Below, one piece after another: positions 1 through 64,000 of a stretch of DNA of 64,000 nt. Positions within the stretch are counted from its first letter, which is position 1. Every line of letters begins with the position of its first letter. Position numbers and translations under genes: made by a program. This stretch comes from Terriglobus saanensis SP1PR4 (lineage in GTDB: Bacteria > Acidobacteriota > Terriglobia > Terriglobales > Acidobacteriaceae): positions 3,038,001 to 3,102,000 of the forward strand of contig NC_014963.1 of the NCBI RefSeq assembly GCF_000179915.2. Reading direction: 5' to 3'. The notes under the pieces were generated by a model that was not told the origin of the DNA, did not search any database, and saw only the letters and a list, made by a program, of their open reading frames with translations.

Positions 1-2076
1 GATACGGTGAAGAAGATCTTCAGCGCGAACCAGAAGGGCTCCCCAATGGCTCCGGTGGGAACGCTGGCAGACTTCCTCGAAGTCGAAGGCCAGTACGAGA
101 CAGTAGTCGACGAGTTTCTGCGCGATGAGTTGAACTACATCGTCGTAAAGAGCTGGGATGCCGCAGATGCGGGCATGCAGATGTTGAAGGGCGACGTAGA
201 TGGACGCGCTACCTTCCTGGTGCATCCGGATGACGCACAGGCACGCGTGAACCACTCTGCCGGTATGTCCGGCAGCATGACCACGGAGATCGCTGGCGTG
301 GTGCCGTTGAAGAACTGCATCAAGGTGCTGGATGGCTTTGGCAAGTCTCTGGAAGTCTTTCTCCCCAAGCTGCGCGAAGGATATGTTGCGCCGGACTCCG
401 AAGTAGCGCGTTCGCTGGCACTGGAGAATCCTGAGGCGTTCTTTCTCTCTCCAAATGGCGAGACCTTCCACAACATCACCGTAACCGGCGGCAAGCAGCG
501 CGCCGAGGGTCCTCTCGCCATCAAGCGCGAGTTGCGCGAGGTCCAGCAGAAGCTGGATGCCGTCGAGATCGAACTTTCGAAGACCGATCTTCACTCCGCC
601 GCGTTGGCACAGCAGATTACGCAGATGCAGGCGGTGTTGGAGTCTAAAAGCGCCGAGCGTCGCGATGCCGAGCGCGAGGCCGCAAACTCCGGTGCTGCCC
701 TGCGACAGATGGAGTCCGAAACGGCACGCATCGAACGCCGAATGCAGGACTGGGCTCTTGCGAGCGAGCGCAATCGCGATGCGCGCGGTGCGAAAGAAGA
801 GTTGAAGGCGCGCAAAGGCGAAGAGGCCGAGCGGATCGACGGCGAGCGCTCTGCGCTGGAAGAGCGCATCAGCGGCATCATGCAGGGCGCTGCTGAGTTG
901 CGCGAGCGCCGCGAAGAGCTGCAACAGGCAGCGGCTGCGGCTTCTGCCGCGCTGGCAGGCCTGGAAGAGCGCCGTCGCAATGCGTCTGCGAACTTTGAAC
1001 AGAACGATCGACTTCGCAATAACCAGCAACAGCGGTTGATGCAGGTGGAGCAGCAGTTGGCAGCGGCAGCGGCGGAGAAGACTCGCCGCGAAGAGGAAAA
1101 CGTCTCGCTGGCGATGCAACTGACGGAGCTGACCGGCGTAAGGGAAGAGATGTCGGGCGAAGGCAAGAAGTTAAGCGAAGAGGCTTCCGCTCTGCGGGCA
1201 TCGCTTGCCGAGCTTGATGGCCGTCTGCGTGCCCTGCGTACGGAGACAGAGGCCTTGCGCGAACAGCGGAGCCAGTTGACGGCCAAAGCTGCGCGACTGG
1301 CTACCGAGATCGAGCATCTCGATGCCGCTTCCATCAACGACCTGGGCATCGAGTCTGCGGAACTTCGCGCGGATGAGACGATCATTCGCATCGAGGCGGA
1401 GCATCTCGTTGAATCGGAAGAAGAGACGCGTTCGCTCAAGCAAAAGCTTGAAGCCATGGGCCCCGTGAACATGATGGCCTTGGAAGAGTTTGCCGAAGCC
1501 TCCGGGCGGCATAGCTTCCTGGAAGGGCAGCGCAAGGACCTGCTGGATTCGATCGAGAATACGCAGATGTCCATCAAGGAAATTGACGAGATCTCGAAGC
1601 TGAAATTCGATGAAGCGTTTGCTCTGATCAACACGAATTTTGCTGAGACGTTCACTAAGCTCTTTGGCGGCGGACAGGCGTATATGAAGCTGACGGACGA
1701 GGCGAACTCGGCGGAGAGCGGCATCGACCTGGTAGCTTCGCCGCCGGGCAAGAAGCCGCAGAACGTGCTGCTGCTTTCGGGTGGTGAGAAGGCGCTGACT
1801 GCTCTTTCTCTTCTGGTCGGTATCTTCCAGTTCCAGCCGAGTCCCTTCTGCGTGCTGGACGAAGTGGATGCTCCGCTGGATGAAGCCAACGTGGTGCGCT
1901 TCTCCAGGCTGATTCATGACATGAGCCGGGAGACGCAGTTCATCGTCATCACCCATCACAAGCGGACGATGACCGAAGCAGACGTGATCTACGGCGTCAC
2001 CATGCAGGAACCGGGCGTGTCGAAGATCGTTTCCGTGAACATCAATCGCGCCGAACCACGGCGTGCGGTCGCCTAG
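1..2076 (+). CDS. smc: Chromosome segregation protein SMC, 3' part (5' end outside window)
   Basis: SMC is the ATPase core of bacterial condensin; it compacts and helps segregate the chromosome with ScpA/ScpB. The reading frame is already open at base 1, so the N-terminal Walker A head and first coiled-coil arm lie upstream. Visible here, in order: the hinge (about residues 10-150 of this fragment, with KNCIKVLDGFGKSLEVFL), a long Glu/Arg/Ala-rich coiled coil (about 170-500), and the C-terminal head with the ABC signature LLLSGGEKALTALSLL (about 590) and Walker B FCVLDEVDAPLDEANV (about 617), followed by the switch segment QFIVITHHKRTM. The stop codon shares one base with the purC start, which suggests coupled translation. 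The identification is secure; only the true start is missing. Confidence 0.95.
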   Translation, partial: DTVKKIFSANQKGSPMAPVGTLADFLEVEGQYETVVDEFLRDELNYIVVKSWDAADAGMQMLKGDVDGRATFLVHPDDAQARVNHSAGMSGSMTTEIAGVVPLKNCIKVLDGFGKSLEVFLPKLREGYVAPDSEVARSLALENPEAFFLSPNGETFHNITVTGGKQRAEGPLAIKRELREVQQKLDAVEIELSKTDLHSAALAQQITQMQAVLESKSAERRDAEREAANSGAALRQMESETARIERRMQDWALASERNRDARGAKEELKARKGEEAERIDGERSALEERISGIMQGAAELRERREELQQAAAAASAALAGLEERRRNASANFEQNDRLRNNQQQRLMQVEQQLAAAAAEKTRREEENVSLAMQLTELTGVREEMSGEGKKLSEEASALRASLAELDGRLRALRTETEALREQRSQLTAKAARLATEIEHLDAASINDLGIESAELRADETIIRIEAEHLVESEEETRSLKQKLEAMGPVNMMALEEFAEASGRHSFLEGQRKDLLDSIENTQMSIKEIDEISKLKFDEAFALINTNFAETFTKLFGGGQAYMKLTDEANSAESGIDLVASPPGKKPQNVLLLSGGEKALTALSLLVGIFQFQPSPFCVLDEVDAPLDEANVVRFSRLIHDMSRETQFIVITHHKRTMTEADVIYGVTMQEPGVSKIVSVNINRAEPRRAVA

Positions 2077-2999
2077 TGGCTACACTCCTCCATCCCGATC
2101 TTTCTCCCCGTAAGCCGTGGCTCACGGGCAAGGTGCGCGATCTCTACGAGGTTGGCGAAGACCATCTTCTTTTTGTTGCCAGCGACCGAATCTCAGCCTT
2201 CGATCACGTCCTTGGAAGCGGTGTGCCGGACAAAGGCAAGGTGCTCACACAGATCTCGCTCTTCTGGTTTGAACATCTGCGTGCTCTCGTACCAAACCAC
2301 CTGATCACGGCGAAGGTCGCAGAGTATCCCGAAGACCTTCGCCAATACGCGGACCAGCTCGAAGGCCGGTCCATGCTGGTGAAGCGAGCGAAGATGTTTC
2401 CCGTGGAGTGCGTGGCTCGTGGGTATCTCTCCGGCTCCGGATGGAAGGATTACCAGGAGACGGGTACCGTCTGCGGCATTTCCCTGCCTTCCGGCCTGCG
2501 GGAGAGCGAAGAACTTCCGGAGCCGATCTTTACCCCTGCGGCTAAGAACCACTCCGGCCATGACGAAAATATTGGCTTCGATGCCGTGGTCGCCGCGCTC
2601 GGCGGGGAGACAGCTGAAGCTCTGCGGACGCTAACGCTGGATATCTACAGGGCGGCTTCGCAGCATGCGCGCACCAAGGGCCTGCTGCTGGCGGATACGA
2701 AGTTTGAGTTTGGCCTGATCGAAGACGCGAGCGGCACACCCCGTATTACCCTTGCGGACGAGGTGCTAACGCCAGACTCCTCGCGCTACTGGCCGATCGA
2801 CGGATACGCTCCCGGAGGCGCGCAACCCTCGTTCGACAAGCAGTTTGTACGCGACTATCTGGAAAGCATTCGCTGGAACAAACAGGAGCCTGCACCCTCG
2901 CTGCCGGATGATGTGGTGGAGCGCACACGGGAGAAGTATCTGGCGGCATTTCACATGCTGACGGACAAGTCCGCTCTGGATTCACCCCAGGGGCCCTAA
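2076..2999 (+). CDS. purC: Phosphoribosylaminoimidazole-succinocarboxamide (SAICAR) synthase
   Basis: PurC joins CAIR and aspartate with ATP to give SAICAR in de novo purine synthesis in the cytoplasm. At 307 aa it is the longer form of the family. The N-terminal nucleotide-binding segment GKVRDLYEVGEDHLLFVASD, followed by RISAFD, is at about residues 18-44. Further landmarks are ECVARGYLSGSGWKDY, EPIFTPAAKN and the late LADTKFEFG. The start is GTG at 2076, which overlaps the smc TAG stop by one base; no other start fits the N-terminus as well. It is followed 4 bp later by a CvpA-family gene, so smc-purC-cvpA reads like one transcript, although smc and purC are functionally unrelated. Confidence 0.95.
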   Translation: MATLLHPDLSPRKPWLTGKVRDLYEVGEDHLLFVASDRISAFDHVLGSGVPDKGKVLTQISLFWFEHLRALVPNHLITAKVAEYPEDLRQYADQLEGRSMLVKRAKMFPVECVARGYLSGSGWKDYQETGTVCGISLPSGLRESEELPEPIFTPAAKNHSGHDENIGFDAVVAALGGETAEALRTLTLDIYRAASQHARTKGLLLADTKFEFGLIEDASGTPRITLADEVLTPDSSRYWPIDGYAPGGAQPSFDKQFVRDYLESIRWNKQEPAPSLPDDVVERTREKYLAAFHMLTDKSALDSPQGP

Positions 3000-3003
3000 A
3001 GCG

Positions 3004-3543
3004 ATGCAGACGTTCCTGCACCACCTGAACGTGCTCGACTGGATTTTTTTGGGTGCGCTATTAACTTCTGTGGTCATGGGGTTTCTCCGAGGCCTGGTTC
3101 GATCCTTATGCTCACTGGCAGGCATAGTCGTTGGCATTGTGCTGGCGGGGTGGTATGCGCAGAAGTTGAGTCTTCCGCTGGGGCGATGGATTACACCTCC
3201 GCTGGCGGCGCAGGTGGTGGCTTTTCTTGCGATTTCGCTGGGAACCATGCTGCTTTTCGCGCTGGCGGGACGGATTATTCGAGGGACGATGCAAGTCGTT
3301 GGTCTTGGCTTTGCAGACCGCTGTGCGGGCGCGCTGTTCGGGCTTCTGCGGGGTTATCTGGTGGTGGCGGCGACGCTGCTCCCCCTTGCCGGATATCTGC
3401 CACAAACAGACCTGGCGAAAAGATCTTTCTTACTTCCAAGTTTCCTTGAGGGCGCTCATGAGATATCCTTCGTCTTGCCACGCAACTTTATGGACCGCAT
3501 TGCTGGAAGCCTCCTGCGCCTAAGACAGGAGAACCATCGATAA
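3004..3543 (+). CDS. cvpA: CvpA family inner-membrane protein
   Basis: A 179-aa protein with four hydrophobic segments (about residues 10-27, 33-49, 67-88 and 108-128), matching the CvpA/colicin V production family. The opening NVLDWIFLGALLTSVVMGF-type start and the GxxRGLVRSLCSLAGIVVG region are typical. Family members are inner-membrane proteins linked to envelope stress and bile tolerance; the biochemical role is not established. The C-terminus is short and polar (RLRQENHR). The gene begins 4 bp after purC; in other bacteria cvpA also sits beside purine genes, so the context supports the call. Confidence 0.8.
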   Translation: MQTFLHHLNVLDWIFLGALLTSVVMGFLRGLVRSLCSLAGIVVGIVLAGWYAQKLSLPLGRWITPPLAAQVVAFLAISLGTMLLFALAGRIIRGTMQVVGLGFADRCAGALFGLLRGYLVVAATLLPLAGYLPQTDLAKRSFLLPSFLEGAHEISFVLPRNFMDRIAGSLLRLRQENHR

Positions 3544-3610
3544 GACCCGCCAAAGTGTAGAGGTATACTGGCACCCCGGTGCGATGATCTGAATTTTGAG
3601 GTGAGTCCGA

Positions 3611-3898
3611 GTGAAGCGCGAGTTGGATAACCTGGTTTCTCATATGTACGCCACCGGCATGAGCTATACGGACGCGGTCCGCGAGTTCAAACGTCGCTAT
3701 CTCCTTGAAGTGCTTGCGCGCCATCGCGGCAACCAGTGCAAAGCCGCCGAAGAACTGGGCATGCACCGCAATACGCTGAGCCGCACTCTGACCGAGTTGC
3801 ATCTGGACTCCGCTGAGATCCGCAACGGTATGAAGCGGCCTTCGCGCAGTGAACGGCCTGACCGAGCACGAATTCAGCCGATTTCTATTGCACGATAA
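3611..3898 (+). CDS. Small Fis-type helix-turn-helix DNA-binding protein
   Basis: A 95-aa protein whose middle (about residues 36-68) is a Fis-type helix-turn-helix: LARHRGNQCKAAEELGMHRN followed by TLSRTLTEL, the same pattern as the C-terminus of Fis and NtrC-type activators. There is no AAA+ or receiver domain, so it acts as a free-standing DNA-binding module. The start is GTG at 3611 with a purine-rich TGAGGTGA just upstream. A TATACT hexamer lies at 3564-3569 but without a convincing -35. It ends 27 bp before the secretin gene and may be cotranscribed with it. Its targets cannot be told from sequence. The Arg/Pro-rich tail is probably disordered. Confidence 0.75.
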   Translation: MKRELDNLVSHMYATGMSYTDAVREFKRRYLLEVLARHRGNQCKAAEELGMHRNTLSRTLTELHLDSAEIRNGMKRPSRSERPDRARIQPISIAR

Positions 3899-3925
3899 GT
3901 CTCGAGCGCCGTCTAATCCACAGGT

Positions 3926-5800
3926 ATGACGATGGATTCTCCTTCGATGCGCAGATGCGCGTGCCGCTTTGTGCACGCGATTTGCTGTGTCTGCTTGTGC
4001 GGTACGGCGGTGTTTTCGCCTGTGCTGCGGGCCCGGGCGGACACGACGAAGGAAGCGTCCCAGAAAGTTTCCGCAAAAGACGCCAACGCTGCGGAAGCCG
4101 TTTACATGGACGGCGCCAAGCGATTTAAAGCGGGAGACTTTGCCGAAGCAGAGAAGCTTTTTGCACGCGCGGCGCAGCTGAATCCGCAACATAACGAATA
4201 TGTGCTGGGCCTTACGACCGCACGTCAGCGAAGGGCCGCGCAGCTGGTGCAGCAGGCGGCACTCGAAAGGCAAAGGGGACACGATCAGCAGGCGAATTCC
4301 CTGCTGTCACAGGCGCGCGTCCTGAGCCCCGACGATCCACTGGTGCAGCAGCACTTTGCCAGCGCGCCTGCGGAGACACCGGGACTCTTGCATGAAGTGC
4401 TCGCGGGAGAGATCGTTCTGCAGCCGTTGGCGGCGCGGCAGACCTTCCACCTTCGTTCCGATACGCGAAGCATCCTGCAACAGGTTGCACAAAAGTACGG
4501 TCTGCGCGTGAGCTATGACGCCGGGGTCACCTCCAAGCCCATTCGTCTCGATCTTGAGGACGTGACCTACGACCAGGCGATGCCGATCGTCCTCATGATG
4601 ACGAAGCTGATGGCGATTCCCCTCGATGAGAAAACCATTCTGGTCGCAGAGGACACGCCGGGAAACCGGGAGCGGTTGGAGCGGCAAATGGAGGAGATGG
4701 TCTCTCTCCCCGGGTTGACCACCGAGCAGCTCAACGATATCGGCAATATCGTTCGAAATATCTTCGACGTGAAACAGGCCACGGTCCAACCGCATGCCGG
4801 GACTCTAGTGTTGCGTGCGTCAGCGGAAAAACTCAATGCCATCAACCGCACTCTGGAAGACCTGATTGATGGCGGAAGTGAAGTACTGCTTCGATTGAGA
4901 CTCTACTCCGTCAGCAAAAACAAGTCACAGGACACAGGCCTGACTCCGCCGCAGTCCTTGACGGCTTTCAGTCCGGCGGGTGCAGCCTCCAGTTTGATCT
5001 CGGCAAACCAGACCCTGGCAGACCAGATTGTGGCCTCCGGTGCGCTGGGTACCAATCCATCGCAGATCGCCATTGCGTTGGCCCTGATTGCTTCGGGAGT
5101 CAGCAGCAATCTGCTCACCGGCTCGTTTCTGAAGGTCGGAGGAGGCTTGTCTACGGTTATTCTTTCCACCGCAAATTCTCCAACGCTCAACCTTACGCTT
5201 TCGAGCTCCGATTCGCGTTCCCTGGATGACGTTCAACTTCGGCTCAGCGACCGTGAGACCGGCACCTTCCGCAGCGGTTCCCGCTTCCCGATCGTGACGT
5301 CAACCTATTCCAGCGGAATATCTACCGCTGCGGGATCCAGTACCGCCGCAGCTCTGCTGTCCCAGTTCCTGGGCAGTTCGGCCAGTAGCGTTGTCGTGCC
5401 GCAGATCCAGTATGAAGACCTCGGCCTGACGCTCAAGGCCACGCCGCACATGCAGCGGAGTGGCGACGTTTCGGTGCATCTTGAGTTGAAGATCGAAGCG
5501 TTGAGCGGACAAGCGCAAAATGATATCCCGATTCTTGCAAACCAACTGGTCACTTCGGACCTCACCTTACGCGCAGGAGAGACGGCGATGATTATGGGGC
5601 TGCTCACGCGAAGCCAGTCCAAGGCCATCTCCGGCATCCCCGGCTTGAGCGACCTTCCCGGCTTTCAAAGCATCACCGACAACACTGGAAATAAAATGGA
5701 AGACGAGATGGTCCTGTTGTTAACGCCCGTTGTGGTGCGTCGCGGACATATCAATCTTGCTGGCCCGTACATTCCTTTCCAGATCCATGCGACGAACTAA
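3926..5800 (+). CDS. Secretin (GspD/PilQ superfamily) with N-terminal TPR region
   Basis: A 624-aa exported protein. Residues about 10-40 form a signal peptide (ICCVCLCGTAVF core, cleavage near ARA-DT). Residues about 55-150 are TPR-like helices (AEKLFARAAQLNPQHNEYVL). Next come a short STN/N-domain-like part (ILQQVAQKYGLRVSYDAGV) and the secretin core, with VVPQIQYEDLGLTLKATP near residue 490 and the C-terminal hallmark GIPGLSDLPGF plus EMVLLLTPVVVR. Secretins form outer-membrane rings for type II secretion or type IV pili. No other secretion or pilus gene is nearby, so the machine it belongs to is unknown. The ATG at 3926 was chosen; the second ATG at 3932 is also possible. Confidence 0.85.
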   Translation: MTMDSPSMRRCACRFVHAICCVCLCGTAVFSPVLRARADTTKEASQKVSAKDANAAEAVYMDGAKRFKAGDFAEAEKLFARAAQLNPQHNEYVLGLTTARQRRAAQLVQQAALERQRGHDQQANSLLSQARVLSPDDPLVQQHFASAPAETPGLLHEVLAGEIVLQPLAARQTFHLRSDTRSILQQVAQKYGLRVSYDAGVTSKPIRLDLEDVTYDQAMPIVLMMTKLMAIPLDEKTILVAEDTPGNRERLERQMEEMVSLPGLTTEQLNDIGNIVRNIFDVKQATVQPHAGTLVLRASAEKLNAINRTLEDLIDGGSEVLLRLRLYSVSKNKSQDTGLTPPQSLTAFSPAGAASSLISANQTLADQIVASGALGTNPSQIAIALALIASGVSSNLLTGSFLKVGGGLSTVILSTANSPTLNLTLSSSDSRSLDDVQLRLSDRETGTFRSGSRFPIVTSTYSSGISTAAGSSTAAALLSQFLGSSASSVVVPQIQYEDLGLTLKATPHMQRSGDVSVHLELKIEALSGQAQNDIPILANQLVTSDLTLRAGETAMIMGLLTRSQSKAISGIPGLSDLPGFQSITDNTGNKMEDEMVLLLTPVVVRRGHINLAGPYIPFQIHATN

Positions 5801-5809
5801 GCCCTCGCG

Positions 5810-5838
5810 TTGACCTATGCCTCAACGGTCGATATACT
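5810..5838 (+). promoter_or_regulatory. Sigma-70-type promoter of the tRNA genes
   Basis: TTGACC at 5810-5815 and TATACT at 5833-5838 are separated by 17 bp. The -10 ends 12 bp before the mature 5' end of tRNA-Gly, as expected for a stable-RNA promoter. It lies between the secretin stop and the tRNA. Confidence 0.8.
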
Positions 5839-5850
5839 TACAAATGTTGA

Positions 5851-5926
<76 letters not shown>

Positions 5927-5945
5927 TTTGATTCCTTTTCCTGAA

Positions 5946-5963
5946 GACCTTTCCGGAAAGGTC
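5946..5963. repeat. 18-bp perfect palindrome between the two tRNA genes
   Basis: GACCTTTCC is followed immediately by its reverse complement GGAAAGGTC. In RNA this gives a hairpin without a U-run, so it is not a convincing terminator. It may guide processing of a tRNA-Gly/tRNA-Cys precursor; that role is inference. Confidence 0.5.
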
Positions 5964-5994
5964 GAGTCCAGCCCGTAGCTTGGGCACCCAGGGT

Positions 5995-6069
5995 GGCGCG
6001 GTACCCAAGTGGTAAGGGAGAGGTCTGCAAAACCTTTATGCGTCGGTTCGATCCCGACCCGCGCCTCCA
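5995..6069 (+). tRNA. tRNA-Cys (anticodon GCA)
   Basis: Acceptor GGCGCGG (5995-6001) pairs with CCGCGCC (6059-6065). The D-arm is ACCCAAGTGGTAAGGG, the anticodon stem GAGGT/ACCTT encloses loop CTGCAAA (anticodon GCA), and the T-arm is GTCGGTTCGATCCCGAC. Discriminator T and encoded CCA (6067-6069) complete it. It has no obvious promoter of its own and is probably read from the tRNA-Gly promoter. Confidence 0.96.
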
Positions 6070-6204
6070 TACTTCCCAACAACTGACAACGAAGACCGTT
6101 ATCAAGTTGATTGCGAATCGCAGTGCATTTCTTTTGAATGCAGATCGATGCCAACACTCGGACGCGCTCACCGTTTATACGAACGTTGCAGTGCTTGCTT
6201 AAAC

Positions 6205-7560
6205 TCACCACAGAAAATCAACGATGGGCAGCTCTTTGGAGAAGTCCTCCGAGGGGCGCGCCCAAATCGTTTCGTTGCGGAGAGTGACTTGCGTGAGCTT
6301 GCCCGAGATCGCCGGAACTTTGGCAACAAAGGAGTCCAAAAGGGGCAATCCGCTTGGTTCGTCGGTGGAAAGCTTTCCGTCGATTTGAACCGCGTCGCGC
6401 TCGCGTGAGAAGTACCCTTGCGGTCGAGCTATCAGGATCTGGCTTATCTGTGCTGCAGAACCGGATTCCGCTGTACGAGGTACGGGCATAAAGCGCAGGT
6501 TGAGTAGCGTAGTGGAGCGAGGAAGCGGTGCCTTGTAGAAGTGAACATGGCGTCCCTGGTACTCGAGGTCGAAGTCATATTCCTGGACCGAAGCAGCCTG
6601 AAAGGAGCCCCACCTGCCATCCTCTTTTGTTGTGGTTTCATAAGCAGGAGTAGAACTCTCGATGCCTTTTGCCGTATCGATGGGATAGATGCTGAGGTGC
6701 GCCCCGCTCACCGGAAGATTGGTAAATGCGCCATTCTCAAAGCCCGTGATAAGACCGGAGAGGGTGGGATTGTCTTCGGGCGTAACAGACCTGCGCTGAG
6801 GAGATGTTCCGGTGATGAATTTGTACATCTCCGCAAAAGCCGTGGGATAGAAGGCGAGTTCCCGATGGTCGAGATTGGGAAGCATAACATTGCTGGCTCC
6901 ACGCAATGCGGGACCTTCGAATGTGACGCCTGTCGCCATCTGTGGAGTACCGAAAGCGATGCCCGTCGGCTGAGCGTATTTATCGAGCTTATCGCTTCGG
7001 AGCGTCATCATCCTGACGCCGGAGACAACTTCCGAACCATCGGAAGAGGGGCTGTTGAGAGCCGTAAGGAAGTTGCCCTTTCCGTTGAACTCCCCACCCT
7101 GATTCTTGTCTGTGGCCAGAACGCCGTGGTTCGGGGTTCCGGAGAGTAAGGCATAAGCTACATTCGCACTGCCACCATGAAGAAGGTAATTACGAATGGT
7201 AAGGCCACCGCGACTGCTACCGACGAGGGCGACCTTGCGAGCGTGGGTCTGGATGAGTACACGGGTGACAAACGCACTGAGCTCGGCAGCTTCATCCGTT
7301 GTGGAAGAGCGATTGATCTCATCCCGCGAATCGTCTGCACGGGAGTTGGGATGAGGAAAACGAACAGCGAAGAGTTTGTCGGCAGGATAGCCGTTGCTCT
7401 CAAAAAGCCAGATGATGCCGATCCATTTTGCGGAGTCATCCCCATTGCCATGGACGAAGATGACAGGAACGGCGGTATTGGGCTGCGACCGAGCCTGGAG
7501 CACCATGGCCCCCAGAAAAAGGGCCATGACGAGTTTCCATCCGATGCGTTCGAGTGTCAT
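6205..7560 (-). CDS. Secreted alpha/beta-hydrolase, lipase-like
   Basis: A 451-aa exported protein with a signal peptide (KLVMALFLGAMVLQARSQ). The oxyanion-hole motif VIFVHGNGDD (about residues 33-42) and the nucleophile elbow VALVGSSRGG (GxSxG, about residue 115) are those of the triacylglycerol lipase / extracellular esterase class. LSGTPNHGVL after the elbow is also lipase-like. The C-terminal roughly 190 residues are beta-rich and of unknown role. The ATG at 7558-7560 overlaps the stop of the upstream receptor remnant (TAATG arrangement), so it was probably the second gene of a receptor-lipase operon. The physiological substrate cannot be read from sequence. Confidence 0.75.
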   Translation of the reverse strand: MTLERIGWKLVMALFLGAMVLQARSQPNTAVPVIFVHGNGDDSAKWIGIIWLFESNGYPADKLFAVRFPHPNSRADDSRDEINRSSTTDEAAELSAFVTRVLIQTHARKVALVGSSRGGLTIRNYLLHGGSANVAYALLSGTPNHGVLATDKNQGGEFNGKGNFLTALNSPSSDGSEVVSGVRMMTLRSDKLDKYAQPTGIAFGTPQMATGVTFEGPALRGASNVMLPNLDHRELAFYPTAFAEMYKFITGTSPQRRSVTPEDNPTLSGLITGFENGAFTNLPVSGAHLSIYPIDTAKGIESSTPAYETTTKEDGRWGSFQAASVQEYDFDLEYQGRHVHFYKAPLPRSTTLLNLRFMPVPRTAESGSAAQISQILIARPQGYFSRERDAVQIDGKLSTDEPSGLPLLDSFVAKVPAISGKLTQVTLRNETIWARPSEDFSKELPIVDFLW

Positions 7561-7889
7561 TAGAACTGCACCTTGAGAGCAAACTGAAGTTGACGTGGAG
7601 GATAAGTACTCGTGATTACGTCAAAGGTGGAGTTCGAGACGTTTCCATCCGGCACAGTAAAGTTGGAGTGATTCAAGGTTAAGACCTCACTGCGGAAGAG
7701 TACCCGGAACTTTTCAGTGATGGCAAAGTTTTTAGAGATTCCAAGGTCGGCCTGATAGTAAGGTGGCGTCGAGACCTTGGCAATGTTGAGATATTCTGCG
7801 GGGTCCGTGTCCCCTTCGGCAATACAGGCCAACCCGGTCACGTTGGGGCGATAGTTATTCCAGGCTTCAGTGCAGCTTCTGCTCTGCCA
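7560..7889 (-). pseudogene. 3' remnant of a TonB-dependent receptor gene
   Basis: The frame encodes only the last barrel strands of an Oar-like TonB-dependent receptor. NNYRPNVTGLA, YYQADLGISKNF and the terminal PPRQLQFALKVQF are typical of the C-terminal end of the two full receptors in this window. The frame is open only back to 7889, where an in-frame TGA stands, and no receptor-like sequence is seen further upstream. A full gene would be about 3.3-4.2 kb, so over 90% is missing. A GTG at 7839-7841 could start a 93-aa product, but without signal peptide or plug it could not be a receptor. The remnant still overlaps the lipase start. Confidence 0.75.
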
Positions 7890-7999
7890 TCAAAATCTGG
7901 AGACTATTTGAGTTGTTGAGTACATCAACTACAGCTCAAACAAGTTGTCACATCGGGTTGCGTTTCTAGCCTGCCTTAATGTTACTATTTTTTTTGTTT

Positions 8000-8022
8000 G
8001 ATTTCATTTACTTTCTCTTTAG
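8000..8022 (+). promoter_or_regulatory. Candidate AgaR/DeoR-type operator upstream of agaS
   Basis: The leader of the SIS gene holds TTTC-type pentamer repeats: ATTTC-ATTTA-CTTTC-TCTTT (8001-8020), with TTTC cores 10 bp apart. E. coli AgaR operators are also built on TTTC-type direct repeats (recalled). A matching CTTTC-N5-CTTTC lies between the GH109 and nagX genes. Binding by the DeoR-family protein at 12063-12890 is inference. Confidence 0.4.
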
Positions 8023-8042
8023 TCTGTTGGAGGTCGCATTTC

Positions 8043-9227
8043 GTGGGTGCCTTGACCAGTTTGCTTGAACTACCCATCGCCGAGCAGGAACTACGGGGAC
8101 TGACGTTCACACCGCAAGAGATCGCTCAACAGCCGGAGACCTGGCGCAGGACTGCGCAGCTCTTCGAATCGGAGCAGGAGAAATTAGTAGCCTTCCTCGA
8201 ACGTGCCGGAGTCGTCGGCCCACTCGAAAAGCGCCCGGTCGTTATGCTGATCGGCGCAGGCACATCCGACTACATCGGCGAATCACTCGCTCCCCTTCTT
8301 CGGAAGCGTTGGGGCTGTGAAACATCGGCGGTCGCAAGTACCAGCCTGCTTCCCAGTCTCTCCGAGTACGTCGTACCGGGACGTCGCTATCTCTGGATAT
8401 CTTTTTCTCGCTCCGGCGACTCTCCTGAAGGCGTCAACGTATTGGAACAGGCGCTGGAGATGTACCCCGAGATCTCGCATCTTGTCGTAACCTGCAATCC
8501 TCATTCGCGCATGGCCGCCCTTGCGGCCAACCAACCTCATGCCTGCACGGCAGTCCTCGACGACGCGGTGAACGATCGCAGTCTTGCCATGACAAGTTCT
8601 TTCACCAACATGGTCATCTTTGGGCAATGCCTCGCCCACGCCCGGAGCTTCGCCGAGTACCAACCGATCCTCGAAGGCATGATCGCCTCCGCAAAGAGGT
8701 TCATTGCCGATTCCGCCGATCTCTCAAAGGCCATCGCGGAGCACGGAACCCAGCGTATCTGCATGATCGGTTCTGGCTCTCTTGCTGCTGTTGCGCAGGA
8801 AGCTTCTTTGAAGGTTCTTGAGATGTCTGGAGGCCACATCAAGACGATGTCGCAGACCTCTCTTGGACTTCGCCACGGCCCCATGGCCGCGCTCGACAGC
8901 GACACCGACCTGATCTGCTTCCTCTCTTCGGAACGCACACGTGTTCGCTATGAGATCGACCTTCTCCGCGAGATCCGAGCCAAGAAAATCACCGCGACCT
9001 GCATTGTCGTTGGCCTGAAATCAAGTGAGGCTGAGGCCCTGCCCTTCTGCGACATTTACCACGCAATCGACGGGTCGTTCCCCGATGCCTATCGCCCGCC
9101 TGTGGACGTGATCTTCGGACAGCTTCTTGGGCTCTACTCGTCAATCTCTCTTGGTCTCCGACCGGATGCACCAAGCCCCGCAGGCGTGATTAACCGCGTC
9201 GTAAGCGACTTCACCATCTATCGCTAA
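8043..9227 (+). CDS. agaS: AgaS-like SIS-domain sugar isomerase/deaminase
   Basis: A 394-aa protein with two SIS domains. VVMLIGAGTSDYIGESLAPL, then SFSRSGDSPEGV and DRSLAMTSSFTNM, lie in the first half; IGSGSLAAVAQEASLKVLEM, LGLRHGPMAAL and the terminal NRVVSDFTIY lie in the second. These match E. coli AgaS, the galactosamine-6-phosphate deaminase/isomerase of the N-acetylgalactosamine pathway. The start is GTG at 8043 with GGAGG at 8029-8033 (9-bp spacing); an in-frame TTG at 7998 has no ribosome site and would place the operator-like repeat inside the gene. Neighbouring GH109, NagX-like and DeoR-type genes support an amino-sugar role. The exact substrate is not proven. Confidence 0.85.
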   Translation: MGALTSLLELPIAEQELRGLTFTPQEIAQQPETWRRTAQLFESEQEKLVAFLERAGVVGPLEKRPVVMLIGAGTSDYIGESLAPLLRKRWGCETSAVASTSLLPSLSEYVVPGRRYLWISFSRSGDSPEGVNVLEQALEMYPEISHLVVTCNPHSRMAALAANQPHACTAVLDDAVNDRSLAMTSSFTNMVIFGQCLAHARSFAEYQPILEGMIASAKRFIADSADLSKAIAEHGTQRICMIGSGSLAAVAQEASLKVLEMSGGHIKTMSQTSLGLRHGPMAALDSDTDLICFLSSERTRVRYEIDLLREIRAKKITATCIVVGLKSSEAEALPFCDIYHAIDGSFPDAYRPPVDVIFGQLLGLYSSISLGLRPDAPSPAGVINRVVSDFTIYR

Positions 9228-9235
9228 CCCGGTGG

Positions 9236-9262
9236 CTGGCGTACTTCCTTCGCGTACGCCAG
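9236..9262. terminator. Hairpin between convergent agaS and GH109 genes
   Basis: CTGGCGTAC (9236-9244) pairs with GTACGCCAG (9254-9262) around a 9-base loop. It lies exactly between two convergent stop codons. There is no long T-run, so it may be a weak bidirectional terminator. Confidence 0.5.
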
Positions 9263-9270
9263 TTCCAGAT

Positions 9271-10632
9271 CTAGACCTGCGTGGCGATCGCCGAAACCTT
9301 CCGCTGCTTCCACTTGCCTCGAGTAAAGTCGGGAAACTCCACGGGCGCGCTGCCGTGGCTGACTGAAGCAACGCTGAGCGGAGCTACGGAAGACCAGGCA
9401 GCAGTGTCATAGACATCGATGTCCGGCGGCAAGCCTTCGCGTACGCACTGCAGCAAACGGTAAAGCATGATGTAGTCCATGCCGCCGTGACCGCCAAGCT
9501 TCTGCGCGATCTCCCCTTCGGTCTTCCAAAGCGGATGCTGATACTCCTTCCACTTATCGATCGGCTCCCACGACTCATCGGAGTTCTGTCCGTCGAGATA
9601 GATGCGCGGAGGATAGTCCTGAAAAACGCCCTTCGTTCCGGCGATCAAGTTGATCCTGTCATAGGGATGAGGGTTCGCCACCGCGTGCTTCACGGTGATC
9701 GTCAGACCGTTCACCGTCTTGATCATGGAAGTGTTCATATCGCCGGTGACGTACTTCTCCGCCATGCGCGGATCGTCTGCCTTCAAATGTTCTTTGCGGT
9801 AGGCGTCCAGACCGCGTTGCGGCGTGCTCATCGAAACGATGTACCCGAAGCGATCGCCGCGTTGGATCCCCATATAGTTCGCTACCGGTCCTAGCCCGTG
9901 GGTTGGATAGATATTGCCGTCGCGTTTGAGGTGCTCGGCACGCCGCCACAGACCCTCACCTGCTGTTGAGAACAGCTCTTCGCGCAAGTCGTGAAGGTAA
10001 GCTCCCTCTCCGTACAGCAGCTCGCCAAACTTCCCTGCATGCACCATCCGCAGGATGAGCGTCTCGTTGTATCCGTAACAACAGTTCTCCAGCATCATGC
10101 AGTGCTTGCGTGTCTCTTCCGACGTCTTCACGATCTTCCAGCAATCTTCGATTGTTGTAACCCCAGGCACTTCGAGGGCGACATCTTTGCCATGCTTCAT
10201 GCCGAAGATCGCCATCTCCGTATGCCAGACCCACGGAGTCGCAATCACAACCAGGTCTACATCCTGCCTGCTAAGCATCTTCTCAAAATCGTGCGGACCG
10301 TCTGTATAGAGCTCCGGCTTCTTCTGCCCTGCCGCTACCACGAGAGAAGCCGCGTGCTCGGCCTTCTCCTTCACAAGATCGCAGAGACCCACCATCTGCG
10401 CATCGGCGGCGAGCAGGTTCTGGAGCAGGTTCGTGCCTCGACCTCCAGTCCCGATCAAGACCACGCGCGGGTCTTTCTTTTGAAAAGGCACGTCGATCAT
10501 CGTTGCCGACCCGGACGCTTCGGCATGCGCAAGGCTTCCCAGGTTTGCGGCAACGGCAGTCGCCGCACTCATCTGCATAAAGCGCCGCCTGCTCCACGAC
10601 GCAAAACTTATTTCCTTATCGTCGAAGTTCAT
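9271..10632 (-). CDS. GH109-type Gfo/Idh/MocA protein (alpha-N-acetylgalactosaminidase-like), TAT-exported
   Basis: A 453-aa protein with a twin-arginine signal (SWSRRRFMQMSAATAVA). It has a Rossmann NAD site (RVVLIGTGGRGTNLLQNL, about residues 56-73), then the GH109 pattern: VVIATPWVWHTEMAIFGMKHG, ALEVPGVTTIEDCW, MMLENCCYG, GELLYGEGAYLHDLREELF. GH109 enzymes use tightly bound NAD to cleave alpha-linked GalNAc by an oxidation-elimination route. The ATG at 10632 has AAGGAGAGTC just ahead. It is convergent with agaS and divergent from the nagX-like gene. A plain dehydrogenase of the same superfamily is the alternative, but the EVPG and HDLRE motifs favour GH109. It probably acts in the periplasm. 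Confidence 0.8.
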   Translation of the reverse strand: MNFDDKEISFASWSRRRFMQMSAATAVAANLGSLAHAEASGSATMIDVPFQKKDPRVVLIGTGGRGTNLLQNLLAADAQMVGLCDLVKEKAEHAASLVVAAGQKKPELYTDGPHDFEKMLSRQDVDLVVIATPWVWHTEMAIFGMKHGKDVALEVPGVTTIEDCWKIVKTSEETRKHCMMLENCCYGYNETLILRMVHAGKFGELLYGEGAYLHDLREELFSTAGEGLWRRAEHLKRDGNIYPTHGLGPVANYMGIQRGDRFGYIVSMSTPQRGLDAYRKEHLKADDPRMAEKYVTGDMNTSMIKTVNGLTITVKHAVANPHPYDRINLIAGTKGVFQDYPPRIYLDGQNSDESWEPIDKWKEYQHPLWKTEGEIAQKLGGHGGMDYIMLYRLLQCVREGLPPDIDVYDTAAWSSVAPLSVASVSHGSAPVEFPDFTRGKWKQRKVSAIATQV

Positions 10633-10747
10633 CGACTCTCCTTAGCCCGCCTAAGTCACATTCATCACAAGATGTCGTCGTCAACGAATCTTTTGGATGA
10701 GCTTATTGGATGAATCGAAACCTGTCAAAACAATAAATGCCATCATC

Positions 10748-10762
10748 GAAAGAATTTGAAAG
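10748..10762 (-). promoter_or_regulatory. Candidate AgaR/DeoR-type operator in the divergent GH109/nagX region
   Basis: Read on the minus strand, CTTTC-AAATT-CTTTC occurs here: two identical pentamers 10 bp apart, like the repeat before agaS. It lies 18 bp upstream of the chosen nagX start and 116 bp upstream of the GH109 start, so it could serve both. Confidence 0.35.
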
Positions 10763-10779
10763 CTAACGAAGGATTCACC

Positions 10780-12039
10780 ATGCTAGAATCGGCGCACACT
10801 ACGACAGAAGACATTCAAGTCGTAGCCACACTGCTTGGGAGATCCTTCATGGGCACATCCGTAGCCGTTCCGCCGCAACGCAACGTTGCAGTCGATGCCT
10901 ATCGCGGCTTAGTCATGCTGCTCATGATGGGCGAAGTCATGCAGTTTGAAGTCGTGGCCCGCTCTTTCCCGAGCAGTACCATCTGGCGCATACTCTCCTT
11001 TAATCAAAGCCACGTGCAGTGGGTCGGCATGGGTCTCCACGATATGATCCAGCCGTCCTTCACCTTTCTGGTGGGCGTCGCTCTTCCCTACTCGCTACGC
11101 AGTCGTCAGAAAAAGGGTCAGAGCTTCCAGAAGATCGTCGGCCACACCATCTGGCGAAGCTTTCTTCTTGTCGCCCTGGGTATCTTTCTGAGGTCCATCC
11201 ACAGCCCCATGACGAACTATACGTTCGAAGATACGCTCACGCAGATCGGTCTTGGGTATACCTTTGCCGTCCTCCTCACCTTTGTTCGACCGCGCTGGCA
11301 ATGGACAGCCTTCGGTACACTCTTATTCTTTTACTGGCTCGCCTGGGCGCTCTATCCCGCGCCCGGCCCCAACTTCCCTTATGCTTCCGTTGGAGTTCCG
11401 GACGCCTGGCACCAGCATCTTCTTCATGGCTTCGCCTCGCACTGGAATAAGAACAGCAATCTTGGACAGGCCTTCGATGTCTGGTTCCTTAATCTGTTTC
11501 CCCGCCCGGATCGCTTCCTTTTCAATGAAGGTGGCTATCTGACGCTCAGTTTTATCCCCACGCTCGCCACCATGCTTCTTGGACTGGCTGCAGGACGTTG
11601 GTTTATCGCGAGCACACCGGTCATTCCAATTCGCAAATTCCTTATCGCCGCTGTGCTTCTCCTGAGCGGGGGACTTTTGTTGCACTTTACCGGTATCTGT
11701 CCCATCGTTAAACGAATCTGGACGCCTGCCTGGACGCTCTGGAGCGGCGGTGTCTGCTTTCTCTTTCTCGCAGCCTTCTCCTGGTTTGTAGACATCAAGA
11801 AAAACACACGGATTGCCTATCCTCTTGTTGTAGTGGGAATGAACTCCATCGCCGCTTACCTGATGGCCCACCTCTTCGAAGATTTCATCCTAAGCAGCTT
11901 CCGTATTAACTTGGGCATGCGTGTCCTGAACGTCTTTGGCACAGCGTTGGAGCCGGTCTTTATAGGTGCACTCACGCTCGCGATCTATTGGCTTATACTG
12001 CACTGGATGTTCCGGAACAAGATTTTCCTTCGCATTTGA
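10780..12039 (+). CDS. NagX-like multi-pass membrane protein (heparan-alpha-glucosaminide N-acetyltransferase family)
   Basis: A roughly 419-aa integral membrane protein with about ten hydrophobic segments. RNVAVDAYRGLVMLLMMGEV at the start, DMIQPSFTFLVGVALPYSL, and the late GMNSIAAYLMAHLFEDF mark the family that includes bacterial NagX and the mammalian HGSNAT acetyltransferase. Family members are found in amino-sugar catabolic clusters; whether NagX acetylates or transports is unsettled. The ATG at 10780 has GAAGGA at 10768-10773; an in-frame TTG at 10756 and ATG at 10849 are alternatives. It is followed 23 bp later by the DeoR-type regulator, so the two are probably cotranscribed. It lies divergent to the GH109 gene. 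Confidence 0.75.
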   Translation: MLESAHTTTEDIQVVATLLGRSFMGTSVAVPPQRNVAVDAYRGLVMLLMMGEVMQFEVVARSFPSSTIWRILSFNQSHVQWVGMGLHDMIQPSFTFLVGVALPYSLRSRQKKGQSFQKIVGHTIWRSFLLVALGIFLRSIHSPMTNYTFEDTLTQIGLGYTFAVLLTFVRPRWQWTAFGTLLFFYWLAWALYPAPGPNFPYASVGVPDAWHQHLLHGFASHWNKNSNLGQAFDVWFLNLFPRPDRFLFNEGGYLTLSFIPTLATMLLGLAAGRWFIASTPVIPIRKFLIAAVLLLSGGLLLHFTGICPIVKRIWTPAWTLWSGGVCFLFLAAFSWFVDIKKNTRIAYPLVVVGMNSIAAYLMAHLFEDFILSSFRINLGMRVLNVFGTALEPVFIGALTLAIYWLILHWMFRNKIFLRI

Positions 12040-12062
12040 CCACGGGCAAAAGATTGGGCGAG

Positions 12063-12890
12063 ATGAAGAAAGAAGTAGCCAAGAGACATCTCAACGAAAC
12101 ACGTATAGAAGAACCCTTGCAAGAAGGCATGATGGCCGAAGAGCGGCGCATGCAGATCCTACAGATCCTCCGGTCGGAAGGCCGGGCCAAGGTCAACGAA
12201 CTCGCCCAGCGCTTCAACACCTCCGCCGTAACTATTCGTAGTGACCTCAATGAACTAGATCAGCGCGGCCTGGTGCAGCGCTCACACGGTGGTGCGGTCA
12301 TTCAGGACACCGTCTTCCGCGAGTCGCCAGTCCACGAGCGAATCAAGAGTCAATCTAAAGAGAAGCAGCGCATTGGTGCAATGGCTGCTACCCTCGTTCG
12401 CGAGGGAGAGACCATCATCCTCGATTCAGGTACGACTGCTCTTGAGGTCGCTCGCAATCTAAAAAATATTCCCATGATTCAGGTCATCACCAATGGCGTG
12501 AACATTGCAGCGGAACTGCTCAACTCTCGCAACACGCAGATCATCATGATGGGTGGCACCGTCCGTAACGACTCTGCCTCGATCGTCGGCCGTTCCACCG
12601 AAGACATGCTGGAGCAGTTCTCTGCCGACAAGCTCTTCCTCTGCGGCGCTGGCTGCGATCCCGACTTCGGTGTGAGCGGCACAAACCTCGAGGAGACCAT
12701 GGCGAACCGCGCCATGCTCCGCGCTGCACGCGAGATCATTGTTGTTGCCGATGCCAGCAAATTCAGTAAGCGCAGTATGTCTCTAATCGCCTCCTTCTCA
12801 GAAGTCGACATCGTCATCAGCGATGTAAGCATGCTGCCAGAGGTGCAGGAGAGAATCCGTTCCTTCGGCTGCAAACTGATTCTGGTGTAA
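12063..12890 (+). CDS. agaR: DeoR-family transcriptional regulator (AgaR-like)
   Basis: A DeoR-type repressor. The winged HTH is RRMQILQILRSEGRAKVNEL followed by SAVTIRSDLNEL and the signature RSHGGAV. The C-terminal sugar-phosphate-binding domain has ETIILDSGTTALEVARNL, NSRNTQIIMMGGTVR and FLCGAGCDPDFGVS. Such proteins are released from DNA by a phosphorylated sugar. The start is uncertain: ATG 12063 follows nagX by 23 bp; ATG 12132, four bases after AGAAGG, also fits the usual DeoR N-terminus. Linkage to agaS, GH109 and nagX suggests GalNAc/galactosamine control. The related TTTC-repeat sites nearby are candidate targets. A strong terminator follows. Confidence 0.8.
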   Translation: MKKEVAKRHLNETRIEEPLQEGMMAEERRMQILQILRSEGRAKVNELAQRFNTSAVTIRSDLNELDQRGLVQRSHGGAVIQDTVFRESPVHERIKSQSKEKQRIGAMAATLVREGETIILDSGTTALEVARNLKNIPMIQVITNGVNIAAELLNSRNTQIIMMGGTVRNDSASIVGRSTEDMLEQFSADKLFLCGAGCDPDFGVSGTNLEETMANRAMLRAAREIIVVADASKFSKRSMSLIASFSEVDIVISDVSMLPEVQERIRSFGCKLILV

Positions 12891-12921
12891 TTCCAGAAAG
12901 TAAGTTACGTGTAAAGAAAGA

Positions 12922-12957
12922 GACCGCAGTGGTGGATCACCACTGCGGTCTTTTTTT
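12922..12957. terminator. Strong intrinsic terminator, probably bidirectional
   Basis: GACCGCAGTGGTG (12922-12934), loop GAT, then the perfect complement CACCACTGCGGTC (12938-12950) and seven T (12951-12957). On the minus strand the hairpin is followed by TCTTTCTTTA, so it can also end the convergent receptor transcript, whose gene stops at 12965. Confidence 0.92.
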
Positions 12958-12964
12958 GTCCCTC

Positions 12965-15900
12965 TTAGTAATAGAACTTCAACCCGATCTGAATGAGCCG
13001 CGGGTCGCGAGCGGCAGTCACCACTCCGAAGTTTGTTGAACCGAACGTCGTCGCATTGTTGGAGTTCTGCGGCCCGGGTGCGGCAAAGAGGAAGTTCGGA
13101 TGGTTGAGCGCGTTGTAAAACTCTCCGCGCAATTCAAAACGCCTTGCCTCGCTGAGCGGGACCGTCTTCAAGATGGAGATGTCCCAGTTTTTATTTCCTG
13201 GCCCATTTACCGAATTCATAGATACGTTGCCATACGATCCAAGCGCGGGGTCTTGGAAGGCGCATGTGTTGAAGAATGTGCCAGGAAGACAGGGCTTGTC
13301 TGACGACTTTTGTCCCGGCACAAAGTCTGGTCTCTGCTGTCCGTCGGAGTTCGCAAAGTTTGCATTGGAGTCAGTTACGGTAAACCATGTGCCCGAAGAC
13401 AGCGTTGCAATTCCGGATAACTGCCAGTTGCCAATCGCGTAATTGAGTACGGGGCCCGCACTACCCGCAAAAGCCTTTCCCTTACCAATAGGAAGGTCCC
13501 AGGAATAACCTGTCGTAAACCGATGCCGATTATCAAAGTCCAGGTTTCCGTACTCACTGAGCAGTCGTTCATTGCGGAAGGAATCATTGTTCTGCGCACC
13601 CAGGTTCGCGTTCGAAGAATTTCCAAGAGCGTGGCTGTAGGTGTAGTTCACAATCGCTGCCACACCGTGGCTCAGATGCTGCTCCAGCTTCACCTGAGCG
13701 GAGTTGTAGTTTGAGAATCCGTTCGAACGCAGCCAACCGATCGAGGTATCAAGCGTCGGGAAAGGTCGGCGCGGCGCGGAAGCAGCGGAAGAATCCGCTG
13801 TAGGCGAGGCCTGATTCAAATTGCCAAACGTATATTGGTGCGTTCCCTTCGACCCCACGTAGGCAACTTCCACCGTGGTGTGCGACGTGAGTTCATGCTG
13901 TACGGTCACGTGCCACTGCGCCACGTAAGGCGTCTTCAAATTGTCCTCGGAAAATAGATTCGGCGTATTGGGATCGCTGAGAGCATTGGACGGGAATCCA
14001 TTCGCAAGTGTACGAAGTCCAGGAACCGAACAGTCCAGCACCGCGGCATACGACGCCAGGCTACAAGGTGCTACAAAGTTTTGCGAGGCAAAGTAAGGGG
14101 GATTGAAGCCCGGACTTGGATTGCTGTAAGGCCCGCTCTCTTCCCCGTTGAAGAAGAGCCCCGAAGCCGCGCGCAATACCCAACCTTTCTTGAATTGATA
14201 GGCAAGACCGAAGCGGGGAGAGACGTTTGTGTAGATCGGCGGAATCAAACCGTTCGATGCGGTTCGATTCACGGTTAAGAGACTTGCAAGCGTTGGCGTG
14301 AGCACAGCATTGTTGCTCTTAGGAATATCAAGCTGCCCTGTGATGGGATTGAAGTTCGCCTGAGAGTTATGCCGTTCGAGGATAGCAGAAAAGATGTCGT
14401 AGCGAATACCTACATTGAGCGTCAAACTGGGCGTGACGCGCCAATCATCCTGCAGAAACAAGCCATAAACTTTACGGTTGTAGTCAACATTATTGATGTT
14501 GTTAATGCCACCGCCATCAGGCTGCCCTGTGAGCAGAGTTGCAAAACCGCTTCCGCCGGTTCCCTGGCTGGCCGGGTTATCCGTAAACTGTGTTCCAAAG
14601 TTGAGTGTGCCACGTGGAGCAGCGGGCTGGAAGATCGTGAATTCTTCAGGGCGGTACTCGCCACCAAACTTGATGCTGTGACTATGCACAATCAACGTGA
14701 ACGTATCCGAAAGAGAATAAGTGTTCTGGATCTCGTTCGACGGGAGATAAGTGGGGCTGCCCAGGGTGGCTACATCGTTGAAGAACATCTGCGGCAGACC
14801 ACCGTTATCCGTACCCGCTTGATATGGCACACCCGGAAATCCGATCTGTCCGGAAACGTCCGTGCCGGAGTTGAACTGGAAACGATTCGTATGCAGGCGG
14901 TTATAGCCCACACGAATCTCGTTCACGCGGGTCGGTGAAAAGACATGCGTTTCGCTCACAGCAATCGAATAGGCCCGGTTATCCCCAACGCCGCTGAAGA
15001 AGCCGCCGCCATCGGCCAGCCCGGGAAACGTCGCCGGAATCGTGGATGGAGCACGGCTCATACTGAACCGATAAAAGATATTGTCGCTATGCGTCAGAAC
15101 CTGATCTACGCGGACATCGCCCTGGTTTGCGTTGCGAGTCAGCTTAGGATTCGACACATAGTTATAGCCCGCCCCGTTTGCGTTCGGCGCTGGATAAAGA
15201 GCCGCCAACTTCGCGCCCAGCGTATCGATGGCCGTTGTCGGAATGACATTGGAGGGTGTCCCATCCGCGTTATAGCCAAAGGGCACGCCGCAATACCCAG
15301 TGGGGCTGGTCGCAGAAGCCTGTGTGTTCTTCGTGTCGAAGAGTTCGCCGTTGTACGTCACATTGCCGTTACAGTCCGAAACGCCAGTGGGCGCGGTGAG
15401 ATCCAGCTGACTGGTAAAATCTCCTGACCGTTGCGCAGCGGTTGGAATAAGCGCCGTATAGGTCTGCCCTTGTGACAACCTCAGGCCTTCATAATCCGCA
15501 AACAGGAAGAGCTTGTCGTGCAGGATGGGCAAGCCGATCGTCGCACCGAACTGGTTCTGGTGATAGGAAGGCAACGTCTGATCGAAGTAGTTCCGCGCGT
15601 CAAATGCCTGATTGCGCAAGAACTCATAGACCACTCCATGGATATGGTTCGTACCGCTTTTGGTCGTTGCGTTGATCACAGCGCCCGTAGCACGGCCGAA
15701 CTCCGCGGAGTAGGAGTCCGTTTCAAAGCGAAACTCCTGAAGAGCATCCACCGACGGCATCACGACATAGTTCGCTTCATTCAAAAGATCGGGAAGATTG
15801 GAGTTGTTATCGATGCCATCAAGCAGGAAGTTGTTCTGCAAAGAACGCGCTCCATTGGCGCTGAAACCGTATCCGCCTTCATCACGAGCTCCGGGCTCGC

Positions 15901-16414
15901 TGACCGTCACACCAGCCGACAGCTGTGCCAGTTGCACAGGATTTCTCCCATTCAGCGGAAGCGTCTGCATCGTGCGGCTATCGATCAGCTGGCTACGCTC
16001 TGAGGTCGCCGTCTCCAGAACCGGTGCGGTGTCCGTCACTTCCACAACGGAACTTACTTCCCCGGTCTGGAGTACAAGGTCAAACTGTTGCCGCTGCTGA
16101 ACGCTGAGATTGAACGGACCAGCGACCGCCTGGCTGAACCCAGCCGCGCTTACGGTCAACTTATAGGTACCAATATGCACCGGACTGATCGTCCACTCAC
16201 CATTCGGTGCGCTCTTTGCGTGATACACAAAGTTCGTTTCGGTACTGGTCACAGTAATGTCCGCCATCGGCACCGTCGCACCCGTCTTATCGGTGACGCG
16301 GCCTGCAACGGTGGCGGTATCAATTTGCGCTCGTAAGGTGCCCGCGAAGGCGCAAAGGGAAAGGAGAACAAACGCAATGAAACGGCTTTTCTTCAAATTC
16401 CTTCGGATGCGCAT
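12965..16414 (-). CDS. TonB-dependent receptor, Oar-like, with N-terminal carboxypeptidase-regulatory domain
   Basis: A 1149-aa outer-membrane receptor. The signal peptide (RFIAFVLLSLCAFAGTLRA) is followed by a regulatory beta-sandwich (TATVAGRVTDKTGATVPMAD, about residues 34-115) and the plug (PLNGRNPVQLAQLSAGV; LLDGIDNNSNLPD; VINATTKSGTNHIHGVVYEF). The long beta-barrel ends with RDPRLIQIGLKFYY, which has the terminal aromatic expected of barrel proteins. Such receptors import substrates with TonB energy. Its start has GAAGGGAAA just upstream. It converges on the DeoR-type gene and its upstream region holds TTTC-rich repeats, so it may import the amino-sugar glycan handled by the neighbouring genes. 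That substrate is inference. Confidence 0.88.
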   Translation of the reverse strand: MRIRRNLKKSRFIAFVLLSLCAFAGTLRAQIDTATVAGRVTDKTGATVPMADITVTSTETNFVYHAKSAPNGEWTISPVHIGTYKLTVSAAGFSQAVAGPFNLSVQQRQQFDLVLQTGEVSSVVEVTDTAPVLETATSERSQLIDSRTMQTLPLNGRNPVQLAQLSAGVTVSEPGARDEGGYGFSANGARSLQNNFLLDGIDNNSNLPDLLNEANYVVMPSVDALQEFRFETDSYSAEFGRATGAVINATTKSGTNHIHGVVYEFLRNQAFDARNYFDQTLPSYHQNQFGATIGLPILHDKLFLFADYEGLRLSQGQTYTALIPTAAQRSGDFTSQLDLTAPTGVSDCNGNVTYNGELFDTKNTQASATSPTGYCGVPFGYNADGTPSNVIPTTAIDTLGAKLAALYPAPNANGAGYNYVSNPKLTRNANQGDVRVDQVLTHSDNIFYRFSMSRAPSTIPATFPGLADGGGFFSGVGDNRAYSIAVSETHVFSPTRVNEIRVGYNRLHTNRFQFNSGTDVSGQIGFPGVPYQAGTDNGGLPQMFFNDVATLGSPTYLPSNEIQNTYSLSDTFTLIVHSHSIKFGGEYRPEEFTIFQPAAPRGTLNFGTQFTDNPASQGTGGSGFATLLTGQPDGGGINNINNVDYNRKVYGLFLQDDWRVTPSLTLNVGIRYDIFSAILERHNSQANFNPITGQLDIPKSNNAVLTPTLASLLTVNRTASNGLIPPIYTNVSPRFGLAYQFKKGWVLRAASGLFFNGEESGPYSNPSPGFNPPYFASQNFVAPCSLASYAAVLDCSVPGLRTLANGFPSNALSDPNTPNLFSEDNLKTPYVAQWHVTVQHELTSHTTVEVAYVGSKGTHQYTFGNLNQASPTADSSAASAPRRPFPTLDTSIGWLRSNGFSNYNSAQVKLEQHLSHGVAAIVNYTYSHALGNSSNANLGAQNNDSFRNERLLSEYGNLDFDNRHRFTTGYSWDLPIGKGKAFAGSAGPVLNYAIGNWQLSGIATLSSGTWFTVTDSNANFANSDGQQRPDFVPGQKSSDKPCLPGTFFNTCAFQDPALGSYGNVSMNSVNGPGNKNWDISILKTVPLSEARRFELRGEFYNALNHPNFLFAAPGPQNSNNATTFGSTNFGVVTAARDPRLIQIGLKFYY

Positions 16415-16440
16415 ACAGGTTTCCCTTCAGGCTTCGTGAA

Positions 16441-16492
16441 CTTTCATTTGATTACGTATTGTTGTGAATATTCATCTATTCTTATTTTCTTG
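16441..16492 (-). promoter_or_regulatory. TTTC-rich control region of the first receptor gene
   Basis: The AT-rich stretch upstream of the receptor start carries CTTTCATTTGATTAC (16441-16455) and TTCATCTATTCTTATTTTC (16471-16489), degenerate versions of the pentamer repeats before agaS. It also holds TTGTGAATATT at 16462-16472, an 11-mer seen again at 36930-36940. It is the likely promoter/operator zone; no clear -35/-10 pair was found. Confidence 0.3.
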
Positions 16493-16670
16493 TCAATATA
16501 AAAAGAAGACTGATCAGCGAAAATGCGTCCGCGCCATCTGTGGAGAATCGATGGCGCGCGGTCCAAAAGGCTATGGAGAGCCGATCGCATGTAAGGGAAA
16601 GTGCAGAAGGCGCGAATCTTGTGGCTTCAGTACTGCCGTGAGCGGAGAGACCGCTGTAGCACCGGAGAAC

Positions 16671-16800
16671 TTACGATGTTGCCAATCGCGAAGCTTCGGT
16701 GAAGGTGCGATCCCGGCTGACGTTTGCGCCCGCTGGGACCACACGATAAGCATGCACCGGTTCTAAGAGGTTGAACTTTCCGATGCCCTTCAAAGCCACA
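16671..16800 (-). other. Possible tail fragment of a nucleotide-cyclase-like gene; rest of 16415-16800 holds no clear gene
   Basis: The 386-bp interval 16415-16800 has no convincing intact gene. Directly after the stop of the 475-aa lipoprotein, a minus-strand frame with no start of its own reads VALKGIG...LEPVHAYRVV and stops at 16671. LKGI...EPV.AYRV resembles the C-terminal end of class III adenylate/guanylate cyclase domains, but the match is short and could be chance. A 9-bp stem (CGCGCCATC 16530-16538 with GATGGCGCG 16550-16558) also lies here, without a good T-run. Confidence 0.25.
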
Positions 16801-18228
16801 TTAGTTCGACTGTAGGAGATAGATCGCCCACGGCTGGGTGGAATCGACTCCAAGAAGGAAAAGAGCGAATTTTCCCTTGAGTTGACCGGCAATGGCGACC
16901 GCCGAGAACATATTGGACGCGCCTGTCGGATTCGCGGCGTAGCTCGCGGGAAGCCAAACTTTAGCATTAGTAAACAGACCATTGGAGTCTTGGTTGCCAA
17001 GATCGATCGCAAGATCGCAGTTACCAAATCCATCCGTAGAGGTCGAGGGATCACCTTGATTGAAATCGCTCCCGTAGATCAATGACGTGCTTGTATTTGT
17101 GCCGGATGTGACTGCGCCACAGGTCGAGGGCACACTGGAGAATCCAAAGGAGGCCAGATGGGATGACCAACCCTTCAATGTGCTTTGTGCAAAGGTGCCT
17201 CCTCCGTAGATGAAGCCGAGATACTGTGCACTAACAAGCGCATTCGTGTCGAGCGCGCTCGATGGCTTCGGAAGGCCCACAGCGCCGGTACCAGCGCCCA
17301 GAACATTTTGGTATTGACCCGCATTTGACCCCGTGAGCACCACTCCGTTGTCTTCCACCAGCAATCCCGTGGAACCAATTCCGAACGTGGCCTGCGGCGG
17401 GACTGACTGTCCGGCTGCTCCTCCAGGATTCTTGATCACTAACTCCCCTGGAACGGTAATCGTGTTCCCATAAACGGTCGGTCCACAGACCCCAGACGGA
17501 ATCATTGAAGCGGAGGCAAGTTTCGTTCCACCTGTAGAAGGGAGCATGTACTGGTTAATGTTCTTGAAGGTGACAGCGCTACCTTTGAAACTGATGTCCA
17601 CGCTGCCGTATGCTGTCTCAGTCGTCGGACTCCATGTACCGCCTTGTGGCGCGCCGGAAGTATTTAATGCTCCGGGAATCGTGATGAATTGGTAGGGCTG
17701 GTCGTCTGTGAGATTGAGGCACTGAACTGCAGCGACCAATGGAGCGACAGGCTGGCCCGGAAGCTGCACCAGACCTCCGGACTGCCCAGCTAACTCTATG
17801 GCGAAGCCTTGTTTCGACGAGTTTGGGGCAACGGCTACAAAGCCACTTCCGGGAGTCGTGCCTGGAATATAGTTCGCCGTGATACTTATATCCAGAAGAC
17901 CTCTCTTCGCTGCGCTCAAGTTCCCAGCATTGATGACCTGAGGGCCTTGCTGAGGTGGCGCGATGTTGAAAGTGGATTGCGAAATCTTGCCTGCAGCATC
18001 GTCAAGAGCATAGATCCCCGAACCATTGAGAATACCGCCGTCATTATTGGTGCCGGTCACGAACGGTGCAAAATAGGTTTGTGGCCCTGCCTGAACCGTT
18101 GGTGTCGCGGCGGAGTCGGGGCCTGCACCGCATCCTGCCACACAGAACAGAAGGCCGACCAGGCTGAGCGAAGCGATCTTTCCCATGGACCTTTGAAACG
18201 GCGATCGCGCCGACACAAACTGCTGCAT
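16801..18228 (-). CDS. Secreted lipoprotein of unknown function
   Basis: A 475-aa lipoprotein: the N-terminus has a basic n-region, hydrophobic KIASLSLVGLLFCVAGC and a lipobox cysteine. The mature part is rich in Gly, Ser, Thr and Asn with no catalytic motif I recognise; QTYFAPFVTGTNNDGGILNG and GIYALDDAAGKISQS suggest a beta-rich fold. The ATG at 18228 is preceded by AAGGAG at a 6-bp spacing; an earlier in-frame ATG (18243) lies before that ribosome site. It is the last gene of the 20-kb minus-strand block, 16 bp after the second TonB-dependent receptor, so it may be a surface partner of that receptor. Function unknown. Confidence 0.7.
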   Translation of the reverse strand: MQQFVSARSPFQRSMGKIASLSLVGLLFCVAGCGAGPDSAATPTVQAGPQTYFAPFVTGTNNDGGILNGSGIYALDDAAGKISQSTFNIAPPQQGPQVINAGNLSAAKRGLLDISITANYIPGTTPGSGFVAVAPNSSKQGFAIELAGQSGGLVQLPGQPVAPLVAAVQCLNLTDDQPYQFITIPGALNTSGAPQGGTWSPTTETAYGSVDISFKGSAVTFKNINQYMLPSTGGTKLASASMIPSGVCGPTVYGNTITVPGELVIKNPGGAAGQSVPPQATFGIGSTGLLVEDNGVVLTGSNAGQYQNVLGAGTGAVGLPKPSSALDTNALVSAQYLGFIYGGGTFAQSTLKGWSSHLASFGFSSVPSTCGAVTSGTNTSTSLIYGSDFNQGDPSTSTDGFGNCDLAIDLGNQDSNGLFTNAKVWLPASYAANPTGASNMFSAVAIAGQLKGKFALFLLGVDSTQPWAIYLLQSN

Positions 18229-18244
18229 GACGTTCTCCTTCATG

Positions 18245-21200
18245 TTAGAAACTACCCTTCAGACCGAACTGCAGAATGCGCGGGTCGTGCGCGTCCACCG
18301 GATGCAGGAACGAATTTCCCGCGAGACAGCTGGACGCCCCGGCGGAGTAGAAATCCACCTGAGAGCCATAGCAGTTGATGACGTTATTCCCCGTGTTGCC
18401 AGGATGGGACGCATCCGTGATCCGGAATTGCGTGTGATTGAAGACGTTGTAGGCCTCAGCACGAAACTCGATGTCCACACGTTCCTGGAATGGCTTGAAG
18501 TGTTTGAAGAGTGACATATTGAAGTTGGTACGCGAAGGATTGTGCAGGTAGTTGCGTCCAGAGTTGCCGAAGGTAAGACCTCGCGGTGCAGTGAACGCCC
18601 CGGGATTAAGGAGCAGCGGTCCGACATTATTTGAGTTCTGCGCAACAAAGGGTTTGCCGACGCGTGCGCTGCCGAGAATGTCAGCGTAGGAGCCGACACC
18701 CAGGGCGTCGCCGACTCCCGCGTTGTCGGCTGCACCAGTGCCGTCTGCACCGCCACCATTGATCACACTGAAGGGCGTTCCAGTCTGCCAGGTGGTGATG
18801 CCACTGAGTTGCCAGCCACCAAGCACTGTCTTCCAGACTGGTGCCAGTTCCCAGGGGGTCGCGCTGTTGGGAGTCGGCTTCTCCTCGTCGTCAGAGTCAC
18901 TTCCGCTTCCCACAAGGTTGGCGAAGCCCTGAAGCAAACGCAGCAGAGGAAGATCGTAGATGTAGTTGATGTTCAGTAGATGACGTTGATCGAAGTCCGA
19001 ACTGGCGTGGTTGGAGTGGATGTCGAGCGAATTGGCGAAATTTGCGGTCGAACGATCGGACGAGTCATCCAGAGAGTGGCTATAGGTATAAGCAAGACCG
19101 ATGGTCAGTGAACCTGTGGTCTGGCGAAGTGTTCCTTGAAGCGCATGGTAAGTGGAATCGGCTACGTTTTCGACAGAGATGATATTGCTGAAACCCGGAT
19201 AGGGACGCACAGCATCCGCGCTAATACCGAGCTTGACCGGCGGAGTCCTTTGGAAGTTTGCGAATCCAGGATTTCCGGTGCAAGCAACAAACATGTTGAC
19301 ATAACCCGGAGAGGATGGACCGATGCCTTGAGAACTCGGTACGGTGATTCCTGAGCCGGGACTTGCAGAATTCAAACCAGCCACAGAGAAGGGTGTGCCG
19401 GTGGTTCCACTCTGGCAGACGCTGGAGGTGATCGGTTGGCCCGCAGCGAATGGGTTCAGACCGTCACTGAGCGGCTGTAGCTGGTTGAGGTCACGGACCG
19501 CCGTCAGATGCGTTCCTCTGGTTCCCACATAAGCAATTTGGGCCACCATCGCCCTATGCACCTCGTGCTGCACGCTCAGGCTCCACTGTTGCACATAGGA
19601 ATACACGGCCTTCGTCGGAATCGAAGTGACATTGAGAGGAAAGGTTGCGCCTCCTGCTGGCCCGGCGGTCGTCCCGCATTGCGCCGTGCCACCCTGACAG
19701 GAAAAGCCAATCAGGTTATAGGCACTGTTTCCATTGAGATTCACATTGCCCGTGAGGTTCGATTGGGTTTCGCTCAGGATCAGCGGAGCGCTGCCGATCA
19801 GCGAGCCTGTATTCGCTTCGTACCCTGTGCCATGTTCCCAGAAAAGGCCATAGCCAACACGGATGGCAGTCTTTCCATCCCCCTTTGGGTCCCAGGATAT
19901 TCCGACACGCGGTGCGGGATGAAAGAGCTTATTCGACATACAGCTGTCAGGTATGCCATTCGCGCCGCACTGCACTAGGCCGTTGGTGATCTTGGAATTG
20001 AGGGAACTGAGACTGTAAGGTCCGACGCGACTCAAGGAAACAGGTGAGCCTGTTCCCTTATCCACGAGATAACCGTTATTAGGATCGATATAAATCGAGG
20101 AACCAAGCGACTGGCTGAAGGCCTCCGGCCGCCAGTTATAGCCGGTATTTTTTGGGTTGTACCAGGCGCCAAAGAGACTGGCACGAAGACCAGCATTGAT
20201 CGTCAACCGCGAATGCACACGCCAGTCGTCCTGCAGATAGAAGTCGGCGACCTTGTACCGTGTGTAGTACTTCGCCTGGCCGCTATCCTGGGTGTAACTC
20301 TTGATCGCTCCTTGTGTGACGGCGGGGGTGCCATTGTTTGAAAACCCTGAACCTGCGAGAAAATCAGCAAATGCATTTCCGGTGGTGTGGATGGACTGCT
20401 GATTGCTGAAGGTAAGCAGACCCTGCAGGTCTCCGGAGTTCGCCCCGGTGACCGCACTCAGTTCGTTCTGCTGAACAAAGGTTCCTTCAAAGCCAAACTG
20501 CAGATTGTGCTTGCGAACCACTTTGCTGACGTCGTCGCGCAGATTAAACGTCGGGTTCGATTGGCTCCACGGTGCGTAACCTGTGTCCGCAGCAAAACCA
20601 TGCCCGCCGTATGCGCCATTGTTCCCTTGAAAGGCCAGCCCAGGCAGTTTATTTCCGCCGAAGCCATTATTGAAGATAAAACCCATGGGGCATTGCGTGA
20701 GAGTGGAAGGCGTGTAGTTCCCTCCCGGCGCAGAGACCTGTGTGCAAGGATCGCCCAGGATAGCGGGCCGATTGAGCGACGCCACCCCCACTCCCGGCTG
20801 CGGCGCGAGTGTAATGTGTTCTACCTCGTAACTGCCAGAGAGCAGGTTGGTGATGCCATGCGGCAGAGTTTGAGCCAGACTCAGCACCATGTTCAGACCC
20901 GGTCCGTTGAGTTGGTTCTCGACGGTTGGAAAGCTGTTCTGGACGACGCCCCATTGCGGCGCGAGCGTCACCGTATCCCATGAATCATGGACATAGCGGA
21001 AGTACACTCGCTCATTCGCAGTGAGGTTGTGGTCAATACGGAATAGTTCTTCACGCCAATGCGTCGCCGGAGAGACTGCGGCAACATAGCAATGCGGCAG
21101 AGGAGAAGGATTCGTAGAGTTGCAGCCCCGACTGGAGTTAGGCGCGGGAATCAGGCCGGAGTTGAGCAGCGCCGCGCTGGTGTAATTCAACCCTACACTT

Positions 21201-22435
21201 CTTCCGACTGCGGGTCGTCCATCCGGCAGGTAAGGCCCCTGCGGACAATCCGGAAAGTCAGACGGATTGAAAGAGTCGCTGCCCCCTGGAACAAGCGTGG
21301 GACAAACGTCCGAAAAGTTTCCTGCCCGCTCGGCTAAGGTCGGCACAGCCTGGTTGTAATCCACGGGTGTCTTCTCGCGACGAACCTCTTCAGAGAAGAA
21401 GAAAAATGTCTTCGACTTACTGTTGTTGTAGAGGTGGGGGATGAAGAGTGGACCACCGATCGTGCCACCAAAATCGAGCCTTCGATACAGCGGCGTGCGA
21501 TAGGTCAGCTTTCCTTCGAAGCCCAGAGGAGTGGGATTGGGCTGATCAAAAAAATTCCTTGCGTTGAACATCTCATTACGAATAAAACCGTAAACATTCC
21601 CGTGAAACTTATCGGTGCCGGATTTTGTTGTGACCAGAACACTCCCGGAAGCGCTCTTTCCGTAGAGAGCGCTGTAGTCTGCAGTGAGCACCTTCATGTC
21701 CTGGATGGCATCGATACTGGGATAGACCATCAGAGGTTCGCCCTGTCCACGACTGGCATTGATACTCGTGTTGAGTACGTCGCTGCCATCTACCGAGAAG
21801 GTGTTGTACTCAACACGTCCACCGTTCACGCTGAACTTTGCGCTTCCCGCAACACCGACCTTCGCCTCGTCCTGTCCAGTCTGATTACTCACGCCGGGAG
21901 CCATGTTGACCAGCTGGGAGAAGTTGCGGCCGTTCAGACCGTAGCCTGTGATCTCTTTCTGACCCAGGATCGTCGAGATGGAAGCATTCGTCGTCTGCAC
22001 AGTGGTCATGCCAGCTTCATTGACCTCAACCTCGGTCTTCACTCCTCCCACTGACAGCGGGGCATTAAAGACAACACTTTGTCCCGCAGTAAGCGTGATC
22101 ACCTCACTCGAGCGCCGACTGAATCCATCTGCCTCCACGATGATCTGATAGTGTCCAGCAGGAAGCGAAAGAACGGAATACGCACCTGCCGCATCCGTCT
22201 TCGCTTCTCGCTTCACCAGAGTTTCCTGGTTGACGATCTGAACGCTCGCGCCGGGGATTGCACCTCCGTCATTGTCGGTGACCTGGCCGGAAAAGCGTCC
22301 GTTGGCGCTTTGTCCGAAAAGCGACGAGCCGCACAACAAGGCGACAAATGCCACGAGGTACAGTAATCGAGAAAATAATCGAAGCATATACGGCCTTGAC
22401 TCCTGGCTCTGGTTGGTACTTCGCATGTCGTTCAT
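18245..22435 (-). CDS. TonB-dependent receptor, Oar-like (second, 1396 aa)
   Basis: A 1396-aa receptor. The signal peptide (LLYLVAFVALLCGSSLFGQ) is followed by a carboxypeptidase-regulatory domain (GRFSGQVTDNDGGAIPGAS) and a plug with GYGLNGRNFSQLVNMAPGVS, NTFSVDGSDVLN and VLVTTKSGTDKFHGNVYGF. The large barrel ends DPRILQFGLKGSF with a terminal Phe. The ATG at 22435 follows AGAAGGACGG; upstream in-frame codons lie inside the porin gene and were rejected. It begins 8 bp after the porin stop and ends 16 bp before the lipoprotein start, so these are one transcript with the sigma/anti-sigma genes. The imported substrate is unknown; the chitobiase-type repeats at the head of the block hint at a carbohydrate. 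Confidence 0.9.
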   Translation of the reverse strand: MNDMRSTNQSQESRPYMLRLFSRLLYLVAFVALLCGSSLFGQSANGRFSGQVTDNDGGAIPGASVQIVNQETLVKREAKTDAAGAYSVLSLPAGHYQIIVEADGFSRRSSEVITLTAGQSVVFNAPLSVGGVKTEVEVNEAGMTTVQTTNASISTILGQKEITGYGLNGRNFSQLVNMAPGVSNQTGQDEAKVGVAGSAKFSVNGGRVEYNTFSVDGSDVLNTSINASRGQGEPLMVYPSIDAIQDMKVLTADYSALYGKSASGSVLVTTKSGTDKFHGNVYGFIRNEMFNARNFFDQPNPTPLGFEGKLTYRTPLYRRLDFGGTIGGPLFIPHLYNNSKSKTFFFFSEEVRREKTPVDYNQAVPTLAERAGNFSDVCPTLVPGGSDSFNPSDFPDCPQGPYLPDGRPAVGRSVGLNYTSAALLNSGLIPAPNSSRGCNSTNPSPLPHCYVAAVSPATHWREELFRIDHNLTANERVYFRYVHDSWDTVTLAPQWGVVQNSFPTVENQLNGPGLNMVLSLAQTLPHGITNLLSGSYEVEHITLAPQPGVGVASLNRPAILGDPCTQVSAPGGNYTPSTLTQCPMGFIFNNGFGGNKLPGLAFQGNNGAYGGHGFAADTGYAPWSQSNPTFNLRDDVSKVVRKHNLQFGFEGTFVQQNELSAVTGANSGDLQGLLTFSNQQSIHTTGNAFADFLAGSGFSNNGTPAVTQGAIKSYTQDSGQAKYYTRYKVADFYLQDDWRVHSRLTINAGLRASLFGAWYNPKNTGYNWRPEAFSQSLGSSIYIDPNNGYLVDKGTGSPVSLSRVGPYSLSSLNSKITNGLVQCGANGIPDSCMSNKLFHPAPRVGISWDPKGDGKTAIRVGYGLFWEHGTGYEANTGSLIGSAPLILSETQSNLTGNVNLNGNSAYNLIGFSCQGGTAQCGTTAGPAGGATFPLNVTSIPTKAVYSYVQQWSLSVQHEVHRAMVAQIAYVGTRGTHLTAVRDLNQLQPLSDGLNPFAAGQPITSSVCQSGTTGTPFSVAGLNSASPGSGITVPSSQGIGPSSPGYVNMFVACTGNPGFANFQRTPPVKLGISADAVRPYPGFSNIISVENVADSTYHALQGTLRQTTGSLTIGLAYTYSHSLDDSSDRSTANFANSLDIHSNHASSDFDQRHLLNINYIYDLPLLRLLQGFANLVGSGSDSDDEEKPTPNSATPWELAPVWKTVLGGWQLSGITTWQTGTPFSVINGGGADGTGAADNAGVGDALGVGSYADILGSARVGKPFVAQNSNNVGPLLLNPGAFTAPRGLTFGNSGRNYLHNPSRTNFNMSLFKHFKPFQERVDIEFRAEAYNVFNHTQFRITDASHPGNTGNNVINCYGSQVDFYSAGASSCLAGNSFLHPVDAHDPRILQFGLKGSF

Positions 22436-22443
22436 CCGTCCTT

Positions 22444-24330
22444 CTAGCGCGGCAAGTAGTAACGGAAGGAGGTGAACCACATGTTGTCGATGGCCTTGGG
22501 AGAACCGGGTATACCGTTTTGCGGATCTCCGATTCCCTGCCAGGTATGTTTCACCGCATAGGAGTATTGAATGCCCTGCTGGAACGAACCGCGCGTGCCC
22601 TTGTAGAAGCGGAACCAATAGCCAAGGGTGCCTTCCTGAATGTTGCGGGTGTCGGCGTTACAGTTCACCGCTGTGCCGGTCACATTGCCACCACCGTTCG
22701 GCGAAGAGACGGGCAGCACCTCGGTGTAGCAACCAGAGACGTTATTTGTTGGGGCACCGTAACCGGCCAAGATCGGTTGGCCGAGAGAGGGTCCTACTGT
22801 GGTATCCACAAAGCCAGTGGCATACCAGGCGCGTTTTGCATACTCGCCACCGTAGTAGGCATACAGATCGAGGCGCGGTGTGGCATGCCATTCGACAGAG
22901 CCCAGCGCGGAACCGCCCGCGAGCAATTCGAGTGAGCCATCCGGATGAGCAGTCGTGTCCGGCAACGTCGCCGTACTGTAGCGTCCGAGGCCATTGCCGA
23001 CAAGTGCGTGAGCGCCGACTTCTAGCCTCTTTCCAAACAGCCAGACACGAGCATTCGAGCCAATGCCTCCTCCTTCCGTCTTCGAAGTGAACGCACCTAA
23101 AGCGGAAGGCGTAGGCGGTTGTGGAGCACCGGTCGGCGCAGGTCCATTCGGGAAAACACGATCACGGAAGAAGCGTCCGATGCCGAGGATCTCGAAGTGC
23201 CCCCAGTTGGTTTCATAGGCGGCTTTGGCCAGCAGATCGGGAGCGTAGTTGAAGCTATAGTTCGATGTCGGATTGAACAGGCCGCCTGCATTGCCGGTTC
23301 CCTGATAGGCGATGGTAGGAAGATTGTGGCCGCCAATATCAAGCGTCTGCGCGGATTCGAGAGCGCCGCCAATCCAGAACTTCTTCCCCACCTGCTTTAC
23401 GACACGGAAGCCATACTGCCGCTCCCACGTGAAGCCGACGTTGTACTGCGCGTCGATCGTCAGCGGCACGGCTTCCGAAAGATTGGTCAGCCCCTCTTTA
23501 TTTTCGGTGGCCAAGGACCACATCTGGCCACCTGTCAGCGTCCACCCGCTATTCAGCTGTATCTGTGCCCACGCCTGACGAAGACGCAACGCATAGCTGT
23601 TGCTCTGGTTATCGTTAGAAGTGGTCCCGGCCGAAAGAAAGTCCGCCTCCAGATATCCACGTAACGTTGCCGAAGGCAGCTTACCTTCAGCCAACAGAGT
23701 TAAACGGGACTGTCGCCCACTCCCATTGAACTCTGACAGAACGCCTGCGGTCTGGCCGGAGAATGGAATGCTTGAAAATGCGGTGTTGACGTCTCCACCG
23801 ATCGCACGCTGACGATTGACTGTCTCAGCCGCAAAAAATCCGCCCGGTGTAAGATCCACTCCTTTGAAGTGAATCGTCTCGGGATGCTCCAGTTTCTTCG
23901 TCGCCTGCTGGGTGGTCTCTACCTTTGTGGCGAGAGAAGAGGAGGTCGTCTTCAACTCTTCTACCTCGGTTCGCAGCTGGGTTACAGCAGGACCTTCGGG
24001 ACTACTTGCTTGCTTGGCCTCTATGGCTACGGCCTGTGCATCCGTTGCGGTTTTGTGTGTAGCGTCGATCTCTGCGTCGCGCATCGCCATGCGCTTCTGC
24101 AGTGCATCAAACTTCTGCTGCAACTCGTCATACTTCTCACTCAGTTGATCGAGCTTCTCAAACTTCTCATTGAGCTGCTCCAACAGAATCTGTTCCTGAG
24201 TCTTCTGCTTCGATTTTGTGGATTTCGTCCTGGTCGACTTTGCGGACGGTGGATTGGTAGCGTCCTGCGCCTGTGTGGCCAAGCATGTTGTCAGAAGCGC
24301 CACGGCCGCTAACTTTCTCAACGTCTGCAT
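22444..24330 (-). CDS. Outer-membrane porin-like protein with N-terminal coiled coil
   Basis: A 628-aa exported protein. The signal peptide is KLAAVALLTTCLATQAQ. A Lys/Thr/Ser-rich linker leads to a coiled coil (about residues 45-100: QILLEQLNEKFEKLDQLSEK), a second helical stretch (about 120-150) and then a beta-barrel with GVDLTPGGFFAAETV, GYLEADFLSAG and RLRQAWAQIQLNSGWTLTGG, as in trimeric porins anchored through coiled coils. It ends MWFTSFRYYLPR. The ATG at 24330 has AAGGAG at 7-bp spacing; ATG 24402, overlapping the upstream stop, is the alternative but would push the signal peptide inward. It sits between an Ig-repeat lipoprotein and the TonB-dependent receptor. Confidence 0.75.
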   Translation of the reverse strand: MQTLRKLAAVALLTTCLATQAQDATNPPSAKSTRTKSTKSKQKTQEQILLEQLNEKFEKLDQLSEKYDELQQKFDALQKRMAMRDAEIDATHKTATDAQAVAIEAKQASSPEGPAVTQLRTEVEELKTTSSSLATKVETTQQATKKLEHPETIHFKGVDLTPGGFFAAETVNRQRAIGGDVNTAFSSIPFSGQTAGVLSEFNGSGRQSRLTLLAEGKLPSATLRGYLEADFLSAGTTSNDNQSNSYALRLRQAWAQIQLNSGWTLTGGQMWSLATENKEGLTNLSEAVPLTIDAQYNVGFTWERQYGFRVVKQVGKKFWIGGALESAQTLDIGGHNLPTIAYQGTGNAGGLFNPTSNYSFNYAPDLLAKAAYETNWGHFEILGIGRFFRDRVFPNGPAPTGAPQPPTPSALGAFTSKTEGGGIGSNARVWLFGKRLEVGAHALVGNGLGRYSTATLPDTTAHPDGSLELLAGGSALGSVEWHATPRLDLYAYYGGEYAKRAWYATGFVDTTVGPSLGQPILAGYGAPTNNVSGCYTEVLPVSSPNGGGNVTGTAVNCNADTRNIQEGTLGYWFRFYKGTRGSFQQGIQYSYAVKHTWQGIGDPQNGIPGSPKAIDNMWFTSFRYYLPR

Positions 24331-24398
24331 CAGTCTTCTCCTTGGGGCTTGTTTCTTAGCAATGGATGAAAAGGGCTCTTGCTGACTACGGAGCATCG

Positions 24399-26540
24399 TC
24401 ATGGAAGGGTCTCCGTAGCAGCGATGGTGGGAATCAGCGCCTGCGGATCTCTCGCGTACGAGGCCCCTCCCACGAATTCCGTCGTGGCGTTCCCGTTTCC
24501 TCGGATCCAGACGTTTCCTGCAGGATCGATAAAGGGTGCCCCTTCGGTGGTCATGAACTTTGTAAATGAGATCCCTGCAGCGTTGAGCTCCTGCCCTCCA
24601 GTTCCATTCGGAAACTGGACAGACAATGTCCAATCGTCTGGATTGGCAGAAATCGCAGGGCCGAAAGAACTGCTGGATGCCGCGAGTTCATAGAGCGTCT
24701 CAAGCGAAGCATGATGATTCAAAGATCCAGTTGCCTTCTGTACAAGGTCCAGCAAAGCCTGTAACGTGTTGCTTGCTTGTGTCGAAGTCGTTGCGCCAGG
24801 ATTCGTTGCACGGAACAACCTGTCGCAAGCGCTTCCGTCTCCCACAGCTGAACCGGCTGTCTTTGCGCACGCGCTCAGCAAATTCGCGAGCGTGTTGATC
24901 TTCGGTCTTGGAATGACTCCTATACCGGAGACAGTGTGCGTGTGTACCACGCCAGAGGTAACATCCACCAGGTCGGCGGCGGTGCTAAACGCCGCCACCA
25001 TTCCCACAGGCGACGCGCTGGCGGAACCAACGGTTTGCGCGTCCTTCATGAATCCGCTCAAAGCGTAAACGGCCGCCACGGTCGTTGCCTCATTGATCAC
25101 GAAGCGTGTTGCATCCAGATGACTGCACGGGCCGAGTGCGGCGAGCAAGGAGAGATCCGGGTTGATGCCCGACCCGGCATTGCCACCGGTCGACACCAGA
25201 TACATCTGCGCATCGGGCTTCGGGCACTCATAGCCGTAGGGGATTGAAAATCCGCCCTTCGAATCGGTCATCGCTGTGGTTACTGCAGACACGTTGTTGG
25301 CATTCGTCGAGGGACTCAGTGCGGTGTCGCTCGTCATTGCGGCATAAAGCGTGACCAGGGCTCCCCTCAGAGGTTCATGTGCCGCCTGCGCGAGACCTGC
25401 GACGAAGTCGCCCTGGATGGTTGTTACGGTTGCAGTTGCGCTCTTCGTCGAATCGGCAGTTGAGGTCGCGGTAATGACAATCGTGCTCCCGACCGCGATG
25501 TCGGTAACACTCGGAGCCGTGTAAGTGGCTTCTGCTCCACTCATCGTGTGGGCGGTGATCGTGCCGCAGCTGCCTGGGGTCTTCGTATTTGTGCACGCTA
25601 CAGACCAGTCCGCGCCTTTGTTCGCTCCATCATGTGCAACCGTTGCTATAAGCGAGGTGGTCGCAGCGGTACCCACGGAAAGAGTTTGTGGCGTTACGCT
25701 GATGCTGATCGGAACGATCTGGATGGTTGAGCTTACGGCTTTGGTCGGGTCTGCCACGGAGGTTGCAGTCACTTTGACCGTTCCTCCATTCGGTATCGCT
25801 GCGGGCGCGGTGTACGTCGTGATAACTCCACTGATCGTCTGTGTCGCACTGAAAGAACCGCAAGCGGTGGAGCCGCAGAGGACGCTCCAATTCACGCCGG
25901 CGTTTGTGGCATCGTTGGTGAGCGCTGCTTTCAATTGCACCGTTGCGTTTACTCCAAGGACGCTCGGCGCTGCGGGTGCGAATCCCACGGAGATGGGAAG
26001 ACCGCCGATCGTGAGGGTCACGGAAGTGAACCGGGTGTGGTCGACCGTGGAAGAAGCAAAAAGTGTAACGACTCCCTGCTTGGGCGTTGCCGCCGGGGCC
26101 GTATAGAAAGCCACGTAGCCTTTTCCATCGATCACGTAACTCGGTATCGGTCCGCTTATCGTGTGGGCCGGGGTAAAGGTGCCGCACGATTCATCCTGCG
26201 GCTGCCCCGGGGGCAGCGGTGTGCCCGGAGGAGGAGCACTGCCACAGGTCACGCTCCAGTCGGCGCCCAGAAGTTGGGGATCGTTCGTCAGATTCACATC
26301 GACATAGATTCCCTGGCCAACCGTCAGCGACGTCGGTGCCGTCTTCTGGGGCGTGCCATTCACGTCAGTGAATGCAATCGCTCCTACCTGCGGTTTGGAA
26401 GAAGATCCACCCCCCGACGAACAGCCCGCGAGAGTCAACAGTCCGGCCGCAAGCCAGGCGATCCCAAATGCCCCAAGGGAGCAAACGGAACGTGGATCGG
26501 AAATCTTCCCGGGCAGACGCATGGAGATTGAGCTCTTCAT
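24399..26540 (-). CDS. Ig-repeat lipoprotein, shorter paralogue (three repeats)
   Basis: A 713-aa lipoprotein with a 40-residue signal ending AAGLLTLAGCSSGGG. Three Ig-like repeats of about 90-100 aa follow, each with a conserved GxxWSVxC...CG core and TYTAP...GSTIVITATS strand pattern. Then come a carboxypeptidase-regulatory-like domain (GALVTLYAAM), a segment with FVINEATTVAAVYALSGF, INTLANLLSACAKTAG and NPDDWTLSVQF, and a short propeller-like end (FIDPAGNVWIRGNGN). The C-terminal modules match two larger lipoproteins in the block, but the propeller is truncated to about one blade. The ATG at 26540 follows AAAAGGAAG; an earlier ATG (26606) overlaps the upstream stop. Probable surface-exposed binding protein; ligand unknown. 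Confidence 0.75.
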   Translation of the reverse strand: MKSSISMRLPGKISDPRSVCSLGAFGIAWLAAGLLTLAGCSSGGGSSSKPQVGAIAFTDVNGTPQKTAPTSLTVGQGIYVDVNLTNDPQLLGADWSVTCGSAPPPGTPLPPGQPQDESCGTFTPAHTISGPIPSYVIDGKGYVAFYTAPAATPKQGVVTLFASSTVDHTRFTSVTLTIGGLPISVGFAPAAPSVLGVNATVQLKAALTNDATNAGVNWSVLCGSTACGSFSATQTISGVITTYTAPAAIPNGGTVKVTATSVADPTKAVSSTIQIVPISISVTPQTLSVGTAATTSLIATVAHDGANKGADWSVACTNTKTPGSCGTITAHTMSGAEATYTAPSVTDIAVGSTIVITATSTADSTKSATATVTTIQGDFVAGLAQAAHEPLRGALVTLYAAMTSDTALSPSTNANNVSAVTTAMTDSKGGFSIPYGYECPKPDAQMYLVSTGGNAGSGINPDLSLLAALGPCSHLDATRFVINEATTVAAVYALSGFMKDAQTVGSASASPVGMVAAFSTAADLVDVTSGVVHTHTVSGIGVIPRPKINTLANLLSACAKTAGSAVGDGSACDRLFRATNPGATTSTQASNTLQALLDLVQKATGSLNHHASLETLYELAASSSSFGPAISANPDDWTLSVQFPNGTGGQELNAAGISFTKFMTTEGAPFIDPAGNVWIRGNGNATTEFVGGASYARDPQALIPTIAATETLP

Positions 26541-26602
26541 AACTTCCTTTTCTTCTGGGCATTGATTGAAACGAGTAGGAAACAAGTCTTCGGTAAAATT
26601 CT

Positions 26603-36661: not shown

Positions 36662-37274
36662 ACATCCTCCAGAGAGATAAAACCTTTAAGTTTTGCACTA
36701 CGCGACCGATGCCGATCGCGCGCGAGCTTCTTATGTCAGAGAGCGACAATTCATACAACCGCTCCTGAAAGAAATGACTTTTGAGCACAGCAGATCTCAA
36801 CGACGAGGAGGAGAAATTTTTCTTTTATTTTTGGGGAATGTTTGTATCAGCAGAACTTCGCCCGTGCGCAAAGGGATGCGCTCAACAAAGCGTGTTACAG
36901 GAGTAGTTCTTTTGTACATGACGGGTTGCTTGTGAATATTAATGCGGCGTGAATAATTCCGCCTCAACATAGGTTGTCGTCAAGAGAGACAGCCAAGATG
37001 AATGCCGGATTACGTTTCGATGAATACACAGAATCGGTCGTTGAGATTCACCGGCTGCCCTCGTCACCATGGATAGAAGCACAAGAATCCAGCAGGAGCA
37101 TTCACTGTATTCCTGGCATCCTTTTCACCCTATTTTTCCGGGTTCTCCATCGAAACACCCGGCTTGCCTCCCTCCATTGCGGTTCGAGCGCAGACCCGGG
37201 AACCAGCTTCGGCTTGAAGTCCACTGCATCAGGCCGGGCTCTCTTTCTCAACCAGAGCATCGAGGAGTAACACC
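36662..37274. promoter_or_regulatory. 613-bp divergent intergenic region without a convincing gene
   Basis: It separates the minus-strand sigma/lipoprotein block from the plus-strand PstS-like gene. Short open frames here show no recognisable protein character. The middle (36820-36960) is AT-rich and includes TTGTGAATATT (36930-36940), also found in the control region of the first receptor. It presumably holds promoters for both directions; I could not identify a confident -35/-10 pair. Confidence 0.5.
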
Positions 37275-38996
37275 ATGAAGCAGCTTTTGAAGGTATCTCT
37301 CGCATTCGGCGCCGCGCTCACAGCGCTGTCGGCCAATGCACAAACTCCGGCGGTTCAGATCAACGGCCTTGGATCTTCCGCTCTCTTCCTGGAAACCGGC
37401 CTTGCGGCCTCGTCCACGTCCTCCGGCCTGGGCGGCACCTGCGTCTGGAGCAGCACGGGCAGCACGGCCGGATCCATCGCCGTTGCAACCGATACGAGCA
37501 CGGGCGGTTCTCTGACGGATTCAGGTCAGTCCTGGGTCGCATGGACGCCGTCCAGCCTGCCGGCATCTGCCACCACCTGCAGTGATGCCAATGTTACCTC
37601 TGCCACCAAGGTCTGGGCTTATCTGCAGACGGATTCGGTGGTTGGCGACCGCTGCCTCTTCAACGCCAATAAGACAACGGGCGCTCAATGCTCGATCGCT
37701 TATCCCACTGCAGGTGTCGCACCAGCCAACCTGATCCTGCCAGCGGGATCGGAGTTCGCTCTTCCCCCCAAGGTTGCAACGGCGCTGAGCAATAGCGTTG
37801 TAAACGCCGCGGGTACGGATATCCGTCCTGAGGATGCTGCATTTGCCGCGGCCCGCTCCACCTTCCCCGGTGGTTGCGGCACAGCCATGGGCACCGGCGC
37901 AAATGCGCAGTACCTCGGCCTTGGCTATAACAACGGCGATAACATCTCCAGCTTCTTCAGCACTTCCACCTTCCATGTCGTCAACTTCACCCTTCCTTCC
38001 GTATATAGCGTCACCCCCATCGGAGCTACACCTATCCTGGTTGTTGTAAACGGCGACAGCACCGGCTTCAACAATCCCTCCAGCCCCGTAAACAACATCA
38101 GCAGCGACGCGCTGGCGAAGTTTCTGGACGGCCGCAACTCCTTCACCGGCCAGGCACTTGCGACTCCTGTCGCTTCGGGTGCAGCAGTTACAGCCCTCAT
38201 CCGTGAGCCGCTCTCCGGCACCTACAACACCATGGAGTTCAACGTTCCCAACACGACAGTCGAACAGACCTCGCAGGATGTCGGTCTGAACCAGCCCGCC
38301 ACTCAGCGCGACTGCAACCCCGTCGGCGTTGGCCTGAATCCGATGAACATCATGACTGCCAGTGGTGGACACCGCCGCCGCGCGATCGGCACCGGCCAGG
38401 AGTTAAGCGAAGTGCTTGACACCACCAACAACGGCACCAACACGCTAGGCTACGGCTTCTGGAGCGTAGCTAACTTCAAGGGCTTCACCAGCGCACTGGC
38501 GCCGAATGCCAAGTACCTCACCGTAGATACCATCGATCCGCTACTCACCAACTCCGCCACGCATACCGGAGTGATCCCCACCACCGGCAGCGCAGACCTG
38601 GCCCATGTCACTCTGAGCCATGTACAGGATGGAACGTATCCCATCTGGTCGTTGCTCCGGCTCGTCACCGTAGATACCACCGCCACCGCCAACGCAGTTG
38701 CTTTGTCTAACGCGGCGCAGGCGTTTGTCTCCTCCGGAACGAGCACTTCCCGGCCTGACTTCGTCACAGCCAACAGGTTGACGGTAGTTCGGTCCCACTT
38801 CCTCCCGCCCGCCACTGGCGTTGGCGAGCCGCCATTGGCTTCAATCGCCAACGGCCACGTGGGTAATATCACCAGCAGCAACTGCACCGCACCCGAAGCT
38901 GGCGGCGATGTAGGCGGACAGGTCTTCACCCTCGCGGCGGATTCCACCTTTTGTTCTACCAATGGCCCCAACGGCGAGACCGAACACCGCCGGTAG
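37275..38996 (+). CDS. Secreted protein resembling PstS-type periplasmic binding proteins
   Basis: A 573-aa exported protein with a clear signal peptide (MKQLLKVSLAFGAALTALSA, cleavage near NAQ) and GAGGAGTAACACC before the ATG. PILVVVNGDS...F, ALAKFLDGRNSFTGQ and LIREPLSGTYNTMEF (about residues 255-330) recall the hinge and ligand region of phosphate-binding PstS proteins (I.W...V.REPGSGT). FWSVANFKGF and YPIWSLLRLVTVD follow as in the second lobe. About eight cysteines are spread along the chain. A phosphate transporter lies 1.9 kb downstream, but no pstCAB genes are present, so import by an ABC system is not supported here. The family link is inference. Confidence 0.5.
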   Translation: MKQLLKVSLAFGAALTALSANAQTPAVQINGLGSSALFLETGLAASSTSSGLGGTCVWSSTGSTAGSIAVATDTSTGGSLTDSGQSWVAWTPSSLPASATTCSDANVTSATKVWAYLQTDSVVGDRCLFNANKTTGAQCSIAYPTAGVAPANLILPAGSEFALPPKVATALSNSVVNAAGTDIRPEDAAFAAARSTFPGGCGTAMGTGANAQYLGLGYNNGDNISSFFSTSTFHVVNFTLPSVYSVTPIGATPILVVVNGDSTGFNNPSSPVNNISSDALAKFLDGRNSFTGQALATPVASGAAVTALIREPLSGTYNTMEFNVPNTTVEQTSQDVGLNQPATQRDCNPVGVGLNPMNIMTASGGHRRRAIGTGQELSEVLDTTNNGTNTLGYGFWSVANFKGFTSALAPNAKYLTVDTIDPLLTNSATHTGVIPTTGSADLAHVTLSHVQDGTYPIWSLLRLVTVDTTATANAVALSNAAQAFVSSGTSTSRPDFVTANRLTVVRSHFLPPATGVGEPPLASIANGHVGNITSSNCTAPEAGGDVGGQVFTLAADSTFCSTNGPNGETEHRR

Positions 38997-39034
38997 TCAC
39001 TGGCGATTCCAAAACCCCGCTTTACCCGCAACTG

Positions 39035-39070
39035 GGCAGACCCGGCCATCACGGCGGGTCTGCCGCTTTT
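39035..39070 (+). terminator. Intrinsic terminator after the PstS-like gene
   Basis: GGCAGACCCG (39035-39044) pairs perfectly with CGGGTCTGCC (39055-39064) around a 10-base loop, followed by GCTTTT. It lies 38 bp after the stop codon. Confidence 0.8.
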
Positions 39071-39118
39071 ACGTTATTTGGTCAATCGTCTTCCTCCACC
39101 ACTCTCCGGGAGTTCTGA

Positions 39119-40183
39119 ATGTTCCGCAGATTCGCCGCACTTGCTTTCCTCGCGCTCACCCTCGGCCTGGCCCATGCGCAGACCACGACGTCGACAAAGC
39201 CCTCCTCGAAACCTGCACCTGTAGTTACGCCCGAGTTGCCGGAGACCCCTGCCGTCATCGAGCCCGAAGCGCCACCTTTCAAAGAAGACTGGACGACGCT
39301 CTCTCTTGCGAAGAGCGGGCTTTCGCTCGATGTCCCCGCAGCCGTTCTCTTGAACAAAGTGGAGGTCGGAGGATGCACACGCGAACTGCTGCGGTTACAG
39401 TGGCGTCCAGGCGATCCAATCGATCTTTACGTCATACGCCCCGCAGGCGTAAGCAAGCCACCGGTCGCGTTGTTTCTTCTGAATTACACCTTCGATACCG
39501 ATGTGTTTCGTGCGAGTACCTGGTGCGATCAGGCATCGCAAAATAAGATCGCCATCGCCAGCTTCGGCTCCGCACTTTCGTGGCAACGCTTTCACACTCC
39601 GCGCCCGATGAAGCAATGGTTTGTGAGCGAGTTGCAGGAGGCCTTGTCCACCTCTACCCACGATGTACAGATGGTTTTGAATTACCTCGAAAAGCGCGAC
39701 GATCTTGACGCCGAGCGAATCGGGTTATTCGGACAAGGTTCAGGCGGTAGCATCGCCATCCTCGCCGCTGCGGCGGATCCGCGGATCAGAGCGCTCCACG
39801 TAGTCGATCCCTGGGGAGATTGGCCCGACTGGTTGAAGGGTTCCAAGCAGATACCGGAAGAGGAACGCGCCTTGTACCTCAAGCCGGAGTTTCTCAATAA
39901 AGTCACAACTCTCGATCCGATCATGTACCTTCCGCAACTGAAGGGGAAAGCACTTCGGATACAGATTGTCATGAGTGATCCGGTTACACCGACCGCGGTA
40001 AAAGATAAGATCGCCAATGCGGCCCCCGAACCGGACCAGGTCATTCGTTATATGGATAAGACGGCGGAGCAGAAGGCTTTGCCCAAAGGAGGTATTTCCT
40101 CGTGGCTTGCGCAGCAGATTTACTCTGACTCCCCAAAGACGAGCGGGATGCAGGCACTCCGTAGCGTTCCGAATGTCAATTAA
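39119..40183 (+). CDS. Secreted alpha/beta-hydrolase-fold protein lacking the usual nucleophile
   Basis: A 354-aa exported protein: signal peptide FRRFAALAFLALTLGLAHAQ, then a Pro/Thr-rich linker (about residues 22-55). From about 90 on it follows a dienelactone-hydrolase-like alpha/beta fold (IDLYVIRPAGVSKPPVALFL, HDVQMVLNYLEKRDDLDAER). At the nucleophile elbow the sequence is IGLFGQGSGG: in the GxSxGG pattern the serine position is Gly (codon GGT) and Ser comes one residue later. So it may be non-catalytic or use a shifted nucleophile. HVVDPWGDWPDWL and later segments fit the cap and strand 7 region. It has no clear operon partner upstream and ends in a palindrome before the DUF47 gene. Confidence 0.65.
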   Translation: MFRRFAALAFLALTLGLAHAQTTTSTKPSSKPAPVVTPELPETPAVIEPEAPPFKEDWTTLSLAKSGLSLDVPAAVLLNKVEVGGCTRELLRLQWRPGDPIDLYVIRPAGVSKPPVALFLLNYTFDTDVFRASTWCDQASQNKIAIASFGSALSWQRFHTPRPMKQWFVSELQEALSTSTHDVQMVLNYLEKRDDLDAERIGLFGQGSGGSIAILAAAADPRIRALHVVDPWGDWPDWLKGSKQIPEEERALYLKPEFLNKVTTLDPIMYLPQLKGKALRIQIVMSDPVTPTAVKDKIANAAPEPDQVIRYMDKTAEQKALPKGGISSWLAQQIYSDSPKTSGMQALRSVPNVN

Positions 40184-40191
40184 TTGACATT
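40172..40191. promoter_or_regulatory. Perfect 20-bp palindrome upstream of the DUF47-PiT genes
   Basis: AATGTCAATT is followed immediately by AATTGACATT. It covers the stop codon of the hydrolase and ends 41 bp before the DUF47 start. It contains TTGACA (40184-40189) on the plus strand and TGTCA half-sites like those in Pho boxes. It is a candidate operator; a terminator role is unlikely, as the hairpin is AT-rich and lacks a T-run. Confidence 0.5.
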
Positions 40192-40232
40192 GTCTTAATC
40201 TTCGCAGGCATCCAAAAACGCACGGGGGACGT

Positions 40233-40856
40233 ATGTTCAATCTCATGCCGAGAGATGAAAAATTCTACGACGAACTCGAAGGACTCGCGGATCGTGTCGT
40301 CAACACTTCGAGACAGTTCGAAACCATGGCCGTCCGATTTCCTGAGACAGATGGACAGATGCAATCCATCGAGGGAGATAGACTTGGCGCGGCGCGGACG
40401 ATGACCGAGAGCCTGGTTCGTCTCGACCAGGCCTTCATCACGCCGCTTGACCGAGAAGACATCCTGAATCTACTCACCGAAATGTACGGTGTCGTGGACC
40501 GGGTCGCGGAACTCTCGCAGCGATTCAGACTCTATGAGATCAAGGATTTACATCCCACTCTGACCGGTCAGGCAAGAAATCTGTCCACGATCTCCAAGGC
40601 CTTGAGCGATGTCATTCACAGTCTTCGGCACGAAAAAAAAATAGCCGAACTTAAATCATCGATTGATGCGGTCTCGGGCGCAATGGAACTGGTCAAGAGA
40701 GACCGCGAGGCGTTCCTGGGAACACTCTTTGCGGGTACGCCCGATCCCTTGGACGTCATTAAGAAAAAAGAGCTGCACGATCTCCTGGAAGAGGCCATCG
40801 AACGCTGCGAAGAGGCGATGGAAGTTCTGGTCCGCGTTCTACTCAAGAATGGCTGA
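40233..40856 (+). CDS. DUF47 / PhoU-like regulator of a PiT transporter
   Basis: A 207-aa all-helical cytoplasmic protein of the DUF47 family (YkaA/PhoU-like). MPRDEKFYDELEGLADRVVN and the repeated ...IEGDRLGAARTMTESLVRLD / HDLLEEAIERCEEAMEVL helices, with acidic metal-binding stretches, are typical. Members are nearly always encoded just upstream of a PiT transporter and are thought to modulate it. That is the case here, with 18 bp to the next start. FITPLDREDI is the characteristic loop of the family. The assignment is firm; the mode of action is known only by analogy. Confidence 0.88.
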   Translation: MFNLMPRDEKFYDELEGLADRVVNTSRQFETMAVRFPETDGQMQSIEGDRLGAARTMTESLVRLDQAFITPLDREDILNLLTEMYGVVDRVAELSQRFRLYEIKDLHPTLTGQARNLSTISKALSDVIHSLRHEKKIAELKSSIDAVSGAMELVKRDREAFLGTLFAGTPDPLDVIKKKELHDLLEEAIERCEEAMEVLVRVLLKNG

Positions 40857-40874
40857 GGAACAAAGGAATTCATT

Positions 40875-41930
40875 GTGCCGATTCTCTATCTTGTTTTCGC
40901 TCTGATTGCTGTCGCCCTCATCTTCGACTTCTTTAATGGCTTTCACGATGCCGCAAACTCCGTAGCCACGGTCGTCACCACACGCGTTCTAACGCCGGGA
41001 CAGGCGGTGCTTTGGGCTGCGTTTTTTAATTTCGTCGCAGCGTTTATCTTTGGCACCGGTGTGGCCAAAACTATCTCGGACAAACTCGTCGATCCCAAGG
41101 CTGTCGACGTGTACGTTATCTGCGGTGGGCTAATCGGTGCGATTGTCTGGGACATTATTACGTGGCTGGCGGCCATGCCGACCAGTTCGTCGCACGCGAT
41201 CATCAGCGGATACGCGGGCGCGGCCATTGGAAAGGCAGGATGGCACGCAATCCTGATCAAAGGCTGGATTCCCGTCATCGTCTTCCTCATTCTCTCTCCA
41301 ATCATTGGGGCGGTCCTTGGCTGGTCTATCATGACTTCGGTGGCGTGGCTTACGCGCCATAGCGAACGGTACAAGACGGAGAGACGCTTCCGCCATCTGC
41401 AACTCGTTTCGGCTGGCTTGTATTCGTTAGGGCACGGAACCAATGACGCCCAAAAGACGATGGGAATTATCGTTGCACTTCTGGCTGCCGCCGGGCATGA
41501 ACAATGGGGCAAGGCCAGCTCCAACAGCTTTCATGGACTGGCTGGCAAGCACGAAATTGCGTGGTGGATCATTCTTTCCTGCCATGCAGCCATGGCCCTC
41601 GGAACCATGTCGGGTGGCTGGCGCATCGTAAAGACAATCGGATCTAGGATTACGCCCCACCTTCGACCAGTCGGGGGCTTTGCCGCCGAGATGGCTGCCG
41701 CGACGACCATCGGATTTGCCACCATCGCGAAGGTACCAATCTCCACCACGCACGCCATCGGCGGGGCTGTTTTAGGCGTTGGCGCTACCCGAGGCCCCCA
41801 TGCTGTGCGATGGGTCTGGGGAGAGAAGATCGTCTGGGCCTGGATCATGACCTTTCCGGGAGCAGGGCTGATCGGAGCGGCTGGATACGCTTTCGCTCAT
41901 TGGTGCATTGCACCGTTCATTCGCGGGTAG
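40875..41930 (+). CDS. pit: Low-affinity inorganic phosphate transporter, PiT family
   Basis: A 351-aa integral membrane protein of the PiT/SLC20 family. Two inverted signature repeats are present: FDFFNGFHDAANSVATVVTT near residue 18, and HGTNDAQKTMGIIVALL near 190. TWLAAMPTSSSHAIISGYAG and PISTTHAIGGAVLGVGA are the matching GANDVANA-side repeats. It moves phosphate (as metal-phosphate) with protons or sodium. The start is GTG at 40875 behind AAAGGAATTC. It is cotranscribed with the DUF47 gene. Length is somewhat short of the 490-aa E. coli Pit but normal for the bacterial DUF47-linked type. Confidence 0.93.
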   Translation: MPILYLVFALIAVALIFDFFNGFHDAANSVATVVTTRVLTPGQAVLWAAFFNFVAAFIFGTGVAKTISDKLVDPKAVDVYVICGGLIGAIVWDIITWLAAMPTSSSHAIISGYAGAAIGKAGWHAILIKGWIPVIVFLILSPIIGAVLGWSIMTSVAWLTRHSERYKTERRFRHLQLVSAGLYSLGHGTNDAQKTMGIIVALLAAAGHEQWGKASSNSFHGLAGKHEIAWWIILSCHAAMALGTMSGGWRIVKTIGSRITPHLRPVGGFAAEMAAATTIGFATIAKVPISTTHAIGGAVLGVGATRGPHAVRWVWGEKIVWAWIMTFPGAGLIGAAGYAFAHWCIAPFIRG

Positions 41931-42015
41931 GGAATACGCCGCTCATCTAAGTAGATCAACCGCCCCCTTTTCATCCTGTCAACGTCCGTTCATCGGGCAT
42001 TGCAATAATGAGGGC

Positions 42016-42765
42016 ATGGTTGAGCGTCGGTCTTTTCTCCAAAACATCCTTGCGGCGGCGACCCTCTCCGCAGCACCCACTTCGCAAGCCGCCGCTCTCC
42101 CGCAGCCATTTCCGAAGCAACTCCAGGACGCCTTGGGAAAAGCGCTAGCCGACCCTCAGCTGGCTGCAAAGCTTGCGCCTGTTCTGCTCGATGTGGGATT
42201 TCTCTGGGAAGCACCATCGCAGCCAGCCTCCACGTTCCATACGATCATCGCTTACAGCTTTGGCAACCGCCCCCCGCTGCCAGGAACATCTACTCCTGCT
42301 CCGGGGCCCGTCAACCAGGCACTCGCGATGGCGGTGCTTGAGGCGCAACGCCGCAGCCGTGCTACGGTCATTTATGCCCAATGGGAGATCGCAAGCTTTC
42401 TTTCCGAGCAAGCAGGTGTCTCCAAGGTTGTGGCCATTAACCCCGTGATTGCTCCAGACAAGTCGGTCAGATACCTCAGCACCGACGGAGTTGCCGAGGC
42501 TGCAATCACGCACGCTGCAGGAGATGCTTCGAAGCTCGGGCGCGTCTGTGTGATTGGCCATCACGATCACGCTAAGCGTTGTGTTGAGGTTTCACGCGCC
42601 AGAGGCATGGACGCGTGGGCCATGGACGGGCTAGTGCTTCCGGCGAGTTACGACCTCGAATCCGACCAGCCTTGGACGCGCGACCGGGAGATTTACCTCA
42701 TTCACGATATGGCTGCGCAACTGATGCAAATTCGCGCCGCACGTCTCGCCCTCCATCCGCAATAA
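42016..42765 (+). CDS. TAT-exported protein of unknown function
   Basis: A 249-aa protein whose first residues VERRSFLQNILAAATLSAAP form a twin-arginine signal (RRSFLQ). The mature part reads like an alpha/beta fold: TFHTIIAYSFGNRPPLPG, VNQALAMAVLEAQRRSRATV and VCVIGHHDHAKRCVEVSRAR are reminiscent of the DUF218/YdcF group, but key motifs are not clear, so I do not name a family. The ATG at 42016 sits just after GAGGG; earlier in-frame codons overlap the phosphate transporter gene. TAT export suggests folding or cofactor binding in the cytoplasm. It precedes the interrupted paiB-like gene by 43 bp. Confidence 0.6.
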   Translation: MVERRSFLQNILAAATLSAAPTSQAAALPQPFPKQLQDALGKALADPQLAAKLAPVLLDVGFLWEAPSQPASTFHTIIAYSFGNRPPLPGTSTPAPGPVNQALAMAVLEAQRRSRATVIYAQWEIASFLSEQAGVSKVVAINPVIAPDKSVRYLSTDGVAEAAITHAAGDASKLGRVCVIGHHDHAKRCVEVSRARGMDAWAMDGLVLPASYDLESDQPWTRDREIYLIHDMAAQLMQIRAARLALHPQ

Positions 42766-42808
42766 TGGAATATCCCTATTCGATAGAAAGTTCCAGGACA
42801 GGCAGTGC

Positions 42809-43447
42809 ATGTATACGCCCTAGGAGAACGCGGAAAACGACGTCCTCACACTTCAGCAGTTTGTGCGGGACAACCCTCTCTGCGCCTTGGTGACGCAGAC
42901 GAGCCAAGGAATGATCGCTTCGCATATTCCGATGGTGCTCCACGAAGGCAATTCGGCGTTCGGAGTCCTGCGAGGGCATGTAGCCCGCGTCAACTCTCAG
43001 TGGCAGAACTTCTCGGCTTCTGAAGAGGCCCTTGGGATTTTTACCGGGCCGCAGCACTATATCTCTGCTTCCTGGTATCCCGAAAAGAAGAAGCATGGAA
43101 ATGAAGTACCGACCTGGAACTATGTGGCTGTCCACGTCTATGGACGTCTGCGGGCCATCGAGGATCCCGATTGGCTCCTCGAACACCTGCGCACTCTGAC
43201 CGATACACATGAGGTCATTGCGGAGGTTCCGTGGCGCGTTGCGGATGCTCCTCCGGAGTTCATCGCGAAACTGAGCCGTGCGATCGTTGGACTCGAACTC
43301 CAGGTGTCACGGGTGGAGGGTAAGTGGAAGGTCAGCCAGAACCGTAATGAGCAAGATGCCACCGCTGTGATGGATGGTCTCGACAGTCTTGGAACGCCCG
43401 CCAGTGCAGCGATGAGCAAACTCGTGCGAGCGCAGCGTCCTCGGTGA
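42809..43447 (+). pseudogene. paiB: PaiB-like FMN-binding protein gene with an amber codon at position 5
   Basis: From ATG 42809 the frame reads MYTP, TAG, then ENAENDVLTLQQFVRDNPLC and continues as a complete PaiB/FMN-binding split-barrel protein (SHIPMVLHEGNSAFGVLRGH, ISASWYPEKKKHGNEVPTWN, YVAVHVYG, GLELQVSRVEGKWKVSQNR). MYTP plus the EN...LQQF continuation fits the family start, so TAG 42821-42823 replaces a sense codon. Without readthrough, only a GTG at 42863 could start a 194-aa product lacking the first 18 residues, and it has no ribosome site. PaiB is linked to repression of sporulation and degradative genes in Bacillus; its role here is unknown. The rest is intact, so inactivation is recent or the base is an error. 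Confidence 0.75.
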
Positions 43448-43491
43448 AGGGGCCTGAGCATCGCAAAGCCCCGATACCCAGGCTCAGTAAG

Positions 43492-45276
43492 TTACTTGTC
43501 CAAAACCAGCTCGATGCTCTTCTCCGTCGGATCGATCTTCCCAAGGACAAAGCTACGCACCTGACCTGCTTTGATCGCCTCAGACTTCTTTGTCTCGGTC
43601 GAAGGGTTCAAGACCGCCGGAGAGTCCCCGGACTTCCACTTCGACTTCAACATGGAGCTGAACGCCGATAGATCGACCGGAACCGTCGGCTGAGCTGCGG
43701 GCGTCTCGGGAGTATCAGAAGCCAAGGTGGGCAACACGCATTGGGCGATGATCCCTTCTCCCAACTCGACTCGCGCCACACCGTTCTCGATGGAAACAAC
43801 GCGCCCGGTGACAGGGTCGCCCGTTTTGTGTTCTTCGAGGAATTCGTCGAGGCTCGTCGGTACGAGCTGTTTTATGCTCAAACGAAGCTGGCGTTTCTCC
43901 TTGTCGATCTCGAGCACTTGCGCTTTAACTACTTCACCCACGCGCAATACATCGGACGGATGATTCAGTCGGCGCTCAGCGGTAATCTCGCTGATGTGGA
44001 CAAGTCCCTGCACGCCTTCGGCGATTTGCACGAACGCGCCAAACTTCATAATAGTAACGACCGGCCCTTCCACCACCGAGCCCACCTTAATCCGCTCTGC
44101 AGCTTCGACCCAGGGATCGCCGAGGGCCTGTTTCAACCCCAGCGAGATACGCCGATCCTCAACACCGATGGCCAGAATCAGGGCATCAACCGTATCGCCG
44201 ACATTCAACACTTCGGTGGCTTTATGGATACGCTTGGACCAGGACATCTCCGAGAGATGCACCAGACCTTCTATTCCCGGCGCGATTTCGACGAAGGCTC
44301 CAAACTCTGCGGTGCGCGTTACGGTGCCCCGCACCCGATCCCCAACGGCAAACTTCTCCGCCACGTCATCCCAGGGGTGCGGCTGAAGCTGCTTCAGTCC
44401 CAGACTAATGCGACGGCTCTCCGGATCGATCTTCAGCACCTTCACCTGGACAGTCTGGCCGACTTCCAAAACGTCAGAAGGATTGCCGATACGGCTCCAT
44501 GCCATGTCGCTCACATGCAGCAGCCCGTCAATGCCGCCCAGATCAATGAATGCGCCATAGTCCGCCAGACTGCGCACCGTGCCGTCCACGATAGCGCCTT
44601 CCTGCATCGCGGCAAATCGCAGATCTCGGCCCTTCAGCGCCTCTTCTTCGGTGACAACGCGGCGATCGATGACGACATCTTCCTCGACCACATCGAGCTT
44701 CGTGATACGGCAGAGGATCTCCTGGCCGACTAACTTTTCCATCTCCGCAGCATCCCGTGCGCCGCTGCGCGAAGCAGGAAGGAACGCACGTACGCCCACA
44801 TCGACGTGGAGACCGCCCTTCACGACAGCTGTGACCGTACCCACGATATTCGTTCCGTCGGCGAAGGCTGCCTGCAAGCTGCTCCAGTCCTTGGGTTGTG
44901 CGACACGGAAGAGCGAAAGCCCGTAGTAGCCGTCCGGGTCGCGCCCCTTCACGGAGACCATCAAGGTGTCTCCCTGCTTTACCGGCTCGTTAGCGGCGGG
45001 GAATGCAGTCAGCGGAAGGATACCCTCGGATTTAAAACCGATATCGACAAACACAGACTCGGCGTTGACCGCGACGACGGTCCCTCGGATCTGTCGCCCT
45101 TCTTCGCCCGAACGGCGATCACTCGTTCGCTGATACGCAGAAAAAATGTCGCTGAAGGATTCGCCTTCCTCTTCCTCGGTTACAACTGCGGCTGGTGCAA
45201 CATGGCCAGTAACGGTTTCTGGATCAGAGGGAAGCGGCGTAACGTCGGTCGTGCTGGTCGAACTAAATTCAGACAT
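43492..45276 (-). CDS. rpsA: 30S ribosomal protein S1
   Basis: A 594-aa protein with a run of S1 (OB-fold) domains. Visible repeats include RGTVVAVNAESVFVDIGFKS, VDGTVRSLADYGAFIDLGG, RGTVTRTAEFGAFVEIAPG and VEGPVVTIMKFGAFVQIAEG, each followed by GLLHVSDMAW / GLVHLSEMSW-type endings and ISLGLKQ. S1 binds mRNA on the small subunit and helps initiation. The C-terminus has an extra low-complexity linker and a short degenerate final domain. The ATG at 45276 was chosen because the preceding 22 codons lack S1 character and AAAGGTG lies upstream. It is convergent with the paiB-like gene and 91 bp downstream of the quinone-reductase gene. Confidence 0.93.
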   Translation of the reverse strand: MSEFSSTSTTDVTPLPSDPETVTGHVAPAAVVTEEEEGESFSDIFSAYQRTSDRRSGEEGRQIRGTVVAVNAESVFVDIGFKSEGILPLTAFPAANEPVKQGDTLMVSVKGRDPDGYYGLSLFRVAQPKDWSSLQAAFADGTNIVGTVTAVVKGGLHVDVGVRAFLPASRSGARDAAEMEKLVGQEILCRITKLDVVEEDVVIDRRVVTEEEALKGRDLRFAAMQEGAIVDGTVRSLADYGAFIDLGGIDGLLHVSDMAWSRIGNPSDVLEVGQTVQVKVLKIDPESRRISLGLKQLQPHPWDDVAEKFAVGDRVRGTVTRTAEFGAFVEIAPGIEGLVHLSEMSWSKRIHKATEVLNVGDTVDALILAIGVEDRRISLGLKQALGDPWVEAAERIKVGSVVEGPVVTIMKFGAFVQIAEGVQGLVHISEITAERRLNHPSDVLRVGEVVKAQVLEIDKEKRQLRLSIKQLVPTSLDEFLEEHKTGDPVTGRVVSIENGVARVELGEGIIAQCVLPTLASDTPETPAAQPTVPVDLSAFSSMLKSKWKSGDSPAVLNPSTETKKSEAIKAGQVRSFVLGKIDPTEKSIELVLDK

Positions 45277-45367
45277 AAAAACAACACCTTTAGAGGCATG
45301 TGGCCATGCTGACCACGGTCTGCCCTTTTGCCAGAATATCACCGCACCTTTTGCCCATGGGTTTGTT

Positions 45368-46336
45368 CTATTTCATCGAAAAGACCACGCGAGGCTTGCC
45401 GGGAGCTTTGTCCCAGACTTCCTCTACCTTAGAGAGCGGCACGACCGTGGTCGCAATCTTCAAGCCTGCCGGCTGAACCGCGTCGAAGACATTTTTGATC
45501 GCCTGCAGTAGAACGGACTGAGGAACACTCCCCACGCCGCTTCCCATGAGCAGGATGGCCGAGGAACGGAGGGCCGCGCCCGGTAAATCAATGTTTTCTT
45601 CCCCGCTGGACCCGCCGACGTGCACGAAGCGGACGGGAGTACCGTCCTCCACAGCCTTAGCGATCGCAACGATGATGGTCTTCGCGCTCTCACCCCACAA
45701 ATAATCGATAACGACATGGATCCCAGAAGCAAAGACCTTCTTCAAAGCCTCCTCGTAATCTTTTGCTCCGGACGGGTGCAGCATCCCCAGAGTGAATGGG
45801 ATCACCACATCTGCTCCGAGCTGTTCCAACTCTTCCATGTTGCGGCCTGTTGCGATAACCTTGGCCGCGCCCAGGTACTTCGCCAGTTGAACGGCAAGTC
45901 TGCCTGCGGTTCCGGTTGCACCGTTGATGAGCACCGTTTCTCCAGCCACAAGGTGAGCGCGCTCCACAAGCGCCGCCCAGGCGGACATTCCGGGATTTGC
46001 GATGGCAGCCGCCGTGACGTCATTCAGAGAGTCTGGAAGTTCTATGCACCGCCTGGAGTTCACCGGGCAAAACTCTGCAAGAGCTCCGAAGGGGGCGTCC
46101 GGTAGAACGAAATAGACTCGTCTTCCATCCTGCGTTATTCCGACACCATCGGATCCAGCGACTAAGGGAAATACCCCGCCGGAGCTGTAATGCGAGCCCG
46201 ATGCTCGCGATTTCGAGAAGTGGCTTAGCGCGGAAGCTCGTACTGTAATCAGTTCTTCCCCCGCCTGTGCGTTGGGTGTTTGGAAATCACCATAGACGGG
46301 CATCTTGCCCGCTGCCGTAACGATTGCTGCTTTCAT
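45368..46336 (-). CDS. NAD(P)H quinone-reductase-like medium-chain dehydrogenase
   Basis: A 322-aa zinc-free MDR-family protein. The N-terminal GroES-like half (MKAAIVTAAGKMPVYGDFQT, FPLVAGSDGVGITQDG) is followed by PGMSAWAALVERAHLVAGET and the Rossmann site VLINGATGTAGRLAVQLAKY-LGA. Such enzymes reduce quinones or activated double bonds with NADPH. Catalytic-zinc cysteines are absent. It is transcribed divergently from a TetR-type repressor, and a perfect palindrome lies between the two starts, so it is probably induced by an electrophile or drug sensed by that repressor. Confidence 0.85.
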   Translation of the reverse strand: MKAAIVTAAGKMPVYGDFQTPNAQAGEELITVRASALSHFSKSRASGSHYSSGGVFPLVAGSDGVGITQDGRRVYFVLPDAPFGALAEFCPVNSRRCIELPDSLNDVTAAAIANPGMSAWAALVERAHLVAGETVLINGATGTAGRLAVQLAKYLGAAKVIATGRNMEELEQLGADVVIPFTLGMLHPSGAKDYEEALKKVFASGIHVVIDYLWGESAKTIIVAIAKAVEDGTPVRFVHVGGSSGEENIDLPGAALRSSAILLMGSGVGSVPQSVLLQAIKNVFDAVQPAGLKIATTVVPLSKVEEVWDKAPGKPRVVFSMK

Positions 46337-46374
46337 AGATTCCTCCGCGGTTTCAGAATCGAACGTCGTTCAAT

Positions 46375-46395
46375 ATATCTAACACCGTTAGATAT
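46375..46395. promoter_or_regulatory. Perfect 21-bp operator palindrome between quinone-reductase and tetR genes
   Basis: Arms ATATCTAAC and GTTAGATAT flank a 3-bp centre ACC. It lies 38 bp from the reductase start and 29 bp from the tetR start. Size, symmetry and place are those of a TetR-family operator; control of both genes is inference. Confidence 0.8.
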
Positions 46396-46424
46396 TGGAT
46401 GCGCAAGCTTGCTATGCTGGATTC

Positions 46425-47078
46425 ATGAAAATCAACCGGGAGATGGTGACACGGGCAGGGCTGAAACTGCTGAACGAGGATGGGCTGGAGCAACTGACGC
46501 TTCGTCGACTCGGCGTGGAACTCAATGTTCAGGCCGCGACGATCTACTGGCATTTCAAGAGCAAGGAGGAGTTGCTCGACGAGATGGCGACGACCGTCCT
46601 TGCGGAAGGTGCGGCAGATCTCGTGCCCGCGCGAAAATCCTCCGACTGGAGTGTTTGGGCCTCAACTTTCGGCGAAGGCCTGCGCAAGACGCTACTCACG
46701 TACCGTGATGGCGCCCGTATGGTGGCAGGAACGAGGCTTACCAATACCGAGTACCTGAAGACGACTGAAAAGATTGGAAACCGGATGCTTGCAGCTGGCT
46801 TTTCCGTGCGCGCGGCCGTCGTTCTGTTCAGCACGATCTACAACTACACGCTCAGCTTCGTCATGGAAGAGCAGGCGGTCTTCCCTACCCCGGGCCAGCG
46901 ATCTCCGCGCTACTCGGTAGAAGAAAGAAACGCCCGTTTGGATCCTGCAGAGTTCCCGTTCCTTCGGCAAACCGGAACGATCTTGTTCGACCGCTACGAC
47001 CGACGCTTTCGCGAAGGTCTCGCGCTCATTCTGCAAGGTGCCTCTGCCTCACAAGACAAACCGCGACAGAAAAAGTAA
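46425..47078 (+). CDS. TetR/AcrR-family repressor (TetR C-terminal type)
   Basis: A 217-aa regulator. The N-terminal HTH is typical of true TetR proteins: INREMVTRAGLKLLNEDGLE, then LTLRRLGVELNVQAATIYWH, FKSKEELLDEMA. The C-terminal ligand domain keeps the TetR_C pattern (RDGARMVAGTRL, FSVRAAVVLFSTIYNYTLSF). The ATG at 46425 was chosen over one 30 bp upstream because it starts directly before the HTH and the upstream one overlaps the operator palindrome. It is divergent from the quinone reductase. It probably represses both until a ligand binds; ligand unknown. Confidence 0.88.
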   Translation: MKINREMVTRAGLKLLNEDGLEQLTLRRLGVELNVQAATIYWHFKSKEELLDEMATTVLAEGAADLVPARKSSDWSVWASTFGEGLRKTLLTYRDGARMVAGTRLTNTEYLKTTEKIGNRMLAAGFSVRAAVVLFSTIYNYTLSFVMEEQAVFPTPGQRSPRYSVEERNARLDPAEFPFLRQTGTILFDRYDRRFREGLALILQGASASQDKPRQKK

Positions 47079-47162
47079 AGCCCTGGTGCTAACGTAGCAA
47101 GCAAAGGTTGTGACGAAATCCATCTCGGCTCAGAACTAACGTATCTCCGGGAGAAGAGACCT

Positions 47163-48125
47163 ATGGCATCCACAGAACCCCGCACCAGCAACGAAGCCTG
47201 GCCCGCGCTGCCGCAGAGCGAATGGAGTGAAACGTGCGCGACCCTCCAGATCTGGGCTCAAATCGTGGGCAAGATCCGGCTTGCGCTGATGCCTCCGGCC
47301 AATCACACATGGAACGTCACGCTCTACCCTACCGTCCGCGGACTTACTACCTCTCCGATGTGGCAGGGAACACGCATCCTGCAGATCGATTTCGACTTCA
47401 TCGATCACGTTCTTACCCTGCAAACCGACAAGGGCGACCGCCAGGACGTCCCTCTCAGGCCCATGACCGTGGCCGCCTTCTATCAGAAGGTCATAGCCGC
47501 GCTCGAAGACCTGGGAACGCCCGTACGCATCTGGCCTGTGCCAGTGGAGGTAGCGGAGCCTATACCGTTCGACGAGGATGTGACGCACAAGGCATACGAC
47601 CCGGAATACGTCGAGCGCTTCTGGCGCATTCTGTTGCAGACGACAAGGGTTTTCAACACCTTCCGATCCCGGTACATCGGTAAGGTCAGTCCGATCCATC
47701 TCTTCTGGGGTGCGCTCGATCTGGCTTGCACACGCTTCTCTGGACGCAGCGCGCCGGAGCATCCCGGAGTGGTCGGCCTGCCAGACCACGTCACGCGTGA
47801 TGCGTACTCCCACGAGGTGAGCAGTTGTGGCTTTTGGCCCGGAGCACCCGGCATGGAGCCCTTGTTCTACAGCTATGCCTATCCACAGCCCGAGGGATTT
47901 CCAGAGAGTGCTGTACAGCCTGCCGCAGCAAGCTTCGAAAAAGCGCTCGGCGAATTTATCCTGCCCTATGAGGACATGCGGCAGTCGGCAGATCCGGAAG
48001 AAGCGTTGCTCCAGTTTTTAGAGAGCACCTACGAGGCTGCTGCCACTACGGCGCATTGGGACCGACAGGCGCTGGAGTCACCATCCTGGCTGTCTTCCGT
48101 CAAGGGCACCAGCGAAGTGGCATGA
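47163..48125 (+). CDS. DUF5996 family protein
   Basis: A 320-aa soluble protein matching the DUF5996 pattern: [51 protein letters not shown], the central [20 protein letters not shown] and [20 protein letters not shown]. No signal peptide or membrane segment is present. The family's biochemical role is unknown. It is followed by selO, whose earliest possible ATG (48122) overlaps this stop, so the two may be coupled. Confidence 0.8.
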
Positions 48126-48172
48126 TGTGGCGGCGGCGACAACGCGAACTGCCAAGCCAAGTAAACTTAGGT

Positions 48173-49702
48173 ATGAGTTCTCCAGCAACGCCCGTGTCCT
48201 CCGGCTCCGACCAGAACTCTGTGCATTTCCCGTTCGCAAACACCTACGCCCGTTTGCCGCAACGCTTCTACTCCCGTGTGGATCCTACGCCGGTAGCAGC
48301 TCCGCGCCTGGTGAAGATCAATATCGAACTGGCTCGTAAGCTAGGCTTGGATCCGGGTGCGCTGGCGAGCACGGAAGGCGTCGAGATTCTGGCGGGTAAC
48401 CGCGTAGCGGAAGGATCCGAACCGCTGGCGATGGCCTATGCCGGACATCAGTTCGGGCACTTCGTTCCACAGCTCGGTGACGGACGCGCCAATCTGCTCG
48501 GCGAGGTGATCGGACAAGACGGTCTGCGCTACGACATTCAACTCAAAGGCTCCGGCCCCTCTGCTTTTTCACGACGCGGCGATGGCAGAGCCGCACTCGG
48601 TCCCGTATTACGCGAATACATCGTCAGCGAGGCCATGGCGGCGATGGGCGTGCCGACCACCCGCGCCCTGGCTGCAGTGACCACAGGCGAGCAGGTCTTC
48701 CGCGAAACGATCTTACCCGGAGCCGTACTCACCCGTGTCGCAGCGAGCCATCTCCGCGTAGGCACCTTTCAGTACTTCGCCGCACAGGGAGATACCGAAG
48801 GAATCCAAACACTCGCGGACTACGCGATCGCACGGCATTACCCTGAAGCTGCACAGAGAGAAAAGCCCTACCGCGCCCTGCTGGACGGCGTGATCGCCCG
48901 GCATGCGTACCTGATGGCCCAGTGGATGCTTCTTGGCTTTATCCATGGCGTAATGAATACCGACAATACCTCTATCTCCGGGGAGACCATCGACTACGGC
49001 CCGTGCGCTTTCATGGAAGCATACGATCCGGCCAAGGTGTTCAGCTCCATCGACCATCGAGGACGCTACGCCTATGGCAACCAGCCGCACGCCGCACACT
49101 GGAACCTGACCCGTCTCGCCGAAACACTGCTGCCGCTTCTACAGCGGGAGGAAGGAAGCGAAGAGGCTGCAACGGCCTCGGCCTGGGCAGCGCTCGAGGC
49201 CTTCGGGTCGCAGTTTGAAGCGGCCCAGGCGGCTGGCTTACGACGCAAGCTCGGCCTCTTTACTGAACGAGAAGGCGATGCGGTCCTCGCGCAGGACCTG
49301 ATGGATCGTATGGCCGCCAACAGCGCCGACTTTACGCTCACCTTCCGTCGGCTCAGCGATGCCGTCGCGGGGCCGGAGGGTGACGCGGGAGTGCGTACGC
49401 TCTTCGCCGACCCAAGCGCTTACGACTCATGGGCCAACACGTGGCGAAATCGTTTGAAAGAAGAAGATGTCTCGGGACAGGAGCGCGCCAAGAGTATGCG
49501 ACTGGCTAGTCCTGCATTCATCCCGCGCAATCACAGGATGGAAGCCGTGATTGAAGCCGCAGTCCTTCGACAGGACTTCCAACCATTTGAAGAGTTGCTC
49601 GATGTCGTTTCACGTCCGTACGAAGACCGCCCGGAGTTCGAGCGGTATGCCACGCCAGCCCTACCGGAAGAGTGCGTGAGCCAAACCTTCTGCGGCACGT
49701 AA
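48173..49702 (+). CDS. selO: SelO / YdiU protein adenylyltransferase (pseudokinase fold)
   Basis: A 509-aa protein of the SelO (UPF0061/YdiU) family, which transfers AMP from ATP to Ser/Thr/Tyr of target proteins and is tied to redox stress. Landmarks: [104 protein letters not shown]. The conserved Asn/Asp of the metal site (NTDN, IDYGP) are present. A near-terminal cysteine (TFCGT) sits where many SelO proteins carry Cys or Sec. Start chosen at 48173 by fit to the family; ATG 48122 is possible. Confidence 0.93.
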
Positions 49703-49777
49703 AGGTGAACGCGTAGCCGCAGTGTCCCTACCGAACTTTGGCAAGATAGAAATCAATTGCCATGCGCCACATTTCTA

Positions 49778-49806
49778 TTGACTGCTCACAGGTCGCACCC
49801 TATAGT
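49778..49806 (+). promoter_or_regulatory. Sigma-70-type promoter of the tyrosinase-LodA-laccase cluster
   Basis: TTGACT (49778-49783) and TATAGT (49801-49806) with exactly 17 bp between. Transcription would start near 49813 and leave a leader of about 124 nt before the tyrosinase start at 49937. Confidence 0.7.
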
Positions 49807-49936
49807 GGCTCGACGAACCTGTAGAGTTCTTTCGCGTTCGGGCCCACCTTCTGCATATCTCCCCTCTGTCATCTTCTTTTCCGATTCTGAATTCCCGCGC
49901 TCGCTTGTGCGTTGTCAGAAATCTGTCGAGGTGTAT

Positions 49937-51967
49937 ATGCCGGTGGCCAGCTCTTCTCTTTCGTTCCACGATGTCCAAGCCCTTCTCAAAAAAGCCGCGA
50001 ACGATCAGATATCCGCCTTCGCCGGTCTTCCGCTCAGTGAGTTCTCTCGCGAGGAGTTCCTGACCGCGAAGATTTTGGGACTTCCTCTCGTCACGCTACC
50101 TGCTAAAGGCGGTTGCTGCTCAGGCAAAACGGCTCCGTCTGCTTCCGATTCCGTCCTGTTATTGGGCCTGCGCGGCCAAGCACCCTTCGACGGCTCGCAG
50201 TTTCCACGGCTTCCCCTGGGACAACCGCCGATGGCAGACGAGGACATTGACGCAATCGAGCGATGGATTCTGGAAGGCGCTCCGGAGAGCGCTCCAGCAC
50301 ATGCAAGCTATCCCCTTCCCGACAGCGATTGGACCCACCAGACCAACATGGAGGTGGTAGAGGTCGAAGCCTGCGACGATGCCCTGCAGGCCTTTGCTGA
50401 ATATGACGGCGAGAGCAACGAATACCGCTACCAGAACGGAGAGCTGCGCCAGCGCGTCAACATCGATTGCATGACAGAAGCGCAACTTGCGCGACTGCGT
50501 GAGGCTTTCGCACACCTTTATGCCTTGAACGACTGGGCGGAGGATGCGCGCAGTTACAACAATGTCGCACTCATCCACCAGAACCATTGCCAGCATGGAT
50601 GGGAACGCTTTCTGCCATGGCATCGCGTTTATCTGTACGAGATGGAGCAGGTCATCCAGGAGTTCTATCCTGACGTCACGCTGCCGTACTGGGACTGGAC
50701 GATGCCGCAATATCGGCCAGCGCAGCCGGACAAGGGTGAGATCATCCCACCCGCACTGCAGGCTTTTCTCACGAAGGCTTCGCTACCGTATTTGCACTCA
50801 AACGGCATCCCGACGGGAGCACTACAGCCCATCGTGGACCAGCGCTTCGCTTCACAACAGAGCTTCTTTACCGCAGTAAGTCAACTCATCGGCCCAATCT
50901 ACTGCGTTGGAAAGTATCGAGAAAGCTTTCTGGATGCTCTGCTCGCTGCCAATCCGCTCTGGTATCCCCTGCGGTATCCCGGCGAATTTGCTGGCTCCAC
51001 AATCAACAAGACCATCCACTATCACTACCCCACAGCGGACGACATGGCGCAGATCATGAGCCTGCGCACGTTCCGCGACTTCGGAGGTGGCAGCTTTTAC
51101 GATGACGCCTTCGGCTTCATGGACCAGAATCCGCACAACACCATGCATATCTGGACTGGCGGCATGAATCCGCAGTTTGACCAGCAGCAACCACTCTCCC
51201 TGCTGGGGAAGAGCGATCGCAACCGCGGCGTAAAAGTGGCTGGCCGCGCCTTCCATCGCAAGTCGGATCTCTACTCTCAGCCGCAGTTCGGCGATATGTT
51301 CAGCAACCTCACAGCTTCCTACGATCCGGTCTTCTGGCCGATCCATGTGAACATCGATCGCCTGTGGCATGAGTGGCAGTTGCTTAATCCCCACTCGAAT
51401 CCCGTGGATCTCGATTCAGTTCTTACGCCGTGGAGTTACACCGTACGCGACACGCTGGAGATGAAGCGATTCGGATACGAATATATGCGCAGCTCCTGCC
51501 TACTGCCCGTGGGAGCAGCTTCGCCTGTAGCACGTTTCACTTCACGTTCCATCCCCGTCGCGGAAGGTACGCGTACCGCGTTCCGTACCGCAGAGATCCG
51601 TCTGCACCGCGTTCCGCAGTTGCCACGCTCCTGCTTTGTGCGTGTGTTCCTGAACCTGCCCGACGCAAACGCAAACACGCCGATGGAAGACGTTCATTAC
51701 GCCGGATACTTCGCGATCTTCGGGCACGGCGATTGCATAGGAGGCCCCGGTCACTGCGCCGTTCCCGTGCGTGGAAAGTATGATCTGCGGCCTCGTAGCC
51801 ACAACACACCGCGCAACCATCGCGTGGATGTGACGAAGACAGCGCGCAGCCTCTTCGATGCGGGCGCCACCGAGATCAGCATCACGCTGGTGGTGATTGG
51901 GGCCGACTACGAAGAGGAACGCGAACTCTTCCGGCTCGACGGCGTGTCTCTCAACTTTCTGGATTAG
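49937..51967 (+). CDS. Tyrosinase (polyphenol oxidase) with an N-terminal haem-less cytochrome-like domain
   Basis: A 676-aa type-3 copper enzyme. CuA: H214/H217, then C218-Q-H220-G-x3-F-x2-W-H229-R (CQHGWERFLPWHR). CuB: H400 and H404 in PHNTMHIW, plus H470 in DPVFWPIHVNIDRLW. Tyrosinases oxidise phenols to o-quinones. Residues about 1-110 resemble the cytochrome-c-like domains of bacterial Cyt-fused proteins (DEDIDAIERWILEGAP), but the expected CxxCH haem site is replaced by GGCCSG. The last 150 residues form a beta domain, as in plant and bacterial latent polyphenol oxidases. No signal peptide is seen. The ATG at 49937 follows GAGGTG. First gene of a six-gene cluster. Confidence 0.88.
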   Translation: MPVASSSLSFHDVQALLKKAANDQISAFAGLPLSEFSREEFLTAKILGLPLVTLPAKGGCCSGKTAPSASDSVLLLGLRGQAPFDGSQFPRLPLGQPPMADEDIDAIERWILEGAPESAPAHASYPLPDSDWTHQTNMEVVEVEACDDALQAFAEYDGESNEYRYQNGELRQRVNIDCMTEAQLARLREAFAHLYALNDWAEDARSYNNVALIHQNHCQHGWERFLPWHRVYLYEMEQVIQEFYPDVTLPYWDWTMPQYRPAQPDKGEIIPPALQAFLTKASLPYLHSNGIPTGALQPIVDQRFASQQSFFTAVSQLIGPIYCVGKYRESFLDALLAANPLWYPLRYPGEFAGSTINKTIHYHYPTADDMAQIMSLRTFRDFGGGSFYDDAFGFMDQNPHNTMHIWTGGMNPQFDQQQPLSLLGKSDRNRGVKVAGRAFHRKSDLYSQPQFGDMFSNLTASYDPVFWPIHVNIDRLWHEWQLLNPHSNPVDLDSVLTPWSYTVRDTLEMKRFGYEYMRSSCLLPVGAASPVARFTSRSIPVAEGTRTAFRTAEIRLHRVPQLPRSCFVRVFLNLPDANANTPMEDVHYAGYFAIFGHGDCIGGPGHCAVPVRGKYDLRPRSHNTPRNHRVDVTKTARSLFDAGATEISITLVVIGADYEEERELFRLDGVSLNFLD

Positions 51968-52015
51968 TCCGTAGCAGAGATCGCCGATGGTGTGCCATCG
52001 CAAAGGAGTGGATTC

Positions 52016-54757
52016 GTGAGCGACAAGCAGTCAATTCCCATTTACAAGATTCACCCCGGCATCGGTATCGCACGCCTGGGAAATAGCCCGGATGAGTTCT
52101 GCATCTCTCCGGAGACGCCCGCGTCACTTCCCATCGCATGCGACGCGCAAGGTAATCCTTCCGTTACGGCGGACGGCTCAGGCCCGGTGCGTATCGATCT
52201 GTTCAAGGATATTCGAGGGCGCATTAAGCGCCAGGCCGCGCGCTTCCAGGTGTATGTCTACGACGACGCGAGTCCGGAGGGCCGCCCGCTCAGGATCGGC
52301 GACACAATTGAAGGAGGCGGCAATCGTGGCGTCCTGAGCAACATTCAGTGGCGCGTCTATCTGGCCAACAAGAAAAGCGCCTGGTACGAGTTTCAACAGC
52401 TCGAAGGCGAACATGGCTACCTTCCTGGCCATCCGCTGCGTAACGCGGACATCACGGACCCGAACGCGCGTCAGCGCTTGATCATAGATGCTGGCCCCCA
52501 GATCGTCGACCTTCAGGGCAAGCGCCGAGCCGCGTTCAATCGTTACGCTGGCGATACCTACGCGACCACCTTTCCACCAGAGGATTTACAGCCGAGCGCC
52601 ATTCACACGCTGGGCGAGATCCTTACCGACAATGAGGGCCGCCTCCTGGTGCTCGGTGGCCACGGCTACTCCGGAAGCTTTAACACCGGTTTTGGCGAAC
52701 CGCGCATCAACACCTACGCCAACAACGACGGCTGGTTTGACGACACCTCCGACGGCCCCGTCCATGCACGTCTCTTCATGTACTCGGAGGAGGTCGCACG
52801 CACGCGCTACATCGATGTCGAATATCCGTCGTGGGTGATCGCGGGATATCCGGCCTACGTTCCCCAGGTTCTCGACATGGTCACGCTGGACGACGTGATG
52901 CAGGACATGGCAGTCACACAGTTTGCTACATGCACTCACCTCTACGGCAAGGCTGGCACGTTCAACGACCCACAACACATTGCTCCTTCCGACACCGGAG
53001 AGCTTGCTCTTTGGAAGGCCTCAGACCTACGCTGGAATCCCACCTACAAGCCCTGGTTCTATCGCGACATCTGGAGCATCCTCTTCCGCGCCGACGAGTA
53101 CACCTATCTGACCAACGTGCTCGCCGGCTCTAACTACCCGCATAACCAATCGCCGCGCGGAAACTTCGATCCCGACAAGCTTTCGATCCCTCCGAAGTTG
53201 AACGAAAAATCCTATGTACGGGCCAGCCAATCGGCGGTGGAAGCAAACAACTCCGGCGCGCTCTTCTTCGAAGCGATGGACGCAGGCCTGGACCTGATGG
53301 ATCAACAAGCCGTCAACTCTCGCAAAGAACGGGAAGGCTTCCGGCTCATGGCCGTGGTCAAGAAGGCTTCGTCGCGAGAAGAGTTACTGGCAGCCCTGCA
53401 GCACTTTGCCGAAGTCACGTGCGGCAGTATCCCGCCCACCGAAGTCGATCCCTACCTCGCGCACTGGAAGCTTCTGTATGCGCAGTCGAAGGAGGCAGAG
53501 ACGGATCCGGGCGAGGCTTATCGTGAAGCGCGCGACCGTCTCGAAACAGCCATCCACAACTTCGCCGAGGAACTCACACCTCCGCGTGCGTTAGTTGCCG
53601 CGGAAAACCCTGCAGCCTCGCTTACCGCCACCACACCACCATCGCAGCAGGCCGTCTCTCCTCATCGCGCAATTCTCACTCTGCTGGATCGGCTCTCCAG
53701 CCAATTCCGCTCGGGCACACTTCTGGCGGACGCTCTCGCGCGCGCGCGCGCCGAAAACACCGCCGACCCCTTCCGCGCTTATCGCACGTATCTCTACGAC
53801 CTGTTGCGCAAGACCGGGGAAGAGAATGTCTTCCGCGTCGAAACCAAACCCTCTAGCCGGGTGCATCATCTTCCGCTGATGCCGCTGCTCAGCGGCGATA
53901 ATCCCATCTCGAACAACCTGCCGTCCAAATTCCTTTGCCTGACGGATTTCCAACTTTATCTGCTGAAGCAGTGGGGAGAAGGAAACTTCTACAACGAGAT
54001 CCTCGAAGGTTGGGTTCCAGCTTCGGAGATCGATCCATGGCAGCCTTACTTGAACCTGCAGGCAAAGACGGGTCTGGAGCTCGATCGCTACGTTATCTCC
54101 AATCTTGCGGGAGGCGCATTCTGTCCCGGCGCTGAAGTGGGTTGGATCATGCGCAACCCTTCCATCTATGTAGAGCCCTACCGTATCAAGGCCGACCCAC
54201 TCTTCTCTAGCTTCCGCCAGACTGCGGCGAATGAGAACCAGATCGGCGTCACCGAGGTGAACTACAGCGCGTACATCGACCAACCGCTCAGTCAGGCCAG
54301 CGACTACAGGAAGGGACTGCAGCCCGGCGACCTGACCAAGATGATGGCGCTCCCCTGGCAGGCCGACTTCAACGAATGCTCGACCCAGGAGATCAACGTC
54401 TCCTATGAACTCTTCAACCAGATCAATCCCGACAGCGAGCAGGACTTCTGGCTGCAGCGCGAGAACCAGGTATGGGAGACGCTCTGGTGGCCAGCGCATC
54501 GTCCGATGCAAGCCTATGAATTCATTCCCGGCACAGAGAGCAACCCGGCATTCCAGATTGTGAATTGGGCCTGGGGCATTCCGCAGACCAACGCGGGAGA
54601 CCTGAAGATGGTCACCGAGTGGTCTCGGTTGGGCTTCCTTATACGCAACTTCTATATCCCGCAGGCGGAGTTGAACGTGCCGTCTCCGGCAAACCCCAAA
54701 TACATCAGCGTTGAACGCAACACCCTGGAAAAACGAGAAGGAGAAAGCGATGAGTAA
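52016..54757 (+). CDS. LodA-like amino-acid oxidase with cysteine tryptophylquinone cofactor
   Basis: A 913-aa protein of the LodA/GoxA family, whose members oxidise a free amine of amino acids (lysine epsilon-amine in LodA, glycine in GoxA) using a cofactor built from Cys and Trp of the same chain. Family landmarks: YKIHPGIGIARLGNSPDEF at the start, LGGHGYSGSF, TYANNDGWFDDTSDGPVHAR, and the cofactor region GGAFCPGAEVGW (C703) and MALPWQADFNECS (W781). It is longer than LodA (about 726 aa, recalled) because of extra helical sequence at about 460-620. GTG 52016 follows AAGGAG. It lies 48 bp after the tyrosinase and ahead of a LodB-like gene that would make the cofactor. Substrate unknown. Confidence 0.82.
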   Translation: MSDKQSIPIYKIHPGIGIARLGNSPDEFCISPETPASLPIACDAQGNPSVTADGSGPVRIDLFKDIRGRIKRQAARFQVYVYDDASPEGRPLRIGDTIEGGGNRGVLSNIQWRVYLANKKSAWYEFQQLEGEHGYLPGHPLRNADITDPNARQRLIIDAGPQIVDLQGKRRAAFNRYAGDTYATTFPPEDLQPSAIHTLGEILTDNEGRLLVLGGHGYSGSFNTGFGEPRINTYANNDGWFDDTSDGPVHARLFMYSEEVARTRYIDVEYPSWVIAGYPAYVPQVLDMVTLDDVMQDMAVTQFATCTHLYGKAGTFNDPQHIAPSDTGELALWKASDLRWNPTYKPWFYRDIWSILFRADEYTYLTNVLAGSNYPHNQSPRGNFDPDKLSIPPKLNEKSYVRASQSAVEANNSGALFFEAMDAGLDLMDQQAVNSRKEREGFRLMAVVKKASSREELLAALQHFAEVTCGSIPPTEVDPYLAHWKLLYAQSKEAETDPGEAYREARDRLETAIHNFAEELTPPRALVAAENPAASLTATTPPSQQAVSPHRAILTLLDRLSSQFRSGTLLADALARARAENTADPFRAYRTYLYDLLRKTGEENVFRVETKPSSRVHHLPLMPLLSGDNPISNNLPSKFLCLTDFQLYLLKQWGEGNFYNEILEGWVPASEIDPWQPYLNLQAKTGLELDRYVISNLAGGAFCPGAEVGWIMRNPSIYVEPYRIKADPLFSSFRQTAANENQIGVTEVNYSAYIDQPLSQASDYRKGLQPGDLTKMMALPWQADFNECSTQEINVSYELFNQINPDSEQDFWLQRENQVWETLWWPAHRPMQAYEFIPGTESNPAFQIVNWAWGIPQTNAGDLKMVTEWSRLGFLIRNFYIPQAELNVPSPANPKYISVERNTLEKREGESDE

Positions 54758-55172
54758 GAATCCATGGGTCGGAAGTTGGACCTACCGTAGTCTCTTGAAC
54801 GATCCGGATGGTTCAGTGGACTTCGACAAACTTGAATTTGGCGAAGGCACCATCGTCATTCATGATGACAACGCCAGCGAACTGCTTACAGGCACCATTG
54901 GTGGCCCGGGCTGGTCTCTCACGCTGCATGGCTCACGCGCCTACGGATCTCCCTCGCAGGTCCGGTTCGAAGGCAAAGGTCTCGTGGGCGGAGAGCTCTG
55001 GATCTATGACTATATCGGTTGGCTGGTGCCCGTCTGGCCCAATAGTACCGAACAACTGCAACGTACCGCGTTTGTAGGATCAGTCGTACGGACCATCCCT
55101 CACTCCAATGGCAACGGCGGCACCGCACCCGCAGGCGTGGTTGCGTCGTTCTATGCGGTCAAGGTGGATTAG
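54750..55172 (+). CDS. Small beta-rich protein of unknown function between lodA- and lodB-like genes
   Basis: A 140-aa protein without signal peptide. It is rich in Gly, Trp and alternating strand patterns: MSKNPWVGSWTYRSLLNDPD, GTIVIHDDN, TGTIGGPGWSLTLHG, GGELWIYDYIGWLVPVWPN, VGSVVRTIPHS, PAGVVASFYAVK. This could be a single small beta-barrel of the avidin/lipocalin kind, but I recognise no family. The ATG at 54750 has AGAAGGAG before it and overlaps the LodA stop by 8 bases; the LodB start comes 1 base after its stop. Such tight packing implies a role with the quinone oxidase, for example as a subunit or maturation aid; that is inference. Confidence 0.65.
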   Translation: MSKNPWVGSWTYRSLLNDPDGSVDFDKLEFGEGTIVIHDDNASELLTGTIGGPGWSLTLHGSRAYGSPSQVRFEGKGLVGGELWIYDYIGWLVPVWPNSTEQLQRTAFVGSVVRTIPHSNGNGGTAPAGVVASFYAVKVD

Positions 55173-55173
55173 C

Positions 55174-56283
55174 GTGCTGCATCCCATCTATGACGTCGCT
55201 GTGCTGGGTGGCGGCCCCGCGGGCTGTGCCTGCGCGCTCTCTCTGCGACAGTGCTGGCCCCACCTGACTGTTGCCGTCGTAGAGGCATCGCAGTACGACA
55301 CACCGCGTGCTGGCGAGATACTGGCACCGCAGGCTATGCCTCTGCTTCACCGATTGCGTGTCGACGCAACCAAGGATGCCCAAACGCTTGTGGCCCAAAG
55401 TATAGCCTTGTCCTGGGGAGACCCCACACTCTCCGAACACCATCATCTCTTCTCCGCACACGGATTCGGTCTTCACCTGGACCGCCGCGCCTTCGACCGC
55501 CATCTCGCTCAAGCCGCAGAGAAGCAGGGAGCGACTTTGCTTCAGGGAACAACCTTTCGCGCGGCCCATCGTGATACCGGGACATGGACGATGGATCTTC
55601 GTGGAGCAGAGAACCTTCGTTCGCGCTTCGTTGTCGATGCAACTGGCCGCAACGCCGTCTTTGCTCGCTCGCAGCGCGTCAGAAGCGATCTCTTCGACCG
55701 ATTGACTGCCTACAGTCTCACCACGCAAATGCGGGTTGAAGTAGCCCAGACCATGATCGTCGAAGCCTGCGCGCTTGGCTGGTGGTACACCGCACCTCTT
55801 CCCAGCGGCCATCGGATCATCAGCCTGCTAACAGATGTGGACCTGGCCCGCGCTGCCGGTTTGCCCGCGCGCGCGGTTTGGGAGCAGCATCTGGCGCAGA
55901 CACGGCATCTCGCCATGCTGCATACCGAAACGCTCACAAAAACCTTGCAAGTCGTCCCGGCATTCACCACCGTACTGCATTGCGCGGGGAGCACAGGGTG
56001 GGTCGCTGCAGGCGATGCCGTCGCAAGCTATGACCCTCTCGCAGGTCAAGGAATCACCAAAGCATTGCACACCGGAATCCTCGCCTCCTACGTCGCCGCG
56101 GAGAGCCTGATGGGCCGCGAACCCGAAGCAAAGGCGCGCTATGAAGCTATGCTGAGAGCGAATCTGGCGGGGTATCGCCACATGCACCGTACTCATTACG
56201 CGCGCGAGAAGCGCTGGGCCGATCAGCCCTTTTGGCAGCGACGTCATTCGCCCCCCGCCCGTTTGCGAGAGGTCGCCGCATGA
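55174..56283 (+). CDS. LodB-like FAD-dependent maturation protein
   Basis: A 369-aa flavoprotein of the tryptophan-halogenase/geranylgeranyl-reductase-like group. FAD sites: YDVAVLGGGPAGCACALSL at the N-terminus and GWVAAGDAVASYDPLAGQGI (about residue 275). LodB-type proteins are needed to form the cysteine tryptophylquinone in the partner LodA, by hydroxylating the tryptophan. The gene starts at GTG 55174, one base after the 140-aa gene, with AAGGTGG ahead; an earlier ATG falls inside that gene. The stop overlaps the next start as ATGA. LodA partnership is inferred from family and position. Confidence 0.82.
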   Translation: MLHPIYDVAVLGGGPAGCACALSLRQCWPHLTVAVVEASQYDTPRAGEILAPQAMPLLHRLRVDATKDAQTLVAQSIALSWGDPTLSEHHHLFSAHGFGLHLDRRAFDRHLAQAAEKQGATLLQGTTFRAAHRDTGTWTMDLRGAENLRSRFVVDATGRNAVFARSQRVRSDLFDRLTAYSLTTQMRVEVAQTMIVEACALGWWYTAPLPSGHRIISLLTDVDLARAAGLPARAVWEQHLAQTRHLAMLHTETLTKTLQVVPAFTTVLHCAGSTGWVAAGDAVASYDPLAGQGITKALHTGILASYVAAESLMGREPEAKARYEAMLRANLAGYRHMHRTHYAREKRWADQPFWQRRHSPPARLREVAA

Positions 56284-56867
56284 AAACGTCACAGCACTCG
56301 CCGAAAGGTACGCGCTCCGGCCTCTTTGCCATGGCGCTTGTGCCCAAGCTCGGATGTCCGCTCTGCTGGCCTGCTCTGGGCGCGCTTTGCAGCGTTCTGG
56401 GAGTGCGCCTCGCAACCCTCGATTGGGTACTCCTTTTAGTCAATACCGCCGCACTTCTGTTTGCACTGAAGCTGAACATGCAAGAACGGTGTGGCGCAGC
56501 GGCGACGGCAGCAGTCGCGGCTTTGTCCGCGGCGCTGTCGTATCGCCTTGGAGCCGGTTTGGCTCTTAGTCTTTGCACGGGCCCCCTGATTGCGATGATC
56601 CCGCTTCTGATGCGACGTCTCGCATGCCACTCCACACCTTCCACCTCAACCGCTTCACCTCAAAGGAAGCCCCATGCGCATTCGAATCAACATTGCTTGC
56701 CTGCTTGCCTTCTCTGCGCTTACCCTTCCCGTTCCGCCGCTCATGGCGCAGAAACCTCCAGTCGTGCACAACTTCCAGCAGCCGCCTTTGCTGACGGAAG
56801 TTCTACCCAACGCACCAGCGACAAAGTTTCTTCGCCTCAGCACATCCGCCTTCAAGTCCACCTGTAA
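56280..56867 (+). CDS. Small membrane protein with a CPLC motif; 3' end overlaps the laccase gene
   Basis: The ATG overlaps the LodB stop (ATGA). The first 120 residues form a small membrane protein with VPKLGCPLCWPALGALCSVL, then hydrophobic stretches LDWVLLLVNTAALLFALKL and AALSYRLGAGLALSLCTGPL. A CxxC at the first membrane helix recalls MerC-like metal transporters and thiol carriers, so copper handling for the two copper enzymes is a possible role (inference). After about residue 130 the protein turns polar and low-complexity, and the frame runs 194 bp into the laccase gene before its stop at 56865-56867. The real protein may have ended near 56640-56670 before a mutation removed the stop. 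Confidence 0.6.
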   Translation: MKTSQHSPKGTRSGLFAMALVPKLGCPLCWPALGALCSVLGVRLATLDWVLLLVNTAALLFALKLNMQERCGAAATAAVAALSAALSYRLGAGLALSLCTGPLIAMIPLLMRRLACHSTPSTSTASPQRKPHAHSNQHCLPACLLCAYPSRSAAHGAETSSRAQLPAAAFADGSSTQRTSDKVSSPQHIRLQVHL

Positions 56868-58857
56868 TCCCAACGGCAACGTCAAACGTGTCGGCGCCGA
56901 GGTCTACGCCACGCTTCATTACGTGCTCGGGAAGTTCACCATCAATAATCCGGACCCCGACGATCCCGAAGGTGGTGAAGACCCGGTTGAACTGCGTTCG
57001 TACGGCGGATGCAACTCCGGTCCCACGCTGGAAGTGCTGCCGGGGAATACCCTGCACATCAACCTCATTAACGACCTCAGCAAGGTCGATCCATCGTGCG
57101 AAGTACCCTCCCCTGACGGTCTGGCTCTGCCTCCCGGCGTCGGCTGCTTCAACACGATGAACATCCACACGCACGGTCTGCATATCTCGCCTACCGGCAA
57201 CAGCGACAATGTGCTCCTGAGCATCGCACCGAAGACCGAATTCCCGTACGAGTTCAACATTCCCAATGACCATCCCGCTGGCACGTTCTGGTATCACTCG
57301 CATCGTCACGGATCGACGGCGACCCAGGTAGCGAGCGGCGCCTCCGGCATTCTCGTGGTGCGTGGCAATCGTCCCTATGTTCCGCCTACGCCCGATGATC
57401 CGCACCCGCTGGCGGATATCGACACCATCTTGCACGACAGCAGCGGAACTCCCACGCCAGAGAAACTCTTCCTCCTGCAGCAGATCCCTTACGCTTGCTT
57501 CCAAAACATACCGGACCAGAAAGGCGGCCCGTGGCAGGCGATCTTCACCACCAAAGGCCTCTATACGGTCGCGAGCACCGATCCCAACGGTCCGTTGAAC
57601 GCTCCCTGGATCTGCCCCAAACCCACTCCACAGAATCACGCGACCATAGGCGCAATCGAAAACTTCAATCTGCAGATGTTCTCTTCCAGCATCTGGGACA
57701 CCAACGGCCGTTTCACCACGGTGAATGGCGTCGTGCAGCCGACTGTTACTCTTCCCGCCGGAGAGATCCAACGCTGGAGGTTTGTTCACGCTGGCATTCA
57801 CGACACCATAAATCTTCAGGTAGTGCGCGCCTCTCTGCCCCGCGTAGGAGCCAACCTGGTCGCCACCTCTGCGTTACTGGGCAACCGGCTTCAGCAGAAA
57901 TCCGCAGTACAACAACTTTGTGTCGCCACTCCGACGACACTCATCCCGCAGTTTGAGATTGCCGTAGATGGTTTGACCCGCAAGCACTTGGAAAAGGTCG
58001 GTGACGGTGGCGACAACGAATCCAATTACATGCAGCCCGGCTATCGTAGCGATATTCTGCTCGTCTTTGCTCAGGATGGTGATTACTGCCTGCTCGATCA
58101 GGCCGCGCCTCCCTCGCAACGCGTCAACCCCGCAACAGGCACTGGCGGTGGACAGGGACCCTCCACACCACAACTGCTTGCTTACATTCATGTTCGCGGC
58201 GGCAGAGCCGTTGCAGGAGATCTGCAAGAGTACATCGAAAAGTCTCTGGCGGCTGCGAATCCTCAACTGCCGCAGAGCGTCCGCGACGGTTTACTCAAGG
58301 GCAACCTCTCACCCTGGGCTCCGTTCCTTGAACTCCCCGCACCGCACAGCGACCTTCAAAAGGCGGGCTTCTCCATCGCATTTCCTAAATTTATGGTGAA
58401 CAATGCCGTCTATGACCCCGACGTCGTAAACATCACGCGACAGGTCAACACCTCCGACGACTGGCTTCTCACCGCCGAAGGAGAGCCCCACATCTTCCAT
58501 ATTCACGTGAACCCGTTCGAGATCATGGACGTCACGTATCTGGAGGCGAATGGACAGCAGGTCTCAATCTACGATAAAAGCGGTCACTGCCGCACAGACC
58601 TTCCGATCGATAAACAGGAGATGCAGAAGCAGTACTGCAGCATGTACCACGTCTTACGCGACACGGTCTTCGTCGAGAATGGCTACCAGGTGCACGCTCG
58701 CACCTTCTACGACCGCTACATCGGTGAATTTGTGATCCACTGCCACATTCTGGATCACGAAGACGCTGGCATGATGCTCAACATCGAAATCGTTCCAGAC
58801 CTCAACGCTCCCGGCCATGGTTTGGGCATGGATGTGATGCACGCACACAATCCCTGA
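56674..58857 (+). CDS. Secreted multicopper oxidase (laccase-type)
   Basis: A 727-aa exported enzyme; the signal peptide is CLLAFSALTLPVPPLMAQ. All four copper-binding stretches are present: NIHTHGLH (H165, H167), FWYHSHRHGS (H208, H210), HIFHIHVNPF (HxxHxH) and VIHCHILDHEDAGMM (H689-C690-H691, H695, with M700 as the axial ligand of the type 1 copper). It would couple oxidation of phenols or metal ions to reduction of O2 to water in the periplasm. AAGGAAG stands before the ATG. A late Met/His end (LGMDVMHAHNP) may bind extra copper. Last gene of the cluster, followed by a hairpin. Confidence 0.9.
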   Translation: MRIRINIACLLAFSALTLPVPPLMAQKPPVVHNFQQPPLLTEVLPNAPATKFLRLSTSAFKSTCNPNGNVKRVGAEVYATLHYVLGKFTINNPDPDDPEGGEDPVELRSYGGCNSGPTLEVLPGNTLHINLINDLSKVDPSCEVPSPDGLALPPGVGCFNTMNIHTHGLHISPTGNSDNVLLSIAPKTEFPYEFNIPNDHPAGTFWYHSHRHGSTATQVASGASGILVVRGNRPYVPPTPDDPHPLADIDTILHDSSGTPTPEKLFLLQQIPYACFQNIPDQKGGPWQAIFTTKGLYTVASTDPNGPLNAPWICPKPTPQNHATIGAIENFNLQMFSSSIWDTNGRFTTVNGVVQPTVTLPAGEIQRWRFVHAGIHDTINLQVVRASLPRVGANLVATSALLGNRLQQKSAVQQLCVATPTTLIPQFEIAVDGLTRKHLEKVGDGGDNESNYMQPGYRSDILLVFAQDGDYCLLDQAAPPSQRVNPATGTGGGQGPSTPQLLAYIHVRGGRAVAGDLQEYIEKSLAAANPQLPQSVRDGLLKGNLSPWAPFLELPAPHSDLQKAGFSIAFPKFMVNNAVYDPDVVNITRQVNTSDDWLLTAEGEPHIFHIHVNPFEIMDVTYLEANGQQVSIYDKSGHCRTDLPIDKQEMQKQYCSMYHVLRDTVFVENGYQVHARTFYDRYIGEFVIHCHILDHEDAGMMLNIEIVPDLNAPGHGLGMDVMHAHNP

Positions 58858-58868
58858 TCCTTTGCTAG

Positions 58869-58893
58869 GAGGGCATGCCGCAAGCATGCCCTC
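58869..58893. terminator. Hairpin between the laccase and the convergent acyltransferase gene
   Basis: GAGGGCATGC (58869-58878), loop CGCAA, and the perfect complement GCATGCCCTC (58884-58893). It lies 12 bp after the laccase stop and 26 bp before the acyltransferase stop. T-content after the stem is modest. Confidence 0.65.
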
Positions 58894-58918
58894 TCACTCA
58901 GCACAATGCCTGTATTTC

Positions 58919-59947
58919 TTATCGAGAGATTGACTCGTGCGCCCCGGTTGAGATAATCGGCTTTTCGATGAAGTGCCATGACAGAGCTGCATAGGCTGTA
59001 GAGATCATAAAAGCGATCAAAGTAGTCTTGACCGTGAAGTTTCCAAACCGCGGGACGAGGACATCGATCACCAGTTCATGGATGAGATACATCGAATAGC
59101 TAATACGTCCGATGTACTTCAGTGGCGTCCACTCTAAAATGCCAACCTTCCATCCACTCAACGCCCACAGAAAAACACCAAGACAAATCACCAGGGACCA
59201 TTCGTAGATGAGCAAATTGCTCCACCGCGTGTTCGAGGCCTGATAGAGGTGGGCAAACTTCTGAGTCAGTTCAAATCCGGCAAATCCAAGCGCGGCAAGC
59301 ACAAGGCCATAGCGACCCCAGACTTCCACGACCTGCCTGCGTTTACGCCAGACAATCGCCACCAAAGCGCCCGATGCGAGCAGGTCCATCCGAAAGGGTG
59401 TTCCGGTATAGATGGGCAGTGTGTCGAGGAAGAGCGGCGTGCATACAACGCGCAGAACAGGAGCGAGTACGATCAAGAAAACGGCGCATCTGGCGACCCA
59501 CACTTCTTTGCAGAAAAATATCACGAAGGGCCATACGAAATAGAACTGCTCCTCCACTGCGAGGGACCAGAGTGGCCCGAGTGCTTCTGGTTGAGGCAGG
59601 TTCAACATCTGAAAAAAGTTTGTAGCGCCGAAGTACATATACCAGTATCGATACCACCATGTACCGAATACGGCAGAAGCCACCAGCAGAAGCAAAAGAT
59701 AAGGTGGGAGGATCCGACGGACTCTTTTGCCGTAGAACGAGGCAAAGTAAGAGGACATCCGGTCCTTCTTCTTACTCAGCAGGATGCCAGTAATCAGAAA
59801 GCCCGACAGGATGAAAAAGAGGTCCACACCCATCCAGGTGGATTTGTACCCCATGGAGTGATGTAGAAATACGGCCAGGATCGCGCAGGCTCTCAGTCCA
59901 TCAAGCTGCCCTATTCTCTTTTGCGTCGGCGGTGTCACTGGTGTCAC
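58919..59947 (-). CDS. Acyltransferase 3 family membrane protein (OafA/YrhL type)
   Basis: A 342-aa integral membrane acyltransferase with about ten hydrophobic segments. RIGQLDGLRACAILAVFLHH at the start, MGVDLFFILSGFLITGIL, RRILPPYLLLLL and LGPLWSLAVEEQFYFVWPF are diagnostic. Such proteins move acyl groups (often acetyl) onto surface polysaccharides or other exported molecules; the acceptor is unknown. The start is GTG at 59947; an AAGGAGGTG lies about 14 bp before it, farther than usual. No SGNH domain is attached. It stands alone, convergent with the laccase gene. Confidence 0.87.
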   Translation of the reverse strand: MTPVTPPTQKRIGQLDGLRACAILAVFLHHSMGYKSTWMGVDLFFILSGFLITGILLSKKKDRMSSYFASFYGKRVRRILPPYLLLLLVASAVFGTWWYRYWYMYFGATNFFQMLNLPQPEALGPLWSLAVEEQFYFVWPFVIFFCKEVWVARCAVFLIVLAPVLRVVCTPLFLDTLPIYTGTPFRMDLLASGALVAIVWRKRRQVVEVWGRYGLVLAALGFAGFELTQKFAHLYQASNTRWSNLLIYEWSLVICLGVFLWALSGWKVGILEWTPLKYIGRISYSMYLIHELVIDVLVPRFGNFTVKTTLIAFMISTAYAALSWHFIEKPIISTGAHESISR

Positions 59948-60087
59948 TATAATTCACCCCACCTCCTTGCAGGTGACGGGCAGACGCTCAAATAGCACGG
60001 ATGTAACAGCATTGAATATTCTGATTTCAACAGAATCGGTGACCTCGCGGTTCTGTACCCAATGACAGGGCAAGAAGATCTTCAGGC

Positions 60088-60128
60088 GATGCGGGCGACC
60101 CCAGCAGAGTCACCCGCATCTTTCTTTA
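60088..60128 (+). terminator. Terminator-like hairpin directly before the lipocalin start (possible attenuator)
   Basis: GATGCGGGCGAC (60088-60099) pairs with GTCACCCGCATC (60109-60120) with one mismatch, followed by TTTCTTTA. The genes on both sides point away from it, so no plus-strand gene upstream needs it. It therefore sits in the leader of the lipocalin gene or ends a short RNA starting after 59948. Further complementary stretches lie at 60018-60036 and 60031-60055. Confidence 0.65.
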
Positions 60129-60129
60129 G

Positions 60130-60672
60130 ATGCTCAAGCAGATGCGGGAAACTATCGGAATTGGCTTCATGTGTCTTTCCCTGCTGGCCTTACCTTCGGC
60201 GATACAGAGCCAAACCGTCACGCCGGTTCCCAAACTGGATCTGTATAAATTCACCGGCACCTGGTACGAGATCGCTCGGTATCCCAACAAGCGTCAGAAG
60301 CACTGCACAAGCGACGCCACCATTCTGATCGCGAAGGGCGACAAGACAGACCATATTCAGATTGTGAGTTCCTGCGAAACAAAGACTCCGTACGCGGATG
60401 TGAAAAACGGAACGGGAAAGGCGCAGGACAAAAGCGGCGACGGCAAGCTGAAGGTGAGCTATATGTGGCCGTTCACTTCAAAGTATTGGGTTTTAGGCTA
60501 CGGAGAAAACTACAGTTGGCTGCTCATCGGCAGTCCCAACCACAAGAATCTATGGATACTTTCCAAGACGCCTTCTTTGAAACCGGAACTCCTCTCCGAA
60601 ATCCAAGCCAGGGCAACAGCAGAGGGCTTTAGTTTGGCGAAACTCGTGATAACCCGGCAGACCGCCCGGTAA
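60130..60672 (+). CDS. blc: Bacterial lipocalin (Blc-like)
   Basis: A 180-aa exported lipocalin. A signal peptide (GIGFMCLSLLALPSAIQSQ) precedes the family motif LDLYKFTGTWYEIARYPN (GxW) and strands ending with YWVLGYGENYSWLLIGSPN, as in Blc. It lacks the lipobox of E. coli Blc, so it is probably soluble in the periplasm. Blc proteins bind lysophospholipids or fatty acids. ATG 60130 directly follows a terminator-like hairpin and has no ribosome site; ATG 60142 or 60169 could be the real start. Confidence 0.88.
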   Translation: MLKQMRETIGIGFMCLSLLALPSAIQSQTVTPVPKLDLYKFTGTWYEIARYPNKRQKHCTSDATILIAKGDKTDHIQIVSSCETKTPYADVKNGTGKAQDKSGDGKLKVSYMWPFTSKYWVLGYGENYSWLLIGSPNHKNLWILSKTPSLKPELLSEIQARATAEGFSLAKLVITRQTAR

Positions 60673-60798
60673 GCCTTTCTTGTGGTTTAGCAGCTAAATT
60701 ATTTAGATCAATACAAAACTTCCGGGGTACTGGTTGAACCCAGTGATAAAAAGGACAGAGGCTGGCGTATTGTCTCTTTGCCACCCTGGAGGCCGCCC

Positions 60799-61380
60799 TT
60801 GTATCAGGCAACAACTTATCCTCAAACGTCATTCAAGACTCATCCCCTTCTCAGCAACACGGCTCTCCGGGTCGCCCTGGGAACGCTGGTTCTCGCAGCC
60901 TCTTCCTGGACATCCATTCCCCTGAGTCCCATTCCGATCACCATGCAGACGTATGCCGTGATCGTCCTTGGCGCTCTCTTCGGAGCCCGCGTCGGCTTAA
61001 TCACCGTGATGGCGTGGCTAGCCGAAGCCGCCACAGGCTTGCCCGTTCTTGCCCACGGCGCGGCGGGTGTGCACGCTCTGCTTGGACCCTCCGCCGGTTA
61101 CATCGTGAGCTTTCCCGTCATCGCCGTGTTTGTTGGCTGGCTCTCCGATCGCAAAATGGATCGCGGCGTCGCGGCCTGCTTCCTCTCGATGCTCGCAGCC
61201 AACGCGATTAACCTCGGACTTGGCGTTCTGTGGCTGTCCACCCTGTTCGGCACACATCGCGCCTTTCTGGTTGGCTTCGCTCCCTTCTGGGTCGGAGCTT
61301 TGATCAAGGCCGCTCTCGCGACCTGCACTCTTACCCTCATTCGCAGCAGACGCTCCATGTCAGACCAAGCCCCAAAATGA
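60799..61380 (+). CDS. bioY: Biotin transporter substrate-binding protein BioY
   Basis: A 193-aa membrane protein, the S-component of an ECF-type biotin importer. SIPLSPIPITMQTYAVIVLG and LGALFGARVGLITVMAWLAE-AATGLPV, plus GPSAGYIVSFPVIAVFVGWL, are the hallmark BioY segments; about six transmembrane stretches. The start is TTG at 60799 with GGAGG at 60788-60792 (6-bp spacing); an in-frame codon 21 bp earlier has no such site. No bioMN genes are nearby, so it either works alone or uses a shared energising module encoded elsewhere. Its stop overlaps the next start (ATGA). Confidence 0.92.
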   Translation: MYQATTYPQTSFKTHPLLSNTALRVALGTLVLAASSWTSIPLSPIPITMQTYAVIVLGALFGARVGLITVMAWLAEAATGLPVLAHGAAGVHALLGPSAGYIVSFPVIAVFVGWLSDRKMDRGVAACFLSMLAANAINLGLGVLWLSTLFGTHRAFLVGFAPFWVGALIKAALATCTLTLIRSRRSMSDQAPK

Positions 61381-61802
61381 CGATAAAACTCCGGGCGCAC
61401 CATCTGCTTTGCATGCTCACCTTCGTAGGCGAGGGGTACACCCCCGCCTTCGTGAGCAATTTTGAAGAGGTGATCTGGAGCATTAAACGCGGCGAAGCCC
61501 TGGTCAAGATCGTTCAGGGCCCCGACGATCTCTGCTCCCCACTCTTCAAGGAAGCAGTCTGTCACTGCCATGATCCCAGTGTGCTCTTACGCGATGAACG
61601 GGCAGCAGCAGATCTCGGAGTTCTTCTGGAGCTTGCGATCGGGCCAGGGGAATCATTGCTCCTGACAGAAGACGTGCTGCAGACTCTGCGCCGGTCCTTT
61701 GCAGACGGAACGATTCGCAGCGCGTGCCTCGACTGTCAATGGAAGCCTCTCTGCGACACTGTCGCGGAACGCAGCTTCCACGGAACGCGGCTCCTGCAGT
61801 GA
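61377..61802 (+). CDS. DUF1284 family cysteine-rich protein
   Basis: A 141-aa protein of the DUF1284 family: MTIKLRAHHLLCMLTFVGEG and YTPAFVSNFEEV are the typical opening. It carries a set of cysteines (C12 in HHLLC, C53 in DLCSPLF, CHCHD, and CLDCQWKPLC near the end) that could bind an iron-sulfur cluster or zinc. Function of the family is unknown. ATG 61377 overlaps the bioY stop, so the two are translationally coupled. It converges on a MarR-type gene. Confidence 0.8.
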   Translation: MTIKLRAHHLLCMLTFVGEGYTPAFVSNFEEVIWSIKRGEALVKIVQGPDDLCSPLFKEAVCHCHDPSVLLRDERAAADLGVLLELAIGPGESLLLTEDVLQTLRRSFADGTIRSACLDCQWKPLCDTVAERSFHGTRLLQ

Positions 61803-61817
61803 GTTCCGGCCTGGCTC

Positions 61818-62267
61818 TCAATGCTGAGAAGATATTGCAAGCTCGTCGAGTGCACGCATCACGGTGAGCGCTTCCTTGAGAGCCGCCTTCCCCACCTTCT
61901 TTTCGAAATCCTTTTGCATCTTGTCGAACGCCGCGATCACACGCATTGCGCATTTCTTCCCGGTTGGCTTCAGCGTCAGCAGGTACGCCCGCGCATCTGC
62001 GGGATCGATCTTCCTCTGCACCAGGCCCTTCCCTTCCAGAGAGGAGAGGCTATGGCTGATATTTCCTCGCGTCGTCGAGAAGGCCTCCGCCAGCTGCGAT
62101 GGCTTGACCTGTCGCGGCGCCTCGAAAAGAATCGTCGCCAGGACCAGACCCTCCAGAAAGTTCAGGTCATCCACTATAAAGGCGCGGGTTGCCAGCGCCT
62201 CGAAACTGCGCGCGGTCCGGTTGACGGCAAACATAGGACTCTCTTGCAGGAAAGCGTCGATCCGCAT
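61818..62267 (-). CDS. MarR-family transcriptional regulator
   Basis: A 149-aa winged-HTH protein. FLEGLVLATILFEAPRQVKP, SQLAEAFSTTRGNISHSLSS, LEGKGLVQRKIDPADARAYL is the MarR recognition helix and wing with the DxRxxxLxLT-type motif. It would bind DNA as a dimer through its flanking helices. ATG 62267 has GAGGTG at 6-bp spacing; GTG 62276 is too close to it. Divergent from the PadR gene; may control it or a distant efflux system. Confidence 0.85.
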   Translation of the reverse strand: MRIDAFLQESPMFAVNRTARSFEALATRAFIVDDLNFLEGLVLATILFEAPRQVKPSQLAEAFSTTRGNISHSLSSLEGKGLVQRKIDPADARAYLLTLKPTGKKCAMRVIAAFDKMQKDFEKKVGKAALKEALTVMRALDELAISSQH

Positions 62268-62402
62268 CGTATTCACCTCAATAGTTTAGTGCCCGCAAGT
62301 TCCCAAAAAAAATCGGGAACTTTCTTCATTTCCCCTACGTACTCCTCTTGGTGGACTAGTGGAGAGAGGCCAACCTCTAGTTGATCTACAGGAGAGAAGC
62401 TT

Positions 62403-62732
62403 ATGCCCGAGCAACAAAGTGAACTGGTCCAGGGGACGCTGGAGATGCTGGTATTGAAAACGCTGGCCTTGCAGCCAATGCACGGATACGGCATCGCCCT
62501 CAGGATTGAGCAGATCAGCGACGGCGTCTTTCGCGTCAATCCAGGCTCACTCTTCCCTGCGCTCAGCCGGATGGAACGCGCGGGCAGGATCAAGGCGGAC
62601 TGGCGTGCAACCGAGAACAATCGCAAAGCGAAGTATTACCTGCTGACTGATCGCGGGCGTAAGGCCCTGAAGTCGGAGACGGCATCGTGGGAGCGCCAAC
62701 TTGGCGCAATCAACAAGATTCTTGAAGCGTAG
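62403..62732 (+). CDS. PadR-family transcriptional regulator
   Basis: A 109-aa PadR-type repressor: LVQGTLEMLVLKTLALQPMH, GYGIALRIEQIS, RVNPGSLFPALSRMERAGRI and KYYLLTDRGRKAL. It is the short form without a long C-terminal domain. AGGAGAG precedes the ATG. It is followed 27 bp later by the ADOP permease, the usual pairing in Acidobacteria, and probably represses it. Confidence 0.9.
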   Translation: MPEQQSELVQGTLEMLVLKTLALQPMHGYGIALRIEQISDGVFRVNPGSLFPALSRMERAGRIKADWRATENNRKAKYYLLTDRGRKALKSETASWERQLGAINKILEA

Positions 62733-62759
62733 ATCCGGAAGATGAGCGGAGGCATGGGT

Positions 62760-64000
62760 ATGAACGTTCTGCGAAGTTTGATCGACGGCATAAAGGCGCT
62801 CTTGCACAGAGGGCAACGCAACGGCGAACTTGATGAAGAATTGCGTGGCTACATCGAAGCCGCTGCGGAAGAAAAGGTGAGGCGAGGTATGAGTTACCGC
62901 GACGCCATCAGCGCGGCACGCGCCGAAGTAGGCAACGTCGAAACGGTCAAGCATAAGGTCTGGGCGACCGGTTGGGAGTCCGCTGCGGAGTCCTTGTGGC
63001 GCGACATTGCTTACACCATTCGCCGGCTCATACGTTCTCCGGGATTGGTCTTCGCTGTGGTGGTTTCGATCGGGCTGGGCATTGCGGCGAACGCCACGAT
63101 CTTTTCCATTGTGAGCAAGTTTGTCTTGAGCCCCGCGCCCGTTGGCGATCCGAAGACTTTGACCACCATCTACATGGTCCATGATGGCGACCAGTGCTGC
63201 AACAACCTGTCCTATCCGATCTTTGAAGATATTCGCGAGCAGGCAAAGTCATTTACAGGCGTCTCGGCGTACTTCGAGCTTGTGTCGGCCTCCATCAGCG
63301 GAGGAAGCGATCCAGAGCGCGTTTGGGGACAGGCCGCCACTGCGAACTACTTTGACGTGGCCCAACTGAATATGCCGCTCGGTCGTGGATTTACGAGCAC
63401 AGAAGAAAAGGCTCCCGTGATCGTACTCGGCTATCGCCTGTGGCAACGCCGCTTCGGCGGAGATCCGACCATTGCAGGCAAAACCATCAGCTTCTCAGGC
63501 CATGTCTACACGGTAACTGGGGTAGCGCCCAAGGGTTTCCGCGGTCTCGATCAGATTCTGGATCCGCAGTTCTGGGTTCCGCTGGGCAAGCTGCCGGAAC
63601 TGATGGCAAACTCACCAAAGCCCGAATCACGCGATAGTCATTGGTTACGCGCAGGAGCGCGACTGAAGCCCGACGTAACCGAGGCGCAAGCCATAGCTGA
63701 GCTCCATATTGTGGCACAACGATTCGCACAGACCCACTCCGCCACGGACAAAGGTATCGATTTTCACCTCGAGCCCGCTGGATCGCTTCCCCCTCGCGAT
63801 GGCAAGGCGATCAAGCTCTTCCTTGCCGCACTTTCCGTAGTCGTTCTCTTAGTGCTCTGCATTGCTTGCGCGAATGTTGCGAATCTATTACTCGCCCGTG
63901 GAGCGCAGCGGCAACGGGAGATGGCCATACGGTTGGCCATGGGAGGCACGCGCGCACAGCTATTGCGGCAGATGCTCTTCGAAAGTGTTGTGCTGGCCAT
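62760..64000 (+). CDS. ABC transporter permease of the ADOP type, 5' part (continues past window)
   Basis: The frame is open from ATG 62760 (GGAGG at 62748-62752) to the window end; 413 codons are visible. The N-terminal cytoplasmic part (RNGELDEELRGYIEAAAEEK, GMSYRDAISAARAEVGNVET) and RDIAYTIRRLIRSPGLVFAV are typical of acidobacterial duplicated orphan permeases. A membrane helix (about 93-113), a MacB-like periplasmic domain and the start of an FtsX domain (LSVVVLLVLCIACANVANLL) follow. The usual full length is about 800-900 aa. ATG 62742 is in frame but lacks a site. Such permeases lack their own ATPase gene and may export peptides or toxins. Confidence 0.87.
   Translation, partial: MNVLRSLIDGIKALLHRGQRNGELDEELRGYIEAAAEEKVRRGMSYRDAISAARAEVGNVETVKHKVWATGWESAAESLWRDIAYTIRRLIRSPGLVFAVVVSIGLGIAANATIFSIVSKFVLSPAPVGDPKTLTTIYMVHDGDQCCNNLSYPIFEDIREQAKSFTGVSAYFELVSASISGGSDPERVWGQAATANYFDVAQLNMPLGRGFTSTEEKAPVIVLGYRLWQRRFGGDPTIAGKTISFSGHVYTVTGVAPKGFRGLDQILDPQFWVPLGKLPELMANSPKPESRDSHWLRAGARLKPDVTEAQAIAELHIVAQRFAQTHSATDKGIDFHLEPAGSLPPRDGKAIKLFLAALSVVVLLVLCIACANVANLLLARGAQRQREMAIRLAMGGTRAQLLRQMLFESVVLA

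Follow-up and report, generated by a model that had tools for sequence, protein, structure and literature searches.

The window, by which we mean the entire analyzed stretch of 64,000 nucleotides within a 5,095,226-bp single-contig genome, contains a six-gene cassette that is real, intact, conserved and of a published kind; judged by its gene content, rather than by placement in the published tree, it is best explained as a group ID lodA operon (PMC4417212). We consider it probable that this cassette couples copper-dependent phenol oxidation with the oxidation of amino acids or amines, the small protein SM serving the tyrosinase in trans. We base this reading on (i) family matches, conserved catalytic residues, and a pairing of tyrosinase with LodA at 57 of 57 loci; (ii) the finding of tyrosinase or SM at none of nine other acidobacterial LodA loci, along with congruent tyrosinase and LodA histories; (iii) the published content of group ID operons and the SM-bearing melanin genes of Sinorhizobium (S.) meliloti; and (iv) the occurrence of SM with a second tyrosinase type (11 of 80 loci), with a hemocyanin (one locus), and with a CPxC protein (11 of 80).

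Architecture and boundaries of the cluster

Six intact genes occupy positions 49937–58857 of the + strand and encode, in order, a tyrosinase, a LodA-like protein, SM (140 aa), a LodB-like protein, a membrane protein with a CPLC motif, and a multicopper oxidase (MCO). With the two sites that flank them, they are:

49778..49806, + strand: promoter-like site TTGACT-17-TATAGT, 5' of the tyrosinase gene, 10 of 12 matches
49937..51967, + strand: type-3 copper tyrosinase, 676 aa, ATG start, Pfam Tyrosinase 120.7 bits
51992..54757, + strand: LodA-like quinone-cofactor (CTQ) amino-acid/amine oxidase, 921 aa, LodA_N 193.9 bits, LodA_C 154.9 bits
54750..55172, + strand: small protein SM, 140 aa, barrel-like with eight predicted strands; homology to the N-domain of a PvdP-like tyrosinase
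55174..56283, + strand: LodB-like flavoprotein, putative CTQ maturase; mechanical open reading frame from 55108, likely GTG start at 55174, 1 nt past the SM stop
56280..56867, + strand: membrane protein with a PKLGCPLCWP motif, no Pfam family
56674..58857, + strand: MCO, laccase-like, 727 aa, Cu-oxidase_2 and Cu-oxidase_3, N-terminal signal-like sequence
58869..58893, + strand: 10-bp hairpin without a T-run, after the MCO gene and before a convergent acyltransferase gene

The preliminary description had proposed six tightly packed genes of these families with one long overlap at the end, and this was borne out: all six + strand open reading frames were found, four of them with family matches, and the junctions measure, in order, +24, −8, +1, −4 and −194 nt. 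The +1 junction between SM and LodB presumes that LodB starts at GTG 55174, and the −4 nt overlap between LodB and CPLC is an ATGA. The −194 nt overlap, between CPLC and MCO, is absent in both relatives that share the gene order (L028 and L037), where the CPLC frame ends at about the MCO start. A well-spaced promoter had been described as well; the site is present but lies at chance level, three such sites having been found compared with 4.0 ± 2.1 in shuffles, and we rejected it as evidence of a single transcript. The hairpin beyond the MCO gene (−22.7 kcal/mol over 58858–58905, z −3.7) is possibly a terminator lacking a T-run.

Upstream, the cluster is bordered by DUF5996 and SelO genes; downstream, the convergent acyltransferase gene is followed by a lipocalin gene. 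No compositional island was seen, despite the horizontal spread suggested below, the GC content being 58–60% over 48–58 kb versus 53–60% across the window.

The four enzymes and their conserved residues

Residue conservation was examined in alignments of the window proteins with 53 tyrosinases, 58 LodA proteins, and 44 MCOs from L014–L016 and L028–L107, these sets comprising the open reading frames long enough to align and hence a subset of the loci. In these alignments with relatives, the copper-site, thioether-pair and CTQ residues of the cluster are all intact; the copper-binding and CTQ-forming residues are presumed from family knowledge rather than taken from structures of these proteins.

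The tyrosinase consists of an N-terminal region of ~150 aa with a conserved Cys-Cys pair, a tyrosinase core, and a C-terminal region of ~185 aa, and is 57–58% identical to rhizobial plasmid homologues. Its presumed copper ligands (H214, H220, H229, H400, H404 and H470), assigned from motifs and not from a structure, and its presumed thioether cysteine (Cys218) are found in 54 of 54 aligned sequences, while C60-C61 is found in 50 of 54, the other four having gaps. Because the score against NCBIfam MelC2 is 62.7 bits, compared with a cut-off of 450, the tyrosinase is, as judged from its sequence, not of the Streptomyces type. A second tyrosinase, with no SM nearby, is encoded in the same genome, which counts against our preferred reading.

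In the LodA-like protein, C796 and D792 are present in 59 of 59 aligned sequences and W833 in 58 of 59; C796 and W833, placed by alignment to 2ymw, are the Cys and Trp that we take to form CTQ. An insertion of ~180 residues (about residues 412–592) is wholly or largely absent in seven of the 14 members compared. Since the protein scores below the NCBIfam equivalog cut-offs for LodA (325.6 versus 600 bits) and GoxA (178.4 versus 750), we classify it by sequence as a CTQ oxidase family member and assign neither a lysine nor a glycine oxidase identity. The LodB-like protein carries a GGGPAG motif, is sited where expected, and has the LodB/GoxB maturase families as its best NCBIfam matches, again below the equivalog cut-offs (maturase_LodB, 250 versus 400 bits; GoxB, 220.1 versus 400). 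All 12 tested copper-site residues of the MCO are kept in 45 of 45 aligned sequences, and its scores lie below every NCBIfam cut-off listed. None of the cluster's proteins reaches an NCBIfam equivalog cut-off, which counts against the preferred reading, and therefore no activity can be transferred from a named enzyme.

One copper enzyme had been described as cytosolic and the other as exported. Inspection by eye agrees with this, revealing no signal peptide in the tyrosinase and a Sec-type N-terminus in the MCO; LodA likewise showed no signal peptide.

Conservation across SM loci

A genome-contig scan with an SM alignment yielded 143 relatives, of which 80 were kept. These loci were chosen by SM, which counts against the preferred reading, and the set is therefore silent on the frequency of LodA without SM. 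Tyrosinase and LodA are both present at 57 of the 80. At every one of these 57, the tyrosinase gene is the next gene before LodA on the same strand, the open frames being more than 100 nt apart in three, and SM is the next gene after LodA at 55 (the exceptions are L029 and L094; a deviant SM/LodA order at L036 and L049 is an artefact of stop-to-stop frames). According to record titles, with the lineage looked up for two, the 57 loci are spread over eight phyla: Acidobacteriota, Pseudomonadota, Cyanobacteriota, Gemmatimonadota, Nitrospirota, Planctomycetota, Bacteroidota and Eremiobacterota.

At 11 of the 80 loci, a MepA-type tyrosinase lies beside SM without LodA, and at five (L043, L057, L076, L081 and L083) LodA is at a contig end with the upstream part lost. 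One locus, L046, has a short LodA-like open reading frame and an MCO, and another, L064, an MCO alone. Five have no tyrosinase, LodA or MCO detectable by profiles; among them is L102, where an arthropod-type hemocyanin/phenoloxidase, found in a Pfam scan of ten neighboring open reading frames at four tyrosinase-less SM loci, is encoded about 250 bp downstream of SM. By profiles, no tyrosinase adjoins SM at L046, L064, L087, L092, L095 and L099, some of which are close to the end of a contig. All of these genomes but that of L099 (five of six) encode a Pfam tyrosinase away from the SM stretch. The genome of L099 and the acidobacterial genome G386, in which SM is at a contig end, are SM genomes without a Pfam tyrosinase, which counts against the preferred reading; arthropod-type hemocyanin is also absent from both.

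Tyrosinase-LodA-SM-LodB is a conserved order, and the window order with MCO last on the same strand is found at ten of the 80 loci. The complete six-gene order, when sought in other acidobacterial genomes as had been proposed, was found to recur in two other Acidobacteriaceae records, L028 (a MAG, cut at its 5' end inside the tyrosinase) and L037 (Edaphobacter modestus), and the cluster is thus supported, at the level of gene order, as a conserved gene unit. In a tblastn search against plasmids, three rhizobial plasmids were found to carry the order MCO-tyrosinase-LodA-SM-LodB, with LodA split into two open reading frames in one of them, and another Mesorhizobium plasmid has the cassette in two pieces among insertion sequences. 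Identities to the window proteins are 55–58% for LodA and tyrosinase and 42–43% for MCO (L015, L016), and 63–70% for SM and 38–40% for LodB (L015, L016, L018).

Rarity, spread and co-evolution

As a control, nine further LodA loci were taken from six acidobacterial genomes regardless of SM. LodB is present at eight of them, and a profile scan of the 11–16 kb stretches found tyrosinase, SM and MCO at none of the nine. One of these six genomes, G125, contains three LodA genes and Pfam tyrosinase matches, far apart. LodA_N was detected in seven of 297 acidobacterial genomes, SM in two of 396 (with at most ten candidates per genome scored), and Pfam tyrosinase in nine of 149, the present genome being included in each count; among the other genomes of the same genus listed in those samples, LodA_N was found in 0/4 and SM in 0/6. 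Because the cassette is rare in acidobacterial genomes, and because Alphaproteobacteria and Acidobacteriota each appear in several places in the LodA tree, these sequence comparisons suggest that it has spread horizontally.

Among the pairs of partners, tyrosinase and LodA have the most similar distance matrices (rho 0.847, 53 sequences, maximum 0.316 in 999 permutations), followed by tyrosinase-SM (0.708), LodA-SM (0.692), tyrosinase-LodB (0.602), LodA-LodB (0.461) and LodB-SM (0.348); this ranking is suggestive only, as LodB changes faster and SM is short, which may depress their values. The tyrosinase and LodA trees, each of 48 loci, have 20 splits in common with support of at least 0.9 (of 27 and 31 in all), and three of 27 conflict, compared with 15 common splits and ten of 31 in conflict for LodA and LodB. 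The congruence of LodA with LodB is weak, which counts against the preferred reading.

The small protein SM

The preliminary description merely listed the small protein as unknown; we regard it as the most telling part of the cluster. The window SM has no Pfam or NCBIfam family match, and assignment to a known family was rejected, one of four scanned homologues having a weak, sub-cut-off Pfam match (E 0.14). An AlphaFold2 model based on 54 sequences has eight strands (pLDDT 92.2, pTM 0.85), which we read as closing into a barrel. Residues invariant among the 54 sequences include G8-x-W10, R114 and only one His (H118), and no Cys or Met is invariant. A GxW start combined with a late Arg is a hallmark of the calycins (lipocalins, avidins).

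An SM homologue of S. meliloti GR4, 56% identical to that of the window, is encoded between MCO and tyrosinase genes on pRmeGR4b, a locus that we take to be the published mcoA-hypothetical-mepA cluster. On a Mesorhizobium onobrychidis plasmid, the SM domain forms the N-terminal part of a 513-aa protein adjoining LodA, with LodB on the opposite strand. This fusion protein matches PvdP across residues 3–482 (E 3e-90), and an SM profile built without the fusion matches its N-domain (model 4–134 of 135, i-E 2.9e-17). Since the N-domain of the fusion is homologous to SM and the fusion matches PvdP, SM is most readily understood as a PvdP-type barrel in detached form.

The sequence link between SM and PvdP runs via the fusion protein only. 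SM-only profiles against the PDB returned no PvdP up to E 10 but one unrelated chain per search, and the fusion N-domain alone found nothing in the PDB, PvdP included; both results count against the preferred reading. A match obtained with an SM alignment was discounted as a PvdP link because the fusion was in that alignment. A search for PvdP homologues across the class to which one gammaproteobacterial locus belongs gave a single match in 185 genomes, and this was dismissed as being to the SM of that locus only. As for other PvdP-like plasmid pieces, no LodA is annotated near either of two of the matches, and one piece, 73 residues long, lies where no gene is annotated. Within the searchable literature we found no paper in which the small gene is linked with MepA clusters or with PvdP; we regard the identity of the small protein as the new part, together with the membrane protein that recurs at its side.

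The CPLC membrane protein

Among all 16,261 open reading frames of L001–L107, the motif PK-x(0-3)-CPxC was identified in 13, of which 11 are on the + strand in or next to an SM/tyrosinase cluster (11 of 80 SM loci); the remaining two (L031, on the minus strand, and L065) look like chance frames. The gene lies between LodB and MCO at L028 and L037, before the tyrosinase at L029, L030, L080 and L091, between SM and a MepA-type tyrosinase at L096, L098, L100 and L107, and after SM at L094. As these loci belong to Acidobacteriota, Planctomycetota, Bacteroidota and Betaproteobacteria, we rejected the idea that the gene is confined to acidobacterial copies. Three aligned acidobacterial CPxC proteins are only 26–27% identical to that of the window; homology of all these membrane proteins is, on sequence grounds, likely. 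The window protein had no match on plasmids and was found in one of 61 relatives' genomes, its own. Its identification as PpoB2/DUF2182 was rejected, for it has no Pfam match to E 1, whereas a rhizobial neighbor matches PpoB2; PpoB2-type genes were also found adjoining SM and tyrosinase. We propose a putative role in copper or thiol handling, which would make it a candidate copper supplier for the copper oxidases.

Proposed function and alternatives

In the reading that we prefer, the tyrosinase, lacking a signal peptide, would convert a tyrosine-like monophenol or catechol to an o-quinone, and SM, as a stand-alone calycin-like barrel, would bind it in trans for folding, capping or substrate loading, on the model of the N-terminal barrel of PvdP, which would act within one chain. 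LodB would provide LodA with its cysteine-tryptophylquinone (CTQ), enabling it to deaminate an amino acid or amine to an aldehyde, ammonia and H2O2. The exported MCO would oxidize the resulting catechols outside to a melanin-like polymer, and the CPLC membrane protein, recurrent near tyrosinase-SM loci, would deliver or handle copper. A phenol-oxidizing or pigment-forming role, already put forward in the preliminary description, gains backing from the related tyrosinase-MCO-small-protein melanin cluster of S. meliloti GR4 (PMC7010606); a role in peroxide release or antagonism, also put forward there, would be an analogy.

It seems unlikely to us that the cluster serves chiefly as an oxidative weapon or a biofilm factor, with LodA producing H2O2 and the copper enzymes either generating toxic quinones or detoxifying phenols and copper. 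The LodA proteins of group IA are amino-acid oxidases with antimicrobial activity (PMC4417212), and the S. meliloti melanin genes matter in defense against Myxococcus predation (PMC7010606), but group ID has no known activity, and inspection by eye shows no signal peptide on the window LodA, although the LodA of M. mediterranea is reported to be secreted (PMC2855505). Moreover, a peroxide weapon would not need the fixed tyrosinase pairing, which is absent at nine of nine other acidobacterial LodA loci. That same pairing, with the tyrosinase next before LodA at 57 of 57 loci and co-evolving with it better than LodB does (rho 0.847 versus 0.461), would suit a scheme in which SM and the tyrosinase modify or mature LodA alongside LodB, for example by phenol or indole hydroxylation, the MCO being a separate copper-tolerance gene. 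We consider this very unlikely: tyrosinase and SM occur without LodA at 11 of 80 loci, the greater divergence of LodB may lower its correlation, and the lod and gox operons of M. mediterranea have LodB or GoxB as maturation partner and no tyrosinase (PMC4417212).

Somewhat unlikely, in our estimation, is the view that SM, instead of being a capping or substrate domain, acts as a copper chaperone in the manner of MelC1 or PpoB2. Helper proteins are common for tyrosinases (PMC2855505) and SM tracks several classes of type-3 copper enzymes, yet no Cys or Met, and only one His, is invariant across its 54 sequences, and the copper role may be filled by PpoB2-type neighbors or by the CPxC membrane protein (11 of 80 loci).

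Beyond the preferred coupling of phenol and amine oxidation, we tentatively raise the possibility that SM is the founding member of a family of free-standing barrel proteins that partner type-3 copper enzymes in general, and that it couples tyrosinase and LodA in LodA operons. The SM domain is a separate protein in operons with tyrosinase and LodA or with MepA, forms part of a PvdP-like tyrosinase in the fusion, and also lies beside an arthropod-type phenoloxidase; the CPxC membrane protein would often act as copper supplier, and in LodA operons the quinone would meet the aldehyde or amine products in a bacterial form of quinone tanning. These considerations bear on two questions of the 2015 paper: (i) what the small gene does, and (ii) why three oxidases travel together. 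The link of SM to the MepA cluster and to a PvdP-like barrel makes the role of the small gene testable and indicates a structural model for it, and a tyrosinase-LodA pair that stays fixed in loci of eight phyla suggests a coupled chemistry; we found no assay of it.

Comparison with known systems

Group ID lodA operons are described as having a small gene between lodA and lodB, together with tyrosinase and MCO genes (Campillo-Brocal 2015, PMC4417212). The group has 11 members, one of them an acidobacterium, and the small gene (138–142 aa) is found in ten genomes, with tyrosinase and MCO; at the time, one of 34 acidobacterial genomes had a lodA-like gene (PMC4417212). Terriglobus does not occur in the main text of that paper, and the acidobacterial member is probably the present genome. 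In the window, a lodA-like gene is followed by a small gene (140 aa) and then by a lodB-like gene, the packing would place tyrosinase and MCO genes in the same operon, and the nearest relatives found have the same gene make-up. The window copy differs in adding the CPLC gene, of which the available text of PMC4417212 makes no mention; nor does that text assign the small gene a role.

In the mcoA-C770_GR4pB024-mepA cluster of S. meliloti GR4, MCO and tyrosinase genes flank an SM homologue; LodA and LodB are lacking there, however, and its tyrosinase, MepA, is of a different type and gives a weak Tat-signal match (17.4 bits versus a cut-off of 22.7). Both mcoA and mepA are responsible for copper-inducible melanin, and synteny of the three genes has already been noted in rhizobia, Caulobacter flavus and Granulicella mallensis (PMC7010606). 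The predicted barrel and the tyrosinase of the window resemble the architecture of PvdP (PDB 6eys, 6rrp). A review states that phenylthiourea blocks the substrate pocket of PvdP, bound to residues located between its N-terminal barrel and its tyrosinase domain (PMC9569983). Unlike in PvdP, barrel and tyrosinase are encoded by separate genes, the tyrosinase is of another class, and the four flanking genes scanned here are not siderophore genes, in contrast to the pyoverdine maturation setting of PvdP. The same three kinds of enzyme are co-regulated in Marinomonas mediterranea as PpoA, PpoB1 and LodA, although their genes lie apart in the genome (PMC4417212), and in Saccharophagus degradans the three oxidases are encoded in consecutive order (PMC2855505).

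The tyrosinase and LodA of the cassette

The N-terminal region of the cassette tyrosinase (window 49937-50400) contains a Cys-Cys pair that is kept in 50 of 54 aligned sequences, with gaps in the other four; this is possibly a metal site. By eye, the region resembles a heme-less planctomycete-type cytochrome domain.

The window LodA (51992-54757) carries an insertion of about 180 residues, at approximately positions 412-592, which is present in seven of the 14 proteins compared (from stretches L015, L028, L030, L031, L037, L054 and L080 of relatives' genomes and plasmids) and wholly or largely absent from the remaining seven, two of which are acidobacterial.

Related genes in other settings

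The T. saanensis genome encodes a second tyrosinase, of the MepA type (G000:C1:2815524-2816270; L002; L134:5772-7484), which is adjoined by a PpoB2-like gene (34% identity to one rhizobial PpoB2) and lies about 2.6 kb from a multicopper oxidase (MCO) gene; the small, predicted barrel-like protein of the cassette (SM) was not found in the 14 kb stretch examined around it. In the cyanobacterium Petrachloros, an SM homologue lies about 250 bp 5' of a gene for an arthropod-type hemocyanin/phenoloxidase with Hemocyanin_M and Hemocyanin_C domains (L102:10001-12724).

On the Mesorhizobium huakuii 7653R plasmid pMHb, which also carries nif/fix genes, the cassette is in two pieces, far apart (L018 and L022), amid IS6 and other insertion sequences. 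The Rhizobium etli CFN42 plasmid p42d (L119) has an MCO-SM pair without an adjoining tyrosinase, about 2 kb from an avidin-family gene.

On a Mesorhizobium onobrychidis plasmid (L026:7986-12643), a LodA gene adjoins one for a PvdP-like tyrosinase with an SM-type N-domain, and the LodB gene is convergent; this locus is apparently an independent assembly of the same functions as the cassette.
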